IMG/VR virus record: IMGVR_UViG_3300017756_000047
Coordinates: 1 to 34,275 of that record
DNA: 34,275 bases
Source: a virus
Strand: one strand, 5' to 3'
A program made the translations under genes and the position numbers. The notes under the pieces were generated by a model that did no database searches, had not been told where the DNA came from, and worked only from the letters and a program-made list of their open reading frames with translations. Shown here one piece after another: positions 1-34,275 of the stretch; positions within the stretch are counted from its first letter, which is position 1; every line of letters begins with the position of its first letter.

Positions 1-123
1 AATTTCATATAGTTTTACTTCTTTTATTTCCCTATAATCACCTTTTTGTTCTTTTACTATTGGCATAATACCAACAGAATTTTCAGTAATTACTCCAGCT
101 TTCATAAGTTCAATAACATCAGT
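1..123. repeat. Terminal direct repeat, left copy (contig closes to a circle)
   Basis: These 123 bases are identical to the last 123 bases of the window (34153-34275). Joining the copies gives a circle of 34,152 bp and restores one uninterrupted prohead protease frame across the junction. An exact overlap of this length is what a k-mer assembler produces from a circular or circularly permuted template, so it shows completeness and need not be a physical end of the virion DNA. Confidence 0.95.
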
Positions 124-405
124 TCCAAGTTGTGTTTTAGGCACTTCGGCAACAAATACTAAACCTTTGTCATCTTCATATAACTCTTTCATTTTACCTA
201 TTGGCTGCATCATATCATGTTGATATAAATACTTAACCCTTGAGCCATTTTCTTGTATTGTTTTTTGGTATGCGCCCTTTCTGATAATATCTTGGTCGCT
301 ATCTTTGTTGTCAAAATAAGATCCATAACCTTTAACAATGTTGTTTTTTTCATCAAAATCCATAACAACATCACCAAGTGGAGCCGCTTTGTAAATAAAT
401 TCCAT
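1..405 (-). CDS. HK97-family prohead protease (5' part; gene continues at 34152)
   Basis: This is the N-terminal 135 residues of the capsid maturation protease. The gene starts at the ATG at 403-405, runs off the left edge and continues at 34152 down to the stop at 33877; across the circle it is 681 nt, 226 residues, in frame. The family (Peptidase S78/U35) cuts the scaffold-like N-terminal domain off the capsid protein inside the prohead. Visible marks are the GYGSYFDNKDSDQD segment near residues 27-39, the catalytic-type His63 in YQHDMMQPIGK, and, in the part beyond the edge, Ser136 in EISAVTLAAN. It follows the MuF-type gene with a 36-bp gap and lies just before the major capsid gene, the standard HK97 order. 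An internal Met at residue 101 (position 34257 of the right copy) could be mistaken for the start but would remove the catalytic His. Confidence 0.93.
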   Translation of the reverse strand, partial: MEFIYKAAPLGDVVMDFDEKNNIVKGYGSYFDNKDSDQDIIRKGAYQKTIQENGSRVKYLYQHDMMQPIGKMKELYEDDKGLVFVAEVPKTQLGTDVIELMKAGVITENSVGIMPIVKEQKGDYREIKEVKLYEI

Positions 406-441
406 ATAAATATATTTTTTGTAAAATTACTAAAATAATTT

Positions 442-1275
442 TTAATCCTTTGTCAGCTCATTGATTGCTAAGCCAGCACCGATATTAAATAGTAAATTAC
501 TTGATCGGCTAGGTTGGTTTGACTGATCTGGATAATAAATAGCTGAGCATCTACAATTTATTACATTTCGGCCAGAACCCTCACCTGGTCGCATAATAGC
601 TTCGCCACCAACAATAAAAGAATCTTGTTGTTTTACTTTTTGGCCATTAGCCACGCCATGCCAATCTCGTTCTCGGCCATCTAATGATGTGGACCACTCT
701 TTTATAAGATTTTCGCCAGGAAAAACAGTTAAGGCACTTTGCTCAACTCCATAGTTTGCGGCCCTTGTAGTTTCTGTTCTAACTAATCTCTGTGCTTGGT
801 ATCTAGAATATTTTTTAAATTGTTTTTTTAATATCCTAGCTTTTGCATCATAACCTAAAGTCATAAACTCAGGATCACTAAACAATCTTTGTGTTATTTT
901 AACTAATGTTTTTTTTGCAGTTCCACTTACTAGAACAACATTTGTTGCTGCTACTTGTTTGGCATATAATCCAAATGCAGCTTGCCATTGAGTAACATAT
1001 TCTTTGCTATTAACACCTTTTTTAATTAGTTTGTCAAAAGTTCTAGCATACCATTTAGCAAAATGCATTGATGTATCTTGAAATAACTCTAAATACATAT
1101 TATTAAAAAATTCAACAGTAAATAGGTTTTGATAGTTAGTATTGCCGGTATTTAAAACATTATCAACACCTTTATTGTATTGACCTTGATAATATCTAGT
1201 AAATTTTGAGATGTTACGTTTTTCTGTTATTTGCCTTTGCTTTTCAAATGCATCTCTCCATTTTCCATTACTCAT
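442..1275 (-). CDS. MuF-type phage head morphogenesis protein
   Basis: A 277-residue minor head protein of the SPP1 gp7 / Mu F family (Phage_Mu_F). The N-terminal half is helical without clear motifs. The family signature is in the C-terminal half: RLVRTETTRAANYG at about residues 163-176, the conserved DWH around His206 followed by NGQKV, F220-x-VGG, a GEG turn, and the NCRC motif at 240-243. In relatives this protein sits at the portal, in few copies, and helps head assembly or DNA ejection. The start overlaps the portal gene by 8 bp, which supports coupled translation. Prohead protease and capsid protein follow, so the order portal - MuF - protease - capsid is as expected. No toxin domain is fused to the C-terminus. 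Confidence 0.88.
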   Translation of the reverse strand: MSNGKWRDAFEKQRQITEKRNISKFTRYYQGQYNKGVDNVLNTGNTNYQNLFTVEFFNNMYLELFQDTSMHFAKWYARTFDKLIKKGVNSKEYVTQWQAAFGLYAKQVAATNVVLVSGTAKKTLVKITQRLFSDPEFMTLGYDAKARILKKQFKKYSRYQAQRLVRTETTRAANYGVEQSALTVFPGENLIKEWSTSLDGRERDWHGVANGQKVKQQDSFIVGGEAIMRPGEGSGRNVINCRCSAIYYPDQSNQPSRSSNLLFNIGAGLAINELTKD

Positions 1276-3010
1276 TTTCTATTTGCTTTAATTTTTTATC
1301 AGCATAAGTCAGCATACTTTGGCCACCCCATCCTAAGAAAGCAACATATCCTTTGTCTCTCCATGGGGTGTCTCTATAATCAGGATTTATTTTATCATAC
1401 CCACCGCCTTTAGTTCTAGATAAGAAACTAAAAGTTCTTTTTAAAGTTGACAAACTAAGTGATTCTCTAGCTATTAATTGATTCATTCTAGCTAAGCCAA
1501 CCTCAGTCATTCCATCGACTTCATCTCTGCCATGTTTTTCGATCCAATTCTTAACTCGTTTAGCATTGTTAGTTGCACTTTGTGGATAATCATTGTAAGT
1601 TGCTTTGATTTCTATATTGTCAACTTTAGTTTTTTTTTCCTCTTGTTCTTGTAAAGCCGGCTGTGGATCTTCAATGTCAATATCATTGCCAGATGCCGGT
1701 ATTAAATTAGCTGGTATATAATAATCATCTAGTATTGGATTTTCCTCATCAGTTCCAAAACTCATTGCAGCTCTTTTTTCATTTGGAGTTAGCCACCATG
1801 CCTGAGCCATTTGATTTACAACCTTTTCAGTTTCCTCTTGTAATTCTGGGATAACACTATAATCAAACTCAATACATAATTTTTCGCCATACTTTGGCGC
1901 TAACCATCTATTTAATTCATCTTGTATTTTGTTAAGCTCTGGTATAACACAATTTTGATATAATGCTTTTTTAGCTTCTTTTACGTTGTTAAATGTTGAG
2001 CTTTCTGTATTATTTAAAAGTGTAACCGGTACGTTGTAGATATTACAAAGATCTTTTATAGATGCATTGTATTGCTCTATTAAACTAACATCACTTGCAT
2101 TTAATCCAAAATTAACCCATGATAATTTTTTTGGAGTTATAATTATATCACCAGCATTATCAGCACCTTGAAAGTTTTTTCTAAACTTATCTTTTAGTTG
2201 TTGTGCTTGAACCTCATTAAGATCACCCTCATCACTCATAAGCACACCTCTAGCTGTTTGGTTTTGTAAATATTTAACCCCAGTTTGTACAGCTTCATTA
2301 TTTGTTGTCATTGATCTTAAACCAGCTCTAAGTGGTGATTGCCCATAAAGATGTGAACCAGATCCATCAAAGTAAGGGTTAAAATCTTTTATATGACATA
2401 TTTGATCAGCTGGTATTTTATATTGGCCATTGTACTCAATAGTATATTCTTTTACTGGCTGCATATAACCACCAGAGATAATTTCTATTAATTGACTAGG
2501 CATAACATATAGCTCTTTGTATTTACCAGCACCATTGCCAGTTTCCGGAGCAATGCCATAAATGTATCTGTTGCCGGTTAATTTACCAAATGCAATTAGC
2601 TCAGTTATCCAAGATGCATAAGATTGCGCTGGGTTTGGTCGTTCTAATAATTTATGTAAATCAGTATTATGCAATTCAACTAATGCTTTCTTTTTTAAAT
2701 AGTTTGCTTTATGCATAACACTAGGATCCAGTATGCCATTATTCATGGCTTTATATCTTTTGTAATCATTGTCATTTACCTTTTCATATACTTGAAATGG
2801 TATTGAGGATGCGGCTTTTGCAATAATATTTACTAATGAATATACAGTTGAGTTTTTTCTGTAACCCTCATTTATATATGTAGTGTCGTTTTCTGGATTC
2901 CAAACTATGCTTTCACCAAGCCAGTTATAAATAGCTTTGTTATATTCTTGTGCTGTTTGTTGAGCATTTTTGGTTAATAGGTTTCTGAATCGGTCAAAGA
3001 ATGATGCCAT
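1268..3010 (-). CDS. HK97-family portal protein with C-terminal extension
   Basis: The portal forms the dodecameric ring through which DNA enters and leaves the head. Residues 1 to about 440 match the HK97 portal family (Phage_portal): an N-terminal stretch with ENDTTYINEGYRKNSTVYSL, repeated internal polar segments, and the wing/crown signatures TGVKYLQNQTARGVL and YNVPVTLLNNTESSTFNNVK around residues 240-345. After an acidic, Glu/Gln/Lys-rich linker near residues 445-462 there is an extra domain (about 468-580) with ATYNDYP, VKNWIEKHG, VGLARMNQLIARESLS and PWRDKGYVAFLGWGGQS. This module resembles one that I recall attached to XkdF-type prohead proteases or encoded separately in other phages. 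At 580 residues the protein is longer than the usual 400-480. It lies downstream of the large terminase with a 45-bp gap. Confidence 0.92.
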   Translation of the reverse strand: MASFFDRFRNLLTKNAQQTAQEYNKAIYNWLGESIVWNPENDTTYINEGYRKNSTVYSLVNIIAKAASSIPFQVYEKVNDNDYKRYKAMNNGILDPSVMHKANYLKKKALVELHNTDLHKLLERPNPAQSYASWITELIAFGKLTGNRYIYGIAPETGNGAGKYKELYVMPSQLIEIISGGYMQPVKEYTIEYNGQYKIPADQICHIKDFNPYFDGSGSHLYGQSPLRAGLRSMTTNNEAVQTGVKYLQNQTARGVLMSDEGDLNEVQAQQLKDKFRKNFQGADNAGDIIITPKKLSWVNFGLNASDVSLIEQYNASIKDLCNIYNVPVTLLNNTESSTFNNVKEAKKALYQNCVIPELNKIQDELNRWLAPKYGEKLCIEFDYSVIPELQEETEKVVNQMAQAWWLTPNEKRAAMSFGTDEENPILDDYYIPANLIPASGNDIDIEDPQPALQEQEEKKTKVDNIEIKATYNDYPQSATNNAKRVKNWIEKHGRDEVDGMTEVGLARMNQLIARESLSLSTLKRTFSFLSRTKGGGYDKINPDYRDTPWRDKGYVAFLGWGGQSMLTYADKKLKQIENE

Positions 3011-3055
3011 TAAAATAAAATTTTATGTAAAAATACAAAATAATAAATTCTTTTA

Positions 3056-4237
3056 TTATACAACAAAAAAGTCATTTCTATTTTTCCATCGTGAATATAC
3101 AGCGTACCGGATTGAATCCATTAAGTGATCTTGTTGATTAGCTTTTGGTTTATTGATTATTGTGCCATCTTTTAACTCATCATACAGATATGATAATTGT
3201 TCTTTTTGAATGTTTGTTGATTCCTCACTAACATATATATCGAACTCTTTAAGTAATGATATACCAGCGTTTATACTCCCTTGTCCTTTTACAGCTGGTT
3301 TTGCCCATATAGACATTTGCCTTAGTTCCTCAATACTTTTCGGCTCAGCGCTATCACAATACATTAGCATATCATCTAATTTAATACCCTTAACAAAGTT
3401 TGCAATGTCCCTATTTGTCATGCCCTTTTTATAAATAAGCTCATGAATGTATAAGCTATTATTATGTTTGCCTACTTTTACAATCGCTAAATTATCTTGG
3501 GAAAATCCAAAATCACATCCAAGAATTTCATCATCTATTTGGGGAAAATCTTTATAAGGTATATAATTCCAATTCTTAAATATTTGCTTTTCACTAAATA
3601 CAGCTCTTTGTCCCTCGCCATATACACGCCAATAATCCGGATCTCTCTCCCTTATCCTTTCGATTTCATTAATCAACTCTTTAGGTAAAAATTTATTATC
3701 CTTATATGTGGATAAAAAAAGCTCTGCATCATCTCTCTCAGCCAAATCATACAAATAATGTATAGGATCAGAGGGGTTAAAGTCAATAAATATTTTTTGC
3801 CTTGTTCTCATGACTAGCTGTTGATAATCTTCAAAAAACAACTCATTACCCTCATTAATCCAAAGTATATCTCTTGAACTCCCTCTTATCTTTTGTGCAT
3901 CATCAGCTGAAAACATCTCCAAAGTATGCCCATTAAATTCAAATGTATTTTCCGACTTGTTATGCACGCCATTCCAATATATACCTAATTCCTTAGAAAT
4001 ATGCAGAAAGTCCCTTAAAACCGATCTTTTGAGTGCTGGGAGTGTTTTTCTGACTATGCTTATTGTCAATGGCTGTTTTTCAGTAGTCATTAAATACAAA
4101 CAGTATTGCATCAAGCTCCAACTTTTCCCACTTCGCGTTCCCCCTTGCCATATATTTAATCTGGCTTTGGTATTTACAGCTTCATAAAATTGTTTGTTGC
4201 AATATTCTGTTACTTTTTGTCTTTGGCCGGTGTCCAT
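3056..4237 (-). CDS. terL: Terminase large subunit (packaging ATPase-nuclease)
   Basis: This 393-residue protein is the packaging motor. The ATPase half shows Walker A QGGTRSGKS (31-39), Walker B ILWINEGNE with the catalytic Glu at 129-132, and a coupling segment near FIDFNPSDP (150-157). The C-terminal RNase H-like nuclease has its acidic residues at D242 (GCDFGF), D295 (YCDSAEP) and D374 (DHLMDSIRYA). Length and motif wording fit the PBSX/Terminase_3 group, members of which often use headful (pac) packaging; that would agree with a circularly permuted genome and the absence of defined ends here, but this is inference. The start overlaps the small terminase by 28 bp. Confidence 0.96.
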   Translation of the reverse strand: MDTGQRQKVTEYCNKQFYEAVNTKARLNIWQGGTRSGKSWSLMQYCLYLMTTEKQPLTISIVRKTLPALKRSVLRDFLHISKELGIYWNGVHNKSENTFEFNGHTLEMFSADDAQKIRGSSRDILWINEGNELFFEDYQQLVMRTRQKIFIDFNPSDPIHYLYDLAERDDAELFLSTYKDNKFLPKELINEIERIRERDPDYWRVYGEGQRAVFSEKQIFKNWNYIPYKDFPQIDDEILGCDFGFSQDNLAIVKVGKHNNSLYIHELIYKKGMTNRDIANFVKGIKLDDMLMYCDSAEPKSIEELRQMSIWAKPAVKGQGSINAGISLLKEFDIYVSEESTNIQKEQLSYLYDELKDGTIINKPKANQQDHLMDSIRYAVYSRWKNRNDFFVV

Positions 4238-4569
4238 TCAATTAGTTTGCTTTCAATAGAGCTATCATGTTGTATTTCTTGTCTTTCAACATAACCTCTT
4301 TTTTTCCCTTTAGTTTTTAATAGAAATATTGTTGCTGTTGTATTCCCATCTTGAATTTGCTTATGTAATTGGCTTTCAGCAAAATCTAATGTAATATCCT
4401 CAATGGATTTAACCTCTGCTGCATACTTAGGATCTTTCTTTAACCAATTATAATGTGTTTGCCTATCAATGCCTACTTGCTTAACAGCTGTTGTAACAAC
4501 TGATAAACTTTTTTCCAATGCTTTGAGCATTAATCTTTTTTTATGTGTCGAAACTTGTCTATTTGCCAT
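4210..4569 (-). CDS. terS: Terminase small subunit (DNA recognition)
   Basis: A 119-residue protein directly upstream of the large terminase and overlapping it. The N-terminal part has a homeodomain-like helix-turn-helix: VTTAVKQVGIDRQTHYNWLK at about residues 24-43, with the typical Tyr-Asn-Trp recognition helix. The middle, SQLHKQIQDGNTTATIFLLK, is a helical oligomerisation region seen in many small terminases, and the tail is charged. It should bind the packaging start site and hand DNA to TerL. A Bacteroidota-type -7 box (TAATTTTG, 4574-4581) ends only 4 bp before the start, but the matching -33 position reads TTTC and the site lies beside the terminator, so a separate promoter is only possible. 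Confidence 0.85.
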   Translation of the reverse strand: MANRQVSTHKKRLMLKALEKSLSVVTTAVKQVGIDRQTHYNWLKKDPKYAAEVKSIEDITLDFAESQLHKQIQDGNTTATIFLLKTKGKKRGYVERQEIQHDSSIESKLIEWTPAKDKK

Positions 4570-4584
4570 TTAACAAAATTACAT

Positions 4585-4615
4585 AAAAAAAAGGGAGTTG
4601 TGAAACCCCCTTTAA
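4585..4615 (-). terminator. Rho-independent terminator before the terminase operon
   Basis: On the minus strand AAAGGGGG and CTCCCTTT can pair around a short loop and are followed by an uninterrupted run of eight T. It closes the transcript carrying the modification island and the two unknown genes at 4660-5176, and separates it from the packaging genes. Confidence 0.85.
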
Positions 4616-4659
4616 TTACCTAATGCCAATAGAATTAACCTGGCTTTTTATATTAGGTT

Positions 4660-4893
4660 TTATTTTATTAAACTCAAACCAAGTTCATTAGCAACATAGT
4701 TAATGTGTTTTTGAGTTGTTGTACTCCAGTAACCTAGTTGATATAATTTATTGCCTTTAATCTCAGCTACCTTAGTGTAATAAGAATATATGTCGTTTCC
4801 ATTCTTAAAAAGATTCTGAGTATATTTTGCGAAATATTCTTTTTTATAGTAATGGTTAGTATTAGATTTGAATGGTATCATATTAGTAAGCAT
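4660..4893 (-). CDS. Unknown protein, 77 aa
   Basis: I do not recognise this small protein. It is polar and tyrosine-rich (NHYYKKEYFAKYTQ, DIYSYYTK) with no signal peptide or membrane segment. It overlaps the preceding gene by 11 bp and is the last gene before the terminator at 4585, so it belongs to the same transcript as the 97-residue gene at 4883. A second in-frame Met four codons in (4881) would remove most of the overlap. The segment KLYQLGYWSTTTQKHINYVA looks like a short folded domain that shows up in small phage proteins of unknown role. Confidence 0.7.
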   Translation of the reverse strand: MLTNMIPFKSNTNHYYKKEYFAKYTQNLFKNGNDIYSYYTKVAEIKGNKLYQLGYWSTTTQKHINYVANELGLSLIK

Positions 4894-5176
4894 ATTTTTC
4901 GTTTATTTCTTCTAATTTATCTTGAGCTTCATTAATAGTTTCAAAAAAAGTTTCTTCACCTGAATCGAAATCAGTAACAAGATATTCAACATCTTGACCA
5001 AAAGAACTAACAAGAGTAATGTTGTTTTCTAAAGCTATATATACATAGCCAGAATTTTGATTGAAACCTACTTCAAAAATATCTTCTCTCGAACAATTTT
5101 CTGAGTATGATTCCCATAATTTAGATAATGATTTTGCTTCTAAGTAAGCTGGATTTTCAAGGTTAACGTAATTCAT
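4883..5176 (-). CDS. Unknown acidic protein, 97 aa
   Basis: An acidic soluble protein (many Glu/Asp, ending EINEKYAY) without a recognised domain. The middle alternates hydrophobic and polar residues (YVYIALENNITLVSSF) as in a small beta sheet, followed by a helix. It has its own good promoter candidate at 5201-5230, with the start codon about 25 bp after the -7 box, and overlaps the next gene by 11 bp. The two genes thus form a small promoter-to-terminator unit between the modification island and the packaging operon. Confidence 0.72.
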   Translation of the reverse strand: MNYVNLENPAYLEAKSLSKLWESYSENCSREDIFEVGFNQNSGYVYIALENNITLVSSFGQDVEYLVTDFDSGEETFFETINEAQDKLEEINEKYAY

Positions 5177-5200
5177 AATTGTAATGTTTTAAATTCAATA

Positions 5201-5230
5201 CAAATATAAAAGAATTTTTTTAATTACAAA
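5201..5230 (-). promoter_or_regulatory. Bacteroidota-type promoter, TTTG-N18-TATATTTG
   Basis: On the minus strand TTTG (5227-5230) is followed after 18 bases by TATATTTG (5201-5208), matching the Bacteroidota sigma-A consensus TTTG / TAnnTTTG. Transcription would start near 5194, about 18 bases before the ATG at 5176. The sequence around the -7 box (ACAAATATA, then AAAGAAT on the plus strand) resembles that of the promoter at 32555. Confidence 0.65.
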
Positions 5231-5254
5231 AATTTTTTTTACTTTTTTTTTAGT

Positions 5255-6043
5255 TTACTCTATACCTTTAAATGCTTTTAGAGGGTAAAAAACTAAAGTA
5301 TTTCTATATCCATCTTCAAAAGTTGGTATAATTGGCGTTACACCATGCACATTTCGCCATGCTGGATATACTAACATTGAGTTATCAGCGCTATTTACAG
5401 TAGCACCATAATCTGGTACAGTAGTATGACCACCAGTTGAGTTTTTTCTTTTTGCTATGATAACATTAGCACACCCTACTAGGTTACCAGCATCTCTATG
5501 AAAAGGTGCTGGGATATTGTAATTTGAAATACTACTAGTAAATAAGTTTCCAAACCTCCATTTTTTGCTAACATTTTCTGATATAATCTTTTTTTGTTCT
5601 ACATATAAATCAGGTGTGATTTCTTTTATAATTTTTTCACTTTCTAAGCATAACAATAACATAGCTTTTATAAAAGTTTGTGCTGTTTTAACATTGTGTA
5701 CACTACTAATAGTAGCATATGGTCGCCTCATGTGTGGCTTAGGTGGCACACTACCTATAATAGTTGAATATTGCAAAACCTCTTTGTCTTCGTTACCATC
5801 ACCAAACCCACTCGATCTTTTCATTACACTTTTTGGAACTCTTTTAGATCTTAATTCCTTATCAGCTATATCAGCTAGTTGGGCCGCTTTTTGAAAGTTT
5901 TTAGATAAATCAGCTATATAAAATCCTATTGGCTTACCCTCAAAATAAAAAATACTATCCTCAGTAACATTTGGCTCAATAGTGCCACATATATCACCTA
6001 CTTTAACATCGTGTTCAATTTGTTTTAAATCTACTTTTTTCAT
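5255..6043 (-). CDS. TET/JBP-like 2-oxoglutarate/Fe(II) dioxygenase
   Basis: A 262-residue protein whose C-terminal half carries the double-stranded beta-helix oxygenase signature: FHRDAGN with iron ligands His182 and Asp184, a GGHTTVPDYG segment (204-213), the distal iron ligand His233 in NVHGVTPI, and Arg247 in YRNTLVFYPL, placed to bind the carboxylate of 2-oxoglutarate. The arrangement HxDxxN...GG...P.YG...HGV.PI...YRN.LVFY fits the TET/JBP family, which oxidises methyl groups of DNA bases (5-methylcytosine, or thymine in JBP), better than ordinary prolyl-hydroxylase-like enzymes. Residues 1-120 show no clear motif except a conserved-looking PHMRRPYATIS. The start overlaps the ParB-like gene by 29 bp. 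Placement beside a DNA methyltransferase and a ParB-like protein suggests viral DNA-base modification. Substrate is inferred, not shown. Confidence 0.72.
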   Translation of the reverse strand: MKKVDLKQIEHDVKVGDICGTIEPNVTEDSIFYFEGKPIGFYIADLSKNFQKAAQLADIADKELRSKRVPKSVMKRSSGFGDGNEDKEVLQYSTIIGSVPPKPHMRRPYATISSVHNVKTAQTFIKAMLLLCLESEKIIKEITPDLYVEQKKIISENVSKKWRFGNLFTSSISNYNIPAPFHRDAGNLVGCANVIIAKRKNSTGGHTTVPDYGATVNSADNSMLVYPAWRNVHGVTPIIPTFEDGYRNTLVFYPLKAFKGIE

Positions 6044-6599
6044 TTTCTAATTTTTCTATTAATAATTTACCAACATATATTTTATTCTCTCTAAACTCTT
6101 TCACTAAGTCAAAAGCTCTTTGATAATCTTCAAGATCAAAAGGTATCTGTAATGCTTTTTTTACATTACCAGTCATCTCATCAAGCTCACCTCCTAAATC
6201 AATGTCATCAAGTATTGAGTAATCTGGGTTTTTGTCAAACTCAGGTAAGTTTAAACCCCAGTCATTAAGTAACTCAGTATTCCACTCATTAGCTAACATA
6301 TCAAAATCCCAATCACCAAAGCCAACATTATCTTTAATAATAAATTCTCTTTTTTGTTTTTCTGACCAACCCTCAGCTGTATCAATCCAAACTTGTTTAA
6401 TACCAGCCGATTCACACGCTTTTAATCTCATATTGCCACCTAAGACAACCATTTTTTCATCTACTATGATTGGTCGCTTTTCCAACATTTCTGGAAATTC
6501 TTTGATTGATTTAACTAATTTTTTAAACTTGCCATCTCTAATGTATCTAGGATTATTAGGGTTCGGCTTAATTTTTTTTATACTAATTTTTTGTACCAT
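6015..6599 (-). CDS. ParB-like nuclease-domain protein
   Basis: From the Met at 6597-6599 the protein has 194 residues. The N-terminal ParB/sulfiredoxin-like domain is clear: IKKIKPNPNNPRYI (7-20), a short helix, RPIIVDEKMVVLGGNMRLKA (42-61; GGNMR is the ParB box 2 that binds CTP or nucleotide in relatives), then EFIIKDNVGFGDWDFDML (85-102), the pattern seen in phage ParB proteins next to methyltransferases. The C-terminal part is acidic then helical. A longer reading begins at 6671, but its extra residues are low-complexity Ile/Tyr and overlap the upstream gene by 89 bp; a -7-like box (TATATTTG, 6619-6626) also lies 20 bp before the chosen start. In phages such ParB domains recur in base-modification loci and with DNA methylases; its role here is unknown. 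Confidence 0.82.
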   Translation of the reverse strand: MVQKISIKKIKPNPNNPRYIRDGKFKKLVKSIKEFPEMLEKRPIIVDEKMVVLGGNMRLKACESAGIKQVWIDTAEGWSEKQKREFIIKDNVGFGDWDFDMLANEWNTELLNDWGLNLPEFDKNPDYSILDDIDLGGELDEMTGNVKKALQIPFDLEDYQRAFDLVKEFRENKIYVGKLLIEKLENEKSRFKTN

Positions 6600-6807
6600 G
6601 TTTGCTTTTTTTGTTATACAAATATAAATATAAATCCCATATTTTATCACTTGCATCTTTTTGATATGCATAAGTTTTAGGAGATCTAATTAATTGGCCA
6701 TCATCATTTATTTCAACATAGCATTTTTTTTTGCCCTTAATAGGAACTATATATACTTTTATATTATTTTCTAAACACCAGGATTGTGCTTTTAAGTATT
6801 TATTCAT
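6583..6807 (-). CDS. Unknown protein, 74 aa, inside modification island
   Basis: A small basic protein I do not recognise. It has an NNIKVYIVPIKGKKKCYVEI segment (14-33) with alternating hydrophobics, then a lysine- and tyrosine-rich helix. It lies 1 bp after the methyltransferase gene and overlaps the ParB-like start by 17 bp, so it is co-translated with both. The strand-rich basic core would suit nucleic-acid binding, but no family is evident. Confidence 0.75.
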   Translation of the reverse strand: MNKYLKAQSWCLENNIKVYIVPIKGKKKCYVEINDDGQLIRSPKTYAYQKDASDKIWDLYLYLYNKKSKHGTKN

Positions 6808-6808
6808 G

Positions 6809-7444
6809 TTAAAACATTCTTATTTGAGATTTGTGTTGTTCTATTCTTTTTATTGCAGCTTCATAGTAATCTTTGTCAATTTCATAACCAGTTAAATCAT
6901 AACCTAAATTATGACAAGCAATAGCTATGCTACCACTACCCAAATGTGTATCTAATATTTTATCTCCTTTTTTAGCATAATTCATTAATAGCCATTCATA
7001 AAGTTGTATTGGTTTTTCTGTTGGATGTATTCTTGGTGTTCCATTATTTGCGTGTGCACCTAACCAAAATTTAGTGTATATTTTAGCATTTGCATCTATA
7101 TTAGTGAGTGCAAGTTCACAATCTGCATAACTATTATCGCCTGTTTTTTTATCCCATACTATATAACACCTTGAAGCTTCTAATAAATTACTAAAATAAT
7201 TACCACCCCAAATTATATATTTTTTACTTATTCTTTTTAATTCTTTAAAATATTGAATACTTGGTGCTATATCCCAATCATTATCTTTATAAAATTTTTC
7301 AGCATTTTTATTAGCAGTTTTTCTATTTATAAACTTTTTACTTCCTGCACCAATACCATAAGGAGGATCAACAATAGCTAAGTCAAACTGATTATCTGAC
7401 ATTTCTTTCATAGCTTCTAAACAATCTTGATTATATATTTTCAT
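6809..7444 (-). CDS. DNA methyltransferase, N6-adenine/N4-cytosine class (beta order)
   Basis: A 211-residue S-adenosylmethionine-dependent methyltransferase (N6_N4_Mtase). The catalytic motif IV DPPYG (26-30) comes first and the AdoMet-binding motif I, ILDTHLGSGSIAIAC (163-177), near the C-terminus, which is the beta-class order. HPTEKP (140-145), IIWGGNYF (77-84) and YEIDKDYY (187-194) are further family marks. DPPY (not NPPY) is usual for adenine-N6 or N4-cytosine enzymes; the residues do not decide which. No target-recognition domain or restriction partner is present, so it is an orphan phage methylase. It overlaps the 7441 gene by 4 bp. Confidence 0.93.
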   Translation of the reverse strand: MKIYNQDCLEAMKEMSDNQFDLAIVDPPYGIGAGSKKFINRKTANKNAEKFYKDNDWDIAPSIQYFKELKRISKKYIIWGGNYFSNLLEASRCYIVWDKKTGDNSYADCELALTNIDANAKIYTKFWLGAHANNGTPRIHPTEKPIQLYEWLLMNYAKKGDKILDTHLGSGSIAIACHNLGYDLTGYEIDKDYYEAAIKRIEQHKSQIRMF

Positions 7445-7779
7445 TCTGTGCCGGATATTATATCTTTTTTATTAGAATCCTCAACAAGCATTGCAAACCC
7501 TAAGAGTAGATAATTTAAAGCATCTGCATAACGACTATCTATTGGCTCAGCTTGATGCATACTGGGATCACCAGCATGGCTTAAAATGGCTTGTATATGC
7601 TTATTAAAGAACACCGCCCAAACTTCCATAGGTTGTATTCCAATACTTTTAGATGTTTGTTTAAAATTGTTTAATACATCAATACTTTTGTTTGTGTATT
7701 CTGGCTGCTTAGCATCCATTATATCTTGAGCTTTGTCTAAGATATATCTTGTAGTTTCTTCAAATTCTTTTTGATTCAT
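7441..7779 (-). CDS. DUF1599/Nmad1-like nucleotide-modification-associated protein
   Basis: A 112-residue helical protein with the pattern of the DUF1599 family (nucleotide modification associated domain 1): K24-Q-P-E-Y, a D-V-L-N-N-F-K motif (34-40), a KHIQAILSHAG segment (60-70), and EPIDSRYADALNYLLLG (78-94), where Asp/Glu residues are spaced as in MazG-like all-alpha NTP pyrophosphatases. The family was named for its occurrence in phage base-modification operons, although members also occur elsewhere as small accessory proteins. Here it is the first gene of the segment with the methyltransferase, ParB-like and TET/JBP-like genes, 10 bp after the primase-helicase. A MazG-like house-cleaning role is possible but not shown. 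Confidence 0.65.
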   Translation of the reverse strand: MNQKEFEETTRYILDKAQDIMDAKQPEYTNKSIDVLNNFKQTSKSIGIQPMEVWAVFFNKHIQAILSHAGDPSMHQAEPIDSRYADALNYLLLGFAMLVEDSNKKDIISGTE

Positions 7780-7789
7780 AATTTAATTT

Positions 7790-9469
7790 TTAAAATGGAA
7801 CATTATCTTTTATTACTTGTATTTTCTTTTCACCTTGAAATATCTCTTTGTAGATACCCCCATTATCAAAATCTGGAGCTATCTCAAAATCGCCTAGCTG
7901 GCCATTCTCTTTACGTTTGACCTTTTCGACATGAACTCTAACAACATCACTTTTGTATTTTGTTTTTTGCCCTATGCATCTATAAGCAATTAAGCCATTA
8001 TATGCCTTATTAAAAAAATCAGCTGAGCCAGAAATATCGTATAATGTTGGCTTTTTATATACACCACCCTCACTTTCTATTTTTCTAGGATGTGCCACTA
8101 AAAATAGATGAGTGTTAGTTTGTTGACAAAATTGTGTTATTTGACTTAATATTTTACCAATATAACTATGATCTCTTTGTGCTGAGTGGTCGAGCATATT
8201 CCAGGGATCTATGACACAAACATTTATACCTTTTTGAAATACAAGCTCCCTAAATGCATTTAAAATACCTTTTAAGGTTAAATTTTCTAAATCAATTTTA
8301 ATCCAAAAAAAATGATCTTCAATAAAATCTTTTGTATTGTTTAAATCATCACTATTGCAATTTTTTTGATTTAATTTATTAGCTATTCTTTTTATATGTC
8401 CCTCATAAGGAAAACTCTCAGGCGAAAACATTGCACATCTAAAATCGTGCTTAGTAGATATATTACACAATATTTGATCTAGTATATCGGATTTACCAGA
8501 GTTTGGTATCCCACTAACAACTGTCCACTCGCCAAACGCCATTTTAAAATATTCATCAGATCCTGGCAAACCAATAGAATAATTAGTTATGCCATTTTCA
8601 TTATAATTTAGTACATCTTGCCATATATTGTCTAAATTTAACACGCCCTCAAGTGGAAAATCTTTAGCTTGTTTTATTATATTTCTAAGTGCCTCAGCTC
8701 CCTTTTCAATCAAAACTTCATTAGCATCTTTGAAATCACCGAACTCAACATACTTACATCTATACTTTCCAAATCTCCTAGCTAGTTCATTTCTTAATTG
8801 TAAACCAGCATCATCATTATCTGTACAAAGTATAATTTCTTTTTTGTCTTTAAAATATTTATAACAATTATCTAAATACTCTAGTTTTTGAGATCCTTTA
8901 CTAGCACCATTAGGAACACTACAAACACTATATAAACCAGCTTCATGCAAACTAAGCGCATCCATCTCGCCCTCAACTATGTAACACTTTTGTAATTCTT
9001 TTATATTATCAATACCATAAAATATAAGCTCAGCACCAGAAACTAATTTAAAATTCTTTTCACCATCTCTATACTTTACATTAACAACTTGATTATTTCT
9101 GTAATAATTAAAATTTATACATCTTCTTTTAGCTTGTACTTGAGGCATATATTCTAATGATTCGCCTATTTTCCAATGTATTAATGTTGGCTCAGTGATG
9201 CCTCTATTGCTAAACCATTTTACAACTCTCTCAGCGATATTAGAATTAAATTTTGGGGGTAAAACATATTCAATTTTTTTCTTAAATTTAACATTCCCAC
9301 CCCATCCACAATTATGACAATTATACAAACCCTCATCAATATTTACTGATAAACAATCATCTTTTTTGTTTTTTCTAGTATGTGAACACTTAGGGCATCT
9401 AGTTTTAACAGATCCTTGAGATCTTTTTAGTATTATACCTAAGTCGAGTAAGTCGTTATAGTGATTCAT
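7790..9469 (-). CDS. Bifunctional primase-helicase (T7 gp4 type)
   Basis: A 559-residue replication enzyme. The N-terminal zinc ribbon uses C25-x2-C28 and C51-x2-C54. The TOPRIM primase core shows YIVEGEMDALS (163-173, metal-binding Glu166) and LCTDNDDAG (214-222). The C-terminal RecA/DnaB-type helicase has Walker A GIPNSGKS (320-327), Walker B VCVIDPWN (417-424), and HLFLVAHPRK with His460 as the coupling residue. Domain order is that of T7 gp4, so one protein unwinds and primes at the fork. No DNA polymerase gene is visible in the window, so synthesis must rely on the host replisome. A probable promoter lies just upstream (9486-9519). Confidence 0.95.
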   Translation of the reverse strand: MNHYNDLLDLGIILKRSQGSVKTRCPKCSHTRKNKKDDCLSVNIDEGLYNCHNCGWGGNVKFKKKIEYVLPPKFNSNIAERVVKWFSNRGITEPTLIHWKIGESLEYMPQVQAKRRCINFNYYRNNQVVNVKYRDGEKNFKLVSGAELIFYGIDNIKELQKCYIVEGEMDALSLHEAGLYSVCSVPNGASKGSQKLEYLDNCYKYFKDKKEIILCTDNDDAGLQLRNELARRFGKYRCKYVEFGDFKDANEVLIEKGAEALRNIIKQAKDFPLEGVLNLDNIWQDVLNYNENGITNYSIGLPGSDEYFKMAFGEWTVVSGIPNSGKSDILDQILCNISTKHDFRCAMFSPESFPYEGHIKRIANKLNQKNCNSDDLNNTKDFIEDHFFWIKIDLENLTLKGILNAFRELVFQKGINVCVIDPWNMLDHSAQRDHSYIGKILSQITQFCQQTNTHLFLVAHPRKIESEGGVYKKPTLYDISGSADFFNKAYNGLIAYRCIGQKTKYKSDVVRVHVEKVKRKENGQLGDFEIAPDFDNGGIYKEIFQGEKKIQVIKDNVPF

Positions 9470-9485
9470 AAATAAAAATATTTTT

Positions 9486-9519
9486 TAAATATAGAAATTT
9501 TTTTTAAATATTTAACAAA
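9486..9519 (-). promoter_or_regulatory. Possible Bacteroidota-type promoter of the primase-helicase
   Basis: On the minus strand TTTG (9516-9519) is followed after 22 bases by TATATTTA (9486-9493), seven of eight matches to TAnnTTTG. It ends 16 bp before the ATG at 9469 and overlaps the end of the previous gene. The surrounding DNA is nearly pure A/T, so chance matches are likely. Confidence 0.35.
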
Positions 9520-10013
9520 AAAATTAGTTCTTTATGGCTTAAAAGTTTGTTTTTTTCTAAAACATAAGATTTTACTCTAGTCATTTTTTTATTGCAATCT
9601 TGAAAAATTATATTATTTAAGGTAAACCCCTCAAAAGTATAGTTTGGATAATTGCTAGTAAATAAAGCAAATATTTTACAATCTGTATTTGCATATTCAG
9701 GAATCATTAATGGGTGATGTTTTCTATTTACTTTTACATCTACACTATGACCTAACCAGGTTGCATCATAATCATCAGTTTTATTTACCTTACTAGTGTT
9801 ATGTATTTTGAAATCAGGATATAAATTATTTTCCCTTGCAAATATAAACTCTCCACCGAAACCAATAATATTCAACTCAAGTTCAGATTGTACATTAACT
9901 GTTTTGTAACCATTCCAACCAGTTTTTATTTTATTATTATGCCTTTGCTCAGCTGATAGCTTAACAATGGCTTGTTCATATTTATCAAGTTTGTAAACCT
10001 TACCTATTATCAC
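9504..10013 (-). CDS. Putative PD-(D/E)XK-fold nuclease
   Basis: A 169-residue protein with an arrangement typical of small restriction-fold nucleases: an N-terminal helix with IIGFGGEFIFAREN (49-62, Glu55), then DYDATWLG (81-88, Asp83) and SVDVKVNR (90-97) giving D83-x8-D92-x-K94, the PD...DxK catalytic pattern, followed by a beta segment KIFALFTSNYP. No family name can be assigned with confidence. It overlaps the replication initiator by 14 bp. It could process replication or recombination intermediates, or degrade host DNA. Confidence 0.6.
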   Translation of the reverse strand: MIIGKVYKLDKYEQAIVKLSAEQRHNNKIKTGWNGYKTVNVQSELELNIIGFGGEFIFARENNLYPDFKIHNTSKVNKTDDYDATWLGHSVDVKVNRKHHPLMIPEYANTDCKIFALFTSNYPNYTFEGFTLNNIIFQDCNKKMTRVKSYVLEKNKLLSHKELIFLLNI

Positions 10014-10860
10014 TAGATATAATTTTTTTTATTTGATTTATTTGATATTTATTTAATGTTTGTGAAATATTAAACTCATTGAGTTTTCCTTTTTTTGTAT
10101 CAGCGCCTAATAATGTTTTTCCATTTTCCTGGTAAATAAAATATTTAATCAATCCCTTAACACGCCACCAAAATTTAGGTTTGTTTGCATTGTCATAAGT
10201 TTCAATATACTTATGTACGTACATGATTCCATTTTTATCTTTATTTCTAAGTTTTAATAAACTTAAAAAATGCACACCCCAGAACTCATGTTCTCTAATA
10301 AACTTAACTACTAGCCAGAGTTTATGAAAATCTAATTTTTCGATTCTCTCTAATTTATCTAAACAACTTATCCATTTATTTTTTTGGCTTTGAGTTTGTG
10401 GCTGATATTTTTTTGGAAATAAGTTTACAAAATGAGGGTAAACTTTTAAAACTAAATTACTATGCATATTATTACTTTCTATATTGTTATCATTATATAT
10501 ATTAATATTACTTTGTGGAGGATTTTCCGATTTCGGTTTTTTCCGATCTCGGTTTTTCCGACTTCGGTTTGCTTTTAAAATATAGTTATAACCCTTGAAT
10601 TTACCTTTATCGGTAACTCTCTCCCTTTCTATATAACCAGCATCTATAAGTTCTTTTAATTTTGATGCTATGGCATCTTTGCCCTCTTTAAAATGGTTGC
10701 ATATAAATTGTATTGTTATTTCTTGTTCAGCTGTGTGTGAAAATAAATAAGCATACAAACCAGTAGCACCAACTGAAATATCTTTATGCCTAAATATATA
10801 GCTAGGTATGATAGTAAAGTGGTCAAACTTTTTAGGTTTTAAAATCTTATTGTATTTCAT
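10000..10860 (-). CDS. Replication initiator protein with winged-helix N-terminus and internal origin
   Basis: A 286-residue protein. Residues 1-95 read as the winged-helix module common to phage and plasmid initiators: FTIIPSYIFRHKDISVGATG (15-34), a recognition region around FKEGKDAIASKLKELIDAGY (58-77), then the wing RERVTDKGKFKGYNYIL. A linker (about 96-130) is very basic (NRSRKNRDRKKPK) then Asn-rich; its DNA contains three palindromic iterons and an AT-rich stretch, as in lambdoid O genes. The C-terminal half is helical with WISCLDKLERIEK and FWWRVKGLIKYF, possibly contacting the helicase, similar in plan to DnaD-like proteins. The helicase-primase is two genes downstream. Assignment rests on the domain pattern and the origin-like DNA, not on one diagnostic motif. 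Confidence 0.72.
   Translation of the reverse strand: MKYNKILKPKKFDHFTIIPSYIFRHKDISVGATGLYAYLFSHTAEQEITIQFICNHFKEGKDAIASKLKELIDAGYIERERVTDKGKFKGYNYILKANRSRKNRDRKKPKSENPPQSNINIYNDNNIESNNMHSNLVLKVYPHFVNLFPKKYQPQTQSQKNKWISCLDKLERIEKLDFHKLWLVVKFIREHEFWGVHFLSLLKLRNKDKNGIMYVHKYIETYDNANKPKFWWRVKGLIKYFIYQENGKTLLGADTKKGKLNEFNISQTLNKYQINQIKKIISSDNR
10455..10570. other. Candidate replication origin: three iterons plus AT-rich stretch
   Basis: Three near-identical palindromes CCGATTTCGG (10527-10536), CCGATCTCGG (10543-10552) and CCGACTTCGG (10558-10567) repeat at 16- and 15-bp spacing with T-rich linkers. They are G/C islands in a very AT-rich genome. Next to them, 10455-10519 is almost only A and T. 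Iterons beside an AT-rich unwinding region, inside the linker of the initiator gene, is the layout of the lambda origin within gene O. Confidence 0.65.
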
Positions 10861-10883
10861 AAATAAGTCGCTAAGTAATAAAA

Positions 10884-11135
10884 TTATTGTTTGTCGACCA
10901 AACCTTTAATTCCATCACAAAATGTTTTAAGCTCTCGGAAAGTATCAAAAAATTGATTATAAGTTATATCTCCATCTTCATACATAAACCAAAGTAATTC
11001 CATCAATAAGTCAAACTCAGCTTCACTAGCAACCCCTATAAACTTGTAATCGTATTTAAAACCATCTGAGCTAGATTGTGTCCATCTTACTTTTTGATTC
11101 TCTTCCTCAAAATATATTTTTTTTGATCTAGCCAT
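10884..11135 (-). CDS. Unknown protein, 83 aa
   Basis: A small, slightly acidic protein that I do not recognise. After a charged start (ARSKKIYFEEEN) it has KFIGVASEAEFDLLMELLWF and an acidic helical end with FDTFRELKTFCDG. The hydrophobic stretch is part of an amphipathic helix and not a membrane segment. It abuts the VRR-NUC gene (1-bp overlap) and precedes the initiator by 23 bp, so it probably belongs to the replication operon. Confidence 0.72.
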   Translation of the reverse strand: MARSKKIYFEEENQKVRWTQSSSDGFKYDYKFIGVASEAEFDLLMELLWFMYEDGDITYNQFFDTFRELKTFCDGIKGLVDKQ

Positions 11136-11506
11136 TATTTGTTGTTAAAATATTTATCTATTATTTCAATGCATTCATCTAAATTATTACTCCAAACAGC
11201 TATCCAGTTCTTGTTTTCAAGCGATTTAAGCCACTTTTTTTGATTTTCGGTAGGTTTGTTATACCCAGCTTTTAATTCTATGGCTAAACCATTTTTAGTT
11301 TTGTTCGGATCAAAAATCATTATGTCAGGAATACCAGGTTTTGTGCCTAAGTATTTCATTTTGTATTGCTCAAATGGTGTTCTTTTACCCTCGTTAGCGA
11401 CATGAGTAAACAATGCTTTAGGGTATTTCAAACCAATATATCTCATAACTTGATTTTGCAATACATCTTCTTTGCCTAAGTATTTTGCAAATGGATTCCT
11501 TTTCAT
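11135..11506 (-). CDS. VRR-NUC domain nuclease
   Basis: A 123-residue single-domain VRR-NUC nuclease of the PD-(D/E)XK fold. Visible catalytic pattern: GKEDVLQNQVMRYI (11-24, Glu13/Gln17-19), HVANEGKRT (35-43), LGTKPGIPDIMIF (53-65, Asp61), LAIELKAGYNKPTENQKKWL (74-93, Glu77-x-Lys79 and Gln89), and an AVWSN end. The length is that of the phage stand-alone form, which has Holliday-junction or structure-specific nuclease activity in studied relatives. It lies between the DnaA-like gene and a small gene next to the initiator, consistent with work on replication intermediates. Confidence 0.9.
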   Translation of the reverse strand: MKRNPFAKYLGKEDVLQNQVMRYIGLKYPKALFTHVANEGKRTPFEQYKMKYLGTKPGIPDIMIFDPNKTKNGLAIELKAGYNKPTENQKKWLKSLENKNWIAVWSNNLDECIEIIDKYFNNK

Positions 11507-11534
11507 AAAGTTTTTTTACAAAATTAAAAAATAT

Positions 11535-12008
11535 TTAGTCAGTATCGGCCATAATATAAATAATTCGTTTCATTTCTAAATTTTCAGCAAATATTTTTTT
11601 ATATCTACGATCTAATTGTTCTAATCTAGTTTTTAAATTTTCACATTGCATTAAATAAAAATTATGATCAGTAACTAACCTTTCAATGCTTTTACCATTT
11701 TTAGTTTCAACATAATCCTTTTCAGCTTCTTTGACAATTTTATTATATATTTTACTTTTCACCGGATCATGCTTTATAATATATGGCAACTCTTTTAAAC
11801 TATGCATTACAGTAGCATGATTCTTATTGACTGATTCACTAATTTTACCATAACTCATTTCGCCATAAGTTCGGCACAAATAATAATAACAAGCTCTAGC
11901 AAAAACATAATCAAACTGCCTTGTAACTTTATTAATTTTAACTCCAGTATGCCTTTCGACAACTTCTCTGTATTTTTCTACTTTCTTATTATAAAATATA
12001 TGATCCAT
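11535..12008 (-). CDS. DnaA domain-IV-like DNA-binding protein
   Basis: From the Met at 12006-12008 the protein has 157 residues; a longer reading from 12110 lies entirely inside the exonuclease gene and lacks family character. Residues about 27-75 resemble the DnaA C-terminal DNA-binding domain (Bac_DnaA_C): RQFDYVFARACYYYLCRTYG, then SYGKISESVNKNHATVMHSL, where NKNHATVMHSLKEL corresponds to the DnaA-box recognition signature DHSTVLHA-xK. The AAA+ ATPase part of DnaA is absent. The C-terminal part is a charged coiled coil (QCENLKTRLEQLDRRYKKIF). It overlaps the exonuclease gene by 20 bp. It could bind DnaA boxes to steer host replication or act as a transcription factor. Confidence 0.75.
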   Translation of the reverse strand: MDHIFYNKKVEKYREVVERHTGVKINKVTRQFDYVFARACYYYLCRTYGEMSYGKISESVNKNHATVMHSLKELPYIIKHDPVKSKIYNKIVKEAEKDYVETKNGKSIERLVTDHNFYLMQCENLKTRLEQLDRRYKKIFAENLEMKRIIYIMADTD

Positions 12009-12744
12009 CTTTGTCGTATTTATACCAATGATAACCTGGCATAATACCAGATTCAACGTAAATTTTCCATTTTGAAAATGCTTGTTTATATGCATTGCGG
12101 CCAAACTCAATTATCTCATCACTTAGTTTATAAACCTCAACTGTATAAGGATGTGTGGTCGTAACTGCTATAAATCTAAAATCATCTATGCCACACATAT
12201 CCATATAAAATGCGGCTTGTAAATGATAACCCCATTTATAAATATCTCTTTTAAATGCCTCAGGCGAATTGTCTTGGCAAGTTTTAACATCACTAATAAA
12301 ATTAGAAATTCTATTTATACAATCTGGTCGCACCCTAACATCTATGCCCTCATATTGAGTATAGTGAGATAATTCAATTTCGCCTTTGCAATATTTCTGG
12401 GCCAACTCATGTTGTCTGAAATTACCAAGTATGGATTTAATAATTTCATGCGAATCAGATTCTAAAATTATTTTGCCATCAGCTAATTTCATTTGCTTTT
12501 CATATTCCTCTTTCCCAGCTTTAGTTCTTTTGTTAATTTTTTCAATGACATGATAAATGTCATAAAAATCATCTGGCTCTAATAATGCTTGATGAACAGC
12601 AGTTCCAAGTGCCATTGCTGGAGTTTCTTTAAACTTTTGATTAATTAAGTGATATACAGATTTTTTATATATCGTTTTTAAACCACTAGCGCTTATACTA
12701 CTATGCGAATGGTATTGGTCGTTACTATCTTTAATTACTTTCAT
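11989..12744 (-). CDS. RecE-like exonuclease (PD-(D/E)XK, DUF3799 type)
   Basis: A 251-residue 5'-3' exonuclease of the RecE C-terminal / YqaJ-like group. Signatures in order: SISASGLKTIYKKSVYHL (16-33), ALGTAVHQALLEP (45-57, His51), the catalytic core VRVRPDCI (136-143, Asp141) and FISDVKTC (149-156, Asp152-x-Lys154), and KWGYHLQAAFYMD (170-182, Gln175 and Tyr180). It would resect double-stranded ends to give 3' tails for the annealing protein encoded at 13978. The two together make a RecET-like recombination pair. The C-terminus (YHWYKYDKDGSYIL) is of usual length. It overlaps both neighbours. Confidence 0.88.
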   Translation of the reverse strand: MKVIKDSNDQYHSHSSISASGLKTIYKKSVYHLINQKFKETPAMALGTAVHQALLEPDDFYDIYHVIEKINKRTKAGKEEYEKQMKLADGKIILESDSHEIIKSILGNFRQHELAQKYCKGEIELSHYTQYEGIDVRVRPDCINRISNFISDVKTCQDNSPEAFKRDIYKWGYHLQAAFYMDMCGIDDFRFIAVTTTHPYTVEVYKLSDEIIEFGRNAYKQAFSKWKIYVESGIMPGYHWYKYDKDGSYIL

Positions 12745-12943
12745 TGCTTACTATTTGATTTTTTAAAATTGCTTTTATAATTTTTCTATTTGCTTTTTTT
12801 TGCTCTGATCTATTATTGAAATGCATTTTATAGCGGCACCATTTGTGAGTTGATTCAATCGAACTGCTAAAAAATAAATCCTTAATTAACTTACCCCAGA
12901 TTCTCATTGGTCGATAAATTTTATAAACTCTATTTACTTTCAT
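12731..12943 (-). CDS. Unknown basic protein, 70 aa
   Basis: A strongly basic, aromatic-rich small protein (KVNRVYKIYRPMRIWGKLIK, then RSEQKKANRKIIKAILKN). No family recognised. The composition suits nucleic-acid binding. It overlaps the exonuclease start by 14 bp and follows the 148-residue gene after 12 bp, so it is part of the same transcript. Confidence 0.7.
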   Translation of the reverse strand: MKVNRVYKIYRPMRIWGKLIKDLFFSSSIESTHKWCRYKMHFNNRSEQKKANRKIIKAILKNQIVSNESN

Positions 12944-12955
12944 AATTTTTAATTT

Positions 12956-13402
12956 TTAAATTGTTTCTAATAAGTGATAATTAGTTTGATCTTTGATTAT
13001 TAACTCACCCTTTTTATTATCCCTCATCCATTGATCGGTTTCATCAATATTAAATACCCATGTTCTTCCATTATGTATTCCTGGCATACCTTTTTTTCTA
13101 TATTTTAAAATAGTCATAACACCTAAATCATATCTTAATCTTAAAACACCTTTTGAAACCCACCATTTATTTTTAAATTCCATTTTATATAAAAACCCTT
13201 TAGGATAATAGTTATATAAATTTTCTTGTTCAATTTCATCTAATGTTTTATTTTCTATAACTTTTGCTGAATTTTTCATATTAAACATTTTAAATAATTC
13301 TTTAAAGTTTCTTTTACCATCTTCTGACATTTTAGGATATTCATTTTCTAAATCATATAATATTAATTGTAATTTAATGTATTCTTCTAGTACGTTTTTC
13401 AT
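12956..13402 (-). CDS. Putative DNA-binding protein with MerR/Nu1-like C-terminal module
   Basis: A 148-residue protein. The N-terminal 60 residues are helical and acidic. The C-terminal part GVMTILKYRKKGMPGIHNGR (94-113) followed by TWVFNIDETDQWMRDNK (114-130) has the shape of the short winged helix of excisionases, MerR proteins and Nu1 (helix-turn-helix, a GMP turn, a wing strand, then a W-containing helix). It is the first gene after the terminator at 13465 and a probable promoter, so it may regulate the replication operon. An Nu1-like small terminase role is less likely, because a better candidate adjoins the large terminase. Confidence 0.55.
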   Translation of the reverse strand: MKNVLEEYIKLQLILYDLENEYPKMSEDGKRNFKELFKMFNMKNSAKVIENKTLDEIEQENLYNYYPKGFLYKMEFKNKWWVSKGVLRLRYDLGVMTILKYRKKGMPGIHNGRTWVFNIDETDQWMRDNKKGELIIKDQTNYHLLETI

Positions 13403-13424
13403 AAATAAATTTTAAAATTGATTT

Positions 13425-13456
13425 TAAATTTAAAAAAATATTTTTAATAATTCAAA
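13425..13456 (-). promoter_or_regulatory. Possible Bacteroidota-type promoter, TTTG-N20-TAAATTTA
   Basis: Minus-strand TTTG (13453-13456) is followed after exactly 20 bases by TAAATTTA (13425-13432), seven of eight matches to TAnnTTTG. It lies just after a terminator and 23 bp before the ATG at 13402, so it is well placed to start the replication transcript. Confidence 0.5.
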
Positions 13457-13464
13457 TTAATTAT

Positions 13465-13498
13465 AAAAAAAAGGCACGAAATTAATCATGCCCTTTTA
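13465..13498 (-). terminator. Rho-independent terminator
   Basis: The minus strand reads AAAAGGGCATGA, a six-base loop, TCGTGCCTTTT and then a run of T: a stem of about ten pairs with a U-tract. It ends the short transcript holding the helix-turn-helix, annealing, SSB-like and 59-residue genes. Confidence 0.85.
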
Positions 13499-13518
13499 AA
13501 TTCCTTTGTTTGCCAGTA

Positions 13519-13698
13519 TTATAAAGGAATATCTAATTTTTCAATATTATCTTTTCCAATCCAATTATTTTCTAAGTCAATGACTTTATAATTGTATTTG
13601 ACTAAAAGATGTATTGCACTATTAATCTCTTTAGATTTGGTTCTAAAATGATCAAAAGTTTCACCCTCAATGGCTTGTGTTTTATTTTCAAATGCCAT
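13519..13698 (-). CDS. Unknown protein, 59 aa
   Basis: A 59-residue frame from the ATG at 13696-13698 to a TAA at 13519 fills the space between the SSB-like gene (11 bp upstream) and the terminator at 13465. It reads MAFENKTQAIEGETFDHFRT, then KEINSAIHLLVKYNYKVIDL, ending LDIPL. The end (KLDIPL) is only vaguely like an SSB tip. It is tightly spaced and directly followed by the terminator, which supports a real gene. No function is apparent. Confidence 0.7.
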   Translation of the reverse strand: MAFENKTQAIEGETFDHFRTKSKEINSAIHLLVKYNYKVIDLENNWIGKDNIEKLDIPL

Positions 13699-13709
13699 TA
13701 GAATTAAAT

Positions 13710-13973
13710 TTAAAATGGCAAATCATTACTAGCTTGACTGGATTCACTAGCTTTTGATTCTTGTTTAGGTTGCCAAGTATTTATCTCACCATAGTATTTA
13801 CCACTTTGAGATCTTTTTAAATCTATATTAACCCAGCCATTTTTAGTGTGTTTATCTAAAAAAGGTTTGAACTCATCAACCTTAACACTAAGATTGCCAA
13901 TTACAAAATCAGGTGCATTGTCATTTCTTTTGACAATTAAACCCTCAGTAAAAATTTTTTCATTTGCTTCCAT
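13710..13973 (-). CDS. Single-stranded DNA-binding-like protein, 87 aa
   Basis: A small protein with a beta-rich core (GLIVKRNDNAPDFVIGNLSV, then GWVNIDLKRSQSGKYYGEIN), compatible with a single OB fold, then a flexible Gln/Ser-rich tail ending SNDLPF. Such a tip (acidic residue followed by LPF) is the hallmark of SSB proteins that recruit partners through the C-terminal peptide. It is shorter than cellular SSB (about 110-180 aa) and lacks its usual motifs, so the call rests on size, tail and position: it lies 4 bp after the annealing protein gene. Confidence 0.65.
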   Translation of the reverse strand: MEANEKIFTEGLIVKRNDNAPDFVIGNLSVKVDEFKPFLDKHTKNGWVNIDLKRSQSGKYYGEINTWQPKQESKASESSQASNDLPF

Positions 13974-13977
13974 ATTA

Positions 13978-14466
13978 TTATTTTAAATTAAATTGATTAT
14001 TGATTTTAGTTCTATATTCTTTTTTCATCTTATAATTAGCAACTACCTTTTCGGCTTGTTCTTTAGTGCCTTTTAGTGTTGCAATTAATTGAGTTTCATT
14101 TAACCAATCTCTTACATCTTTAGTTTGGTTTTTTACAGCTGTTTGAACCTCATCAGCTGATGCTATTGCAGTATCAATGCCAATACCTAAGTAACCTAAT
14201 GCCCTCCCTAAAGCACTAGTAAAACCATTTTCAACAAATGATGTCTTGTTAATATAGCTTGAATCCCTATATTCTTGAGCATGAGCAACTGCCATTTCAA
14301 ATCCATCTGGATTTATTATGGTTACTTTAAATAACCCCTCTTTGTCATCTAAGGAAACTACATCCTCAGATATTCGCCACCCATTGTATTGTGGCTGGGA
14401 TCTAAAGAATATCAATCTTTCATTGACTGTAATATATTCTTTTCCCTTAATGTTTACTGATTTCAT
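13978..14466 (-). CDS. Probable single-strand annealing recombinase (Erf/Rad52-like)
   Basis: A 162-residue protein with the layout KGKEYITVNERLIFFRSQPQ (7-26), WRISEDVVSLDD, an AHAQEYRDSSYINKTSFVEN segment (61-80), and FTSALGRALGYLGIGIDTAI (82-101) followed by ASADEV. The TSALGRALGYLGIG block recalls the conserved TSA-xGRALG motif of phage annealing proteins. Together with the RecE-like exonuclease and the SSB-like gene right after it, this suggests homologous pairing of phage DNA. The family name is inferred from pattern memory; an alternative is an uncharacterised ssDNA-binding accessory protein. Confidence 0.6.
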   Translation of the reverse strand: MKSVNIKGKEYITVNERLIFFRSQPQYNGWRISEDVVSLDDKEGLFKVTIINPDGFEMAVAHAQEYRDSSYINKTSFVENGFTSALGRALGYLGIGIDTAIASADEVQTAVKNQTKDVRDWLNETQLIATLKGTKEQAEKVVANYKMKKEYRTKINNQFNLK

Positions 14467-14478
14467 AAATTAAAAGTA

Positions 14479-14664
14479 TTAAATTAAACGTTTTATATCA
14501 AATCCAGAGTTTTTAAGTTTCGTAATGTCATCAACAGTTAACCGCCCTGGATTCTCAATTTTGCTTTTAAGTGTTGGCATAGTACAACCTAAGATTGTAC
14601 AAATTTGGTATCGCTTAAATCCTAATCTTTTAAGCTCATTCCTAAAATGAATTTCAAATATCAT
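14479..14664 (-). CDS. Small helix-turn-helix protein, putative early regulator
   Basis: A 61-residue protein read almost wholly as one Cro/XRE-like helix-turn-helix: RNELKRLGFKRYQICTILGC (8-27), TMPTLKSKIENP (28-39), RLTVDDITKLKNSGFDIKRL. The pattern Q-I-x-x-I-L-G-C-T-M-P-T-L-x-x-K is the classical HTH spacing. It is the first gene of the DNA-metabolism half, downstream of the strong terminator of the tail operon, and may set the timing of this transcript. There is no sign of a divergent partner, so a lysogeny switch is not indicated. Confidence 0.7.
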   Translation of the reverse strand: MIFEIHFRNELKRLGFKRYQICTILGCTMPTLKSKIENPGRLTVDDITKLKNSGFDIKRLI

Positions 14665-14680
14665 ATATATTATTTTTACA

Positions 14681-14688
14681 CAAAAATA
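14681..14688 (-). promoter_or_regulatory. Bacteroidota -7-like box before the early genes
   Basis: TATTTTTG on the minus strand matches TAnnTTTG and ends 16 bp before the ATG at 14664, between the terminator at 14735 and the first early gene, where a promoter is expected. No TTTG is found 17-23 bp upstream, so only half of the promoter pattern is present. Confidence 0.35.
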
Positions 14689-14734
14689 AAAAAATATTTT
14701 TAAATATAAGGTTTTTTTTTAATTTATTTGCTAT

Positions 14735-14774
14735 AAAAAGGAATCCCCAAAGTGTTAGGCACTAAAGGGATTCC
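14735..14774 (-). terminator. Strong rho-independent terminator at the end of the tail operon
   Basis: On the minus strand GGAATCCC pairs perfectly with GGGATTCC, the stem continuing inward through AGTG/CACT-like pairs, and the hairpin is followed by TTTTT. It lies 26 bp after the stop of the last tail gene and is the longest hairpin I noticed. Confidence 0.92.
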
Positions 14775-14799
14775 GCAGCAAACAAGGAAAAGAAAAAAG

Positions 14800-16806
14800 T
14801 TAAAATTTTATTTTGAATGTACTAGCTTGGTCATCATCTTGATTTGGTATATGCATTATGACTTCATAAGTATTACGCTTTACATTATAAGTCATTGAAT
14901 CTAATATGCAACTTACATCTTCTCTTAAAACAGTAGCACCAAAATCAATCCATATTTTATTGTGTAACCCTATAGGTTTATTTTCTAAATTATATAATTT
15001 ACCTTCATACCTAATAGAGTTCGTTCTGTAATCGTTTATAACTTGTTGTGATATAATTTCTTCTAATGATTTAACAAAACTAGCATTATCATCTCTTGGT
15101 CGTATAGCTTGAAATATATTTGTATTTCTATAATTATTGCTTGATAATTGTAATTCGCTTAATTCTAAAACACCTGTATCATTACTTGATGTTTTAATTC
15201 TTGAATATTCAAAACCATCAATAGAAGCAAATAAAGGTGTTCTTTTGTCGCCGTCTTTAATGTCCATATTCATAGTAATATTATCATAGTAAATAGCTTC
15301 TAAATGACCACTAACAGATGTTCTCGGCTCATATAAATCAATATACAATGTGCCAGTATATGGGAAACTGCCTAAATCATAACTAAATTCTTCCCAAGCA
15401 TCTGCATGATCAGCAACTTGAGTATTTATAGTAGCAGTAGTTGTCCAACTTTCTGAACTATTATTCCAATAATATGTTGGATCAGTTGGGGGTATTGGTG
15501 ATTCATCTTCTATTCTAACTTGCCATCTAAAACTAAATTCAGTTGTACTAGAATATGATGATGTACTTTCAAAATATGAATTAATTTTTAATGTATGTCC
15601 TCTGTTTGGGTTATTGGTTGCACCATAACCTTGAGTATATGATAATGTTTTTCTTGTGTTTGTGCTAGTTTGTGTTTGATCATTTTTAAAACTATTATTT
15701 CCTTGTTTAGAAAATTCACTTGACAAAGTACCAGGCGATGTTGTGCTTGTAGATGTATAAGTTGACCAGTTAGCTAAACCATTTTCAAAACCACTATTTC
15801 CTAAAACAGTAAAATTAGTTTTTAGATATTGAGACACATTATGAGTTATATTAAATCTTTTTAATGGTCGCAAATATTCTTTTGATAAGCTATTGTCTAA
15901 AGGTGTTAGGTCACTTGGCAGCTTATATAATACATCAATATTTGATGTTGATTGATATGTGCCTTGATAATTATATATTACAAATTTAGGCAACTCAGTT
16001 CCATTAGTAACTAAACTAGATGTTTCTGATGCTCTAATGCCAGTTGGCACAGTACCACCTTGTGCTGTTGACGCACTTGCATCTTTTACAGCTTGACCAC
16101 TATAACTTGAATTATTAATTATATACCATCTACCATATGATTGAAATATCCTTGCATTTGTTATCTTAAGTATTTGTTCTAAAATATGTTTTGCATTATT
16201 TATATCTAATTTTTCTTTTTGTAGATTGTATGGTGTTATGTTTATTATATCATAAATAGAATATAATGTCGAGCTTGGATTTCTAATAAAAATATCTTGA
16301 CTAACATAAATATCAAGCTCTAAATCTAAATTATTTAAACATTCAGTTATATAATATCTACCAGTTTGAATAGATGAACTAGTTGTGCTTAAAGGCATAT
16401 CAAAACCACTTAATGTACCTAAGCCATCTAAAGCTGTTAAAGTTATTGGAAAAGGTTTAGTTGTTACTGCTTCCCTGAATGAATCTGTTACTAGCCAACC
16501 TATCCAAAATAATTGATAATTGTTGCTTGTGTCTTTATAAAAAACTTTGACTTGATATTCTCTTTCATCTTCTTCATAAAAATTATCATAATTAGTGTCA
16601 TCAGTTTCGAATAAATTTATTTTACATTCTGATCCTCTAATTGGCTCATAAAAATTATCATCACCTTGCCAAGTTATAACACATGGCTCAGCAGCACCTA
16701 CTAGGTCGTAAACAGTACCAGAATAATTGTTTTTCCAAATTTCTATTTTTTTACCATTTTCTAAATCATCAGAAAACTCTAATATGTATTTAACACCATA
16801 TGCCAT
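14800..16806 (-). CDS. Baseplate/distal tail-like protein with carbohydrate-binding-like insertion
   Basis: A 668-residue protein directly after the tape measure, where siphophages encode the distal tail and hub proteins. The N-terminal 135 residues (MAYGVKYILEFSDD, GAAEPCVITWQGDDNF, PIRGSECKINLFETDD, FWIGWLVTDSFREAVTTKPF, ALDGLGTLSGF) match a form that I associate with tail-tip proteins of Bacteroidota phages. Residues about 337-512 look like an inserted jelly-roll of the carbohydrate-binding-module type: NSGFENGLANWS at its start, many Ser/Thr/Tyr, and HLEAIYYDNITM at its end. The C-terminus returns to the hub-like part (VKSLEEIISQQVINDYR, LGLHNKIW-type strands). It would sit at the tail tip and could bind surface glycans. 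It shares one base with the tape-measure start/stop boundary. Confidence 0.7.
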   Translation of the reverse strand: MAYGVKYILEFSDDLENGKKIEIWKNNYSGTVYDLVGAAEPCVITWQGDDNFYEPIRGSECKINLFETDDTNYDNFYEEDEREYQVKVFYKDTSNNYQLFWIGWLVTDSFREAVTTKPFPITLTALDGLGTLSGFDMPLSTTSSSIQTGRYYITECLNNLDLELDIYVSQDIFIRNPSSTLYSIYDIINITPYNLQKEKLDINNAKHILEQILKITNARIFQSYGRWYIINNSSYSGQAVKDASASTAQGGTVPTGIRASETSSLVTNGTELPKFVIYNYQGTYQSTSNIDVLYKLPSDLTPLDNSLSKEYLRPLKRFNITHNVSQYLKTNFTVLGNSGFENGLANWSTYTSTSTTSPGTLSSEFSKQGNNSFKNDQTQTSTNTRKTLSYTQGYGATNNPNRGHTLKINSYFESTSSYSSTTEFSFRWQVRIEDESPIPPTDPTYYWNNSSESWTTTATINTQVADHADAWEEFSYDLGSFPYTGTLYIDLYEPRTSVSGHLEAIYYDNITMNMDIKDGDKRTPLFASIDGFEYSRIKTSSNDTGVLELSELQLSSNNYRNTNIFQAIRPRDDNASFVKSLEEIISQQVINDYRTNSIRYEGKLYNLENKPIGLHNKIWIDFGATVLREDVSCILDSMTYNVKRNTYEVIMHIPNQDDDQASTFKIKF

Positions 16807-18875
16807 TATAATATTCTATCTCTGTTTTTATTTGCCCTTTGTAATGCTACAACTAAATCTTGTCCTTTTACAGTAAATGAGCCACCAACTTGTACTTGTG
16901 ATGAACCTCTTTCACCTATCATATTTTTAAGTTTGTCTAAAGGAGCTACAACCTCTGGATTGCTTCTTGCTCCGGGATATTCACCCATTAACCCCATAGT
17001 TGGTGTACTGATTATACCACCTTTTGCAAATTTCTTTGGTTTATCTATTTTACCAAAAGCACCTTTTACTGCTACTGCAGCACCAGCAAGTAAAGCCGGT
17101 AAAACAAATGCAGCAAGTGGTCCAAATGATTTAGCAGTTGCACCAGCAGATTCAGCACCAAACCCCATAGTTGTTGCTAAAGATGCACCTATGGCAGTCA
17201 TAGCAGTTTCTATAAGAACACCAGCAAAAGTTCCTAAAGCACTTTCACCAGCTCCTAAACCAGATGCAATACTATGACCCATATTAGTAAAAGTATTTTG
17301 TATAGATTGACCCATTTGTAATCCTATTTGTTGAAAAGCTAATAATCTTTCTTTAGTGCCATCTAATTTTTGATTTAAAAAATTCCCAGCTTCTTGTAGT
17401 TTTTGATCAAATAATGGCTTACTTTTTTTCATTCCCTCAACCATTTGTGCAATTGGATCAGTACCAACAGTTGCTAATCCAAAGCCAACTTTCATGTTAG
17501 TAAATTCTTGCATTTGACTGCCATCAAAGTTTCTTATAGTTTTTTGTTCTTTTTCTTGGAAAGCACTAACAGTTTTGACTTTTCTGTCTTGGTTTTCTTT
17601 ATTAGCACCACCTTTACCATTTAAACCCTCTAAATCTTTTAATGATTTAAGTAAATCTTCATTTGCTTTAGTTAATTTATCAGTTTCTTCTGTGTTTAAT
17701 TTAGTTTCTTCGGCAGCTTCTTTTTCTGCTTTAGCTTGACTACTTAATTGTAATGCAGCAAATTTTGCAGCATTTCCACCTGATTTAAATACATTCTTTA
17801 ATGTTTGCCATCCACTAACAAGTGGTGTCATTTTTTCACTTAATTTAACTACATAAGTGATTAATCCAATTATTGCTGTGGTTATTAATACAAATGGATT
17901 TAAGAGCATTGCCATATTCAATTTTAAAAATGCAGCTTTTACAATCAATAATCCACTACCTAAAGTTGTAAAGGCACTTGTAATAAATACTATTGCTTTA
18001 GTAAATGCAGCTACAGTCAATAATACTGGACCAATTGTAGTTGCAATACCAGCTATAATCAATATTGTTTTTTTTGTTGCTGGTGATAATGCTTTAAATT
18101 TTTCTGTAAGATTTTGTATAAATACAATAAATTGTTTTGTCTTTTCTTTTAAATCAAATGCTGTTACAATTTCAGTACCTAATTCAGCAAGTGCTATATT
18201 TAAGTTGTCTCTTAATGTAGAACCTAAACCACTTAAAGTTTGGCTTAAAGTTCCCATACCATTATGAAATTTACCACCCTCTGATGTGGCATCTTGAAAT
18301 GCTTTAAGTAAAACTGGGAAAGTTACAGCACCCTCAGACACCATGCCTTTAATTTCGCTCTTTGCAACTCCCATACTATTACTAAGCATATCAATAATAG
18401 GAACACCATTATTAATAAGTTGTAGTAAATCTTGTCCCATTAATCGACCACTAGCAGCAACTTGTGAGAAAGCAACTGTTATACCTTGTAAATCACCACC
18501 ACTAACAGCAGCAATGTCTCCAATAGCTTTAAGATGACTTGCAGCTTCATCGGCACTTATACCGAATCCCATCATTGTGTTATTAGCTTTTACTAATTGA
18601 TCTAATTGAAATGGTGTACCGGCAGAAAACTTGACAAGATTCTTAAATGCTTTAGCACCCTTTTCAGCACTACCAGTTAATACATTTAAGGTAGTTTGTA
18701 GCTTTTCAAACTTTGCAGCTTGTGCAATAGCTAATCCACCTACTGCAACTAAAGGTGCTGTTAATTTGGTAGATAAACTTTTGCCTAACTTTGCTGTCTG
18801 TTTGCTAAAGTTATTTAATTTAGCTTGTGCTTGTTTAAAACCAGTTAGCTGTAAATCTAATCTTAATTTTGCCAT
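16806..18875 (-). CDS. Tail tape measure protein
   Basis: A 689-residue protein placed after the G/GT chaperone pair, as usual. The N-terminus has the TMP domain pattern: LQLTGFKQAQAKLNNFSKQT, then FEKLQTTLNVLTGSAEKGAK (56-75), LMGQDLLQLINNGVPIIDML (145-164) and SEGAVTFPVLLKAFQDAT (180-197). A long hydrophobic region lies at about 270-345, followed by a Lys/Glu/Ala coiled coil (about 378-420) and a Gly/Ala-rich hydrophobic stretch near 545-620. At the usual 1.5 Angstrom per residue this predicts a tail near 100 nm, on the short side for siphophages. No lysozyme or peptidase domain is evident. Confidence 0.93.
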   Translation of the reverse strand: MAKLRLDLQLTGFKQAQAKLNNFSKQTAKLGKSLSTKLTAPLVAVGGLAIAQAAKFEKLQTTLNVLTGSAEKGAKAFKNLVKFSAGTPFQLDQLVKANNTMMGFGISADEAASHLKAIGDIAAVSGGDLQGITVAFSQVAASGRLMGQDLLQLINNGVPIIDMLSNSMGVAKSEIKGMVSEGAVTFPVLLKAFQDATSEGGKFHNGMGTLSQTLSGLGSTLRDNLNIALAELGTEIVTAFDLKEKTKQFIVFIQNLTEKFKALSPATKKTILIIAGIATTIGPVLLTVAAFTKAIVFITSAFTTLGSGLLIVKAAFLKLNMAMLLNPFVLITTAIIGLITYVVKLSEKMTPLVSGWQTLKNVFKSGGNAAKFAALQLSSQAKAEKEAAEETKLNTEETDKLTKANEDLLKSLKDLEGLNGKGGANKENQDRKVKTVSAFQEKEQKTIRNFDGSQMQEFTNMKVGFGLATVGTDPIAQMVEGMKKSKPLFDQKLQEAGNFLNQKLDGTKERLLAFQQIGLQMGQSIQNTFTNMGHSIASGLGAGESALGTFAGVLIETAMTAIGASLATTMGFGAESAGATAKSFGPLAAFVLPALLAGAAVAVKGAFGKIDKPKKFAKGGIISTPTMGLMGEYPGARSNPEVVAPLDKLKNMIGERGSSQVQVGGSFTVKGQDLVVALQRANKNRDRIL

Positions 18876-18905
18876 CTGTTATTTTTTATCAAAAATACAA
18901 AAAAT

Positions 18906-19247
18906 CTACTCGACACTTTTATCAGCTTTTAGTTTTTCAATTCTGTTTTTAAATTTTAAATATTGTTCTTTAGTTGACTTTGGTTTGCCTTTGCCTAAAT
19001 AAACATCTTGTGGCAAAGGAAATAACTTTTCAGGTGTAATCATTTGCCCTTTCTTATTACAATTAACATTGTAAAGCATTGTGGCTAAATATCTTGTTTG
19101 TTCCCAAGCTAAATTACACTTAATCATATGAGCTTCGCCCATTAAATGATTTTCTTTCCAAGTGTTTTTCCAAAAGATATCTGGTGTTATCCCAGCTTGA
19201 CCAATATAAAAATCAAGAATGCTTTCCCAAGTCAGCTGGGTATTTAC
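18906..19247 (-). CDS. Tail assembly chaperone extension (gpT-like part of a -1 frameshift product)
   Basis: This frame is open without a stop from 19247 to 18906 (113 residues) and has no start codon before 19142, but it continues in the -1 frame from the 128-residue chaperone. With the frameshift at 19247-19253 the fusion covers 19630-18906 and has 241 residues. The extension begins VNTQLTWESILDFYIGQAG, then ITPDIFWKNTWKENHL, the ITPD-FW-TWKE pattern typical of tail chaperone second frames. The Met at 19142 is internal to this pattern (HLMGEAHM), so an independent start there is improbable. As in lambda gpG/gpGT, the long form links the tape measure to tail tube protein during assembly. Confidence 0.85.
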   Translation of the reverse strand, partial: VNTQLTWESILDFYIGQAGITPDIFWKNTWKENHLMGEAHMIKCNLAWEQTRYLATMLYNVNCNKKGQMITPEKLFPLPQDVYLGKGKPKSTKEQYLKFKNRIEKLKADKSVE

Positions 19248-19253
19248 TTTCCC
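19226..19253 (-). promoter_or_regulatory. Programmed -1 frameshift site: GGGAAAG slippery heptamer and hairpin
   Basis: On the minus strand the chaperone frame reads GAG GGA AAG TAA, so G-GGA-AAG forms an X-XXY-YYZ heptamer (19247-19253), the same heptamer as in lambda G/GT, directly before the stop. Six bases later, CCCA and TGGG (19226-19240) can form a short hairpin, at the spacing found for frameshift stimulators. The -1 frame is open for 114 codons. Confidence 0.85.
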
Positions 19254-19630
19254 TCTTTAGTAGGTTTTGTAGTTTTTTTAATATTTCTTGGCACCCCCAT
19301 ATTTAAATCATTGCCTAATATTCTTGATTCCATCATTGCATTTACTATATCATTTAACTTTTCAGAATCAAAATCTTCGAGCCAAGCACCTACTGTATAA
19401 ATATTATAATTGATTTCGTTGCCTTGTTCTTGGTCGTTTGCTAATAATGCTGAATATATTAAAGCTCTTATTGTACTAATTGAAATACCATCTGTAAAAG
19501 CATCACCTATTTTGTCTAGTGATATATTTAATTCATCAGTAAAGTTTGACCAGAAATTCATTGAGAAATGCATAGTTCGCATTTTCCCACCTATTTTTAA
19601 GGTATAGTAACCTCTTTTTTTGTTTGCCAT
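19244..19630 (-). CDS. Tail assembly chaperone (gpG-like)
   Basis: A 128-residue protein from the ATG at 19628-19630. A longer reading from 19663 adds residues that look like untranslated leader, and the chosen start MANKKRGYYTLKIGGKMRTM begins with the beta-hairpin common in this family. It continues HFSMNFWSNFTDEL, ALIYSALLANDQEQG (a helix typical of TAC_1-like proteins) and ends KKTTKPTKEGK at the frameshift site. Position between the tail tube and tape measure genes fixes the role. A fraction of ribosomes should shift into the -1 frame to make the long form. Confidence 0.85.
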   Translation of the reverse strand: MANKKRGYYTLKIGGKMRTMHFSMNFWSNFTDELNISLDKIGDAFTDGISISTIRALIYSALLANDQEQGNEINYNIYTVGAWLEDFDSEKLNDIVNAMMESRILGNDLNMGVPRNIKKTTKPTKEGK

Positions 19631-19699
19631 ATTTATATATTTATAGGGGTACAGTTTCCTCAATCCATACCCCTTTAATTTTATTAAGAATTACTTAAA

Positions 19700-20122
19700 T
19701 TATGATTTAGTAATTGCACCATTTACAGTAATTGAACCACTATAAGTTGCCGGAGATTCCATTTCAGCACTCATTTCTACTGAACTTAAAAATCCAGAAC
19801 CAGAGTACACAGCATCGCCAGTTTCAGCAGTTCCAAATTCCCATGATACAGCTCTACGAGCAATTAAGATATCAGCAAAATCAACTGGATTTGCATTGTC
19901 ATCATAAGCAATTAATCCTTCAAAGCTAATCTCACCACTTTTTACACCAGCAATAACTTCTTGAAACCCATTGCTATCTTTTGTAGTTGCCTCAGGCAAA
20001 TCATTTGAAAGTGTAAGTGTACAAGATGTTGAGTGTCCAATAGTAGTAGATGTTGCTATTGTTGTTCCATCTGTTAATTTAAGTAGTAAATCTGTTCCAT
20101 TAAATACGCCTGTTGTAGCCAT
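19700..20122 (-). CDS. Tail tube protein paralogue (TP901-1 type), second copy
   Basis: A 140-residue member of the phage major tail protein family. It aligns with the gene upstream: DLPEATTKDSNGFQEVIAGV here against DLPDATTKESLGWAEVIPGV there, then KSGEISFEGLIAYDDN against KSGIVSCECLTDYSD, and GSGFLSSVEMSAEMES against GEGFINSVDETAEFET. It begins with a typical GTDLLLKL strand. It is the copy adjacent to the chaperones, where the real tail tube gene usually is, and is possibly led by its own -7 box (20152-20159). One paralogue probably makes the tube and the other a minor form or a tail-completion ring. Confidence 0.85.
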   Translation of the reverse strand: MATTGVFNGTDLLLKLTDGTTIATSTTIGHSTSCTLTLSNDLPEATTKDSNGFQEVIAGVKSGEISFEGLIAYDDNANPVDFADILIARRAVSWEFGTAETGDAVYSGSGFLSSVEMSAEMESPATYSGSITVNGAITKS

Positions 20123-20151
20123 TTATATATTTTTAAATTATTAATCTGTAA

Positions 20152-20159
20152 CAAATATA
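20152..20159 (-). promoter_or_regulatory. Bacteroidota -7-like box before the tail tube gene
   Basis: TATATTTG on the minus strand, a full TAnnTTTG match preceded by T-rich DNA, 29 bp before the ATG at 20122. A TTTG at the -33 distance is missing. An extra promoter for an abundant structural protein is plausible; chance in AT-rich DNA is not excluded. Confidence 0.35.
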
Positions 20160-20171
20160 CAAATAAAAAAA

Positions 20172-20639
20172 TTATACATCTTCCCAGTTATCTGATATAT
20201 CTTCCCATTTTTCAAAGATGTTTTCCCAAGTTCTACCCTCACTAGGGTCAGTTATAGTAAATACACCAGTCAGGTTTATTTCTAAGTTAAAACTATTAGC
20301 AGTTTCAAACTCAGCTGTCTCATCTACTGAATTAATAAACCCCTCACCTCTAACAATTAATTTAGGATTTACATTGTCTTTGAAAATAAAAGTTGCCTTT
20401 TCTTTAGTTAGCACCATATCGGCTAACTGCTCAAAATTTAATGTATCAGAATAATCAGTTAAACATTCACAACTAACTATACCAGATTTGACACCCGGAA
20501 TAACTTCTGCCCAACCTAAACTTTCTTTAGTTGTAGCATCTGGTAAATCTACATTAATGTTAAAGCTAGTGCTTTTAGAATGCCCTACAACTGTTGTATC
20601 TTTTAATAACAGAAAGCTAGTGGCATTAATAAGTGCCAT
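20172..20639 (-). CDS. Tail tube protein paralogue (TP901-1 type), first copy
   Basis: A 155-residue tail tube-like protein, homologous over its whole length to the 140-residue product downstream. Shared landmarks are the GHSKSTSFNINVDLPDATTK region (residues 19-38), EVIPGVKSGIVSCECL (45-60), and GEGFINSVDETAEF (98-111). It differs by a C-terminal extension after TDPSEGRTWE that is built of an imperfect Trp-Glu repeat: WENIFEKWEDISDNWEDV (about 138-155). It starts 1 bp after the stop of the coiled-coil gene. Function as the main tube protein or as a minor tail ring is open. Confidence 0.82.
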   Translation of the reverse strand: MALINATSFLLLKDTTVVGHSKSTSFNINVDLPDATTKESLGWAEVIPGVKSGIVSCECLTDYSDTLNFEQLADMVLTKEKATFIFKDNVNPKLIVRGEGFINSVDETAEFETANSFNLEINLTGVFTITDPSEGRTWENIFEKWEDISDNWEDV

Positions 20640-20640
20640 T

Positions 20641-20880
20641 TTATTCTTCTTCTAAGGGAGTGATTTCGCCAGTATCAATATTTAAAGAACCTTTACCATA
20701 TTTATCTTCAATCTCTTTAACTTTGTCTTGTTGCTCTTTAATTGATTCTTTGTGTAAATTAACAAGATCATCAATTGAATTATATGCAACTACTCTTGCA
20801 CCTATTTCAATAAGAATTTGATTTGGCTTTGAAATTGTTTCTTTGAGTTCTTGTAACTCTTTTTCTTCTAGTTTGCTCAT
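20641..20880 (-). CDS. Small coiled-coil protein, 79 aa
   Basis: Almost entirely helical and charged: LEEKELQELKETISKPNQIL, then a segment IEIGARVVAYNSIDDLVNLH, KESIKEQQDKVKEIEDKYGK, ending GSLNIDTGEITPLEEE. The last part (KYGKGSLNIDTGEI) is a form I recall at the end of small coiled-coil proteins encoded beside tail genes of many phages; function unknown. It lies between the fibre-linked gene and the tail tube pair in the tail operon. Confidence 0.78.
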   Translation of the reverse strand: MSKLEEKELQELKETISKPNQILIEIGARVVAYNSIDDLVNLHKESIKEQQDKVKEIEDKYGKGSLNIDTGEITPLEEE

Positions 20881-20900
20881 TATATATATTTATTTAATTA

Positions 20901-21224
20901 TTAATCCCAGTCAGGTTTTAAATATTCATCAACTGGATTTTTTATTAAGTTTATTTCTTGATCTAAATTTTGTTTCATACCCTCAACATTTAAATCTGCT
21001 TCTAACCATCCAACAACATCTTCTTTTGTTAAATCTTCATAAGGTATGAAATTGTCTGGATCATATTCAACACCAATACAACCAATTATGTCTCTAACAA
21101 TTTTTGGATCAGAATCATCCTCTGCATAAAACCTATAATGTACAGTATAAATTACATTATCCAAGTCGTTTTCTTTAATTTTTGCATCTAGTTGCACTAT
21201 TTTCCAATGATATGTATTAGCCAT
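20901..21224 (-). CDS. Conserved phage protein of unknown function (DUF7936-like), 107 aa
   Basis: A soluble acidic protein beginning YHWKIVQLDAKIKENDLDNV and continuing IYTVHYRFYAED, GCIGVEYDPDNFIPYEDLTK, DVVGWLEADLN, ending near YLKPDWD. The pattern (W-x-I-x-x-L-D, then a beta segment V-x-Y-R, later F-x-P-Y-E-x-L-T and V-x-x-W-L-E) is one I know from small phage proteins next to tail fibre genes, labelled a DUF. It starts 19 bp after the fibre stop and may help fibre assembly, but nothing in the sequence proves this. Confidence 0.7.
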   Translation of the reverse strand: MANTYHWKIVQLDAKIKENDLDNVIYTVHYRFYAEDDSDPKIVRDIIGCIGVEYDPDNFIPYEDLTKEDVVGWLEADLNVEGMKQNLDQEINLIKNPVDEYLKPDWD

Positions 21225-21243
21225 AATTTATTTTTTTACAAAT

Positions 21244-24200
21244 TTAAGAATTTATTTGAGATTTTAATAATTCAACCTCAGCTCTTAATTCTTGTACTGC
21301 TGCAACTAATAAAGGCACTAATTTTGCTTGATCAATACCTTGTGCTATAATTTCACCATCTTCATTTACAGCATCTTTTTTACCATGTATAGCTTCTGGT
21401 ACTACATCAGCAACTTCATGTGCTAAAAATCCATCAACTGTTTGTTCTGGTGTTAATGTAAAATTAAACCTTTTTGGTTGTAAATTATCTAACCTATCTA
21501 AAGCACCATTTAATTCAACTACATTTTCTTTTAATCTATAATCTGATGCTGATCCATAAAAAGTTGATGATCCATTAGTTGTTATATATCCAGTTTGTAC
21601 AGAGCCATAAATAAAATCAACATAACTAGGTGCTGTTGATCCACCAGCTAATCTTAAAAGCATTGCACAATCTGAGCCACTTGTTCCAGCATATACAAAT
21701 CTACCAGCAAAAACACCACTTGTTGATGAATAAGCATCAACTATATGCGATGGCATTGGTATTCCAGCAGCTACTCTGTCAGAATATAATGTACCATCTA
21801 TTTCAGCCGAACCACCAACATGAAGCTGATAACTGGGATTTGTTAAACCAATTCCTACGTTTCCATTCTGTAAAACGGTTAATCTATCTTGTCCTCCACT
21901 AGCAGTTTTTATACTAAAAGAACCAGCATTTTGTTCCATTTGAATAAACCCTGATAGATCATTTTTTTGACCCATTTGCATATAATCGCCACCAGCTCCA
22001 TCACCATTTGAGGCGTCAAAATACAATCTTGCATCCCCAGTTGATGAATTAGTTATTCCAATAGTAGTATTTGTAGAATCAGAACGATGAACATTTAATT
22101 TAAAATTAGGTGATGTCGTTCCAATTCCTACGTCTCCTGAGCTTCCTATATATAATCTTGAAGTGCCTGTCGTAGCAAATTGAATTTCAGTATCTCCAAA
22201 AACAGCTAATCTATTAGTAGAAGTAATATCATATAAACTTAAAACTTGTGAATTTCCTCCATTAGTTTTAAAACCATAAGTATTACCAGTTCCTAAAGTT
22301 CCTGTTAATTTTAAAAAATAATTACTTTCGGCTTGCTCGGTAATATGTAATTTAGCGTTAGGAGAAGTTGTTCCGATTCCGACATTTCCCTGAGGCAGTA
22401 GTTGTAAATCTGCATTTGCTGTTATTTTTAAATCTATTCCATCTGTTCCTATAGTACCCTTTTGTGAGCCACTATATTTAAAATTCATAAATCCAGTACC
22501 AGTAGTATTGACTGTAATATCCCCACCAGTTACATCAAGTTTTGAATCTGGTGATGTAGTATTGATACCTACGTTTCCTTGTAAATAATTTTTATCGCCT
22601 TGAACATAGATACCCCAAGCATTAGCACTTTTAGTTCCAGTATAAGTTCCATAAAACAAATATGAATTTGAAATGGTAGGTACTGCACCCTCATTGTTGT
22701 CAATAACTATTCTAGTACCAATTATATTATTATAAGTTAATGCAGTTTGTTCATCTATTTGTACTTCTCCATATATCGCAGTAGCATTATCAACATTAGC
22801 ATCTCTATTATTTGCAATAAAAACTTGACCATGTAAACCATAAGCATTATCAACATCACCATCATCTTGTACTTGTGCTACACCTCTAGTTCCATACAAA
22901 TTAGAAACACCACCACTTGCACTATTCGCATCATGTGTTGCTATACCATATGCTCCAACAACTTCTGCAGTTTTAGCACCAGTATAATTCGATTCAGCAT
23001 AAAAATAACCACCTCTTACTATATCAGCAAAACCACTATTTCTAGTATCTGATTTAATACCAATAATTCTGTGTTCATTAGTAGCATCACCATTAGCTGA
23101 TGAATCTAAATCTATTCTTATTCCAGTTTGTTCTGTATCTGTTGCATTAGATTTTGTTCCTGAGTAATTAGCATCAATAAATATTGCGTCTGATCCAGTA
23201 TCAGGATTATTTCTAGTATGCGAAACATCAACTGTTTTTGCAGTATCGCTATTTCCAGTAGATACAGTCAATTTATGACTAGGAGAAGTGACATTAATAC
23301 CTACGTTGCCTAAAGAGTTGATAGTCATTTTGGTACTGCCATTAAAATCAAAATTTAACAGATTAACTGGTGAATATCCAACGTCCCAATAATTACCTAA
23401 AGTATCACTTGCATTCGACTCTGCAAACCTTATAGTTGACGTTGCGGTCGAGGAAGAGGTATCAGAATCTCTTATAGTTAAAATAGGATTGTTTCCTACA
23501 ATTTCTAATTTAGTATCAGGCGAATCAGTTCCAATTCCTACGTTTCCGTCACTTAATATTACTAGCTTATCAGATGTATTTACACCAAATCTCATTTTGT
23601 TATCATTGTGTTGATAAGCAATATATCCAGCATATTCAGCAGTACCACTCGTTCCATCTGCAAAATGTAAAGCACCTGTATTTGCAGCTCCAGTTGCTAT
23701 TGTAATACCGTGATTACTACTTCCTCCAACTACTAAATCGTTTGCAGTAGAATAATAATCAGATGGATTTGATACTCCAATTCCTACTTTGCCGTCAACA
23801 ATAGTCATTACATTGGTGTTAGTTCCATCAACTTTTGTTCTAAAAGTAATTTGCCCATCATCAACATCGTGTCTTTTTATATCAAGAGAGCCATAGAAAG
23901 TTGAATCTCCATAACCAAATACTCGCATAACATATTCATCATCTGATGCACTTGTGTGAGTTCCTTGTACATATGCATAATCAGTTGATGTTAGTTCTAT
24001 TTTTCTTCCAGTAGATATATCGCCAGTTATAGTAACACCTGTATTTGTTGTTTCAAACTTTTTCGAGTTGTTATAGTATAAATCTACACTTCCATTATTT
24101 GTAAAAGTTGCTGCTGTTTTTGCTGTTGCATTAGTAGTAATTATAACTTGAGTTCCATTTGTATCAAGATATAAATTACCAGTACCAAGCTCTCTTATAT

Positions 24201-27200
24201 AACTATTACTACCATCGTGGTATATTTCTAAATCTGGAGTTGTTAAATCACCAAAATAGAGTTTATCATTATCTCCAAAATATGCATTACTTGTAAAATA
24301 AACATTACTTAAAAACTTTGATACTCCATCTATAAACAATTGACTAGCTGTAGAATCCCACTTAATACTAGCATCATTTGCTGTGTCGTTACCAAAGTAT
24401 AGTTTTAAATTATCTACAATGTGTGGTGATCTCCCAAATGGTACTGTGTTTGTAGAGCCATCTAACCTAAAGTATTCAATTACATCACCAGAACCATTGT
24501 CAGTTCTAAATATAATATCTTCATCATCTGCATAATTAGTTATATATAAACTACCATTATGGTTTTCAATGTTACCATTGCCTGATGTCGAATTATGGTA
24601 TAATCTTATGTCATTATTTTCACCTAAACGTAATTCTACATTATCATTAAATCTCATTAATCTATTTACATAGATTCTTTCATCATCACCATTAATTTCT
24701 ATATAGGTTGCATTACCTCCAGAGCCATCATCTGCTTGAAAATACATAGCAGAATTATTTGCTTCTGCTCTAAAATACATACTACCAATCTCCCCATCTA
24801 TAAATGAACTACTACCATTATGCTGTATTCTTAATCCAATAGAATCACCCATTCTTATTTGGTCACCATTTCTAAAATAAAAATCAGCACCATCAATAGT
24901 AATATTTCTAGTTAAAAGGTTAGGAACATCATTTGCCCTACCAGCACCAAATACTTTTATCAATCCATTACTTGCATGAGATTTTATTACAATAGCAATC
25001 TTTTGTACTTCTTCTGTTGTTGCAATTGGTTTAGTAGCTGTAAATTGGCCAGCAGTTGCAGAAACATATAACTCATCACCGACACTAAAAGCAGATGTAT
25101 CAATGCCTTGTACAGTACCAAACATTACTGCCTTACCCTCATCATCATCTAATAATGCCTCATTTAAAACACCTATTGCTGGCATTCTACCACTATTAGC
25201 ATCTGCTGCAACAACCTCAATAACATTTCCACTTAATGTTCCAGTTGGCTCAGCATGAACAACAGTACCTTTTGCTAAAGTAGCACCATGAACATTTTTA
25301 ACATCAACCTCTAATCTTTTAGCTGTGTCTGCTTCAAAATCAATCCAGTTAGTACCAGTTCCAGTAGATGATAATAACTGTCCACTTGTACCAGCATCAC
25401 CATCAGAATCTTTTATAGCACCTACAACAGCTAAGTTATCAAGGAATTTTGATTCGCCATCAATAAATAGCTCATTTGCTGTTGAATCCCATTTTATACT
25501 TGCATCGTTAGCAGTTTCATTTCCGAAATATAACTTGACATTATCGACAATGTGAGGTGATCTGCCGAAAGGAATAGTATTTGTTGAGCCATCTACCCTA
25601 AAATATTCTATAGTGTCTCCACTACCATTATCTGATTTAAATACTATATCTGCGGCATCTGTAGTTTGTTCTATAATTAAATTACCTTTTTCGTTTTTAA
25701 TATAGCCATCAGTGTCATCGTGATATATTTGTAAATCAGAATCAGTACCAAAATTTATTTTTTGGTCATCTGCCATTATAATATCATTAGCACCTGAGGT
25801 ATTACCAACCCCTAAAACATTACTTAATGATTGTGCTGGTATTAAATTATCATCTACATATTTTTTAGATGCTGCGTGAGCATCTGCTGTTGGTGTTTCT
25901 GGAATAGTAACATTATTAGCAAAAGTTGCATTTTGTGACTCATCAATAGTTAATGCTGTTGTTAATGTACCAGAATTATCTGTTTGTATTAATATTTTTG
26001 ATGGATAATTATTAGCACTCCATCCAGATACTGCTTGAACTCTAATTCTAGCACCAGAATTAAAAGTTCCATCTGTTGGATCATCTCCTGAAAAATTAAG
26101 TGAACCAATATGATTGTCAGTACCGATTGTTGTATCATTTCTTTGTAGTGATAAAATACCACCAGCTGTTGCTCTAACTTTAGTATCAACATTTGAGACA
26201 ACAGAGCTTGAATAAAGCTCCATTATTTGTGGTGTATCAACTGCAACTCCACTTGTTACATCATCTTTTAATTCAAAAGTCATTTTAGCAGTAGTGCCAT
26301 CAGTTGTAACTACAATACGACCAGAACTTCCATCTTGCTCAGGTGTTCCTGAAACATGATTAAATGTAACATTAGCATTTCCATAACCATCATTGTGAGT
26401 TAATGCAACACCACCATTTCCTAAACCAGCAATAATATAATTGTTACTTGCTATTTGACCATTTACCTCAAGTTTATAGTCAGGAGCTGTTACACCAATA
26501 CCAACTTTGTTATTTGTAGCATCTGCATAAATTAAATTGGTATCAACTGTAAAATTAAAAGCATTAACACTTACACCAGCTGAATCAACAGAAAATTTTG
26601 CATTTGAATTATAAATTAAATCAATACCACCAGTACCATCATAAATAGTTATACCATTATTTTGTTGTGAATTATTTATTGTCCAATCACCAGATGATTC
26701 TGTAATTGTTAAATGGTCAGAACCACTTGTTAATTCTAATGTATCTGATTTTAATAACCCACTAAAAGTACCAGTAGTACCACTTATAGCACTACCAGTA
26801 ATATTGCCAAAAGTAACATTACTAGTAGTTGAAACATCTTGACCAATAGCAATTTCGCCATTAGTTATTGTAACTCCAGTACCCTCAGTAAAACTAGCTC
26901 TGGCTCTAGCAGTTGTAAAATATAAATTAGTTGTACCCTCACTTAAATCATCTGTGTCTTTACTACTTAAATCAAGATTAGCACCAGTTTGTAGATTAAC
27001 CCTTGCATCTGCTCTTGCATTAGTATAATATAAATTTGTACCCTCTGCTAAATTAGTTGTTGTATGATTAGATAATGAGCTAACAGTACCAGTTACATTA
27101 CCCTCTAAATTAGCTACAAGAGTACCAATTGTATATCCACTAGCTGATGTATCAACAGTTGTTGTTGGCTCAACAGTAGTGCCTATAAATAGCTTAAACT

Positions 27201-27606
27201 TATCATCACTAGCATCATTGAAAAAACCTTTATATTTTGTACCAGTTGCTACATATTTACCGAACAAACCAATATCTAAAGTGTTAGCTGTATTATCTTT
27301 TGCTAATTTTATTATTGGATCTTCAACTGCAAGATCTTGTACATTCAAATATGTAAGTGTACCATTTACTGTAAGATTACCAGATACTATTAAATTACCA
27401 CCAATTTTAGCATTACCACTTGTATGAAACTGATAAGCTGGTGAAATACCAATACCTAATCTAGTTCCAGATAAATATAAAGGTGAATCGTTACCTAAAC
27501 CATCACTTAAAAGTTTTGGAGTTGCTGTTAAGTTTGAATTGTCTCCAATTTTGATTATTGCATTATAAGTATCTTGAACCCTTAAACCAGTATATGATGT
27601 TGCCAT
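21244..27606 (-). CDS. Giant tail fibre/spike with C-terminal S74 intramolecular chaperone
   Basis: At 2,120 residues it occupies nearly a fifth of the genome. The N-terminus (TSYTGLRVQDTYNAIIKIGD) should attach to the tail. The body is beta-rich fibre with nine imperfect VGIGTTSPNAKLHI-like motifs (for example LGIGISPAY, VGIGVTAPDYKLEV, VGINTTSPDSKLDV, VGIGTTSPNFKLNV). Residues about 760-894 form a distinct beta domain (KGTVVHAEPTGTL, GVLNEALLDDDEGKAVMFGT, FSVGDELYVSATAGQFTATK). Two about 70-residue blocks are duplicated. The last 105 residues are a Peptidase_S74 domain: ASDYRLKENV with the Ser/Lys autocleavage pair (near residue 2019), LQPKRFNFT, DGFLAHEVADVVPEAI, then a coiled coil LVPLLVAAVQELRAEVELLK. 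Trimer folding followed by self-cleavage is expected. It is the likely host-range determinant. Confidence 0.92.
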   Translation of the reverse strand: MATSYTGLRVQDTYNAIIKIGDNSNLTATPKLLSDGLGNDSPLYLSGTRLGIGISPAYQFHTSGNAKIGGNLIVSGNLTVNGTLTYLNVQDLAVEDPIIKLAKDNTANTLDIGLFGKYVATGTKYKGFFNDASDDKFKLFIGTTVEPTTTVDTSASGYTIGTLVANLEGNVTGTVSSLSNHTTTNLAEGTNLYYTNARADARVNLQTGANLDLSSKDTDDLSEGTTNLYFTTARARASFTEGTGVTITNGEIAIGQDVSTTSNVTFGNITGSAISGTTGTFSGLLKSDTLELTSGSDHLTITESSGDWTINNSQQNNGITIYDGTGGIDLIYNSNAKFSVDSAGVSVNAFNFTVDTNLIYADATNNKVGIGVTAPDYKLEVNGQIASNNYIIAGLGNGGVALTHNDGYGNANVTFNHVSGTPEQDGSSGRIVVTTDGTTAKMTFELKDDVTSGVAVDTPQIMELYSSSVVSNVDTKVRATAGGILSLQRNDTTIGTDNHIGSLNFSGDDPTDGTFNSGARIRVQAVSGWSANNYPSKILIQTDNSGTLTTALTIDESQNATFANNVTIPETPTADAHAASKKYVDDNLIPAQSLSNVLGVGNTSGANDIIMADDQKINFGTDSDLQIYHDDTDGYIKNEKGNLIIEQTTDAADIVFKSDNGSGDTIEYFRVDGSTNTIPFGRSPHIVDNVKLYFGNETANDASIKWDSTANELFIDGESKFLDNLAVVGAIKDSDGDAGTSGQLLSSTGTGTNWIDFEADTAKRLEVDVKNVHGATLAKGTVVHAEPTGTLSGNVIEVVAADANSGRMPAIGVLNEALLDDDEGKAVMFGTVQGIDTSAFSVGDELYVSATAGQFTATKPIATTEEVQKIAIVIKSHASNGLIKVFGAGRANDVPNLLTRNITIDGADFYFRNGDQIRMGDSIGLRIQHNGSSSFIDGEIGSMYFRAEANNSAMYFQADDGSGGNATYIEINGDDERIYVNRLMRFNDNVELRLGENNDIRLYHNSTSGNGNIENHNGSLYITNYADDEDIIFRTDNGSGDVIEYFRLDGSTNTVPFGRSPHIVDNLKLYFGNDTANDASIKWDSTASQLFIDGVSKFLSNVYFTSNAYFGDNDKLYFGDLTTPDLEIYHDGSNSYIRELGTGNLYLDTNGTQVIITTNATAKTAATFTNNGSVDLYYNNSKKFETTNTGVTITGDISTGRKIELTSTDYAYVQGTHTSASDDEYVMRVFGYGDSTFYGSLDIKRHDVDDGQITFRTKVDGTNTNVMTIVDGKVGIGVSNPSDYYSTANDLVVGGSSNHGITIATGAANTGALHFADGTSGTAEYAGYIAYQHNDNKMRFGVNTSDKLVILSDGNVGIGTDSPDTKLEIVGNNPILTIRDSDTSSSTATSTIRFAESNASDTLGNYWDVGYSPVNLLNFDFNGSTKMTINSLGNVGINVTSPSHKLTVSTGNSDTAKTVDVSHTRNNPDTGSDAIFIDANYSGTKSNATDTEQTGIRIDLDSSANGDATNEHRIIGIKSDTRNSGFADIVRGGYFYAESNYTGAKTAEVVGAYGIATHDANSASGGVSNLYGTRGVAQVQDDGDVDNAYGLHGQVFIANNRDANVDNATAIYGEVQIDEQTALTYNNIIGTRIVIDNNEGAVPTISNSYLFYGTYTGTKSANAWGIYVQGDKNYLQGNVGINTTSPDSKLDVTGGDITVNTTGTGFMNFKYSGSQKGTIGTDGIDLKITANADLQLLPQGNVGIGTTSPNAKLHITEQAESNYFLKLTGTLGTGNTYGFKTNGGNSQVLSLYDITSTNRLAVFGDTEIQFATTGTSRLYIGSSGDVGIGTTSPNFKLNVHRSDSTNTTIGITNSSTGDARLYFDASNGDGAGGDYMQMGQKNDLSGFIQMEQNAGSFSIKTASGGQDRLTVLQNGNVGIGLTNPSYQLHVGGSAEIDGTLYSDRVAAGIPMPSHIVDAYSSTSGVFAGRFVYAGTSGSDCAMLLRLAGGSTAPSYVDFIYGSVQTGYITTNGSSTFYGSASDYRLKENVVELNGALDRLDNLQPKRFNFTLTPEQTVDGFLAHEVADVVPEAIHGKKDAVNEDGEIIAQGIDQAKLVPLLVAAVQELRAEVELLKSQINS
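24310..24519 (-). repeat. Diverged internal duplication in fibre gene, copy 2
   Basis: This block corresponds to 25441-25650 with an offset of 1,131 bp (377 codons). Both encode IEYFR(V/L)DGSTNT, PFGRSPHIVDN, KLYFGN, TANDASIKWDSTA and LFIDG with nearly the same amino acids, while the third codon positions differ widely. The duplication is therefore old and kept at the protein level. Confidence 0.85.
25441..25650 (-). repeat. Diverged internal duplication in fibre gene, copy 1
   Basis: Partner of 24310-24519 (see there). In copy 1 the encoded block includes GDTIEYFRVDGSTNTIPFGR and NETANDASIKWDSTANELF. It lies just N-terminal of the distinct beta domain (about residues 760-894), which the two copies flank. 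Confidence 0.85.
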
Positions 27607-27638
27607 AAAATGTTTTTTACAAATTTAAGCAATTTCGA

Positions 27639-27770
27639 TTACCTTTGTTTCCCTTGACCTCGATACTTTTTTTTGTAACCTTTTTGACCTTTTGATGCAT
27701 TCTTTGAGTGTATGCCTGGTCGCTTCTTTTTTTGTTTAGCTCTATATATTTGAACTATATTTTTTGCCAT
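27639..27770 (-). CDS. Small highly basic protein, 43 aa
   Basis: From the ATG at 27768-27770, which overlaps the holin stop by one base (TAATG), to a TAA at 27639. The sequence is almost all Lys, Arg, Gln and Gly after the first ten residues: IVQIYRAKQKKKRPGIHSKN, then KGQKGYKKKYRGQGKQR. The RPGIHSK and KKYRGQGK ends occur in tiny proteins of many phages between lysis and structural genes. Function unknown; RNA or DNA binding fits the charge. Its short length makes it easy to miss in automatic annotation. Confidence 0.82.
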   Translation of the reverse strand: MAKNIVQIYRAKQKKKRPGIHSKNASKGQKGYKKKYRGQGKQR

Positions 27771-28228
27771 TATTTTTTAAATATACTTGTTGCTTTTTCT
27801 GTTGTACGACCACCAAAGTATGCTAACACTACTGCCATCATCACCTTTTCAAATGTATCATTCCAAGTTTCACCTATATGAAATGGCACACTTTCAATAC
27901 TATCTAATATACCAGCCAATGAAAAAACAACTATACACCAAACTAAAACAAGTGGTCGCACATTCTTACTTAGCCAAGAATCGCTAATTGAATCAGCTTT
28001 CCATCTACTAGTAATAGATTCTATTTCTTTGTTTTGTTGGTCATAAATTAATTGTTGTAATCTAATTTTATCTTCATTAGATATTTTTGCCTTACCAATT
28101 TGTGCTAATGCTTCTTGTGGTGAGCTAACACCATTTAAAACTTTTCCTAGTGTTGGATTAATCATTGATGCAGCACCAAATAATAATTTTCCTACTGTTG
28201 TCTCTTTGAATTTCTTTTTATCGCTCAT
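27770..28228 (-). CDS. Holin of the 3TM superfamily
   Basis: From the Met at 28226-28228 (MSDKKKFKETTVGKLLFGAA) the protein has 152 residues; the longer reading from 28255 adds nine residues inside the previous gene. Family marks of 3TM holins are RWKADSISDSWLSKNVRPLV (75-94), a membrane segment LVLVWCIVVFSLAGIL, a second segment VMMAVVLAYFGG (129-140), and the GGRTTEKAT signature. Amphipathic N-terminal helices supply the remaining region. It should form the lesion through which the M15 endolysin, encoded two genes upstream, reaches the cell wall. It overlaps the preceding 52-residue gene by 11 bp. Confidence 0.85.
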   Translation of the reverse strand: MSDKKKFKETTVGKLLFGAASMINPTLGKVLNGVSSPQEALAQIGKAKISNEDKIRLQQLIYDQQNKEIESITSRWKADSISDSWLSKNVRPLVLVWCIVVFSLAGILDSIESVPFHIGETWNDTFEKVMMAVVLAYFGGRTTEKATSIFKK

Positions 28229-28376
28229 AACTATAAAATCTAAAGTGTAAACCAAATAAAACTAAATAAACATTTAATTCAGAAAATTGACTTTCATCAT
28301 CATATGGATAGTAAGCAAATCCTAATAATAAGCCATTGCTTAAAGTTTCCATAATTCCAAATTGAAATTTATTCAT
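28218..28376 (-). CDS. Unknown protein in lysis region, 52 aa
   Basis: A 52-residue frame (ATG at 28374-28376, TAA at 28218) fits exactly between endolysin and holin with overlaps of 8 and 11 bp. It reads MNKFQFGIMETLSNGLLLGF, AYYPYDDESQFSELNVYLVL, FGLHFRFYSYER. It has two hydrophobic patches but not a full membrane span. I have seen such a protein form (GLLLGFAYYP...YLGLFGLHFRFW) beside phage lysis genes; role unknown. Confidence 0.75.
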   Translation of the reverse strand: MNKFQFGIMETLSNGLLLGFAYYPYDDESQFSELNVYLVLFGLHFRFYSYER

Positions 28377-28839
28377 TAGTTATATCAATGTATTTTGTTT
28401 TGCCATTTTCCTTGATAGCTTTTAAACATCTTTTTCTGTTAGAATCAGCATCTACATAACTTACATGAATCCAGGATGCATTGCCATTTTCATCTGGAAA
28501 CTCAAATATTAATTGATCAAAATCTAAATTTTCTTTTATGTATTTATACATATCATTGTTGCTCATATAACCATAATTATCATCAATATCAATAGCTCTG
28601 CCTTGACAATGTTGAGATTTACTTGAACCACCAATTGCTTTATTTAAATCCTCACATCTAAAAAAAGAATTAATTTTTATAGCACCACCAACAGCTTTTC
28701 TAAGTGGCTCAAATACATTCTTAGCAATGATCTCCATATTTTGTAGCTGATACTCATTTGGTGTATTATCTATCACTAAACGTAATGCTGTAACACTTCT
28801 TGTAGCTTCTTTATACGATATGTGTTCGCTTATTTTCAT
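28369..28839 (-). CDS. Peptidase M15 family endolysin (D,D- or L,D-peptidase)
   Basis: A 156-residue zinc peptidase that would cut peptidoglycan stem peptides at lysis. The M15A core is complete: NEYQLQNMEIIAKNVFEPLR (28-47), SFFRCEDLNKAIGGSSKSQH (58-77) with zinc ligand His77, GRAIDID with Asp84, FDQLIFEF with the likely general base Glu113, and WIHVSY with His125. No signal peptide is present, so export depends on a holin, which fits the holin gene close by. It is about the normal size of the single-domain phage form, without a separate wall-binding domain. Confidence 0.93.
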   Translation of the reverse strand: MKISEHISYKEATRSVTALRLVIDNTPNEYQLQNMEIIAKNVFEPLRKAVGGAIKINSFFRCEDLNKAIGGSSKSQHCQGRAIDIDDNYGYMSNNDMYKYIKENLDFDQLIFEFPDENGNASWIHVSYVDADSNRKRCLKAIKENGKTKYIDITNE

Positions 28840-28842
28840 TTA

Positions 28843-29184
28843 TTAGTTTGTTGATGCTCTCCTAGTTCTTTTAATTCTGTTTATTTCGTATTGAATCTCC
28901 ATATTGGTTTCCTGGATTTTAAATGATAAGTCAGCTACAAATTGTCTCCTTACCCTACCATTGCCATCAATAATAACTATAACTGGTACTGATTGAATAC
29001 TACTCTGTACATCTTTAGGTTGATCTTTTAACCAACTAAATTTTACAGTAGCTCCAGTAATACCACTTAAATCATAGTTATTTTGTTTGTTCCATTTTGC
29101 ATTTATCTGCAAAACAGTAACATCTTGACTATGAACAAAACTCGCAACCAATACAAATATCACACATAATATAAATTTTTTCAT
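28843..29184 (-). CDS. Secreted thioredoxin-fold-like protein without CxxC
   Basis: A 113-residue protein with a clear signal peptide (MKKFILCVIFVLVASFVHSQ). The rest recalls a thioredoxin fold: VTVLQINAKWNKQNN at the position of the TlpA-type active-site strand, FSWLKDQPKDVQ, then SVPVIVIIDGNGRVRRQF with the cis-Pro-containing VPV strand. The Cys pair is absent, so no redox chemistry is expected. The AKWN form looks like a class I remember from flavobacterial phages near the endolysin. It overlaps the upstream gene by four bases (ATGA). A role in envelope disruption is inferred from context alone. Confidence 0.72.
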   Translation of the reverse strand: MKKFILCVIFVLVASFVHSQDVTVLQINAKWNKQNNYDLSGITGATVKFSWLKDQPKDVQSSIQSVPVIVIIDGNGRVRRQFVADLSFKIQETNMEIQYEINRIKRTRRASTN

Positions 29185-29489
29185 CTTTTAAAAACTTTGT
29201 CTTCTAAATCTTTTATTGCCTCTTTATTTTCTTCTACATCTTCTTTTATGTTTTCTGTAAGTTTATCAATCTGAACTATATTAGAACGTATTAACTCATC
29301 TTTGAATTTAAACTCCATTTTTTGTACAAACTCATCACCAGAAAAATTGTCTATTTTATTTTGTAATTCAGATATATCACTTTGTAAAGTAAACCACATA
29401 GAGGCAAGAGAAATCGTACCAGCTATAATGATTCCTATTGTTTTTAAATCTAATTGTACGTTAGTATCTTCACTAATTTTTGTTGCCAT
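29181..29489 (-). CDS. Membrane-anchored coiled-coil protein, possible i-spanin or holin-like
   Basis: A 102-residue protein: a short N-terminus with QLDLKTIGIIIAGTISLASM forming one membrane segment (about 15-33), then a charged coiled coil over the rest (SDISELQNKIDNF, TENIKEDVEENKEAIKDLED). One N-terminal membrane span with a long periplasmic or cytoplasmic coiled coil is the plan of inner-membrane spanins and of some accessory lysis proteins. It is translated together with the signal-peptide protein downstream, with which it may form a pair. No spanin lipobox is present in that partner, so the pair is only a suggestion. Confidence 0.65.
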   Translation of the reverse strand: MATKISEDTNVQLDLKTIGIIIAGTISLASMWFTLQSDISELQNKIDNFSGDEFVQKMEFKFKDELIRSNIVQIDKLTENIKEDVEENKEAIKDLEDKVFKR

Positions 29490-29634
29490 CTTCTTTTTTA
29501 CTTTTAATTTTTTGTATTGTATATATAATAGTAGCTAGTAATAAAATTATTCTTAATGAAATCTCAATATTACTTAAAGAAATTCCTAGTGCTATTGTGT
29601 TCATTATATATAATTTCATGTCTGTATGTTCCAT
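29473..29634 (-). CDS. Small membrane protein in lysis region, 53 aa (holin-like)
   Basis: A 53-residue frame (ATG at 29632-29634, TAG at 29473) filling the gap between the tail terminator gene (1 bp away) and the coiled-coil gene (17-bp overlap). Sequence: MEHTDMKLYIMNTIALGISL, SNIEISLRIILLLATIIYTI, QKIKSKKEDGNKN. One membrane segment at about 25-40 with a second amphipathic stretch before it and a charged Lys-rich tail: the form of a short holin or antiholin. It has no recognised family. Confidence 0.72.
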   Translation of the reverse strand: MEHTDMKLYIMNTIALGISLSNIEISLRIILLLATIIYTIQKIKSKKEDGNKN

Positions 29635-29635
29635 T

Positions 29636-30073
29636 TTAATTTAATTGTTCAACTCTATTTGATAATTCTATAACTCCTTTAAAGTAAGTTCCACCATCTG
29701 TATCTTCTTGACTATAATTAACACTTTCAACATTACATCCATATACTTTAAAATTATCACTAGACAAATCAAAATATCCACTTGTTCTAGTTCTTAGCAA
29801 AGATAAGCAAGTATTTACTAACTGATTTGCAACTAAATCACCACCAGAATCGCCTTGATATTTAGTAACAACTTCTACCCTTGTAATGACTTCACTAGTA
29901 AATGATTGTTGGTTTTGGTCAATCTCATTTGTGGCAACACTATAAACCCAAATGTATGGGGGATCAAAACTCCTGGACACCCTATTTGTAACTTGTACTG
30001 GTTGACCACTTATGCTTTGAGTGCCTATGGCTTCAATTATAGCTTTTCTTATATATTGCATTGGCTCTCTCAT
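29636..30073 (-). CDS. Tail terminator/completion protein (DUF3168-like)
   Basis: A 145-residue protein at the end of the neck genes. It begins with a helix (MREPMQYIRKAIIEAIG), continues with a beta strand PYIWVYSVATNEIDQ and a conserved-like VITRVEVVTKYQGDSGG, and ends with a helix and strand (YFKGVIELSNRVEQLN), the alpha-beta layout of tail terminators such as lambda gpU or HK97 gp11. It overlaps the gp10-like gene by four bases (ATGA). The start could also be the Met at residue 5. It would form the ring that stops tail polymerisation and joins head to tail. Confidence 0.72.
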   Translation of the reverse strand: MREPMQYIRKAIIEAIGTQSISGQPVQVTNRVSRSFDPPYIWVYSVATNEIDQNQQSFTSEVITRVEVVTKYQGDSGGDLVANQLVNTCLSLLRTRTSGYFDLSSDNFKVYGCNVESVNYSQEDTDGGTYFKGVIELSNRVEQLN

Positions 30074-30426
30074 TCTGTACTTTTATTTAATGCTGATTCT
30101 AATTTTTTTGCAAAATCTCTAAATATTACTCTTGCCGGATTAAAAAAATATGGTTGTGGTTTTTGTTTACTTGTACCAAATTCTACATAACTGGAATAAT
30201 CCATAGCAGATTCTATGTAAACACCAACACCCTCTTTACCATAACTTAAACTACCTTTTAATGCACCTGTATCGACCGGTGCTTTAGTTTTTTGTTCTTT
30301 TACTATTGCTGCTGCTGCGACATTTATGTCTTTTTGAGATGCTTTTTGTACCACAACCTCTAAATCAGTAACTATCTGATTTATATTGTTTAAGTCGTTT
30401 TTATTAAATTTTAATTTACTTTTCAT
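30070..30426 (-). CDS. HK97 gp10-like neck/tail component
   Basis: A 118-residue protein of the HK97-gp10 family. The central signature is present: KTKAPVDTGALKGSLSYGKE (about 45-64), then DYSSYVEFGTSKQKPQPYFF (76-95), where APVDTGAL and YxxYVEFGT...QPFF are the family marks. It sits between the head-closure and tail-terminator genes, as is usual. In relatives it belongs to the tail completion or neck complex. It shares one base with the upstream gene boundary. Confidence 0.92.
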   Translation of the reverse strand: MKSKLKFNKNDLNNINQIVTDLEVVVQKASQKDINVAAAAIVKEQKTKAPVDTGALKGSLSYGKEGVGVYIESAMDYSSYVEFGTSKQKPQPYFFNPARVIFRDFAKKLESALNKSTE

Positions 30427-30758
30427 TATGAAAAACTTACAGCTTCAATTGTTGTATAAAAATCCGGTGTACTTTCAAATAAATTTATTATTCTGTATTT
30501 ATTTGAATTGCCATCTATTTGTAAATAATATTCAAAGTAATTACTTGGATTATTAAGTGCCTTATCTCTAAATATCAATTTTATTTTCTTTTCTTGTTTT
30601 CTACTACCATTTTCAGTTTTCATTTCGCCACTTACATATTCAACATTTGCCCATAATGTAGTTAGCAAACTTGGTGAAGATGTAAAACCACCATAACCAT
30701 CAGCACTTTGGTTTAATCTATAAATACCTATCCTAGTGTCTAATTTTCCAGCATCCAT
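30426..30758 (-). CDS. Head-tail joining (head closure) protein
   Basis: A 110-residue protein of the Phage_H_T_join family (SPP1 gp16 type). It starts with the typical GKLDTRIGIYR strand, followed by DGYGGF, TTLWANVEYVSGEM (34-47), and a beta core RDKALNNPSNYFEYYLQIDG ending with YRIINLFES and IEAVSFS. It closes the connector after packaging and makes the interface for the tail. It shares single bases with both neighbours, so the cluster is translationally coupled. Confidence 0.9.
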   Translation of the reverse strand: MDAGKLDTRIGIYRLNQSADGYGGFTSSPSLLTTLWANVEYVSGEMKTENGSRKQEKKIKLIFRDKALNNPSNYFEYYLQIDGNSNKYRIINLFESTPDFYTTIEAVSFS

Positions 30759-31267
30759 TATAAAAACATTGATTTATATGAGTTTAATATATCTCTTACA
30801 TCAGTTGGAATTAAAGCTATGTTTTTACCAATTATAAAATCTGCTCTATTATCATAATATGTAGAAACTAATTGCATTATGGCTTGTTGTAATAAAGCAT
30901 CATCTAATCCACTTGTTACATATGTAACTTTTACTTTGTCAGCATCACCACCATCAAGCTCAATAGTTTCATTGTCTAAACCCAAAACAGTATAATCAAC
31001 AGCAGTTCCATCACTTGTAATACTTGATATACTTGCTACCGGTGCAAATGGCAAATCAAATGTGCCATTAGTTTGTGGTATGTAATATGTTCTGTTTTTT
31101 GCTACAATGTCTCTTGATATATAATTTTCACACCAAATTCTAGCTTGTGTAATCATACTACCGATTATACTATCATCAGCAGTAGTGCTTACTCTAATAT
31201 AATCTTTTGCACTGCTAGTAGATACTATTTCACTTCCAGTAGTTGAATTAATCTTTATTTGTCTCAT
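30758..31267 (-). CDS. Head-tail connector (HK97 gp6-like adaptor)
   Basis: From the Met at 31265-31267 the protein has 169 residues (a reading from 31288 adds seven and would overlap the upstream gene more). It shows the gp6-like plan: SAKDYIRVSTTADDSIIGSM (N-terminal helices), ITQARIWCENYISRDI (37-52), then a beta part and a C-terminal helix bundle DALLQQAIMQLVSTYYDNRA (121-140). These rings sit under the portal. It overlaps the previous 69-residue gene by 20 bp. Confidence 0.87.
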   Translation of the reverse strand: MRQIKINSTTGSEIVSTSSAKDYIRVSTTADDSIIGSMITQARIWCENYISRDIVAKNRTYYIPQTNGTFDLPFAPVASISSITSDGTAVDYTVLGLDNETIELDGGDADKVKVTYVTSGLDDALLQQAIMQLVSTYYDNRADFIIGKNIALIPTDVRDILNSYKSMFL

Positions 31268-31457
31268 TTTTAGTTTCTTTAGAATCAATCTTTAGTTCTT
31301 TAGTTTCTTTTTTAATTTTCTTTTCCTTTTTGTCGATTAATTCACCCCAACCCATTTTAATCCATTTGTCGATTTTGTGTTCATCAATATCCATAATATC
31401 CCCCTCTTTATAAATTTGACCACCTTTTTTGATTTGAGTTAATAATTTAATTTTCAT
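31248..31457 (-). CDS. Small neck-region protein, 69 aa
   Basis: The start at 31455-31457 is chosen because the longer reading from 31496 lies inside the terminator. The product begins MKIKLLTQIKKGGQIYKEGD, IMDIDEHKIDKWIKMGWGEL, a small fold common in phage proteins next to gp6-like connectors (short strand, GxxYKxGD turn, helix with K-W-x-K-x-G). The C-terminal 30 residues are a Lys/Glu-rich charged tail. Function unknown. It is the first gene of the neck transcript after the terminator at 31481. Confidence 0.78.
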   Translation of the reverse strand: MKIKLLTQIKKGGQIYKEGDIMDIDEHKIDKWIKMGWGELIDKKEKKIKKETKELKIDSKETKNETNKD

Positions 31458-31480
31458 AACTAATATTTTTATGTAAAGAT

Positions 31481-31519
31481 AAAAAAAAAGTGCCACTAGT
31501 TTTTAAGTAGCAGCACCTT
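31481..31519 (-). terminator. Rho-independent terminator after the nuclease gene
   Basis: Minus strand: AAGGTGCTGCTA, a loop of mainly A, TAGTGGCACTT, followed by nine T. The stem has about ten pairs including two G-T wobbles. It begins 8 bp after the nuclease stop and separates it from the neck genes. Confidence 0.85.
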
Positions 31520-31526
31520 AACTTAT

Positions 31527-31901
31527 TTATGAAATCAGTGCAAAGTTATTGAAATTATTTTTATACTTACCATTAATGTTAATCTTTAAGCTGGTTTGCC
31601 CTAAATTCGGTATTATAAAAAAGCCATTATTAGATTCATCATATAATGCAAAATAATCGACATACTTTTTTTCATAAGATGGTAAACCAGTTCTCCTCAG
31701 AGTTATTTGCATACTATTACCACGCCTTAATCTGTCTTTGCCTAAATACTTAACTTGAATTTTAAACATTTTGCCATCCTTTTCAAGTATGCAGTCATAG
31801 TAACTAGAATTCATTAATGGAGTACAAACATTGTAACCTAAAGAGATAGCTGTAGCTGCAAAGTGATATTCAGCAAAGCACCCTTTTTGGTTATGTGTCA
31901 T
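31527..31901 (-). CDS. PD-(D/E)XK endonuclease-like protein (PDDEXK_5/I-Ssp6803I-like)
   Basis: A 124-residue protein with a compact nuclease pattern: NQKGCFAEYHFAATAISLGY (4-23, Glu11), VCTPLMNSSYYDCILEKDG (25-43, catalytic-type Asp36), then FKIQVKYLGKDRLRRG (46-61, Gln49-x-Lys51). The E...D-x12-QxK order and the GYNVCTPL...YDCIL wording match the family of the group-I-intron homing endonuclease I-Ssp6803I and related resolvase-like enzymes. It stands alone between two terminators, in the middle of the head genes where no nuclease is needed. It could be a free-standing homing nuclease, an anti-competitor weapon or a resolvase. Confidence 0.78.
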   Translation of the reverse strand: MTHNQKGCFAEYHFAATAISLGYNVCTPLMNSSYYDCILEKDGKMFKIQVKYLGKDRLRRGNSMQITLRRTGLPSYEKKYVDYFALYDESNNGFFIIPNLGQTSLKININGKYKNNFNNFALIS

Positions 31902-31912
31902 TTACTAAAAGT

Positions 31913-31947
31913 AAAAAAAAACCAGCTGAATTAACAACTGGCTTTTT
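31913..31947 (-). terminator. Rho-independent terminator after the small-gene cassette
   Basis: Minus strand AAAAAGCCAGTTG, loop TTAATT, CAGCTGGTTTTTT with further T. The stem is twelve or more pairs with two G-T wobbles. It ends the transcript of the four tiny genes at 31984-32533, before the nuclease gene. Confidence 0.9.
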
Positions 31948-31983
31948 CACAATCACAAATTAAAACAAAACAAAATTATATAA

Positions 31984-32145
31984 TTACAATGGGTGTGATT
32001 GCATAATTTGTCTTATAGCATCCATATGTTTAAATACCATTAGTTTTTTTATTGGTGGTAAATTATCCCATGCTTTTCTATCTATAGAACTAGCTATTAT
32101 AGTGTCTGTATCTAATATGACTATTTTATTACCTCCCTTGTTCAT
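31984..32145 (-). CDS. Unknown cassette protein 4, 53 aa
   Basis: The ATG (32143-32145) lies inside the end of the previous small gene and the TAA is at 31984. The sequence reads MNKGGNKIVILDTDTIIASS, then RKAWDNLPPIKKLMVFKHMD, ending AIRQIMQSHPL. It is soluble: a short strand with an acidic DTDT end, then helices. No family recognised. It is the last gene of the tiny-gene cassette and is followed by the terminator at 31913. Confidence 0.68.
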   Translation of the reverse strand: MNKGGNKIVILDTDTIIASSIDRKAWDNLPPIKKLMVFKHMDAIRQIMQSHPL

Positions 32146-32284
32146 GATTTTTATTAGTTAATACTGATATACCTAAAACACCTAATATAATAGCTGTTAA
32201 CAAGTCATTTGATAGCTCTATCGCCCTAAACATTAGAAAGAACAGCAAAATGGCTAAAAAATGTCTTAAATAACGTCTATACAT
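32129..32284 (-). CDS. Small membrane protein, cassette protein 3, 51 aa
   Basis: From the ATG at 32282-32284 to a TAA at 32129. It begins with a positive stretch MYRRYLRH, followed by two hydrophobic segments FLAILLFFLMF (9-19) and LLTAIILGVLGISVL (28-42), and a polar tail TNKNHEQGR. Two short membrane spans with positive ends suggest an inner-membrane protein. It overlaps the genes on both sides (8 bp upstream, 17 bp downstream). Tiny membrane proteins at this position can act in superinfection exclusion or as holin-like factors; this is conjecture. Confidence 0.68.
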   Translation of the reverse strand: MYRRYLRHFLAILLFFLMFRAIELSNDLLTAIILGVLGISVLTNKNHEQGR

Positions 32285-32417
32285 CTTTAAATGTTTTTAA
32301 TTGTTCGTTTGCCATTATACTAAATAAGTTATTGAGCTTTTGTCTTTCATATCTTTCAAACTTTCCTTGCTCTTTAGCTTTTTTTATTGTGTGATTAAAT
32401 CTTGCCTTTGAACTCAT
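32277..32417 (-). CDS. Small basic helical protein, cassette protein 2, 46 aa
   Basis: The start at 32415-32417 follows the stop of the previous small gene by two bases. A longer frame from 32483 exists, but its first 22 codons lie inside that gene and read as low-quality sequence. The product MSSKARFNHTIKKAKEQGKF, ERYERQKLNNLFSIMANEQL, KTFKDV is basic and helical without membrane segments. No family recognised. Confidence 0.65.
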   Translation of the reverse strand: MSSKARFNHTIKKAKEQGKFERYERQKLNNLFSIMANEQLKTFKDV

Positions 32418-32419
32418 AA

Positions 32420-32533
32420 TTATAAATCTATCATTAGGATTAAACATAAAGTATATAGCACCAAATGGATTGCTATTAACCACTTCCAGTTGTCAGGATC
32501 TTGTTTTAAGAATTTTTTATACATATCAAACAT
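32420..32533 (-). CDS. Small membrane protein, cassette protein 1, 37 aa
   Basis: From the ATG at 32531-32533 to a TAA at 32420. MFDMYKKFLKQDPDNWKWLI is followed by a hydrophobic C-terminal segment AIHLVLYTLCLILMIDL, so it is a tail-anchored single-span protein. It is the first gene after a textbook Bacteroidota promoter (32555-32586) with the ATG 22 bp below the -7 box. That location is the main reason to accept a frame this short. Confidence 0.62.
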   Translation of the reverse strand: MFDMYKKFLKQDPDNWKWLIAIHLVLYTLCLILMIDL

Positions 32534-32554
32534 TGTAATAATTTTTTGTTAATA

Positions 32555-32586
32555 CAAATATATAAAAGAATATTTTAAAAAACAAA
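32555..32586 (-). promoter_or_regulatory. Bacteroidota-type promoter, TTTG-N20-TATATTTG
   Basis: Minus-strand TTTG (32583-32586), then 20 bases, then TATATTTG (32555-32562), a full match to the Bacteroidota consensus including spacing. It lies between the capsid gene terminator (32618) and the first tiny gene (32533), the exact place a cassette promoter should be. Confidence 0.72.
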
Positions 32587-32617
32587 ATATATTTTAATTT
32601 ATTTAAGTTTACCCCAT

Positions 32618-32648
32618 AAAAAAAGGGGAAAATTAATTCCCCTTTAAT
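32618..32648 (-). terminator. Rho-independent terminator after the major capsid gene
   Basis: Minus strand AATTAAAGGGGAATTAA / TTTTCCCCTTTTTTT: a stem of AAAGGGGAA with TTTTCCCCTTT and a U-tract, 18 bp after the capsid stop. It closes the packaging-head transcript. Confidence 0.9.
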
Positions 32649-32665
32649 TATAATAAAGAATATTA

Positions 32666-33865
32666 TTATGGAGTTTCTAGAGCTGCTTTTGCAGTTGAGA
32701 ATGAACCATTTACGAATGCATTTGGCAAGTAGTTTGTCAAAGCGATTCTTTCTGATACTCTCACTGTTACGAAACCATCTCTTACGTTTGTGCCGTCTTC
32801 TCTAAAGAATTCAACATTTACGTTGTCTCTAATCCACATTTGAGTTCCTACATTAAAGTTACCACATAAGAATGAACCAGCTGAGATTGCGTTGTTAATT
32901 ATAACAGGCACTCCCATAAAGTTTGGTTGCAACCCAGAGTATACTTGATCTTTTAAGTAATTGTTCTGAGTGTCTTTTAATAACAAGATTTTGTGGAAAT
33001 CAGTTGGGTGTAATAATATGTAACTAGCTTGGTAGTTAGATAAAGCTAATTGGTTTAAAGATGCAACAAGTACATCAAACTCATTAGCTGCATCTACTGA
33101 CTGATAGAATGCTCCACCAGAAGATACATCAAAATCAGCAGCATCTGTAATGATACCAGATAAATTAGGTGCACTTCCATTTCCAGATAATAATTGAGTG
33201 TCCTCAACATTTAATAATTTTTCTGGTGCTCTAGCTGAAATATAGCTAGTAAGCTGTGGAGTATCTGCTAACATTTCCTCAGAAATTCTAAAGTATGTTC
33301 CAATTTTTCTAACATTGCTGTCAGATGCAGTCATGTCGAAATCAGATTGTCCTAAAGTTGCTCCCTCAGCAGTAGTAGCAGCACCATTTGAATATCCTGA
33401 TTCTTTTACGAATCTAATTACATCAGAGCTTGTTGAACCAGAGGGAATCAATTGTCTAATGTGTACTGGTCGAGTAGGGTCAAATTTATATCCCGCAACT
33501 CTATCTGCTGGAATAACTTCACCTGTGAAGTCAGCACCAACAGTCATGTCAGCTTTAACTTCAAAAGATGCAGATCTTGAATTACCTTTTACGATATTTT
33601 CAATAGCTCCATCATTAATTTGTTTCATTAAACCACCTTTGAAAGATAGATTTTCATTTTCTTTTGCTTCAAAATGTTTTTTGTTAGCAACTTCCATTTG
33701 ATCCATTCTCTCATTAAATTTTTCAGCAAGGTTTGAAATTTCGCTTTTTAGCATTTCATCTGCCTTACCAGTAGCACTTTCTAGTGCTTGTCCATGAGCT
33801 TTTTCCAATTTAGAATCAATAAGATCCCCTATTTGGTCAAGCTGTTTTTTTACGTTTTCTTCCAT
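32666..33865 (-). CDS. Major capsid protein, HK97 fold
   Basis: A 399-residue capsid protein. Residues 1 to about 70 are a charged coiled coil (DLIDSKLEKAHGQALESATG, SEISNLAEKFNERMDQMEVA), the delta-domain scaffold removed by the protease encoded just upstream; the cleavage point should be near residue 100, around FEVKADMTVGADFTG. The mature part shows family marks: GEVIPADRVAGYKFDP, VHIRQLIPSGSTSSDVIRFV, AEGATLGQSDFDMTASDSNV (typical N-arm/E-loop region), RISEEMLADTPQL, ASYILLHPTDFHKILLLKD, NFMGVPVIINNAI and FREDGTNVRDGFVTVRVSER. Start is 11 bp after the protease stop. Upstream DNA shows no Shine-Dalgarno sequence. Confidence 0.96.
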   Translation of the reverse strand: MEENVKKQLDQIGDLIDSKLEKAHGQALESATGKADEMLKSEISNLAEKFNERMDQMEVANKKHFEAKENENLSFKGGLMKQINDGAIENIVKGNSRSASFEVKADMTVGADFTGEVIPADRVAGYKFDPTRPVHIRQLIPSGSTSSDVIRFVKESGYSNGAATTAEGATLGQSDFDMTASDSNVRKIGTYFRISEEMLADTPQLTSYISARAPEKLLNVEDTQLLSGNGSAPNLSGIITDAADFDVSSGGAFYQSVDAANEFDVLVASLNQLALSNYQASYILLHPTDFHKILLLKDTQNNYLKDQVYSGLQPNFMGVPVIINNAISAGSFLCGNFNVGTQMWIRDNVNVEFFREDGTNVRDGFVTVRVSERIALTNYLPNAFVNGSFSTAKAALETP

Positions 33866-33876
33866 TTTAGTAAGAA

Positions 33877-34275
33877 TTATTTTAAATTATTTAACAAGTA
33901 TTTATAAACATCAATCTCTTGCTTGACTTCGACTGGCTCAGTAGTTTCCTCAACTGGCTGAGTAGCATTAATGAAATATGTTTTGAGTTTGATAATTTCG
34001 GATTCTAGGGCATATCCCATATCATCTGAGATATTGCCTTTTCTAATTAATTTACAGATATTGTCATATCTTTTGTAAATCTGATCAATATTAGTTGTGC
34101 CTTTGACATCTAATATCTTAGCTTGATCATTTGCTGCTAAAGTAACAGCACTAATTTCATATAGTTTTACTTCTTTTATTTCCCTATAATCACCTTTTTG
34201 TTCTTTTACTATTGGCATAATACCAACAGAATTTTCAGTAATTACTCCAGCTTTCATAAGTTCAATAACATCAGT
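33877..34275 (-). CDS. HK97-family prohead protease (3' part; 5' part is at 1-405)
   Basis: This is the C-terminal part of the same gene described at 1-405; 34153-34275 repeats 1-123, so the piece unique to this side is 33877-34152 and encodes residues 136-226. It begins at the catalytic Ser136 of EISAVTLAAN. The rest is a linker, a helix DQIYKRYDNICKLIRKGNI and an acidic tail (EETTEPVEVKQEIDVY) that is probably a scaffold-binding or self-cleaved end. It is followed by the capsid gene after 11 bp. Confidence 0.93.
   Translation of the reverse strand, partial: TDVIELMKAGVITENSVGIMPIVKEQKGDYREIKEVKLYEISAVTLAANDQAKILDVKGTTNIDQIYKRYDNICKLIRKGNISDDMGYALESEIIKLKTYFINATQPVEETTEPVEVKQEIDVYKYLLNNLK
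34153..34275. repeat. Terminal direct repeat, right copy
   Basis: Identical to positions 1-123. See the left copy: it marks the point where the circular genome was opened, inside the prohead protease gene. Confidence 0.95.

Follow-up and report, generated by a model that had tools for sequence, protein, structure and literature searches.

A probable lambda-like G/GT frameshift signal with a covarying downstream stem in a family of uncultured siphophages

We analysed IMG/VR virus record IMGVR_UViG_3300017756_000047 over its whole length of 34,275 nucleotides (the window) and found, on the minus strand, a tail assembly chaperone locus that very probably uses a lambda-type -1 ribosomal frameshift to make a G protein of 128 residues together with a minor GT fusion of 241 residues, with slippage raised by a 3' stem-loop. 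The locus carries an in-phase slippery heptamer that is invariant among its close relatives, a second (T) frame whose coding capacity is conserved, and a downstream stem whose arms covary in the sense RNA (Table 1). From these observations we infer that ribosomes slip at this site in vivo, that the stem stimulates slippage, and that G and GT have the roles set out below. The frameshift mechanism is already known; what is new is the stem and the turnover of the heptamer.

Table 1. Coordinates of the predicted frameshift site and of neighbouring tail genes in the window
Feature	Position	Strand	Remarks
G-like tail assembly chaperone ORF, 0 frame	19244-19630	-	128 aa; ATG at 19630; stop TAA at 19246-19244
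Slippery heptamer G_GGA_AAG	19247-19253	-	X_XXY_YYZ phase; abuts TAA stop
T-like extension, -1 frame	18906-19247	-	113 codons, then stop; read from GTA at 19247
Spacer of 6 nt between heptamer and stem	19241-19246	-	holds 0-frame stop TAA; length fixed in colinear relatives
Stem 5' arm CCCAGCU	19234-19240	-	covariation; uniquely covarying helix
Stem-loop interior and apical loop, ~36 nt	19198-19233	-	inner GAC/GUC pairs 19233-19231 with 19201-19199; A19198 bulged
Stem 3' arm AGCUGGG	19191-19197	-	covariation; in minimum-energy fold of window RNA, z -3.3
CCCA/TGGG hairpin of the sequence-only reading (rejected)	19226-19240	-	letters present, 19240-19237 with 19229-19226
Tape measure protein, directly downstream of T extension	16806-18875	-	phrog_9959, E 2.9e-44
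Two adjoining major tail protein paralogues, upstream of G	19700-20122 and 20172-20639	-	phrog_1407, E 1.4e-24 and 2.3e-16

The G reading frame ends ACT AAA GAG GGA AAG TAA on the minus strand, and the heptamer is in the right phase directly before the stop, as had been stated in an earlier reading of the window made from its letters alone (the sequence-only reading). The open -1 frame described there was also confirmed; it runs from the heptamer to the stop at 18906, with 113 codons counted rather than 114. GGGAAAG occurs four times in the whole window on both strands; the copy 25 nt downstream of the site has the wrong phase for the -1 frame. The locus sits between the major tail protein genes and the tape measure gene, which is the setting of a lambda-type G/GT pair. 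Similarity of G to tail families is weak (phrog_2115, 'tail protein', E 2.6e-6), and no Pfam or NCBIfam chaperone family matched the G ORF. Its predicted structure is of low confidence (pLDDT 59) and gave a weak BFVD match to 'tail assembly chaperone' (E 0.07) and an uninformative PDB search, while the T part matches a family of unknown function. The two upstream paralogues are possibly the tube protein and a second or minor version of it.

Neither G nor T had a match in 50,697 phage records (blastn at the DNA level and tblastn), and hundreds of relatives are present in IMG/VR. Our first set comprised 155 distinct G/T loci and a further clade supplied 67; the second frame is -1 in every first-set locus examined for phase and likewise in the 67. 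Alignment of these homologues, which the sequence-only reading had proposed as a check, found GGGAAAG invariant in 104 colinear close homologues. The first G of the heptamer is the third base of a codon that specifies five different amino acids in these loci (GAG 64, GTG 17, AAG 15, CAG 6, GCG 2). In the remainder of these G genes GAA is commoner than GAG (537 to 186) and AAA than AAG (623 to 101), so that AAG makes up ~14% of Lys codons, and GGA accounts for 154 of 825 Gly codons (~19%). Because the heptamer is invariant despite a varying preceding codon and the disfavoured GGA, AAG and GAG codons, its conservation, which is far beyond chance, reflects selection on nucleotides rather than on protein, in line with the earlier suggestion that selection retains this GC-containing heptamer in an AT-rich genome. 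Adjacency of the stop to the heptamer is not needed, since in 17 of the 104 loci the 0-frame stop lies 12 nt further downstream.

The wider family has exchanged this heptamer for others. Within the first set, GGGAAAG was found in 106 loci and A_AAA_AAA in 39; the remaining ten, together with loci found later, form a clade with C_CCA_AAG as the conserved in-phase heptamer. In most members of this sister clade (L204-L214, L298-L361) A_AAA_AAC stands directly before an overlapping in-phase C_CCA_AAG, forming a double slippery tract, and in L354 and L355 C_CCA_AAG alone remains, directly before the stop. The heptamer of L362 and L363 is A_AAA_AAG. All of these heptamers have AAA for their second triplet and so place a lysine codon in the A site. 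In E. coli, ribosomes are highly prone to shift at G_GGA_AAG and at C_CCA_AAG alike (PMC5009743). That sister clades swap the heptamer yet hold the in-phase -1 geometry, along with its invariance among close relatives, strongly supports programmed -1 frameshifting at G_GGA_AAG in this putative tail chaperone, as the sequence-only reading had proposed.

Downstream of the heptamer, RNAalifold applied to 67 distinct sequences yielded a single stem, alignment columns 14-20 with 57-63, corresponding to 19240-19234 with 19197-19191. All 469 of 469 stem cells (67 sequences, 7 bp) are paired, with 45 double changes. Pair 14-63 is G-C in 43 sequences and C-G in 24, and pair 18-59 is A-U in 39, G-C in 21 and G-U in 7; C at column 59 never occurs without G at column 18. 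Each of the haplotypes (G-C, A-U), (C-G, A-U), (C-G, G-C) and (G-C, G-U) of these two variable pairs is present, which shows that the pairs have changed independently of each other. G-U pairs occupy 71 of 728 cells when the stem is read as sense RNA, and the antisense strand would have A-C mismatches in their place; this argues for an element of the mRNA rather than of the DNA or an antisense transcript. The heptamer is thus followed, at a short fixed spacing, by an RNA structure backed by compensatory changes.

The covariation score of the stem was 0.378 versus 0.218 ± 0.013 in shuffles, which ignore relatedness, and at most 0.071 with partners slid. Since the shuffles ignore relatedness, we used three further controls: a tree, a helix scan and synonymous resampling. 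With the arms left out of tree building, pair 14-63 was found to change at least nine times, both sides together. Recombination between phages might carry a whole stem haplotype along, so that these nine changes may not all be independent; counted strictly, six of six independent comparisons on well-supported branches agree (p 0.03). We also scanned all possible helices, which share one tree, over 220 nt that start 60 nt upstream of the first base of the heptamer and end 160 nt downstream of it; the summed double-change frequency was 0.64 for the stem and 0.067 for the next best candidate. The stem is therefore the only covarying helix in the 220 nt scanned, and no pseudoknot after the heptamer was found there. 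Folding of individual homologues joined the bases 6 nt past the heptamer to a segment ~36 nt further on, with interior pairing that differs among relatives. In L276 and L277, which have an extra codon, a shifted CCAACC or CCAGCC faces GGTTGG when read by eye.

A second frame could also be reached without ribosomal slippage. T might be expressed as a gene of its own, from Met19142 or through reinitiation past the G stop, and ATG 19142 does open an ORF of 78 codons. In the 35 codons between the heptamer and Met19142, however, codon position 3 of the T frame is about twice as variable as positions 1 and 2, no stop interrupts any of 76 distinct sequences, and synonymous and nonsynonymous differences are equal in number, against ratios of ~1:6 and 1:9 in the other two frames. 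The residue at the Met19142 position is mostly Leu (Leu 83, Met 18, Ile 2; n = 103), and 78 of the 103 loci have no ATG, GTG or TTG between the heptamer and that point. The second ORF thus has no conserved start of its own, as is typical of lambda-type loci. With protein-level conservation of the T frame already evident ahead of Met19142, and that Met itself unconserved, these alignments exclude an independent T start as a general mechanism; the sequence-only reading had named such starts in homologues as a finding that would count against a frameshift, and they were not borne out. A separate start, which would also leave the invariance of the heptamer without a reason, is therefore very improbable. 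We consider slippage of RNA polymerase in place of the ribosome just as improbable a source of the second frame. Nine consecutive A in some relatives (GAA AAA AAA ACG) could permit it, but GGGAAAG in the window is no homopolymer run, the heptamers hold the phase of tandem slippage, and an RNA stem lies at the distance expected for a ribosome.

If ribosomes do slip here, the heptamer alone might suffice as in lambda, with the stem a by-product of codon choice or serving another role such as mRNA stability. In lambda, G/GT frameshifting is inefficient, and some tailed phages seem to shift frame with no stimulatory signal (PMC5009743). Inner pairing is weaker in a few relatives (L009, L020, L023), whose minimum-energy folds differ from the conserved stem; both stem arms are coding, so that part of their conservation is protein constraint. 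Codon choice accounts poorly for the pairing, however: synonymous resampling with the clade's own usage produced the full seven pairs in a mean of 8% of draws (maximum 15%), whereas all 66 of 66 sequences have them. Covariation is strict at Gly and Gln wobble positions, and the 6-nt distance from heptamer to stem is kept also in relatives whose 0-frame stop lies 12 nt later. Frameshifting by the heptamer alone is thus unlikely, although less so than the other alternatives weighed here. The small CCCA/TGGG hairpin that the sequence-only reading had placed six bases downstream fared differently. Its letters are present in the window and in one sub-clade, but 78.7% of its cells pair in the 67 relatives versus 78.3% in shuffles, no double changes occur, and 45 of the 67 cannot form its first pair. 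TGGG is lost in relatives such as L080, L114 and L217, which keep the heptamer and the long stem. The proposed hairpin is therefore neither conserved nor covarying, and we give it hardly any credence as a stimulator; its CCCA strand is the start of a different, larger stem, whose 3' arm lies outside the coordinates given in that reading.

In the stimulated frameshift that we favour, the tRNAs paired to GGA and AAG would move back in tandem onto GGG and AAA at G_GGA_AAG, and the ribosome would go on in the T frame, bypassing the adjacent TAA stop. The stem-loop (seven outer pairs and an interior of ~36 nt) begins 6 nt past the heptamer and would meet the ribosome while the heptamer is decoded, a contact that probably raises the slip rate. 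In the arrangement of heptamer, spacer and stem, this site matches known stimulated sites. By analogy with lambda, G would coat the tape measure protein and the T domain would recruit the tail tube protein, and the slip rate would therefore set the ratio in which G and GT enter assembly.

The site resembles lambda G/GT in that G_GGA_AAG stands near the end of G in an identical phase, the genes follow one order (major tail protein V, G, T and tape measure H in lambda) and the -1 extension is similar in size; window G and lambda G are likened by heptamer, phase and gene order, not by protein sequence similarity. Unlike in lambda, the stop codon abuts the heptamer, and a conserved covarying stem follows, whereas the 62 nt following the lambda heptamer show no excess structure (z -0.20 versus shuffles, against -3.31 for the equivalent window RNA). 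The gpG:gpGT ratio in lambda is ~30:1, and its role has been reviewed (PMC5009743); slippage at the lambda site is altered by tRNA-Lys modification (PMC7618472). Phage TP901-1 gpG/gpT shares the GGGAAAG heptamer, there tested by mutation, and the same proposed role in siphophage tail assembly, but infects another host group, and the parts of its description available to us mention no downstream RNA structure (PMC4493119). G-T frameshifts are also known in the haloarchaeal viruses HCTV-1, -2 and -5 (PMC5009743), whereas here the turnover occurs within one alignable family of more than 150 loci. Signals stimulated by stem-loops or pseudoknots in retroviruses, coronaviruses and some phage capsid genes share the heptamer, short spacer and downstream RNA structure; the window differs in having a simple stem with a long interior and no pseudoknot supported by covariation, and in lying in a phage tail chaperone. 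Our searches of the accessible literature turned up no account of a tail-chaperone site with a covarying stem.

Taken together, we lean towards the view that a 3' stem-loop dedicated to stimulating the tail-chaperone frameshift arose in a large lineage of uncultured siphophages, probably of Bacteroidota, and that the wider family swaps heptamer and structure with the -1 geometry held. Tail-chaperone frameshifting is among nature's most widespread recoding events, and lambda-type sites, including that of lambda itself, were thought to do without a stem-loop stimulator. If our view is right, swapping presumably keeps G:GT at the ratio needed with host ribosomes and a tRNA-Lys unlike those of E. 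coli. The more than 100 natural relatives and at least four alternative heptamers form a ready series for testing G:GT tuning and the need for a stimulator, and the covariation result corrects the structure suggested by reading a single sequence.

The long stem as such was not found in the A_AAA_AAA and C_CCA_AAG clades. Both show more stable folds than their synonymous resamples (median z -1.7 and -2.3, respectively), with structures that vary among members within each clade. Four loci of the A_AAA_AAA clade (L161, L163, L168, L171) have a compact hairpin, GCGU(A)...(U)ACGC, starting 6 nt past the heptamer, and in other members CCCUA faces a distant UAGGG. Structures thus seem to turn over within that clade.

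A Bacteroidota host, as assumed in the sequence-only reading, is plausible on indirect grounds. For the terminase, the best matches come from Bacteroides and Parabacteroides phages (~39% identity), a Shine-Dalgarno motif was found at 0 of 34 gene starts examined, the upstream regions are 50% A, and the G+C content of the window is 30.6%. Together these features fit Bacteroidota without proving it. Window G had no match among bacterial genome contigs, and a profile search of these returned three metagenome-assembled contigs with unreliable host labels (L368-L370), which carry the in-phase heptamers GGGAAAC (L368), GGGAAAG (L369) and GGGAAAG with AAAAAAG (L370). They are labelled as Gammaproteobacteria, Woesearchaeota and Rhodobiaceae metagenome-assembled genomes, and are more likely misbinned phage contigs than true hosts.

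Bases 1-123 of the window recur unchanged as bases 34153-34275, which marks the record as a complete genome, circular or terminally redundant, with a length of 34,152 bases (~34.15 kb). Elsewhere in it, positions 21244-27606 hold a single tail-fibre-like ORF of 2120 residues that matches phrog_9942 and has many VGIGTTSP-like repeats; its C-terminal end resembles an intramolecular chaperone domain.
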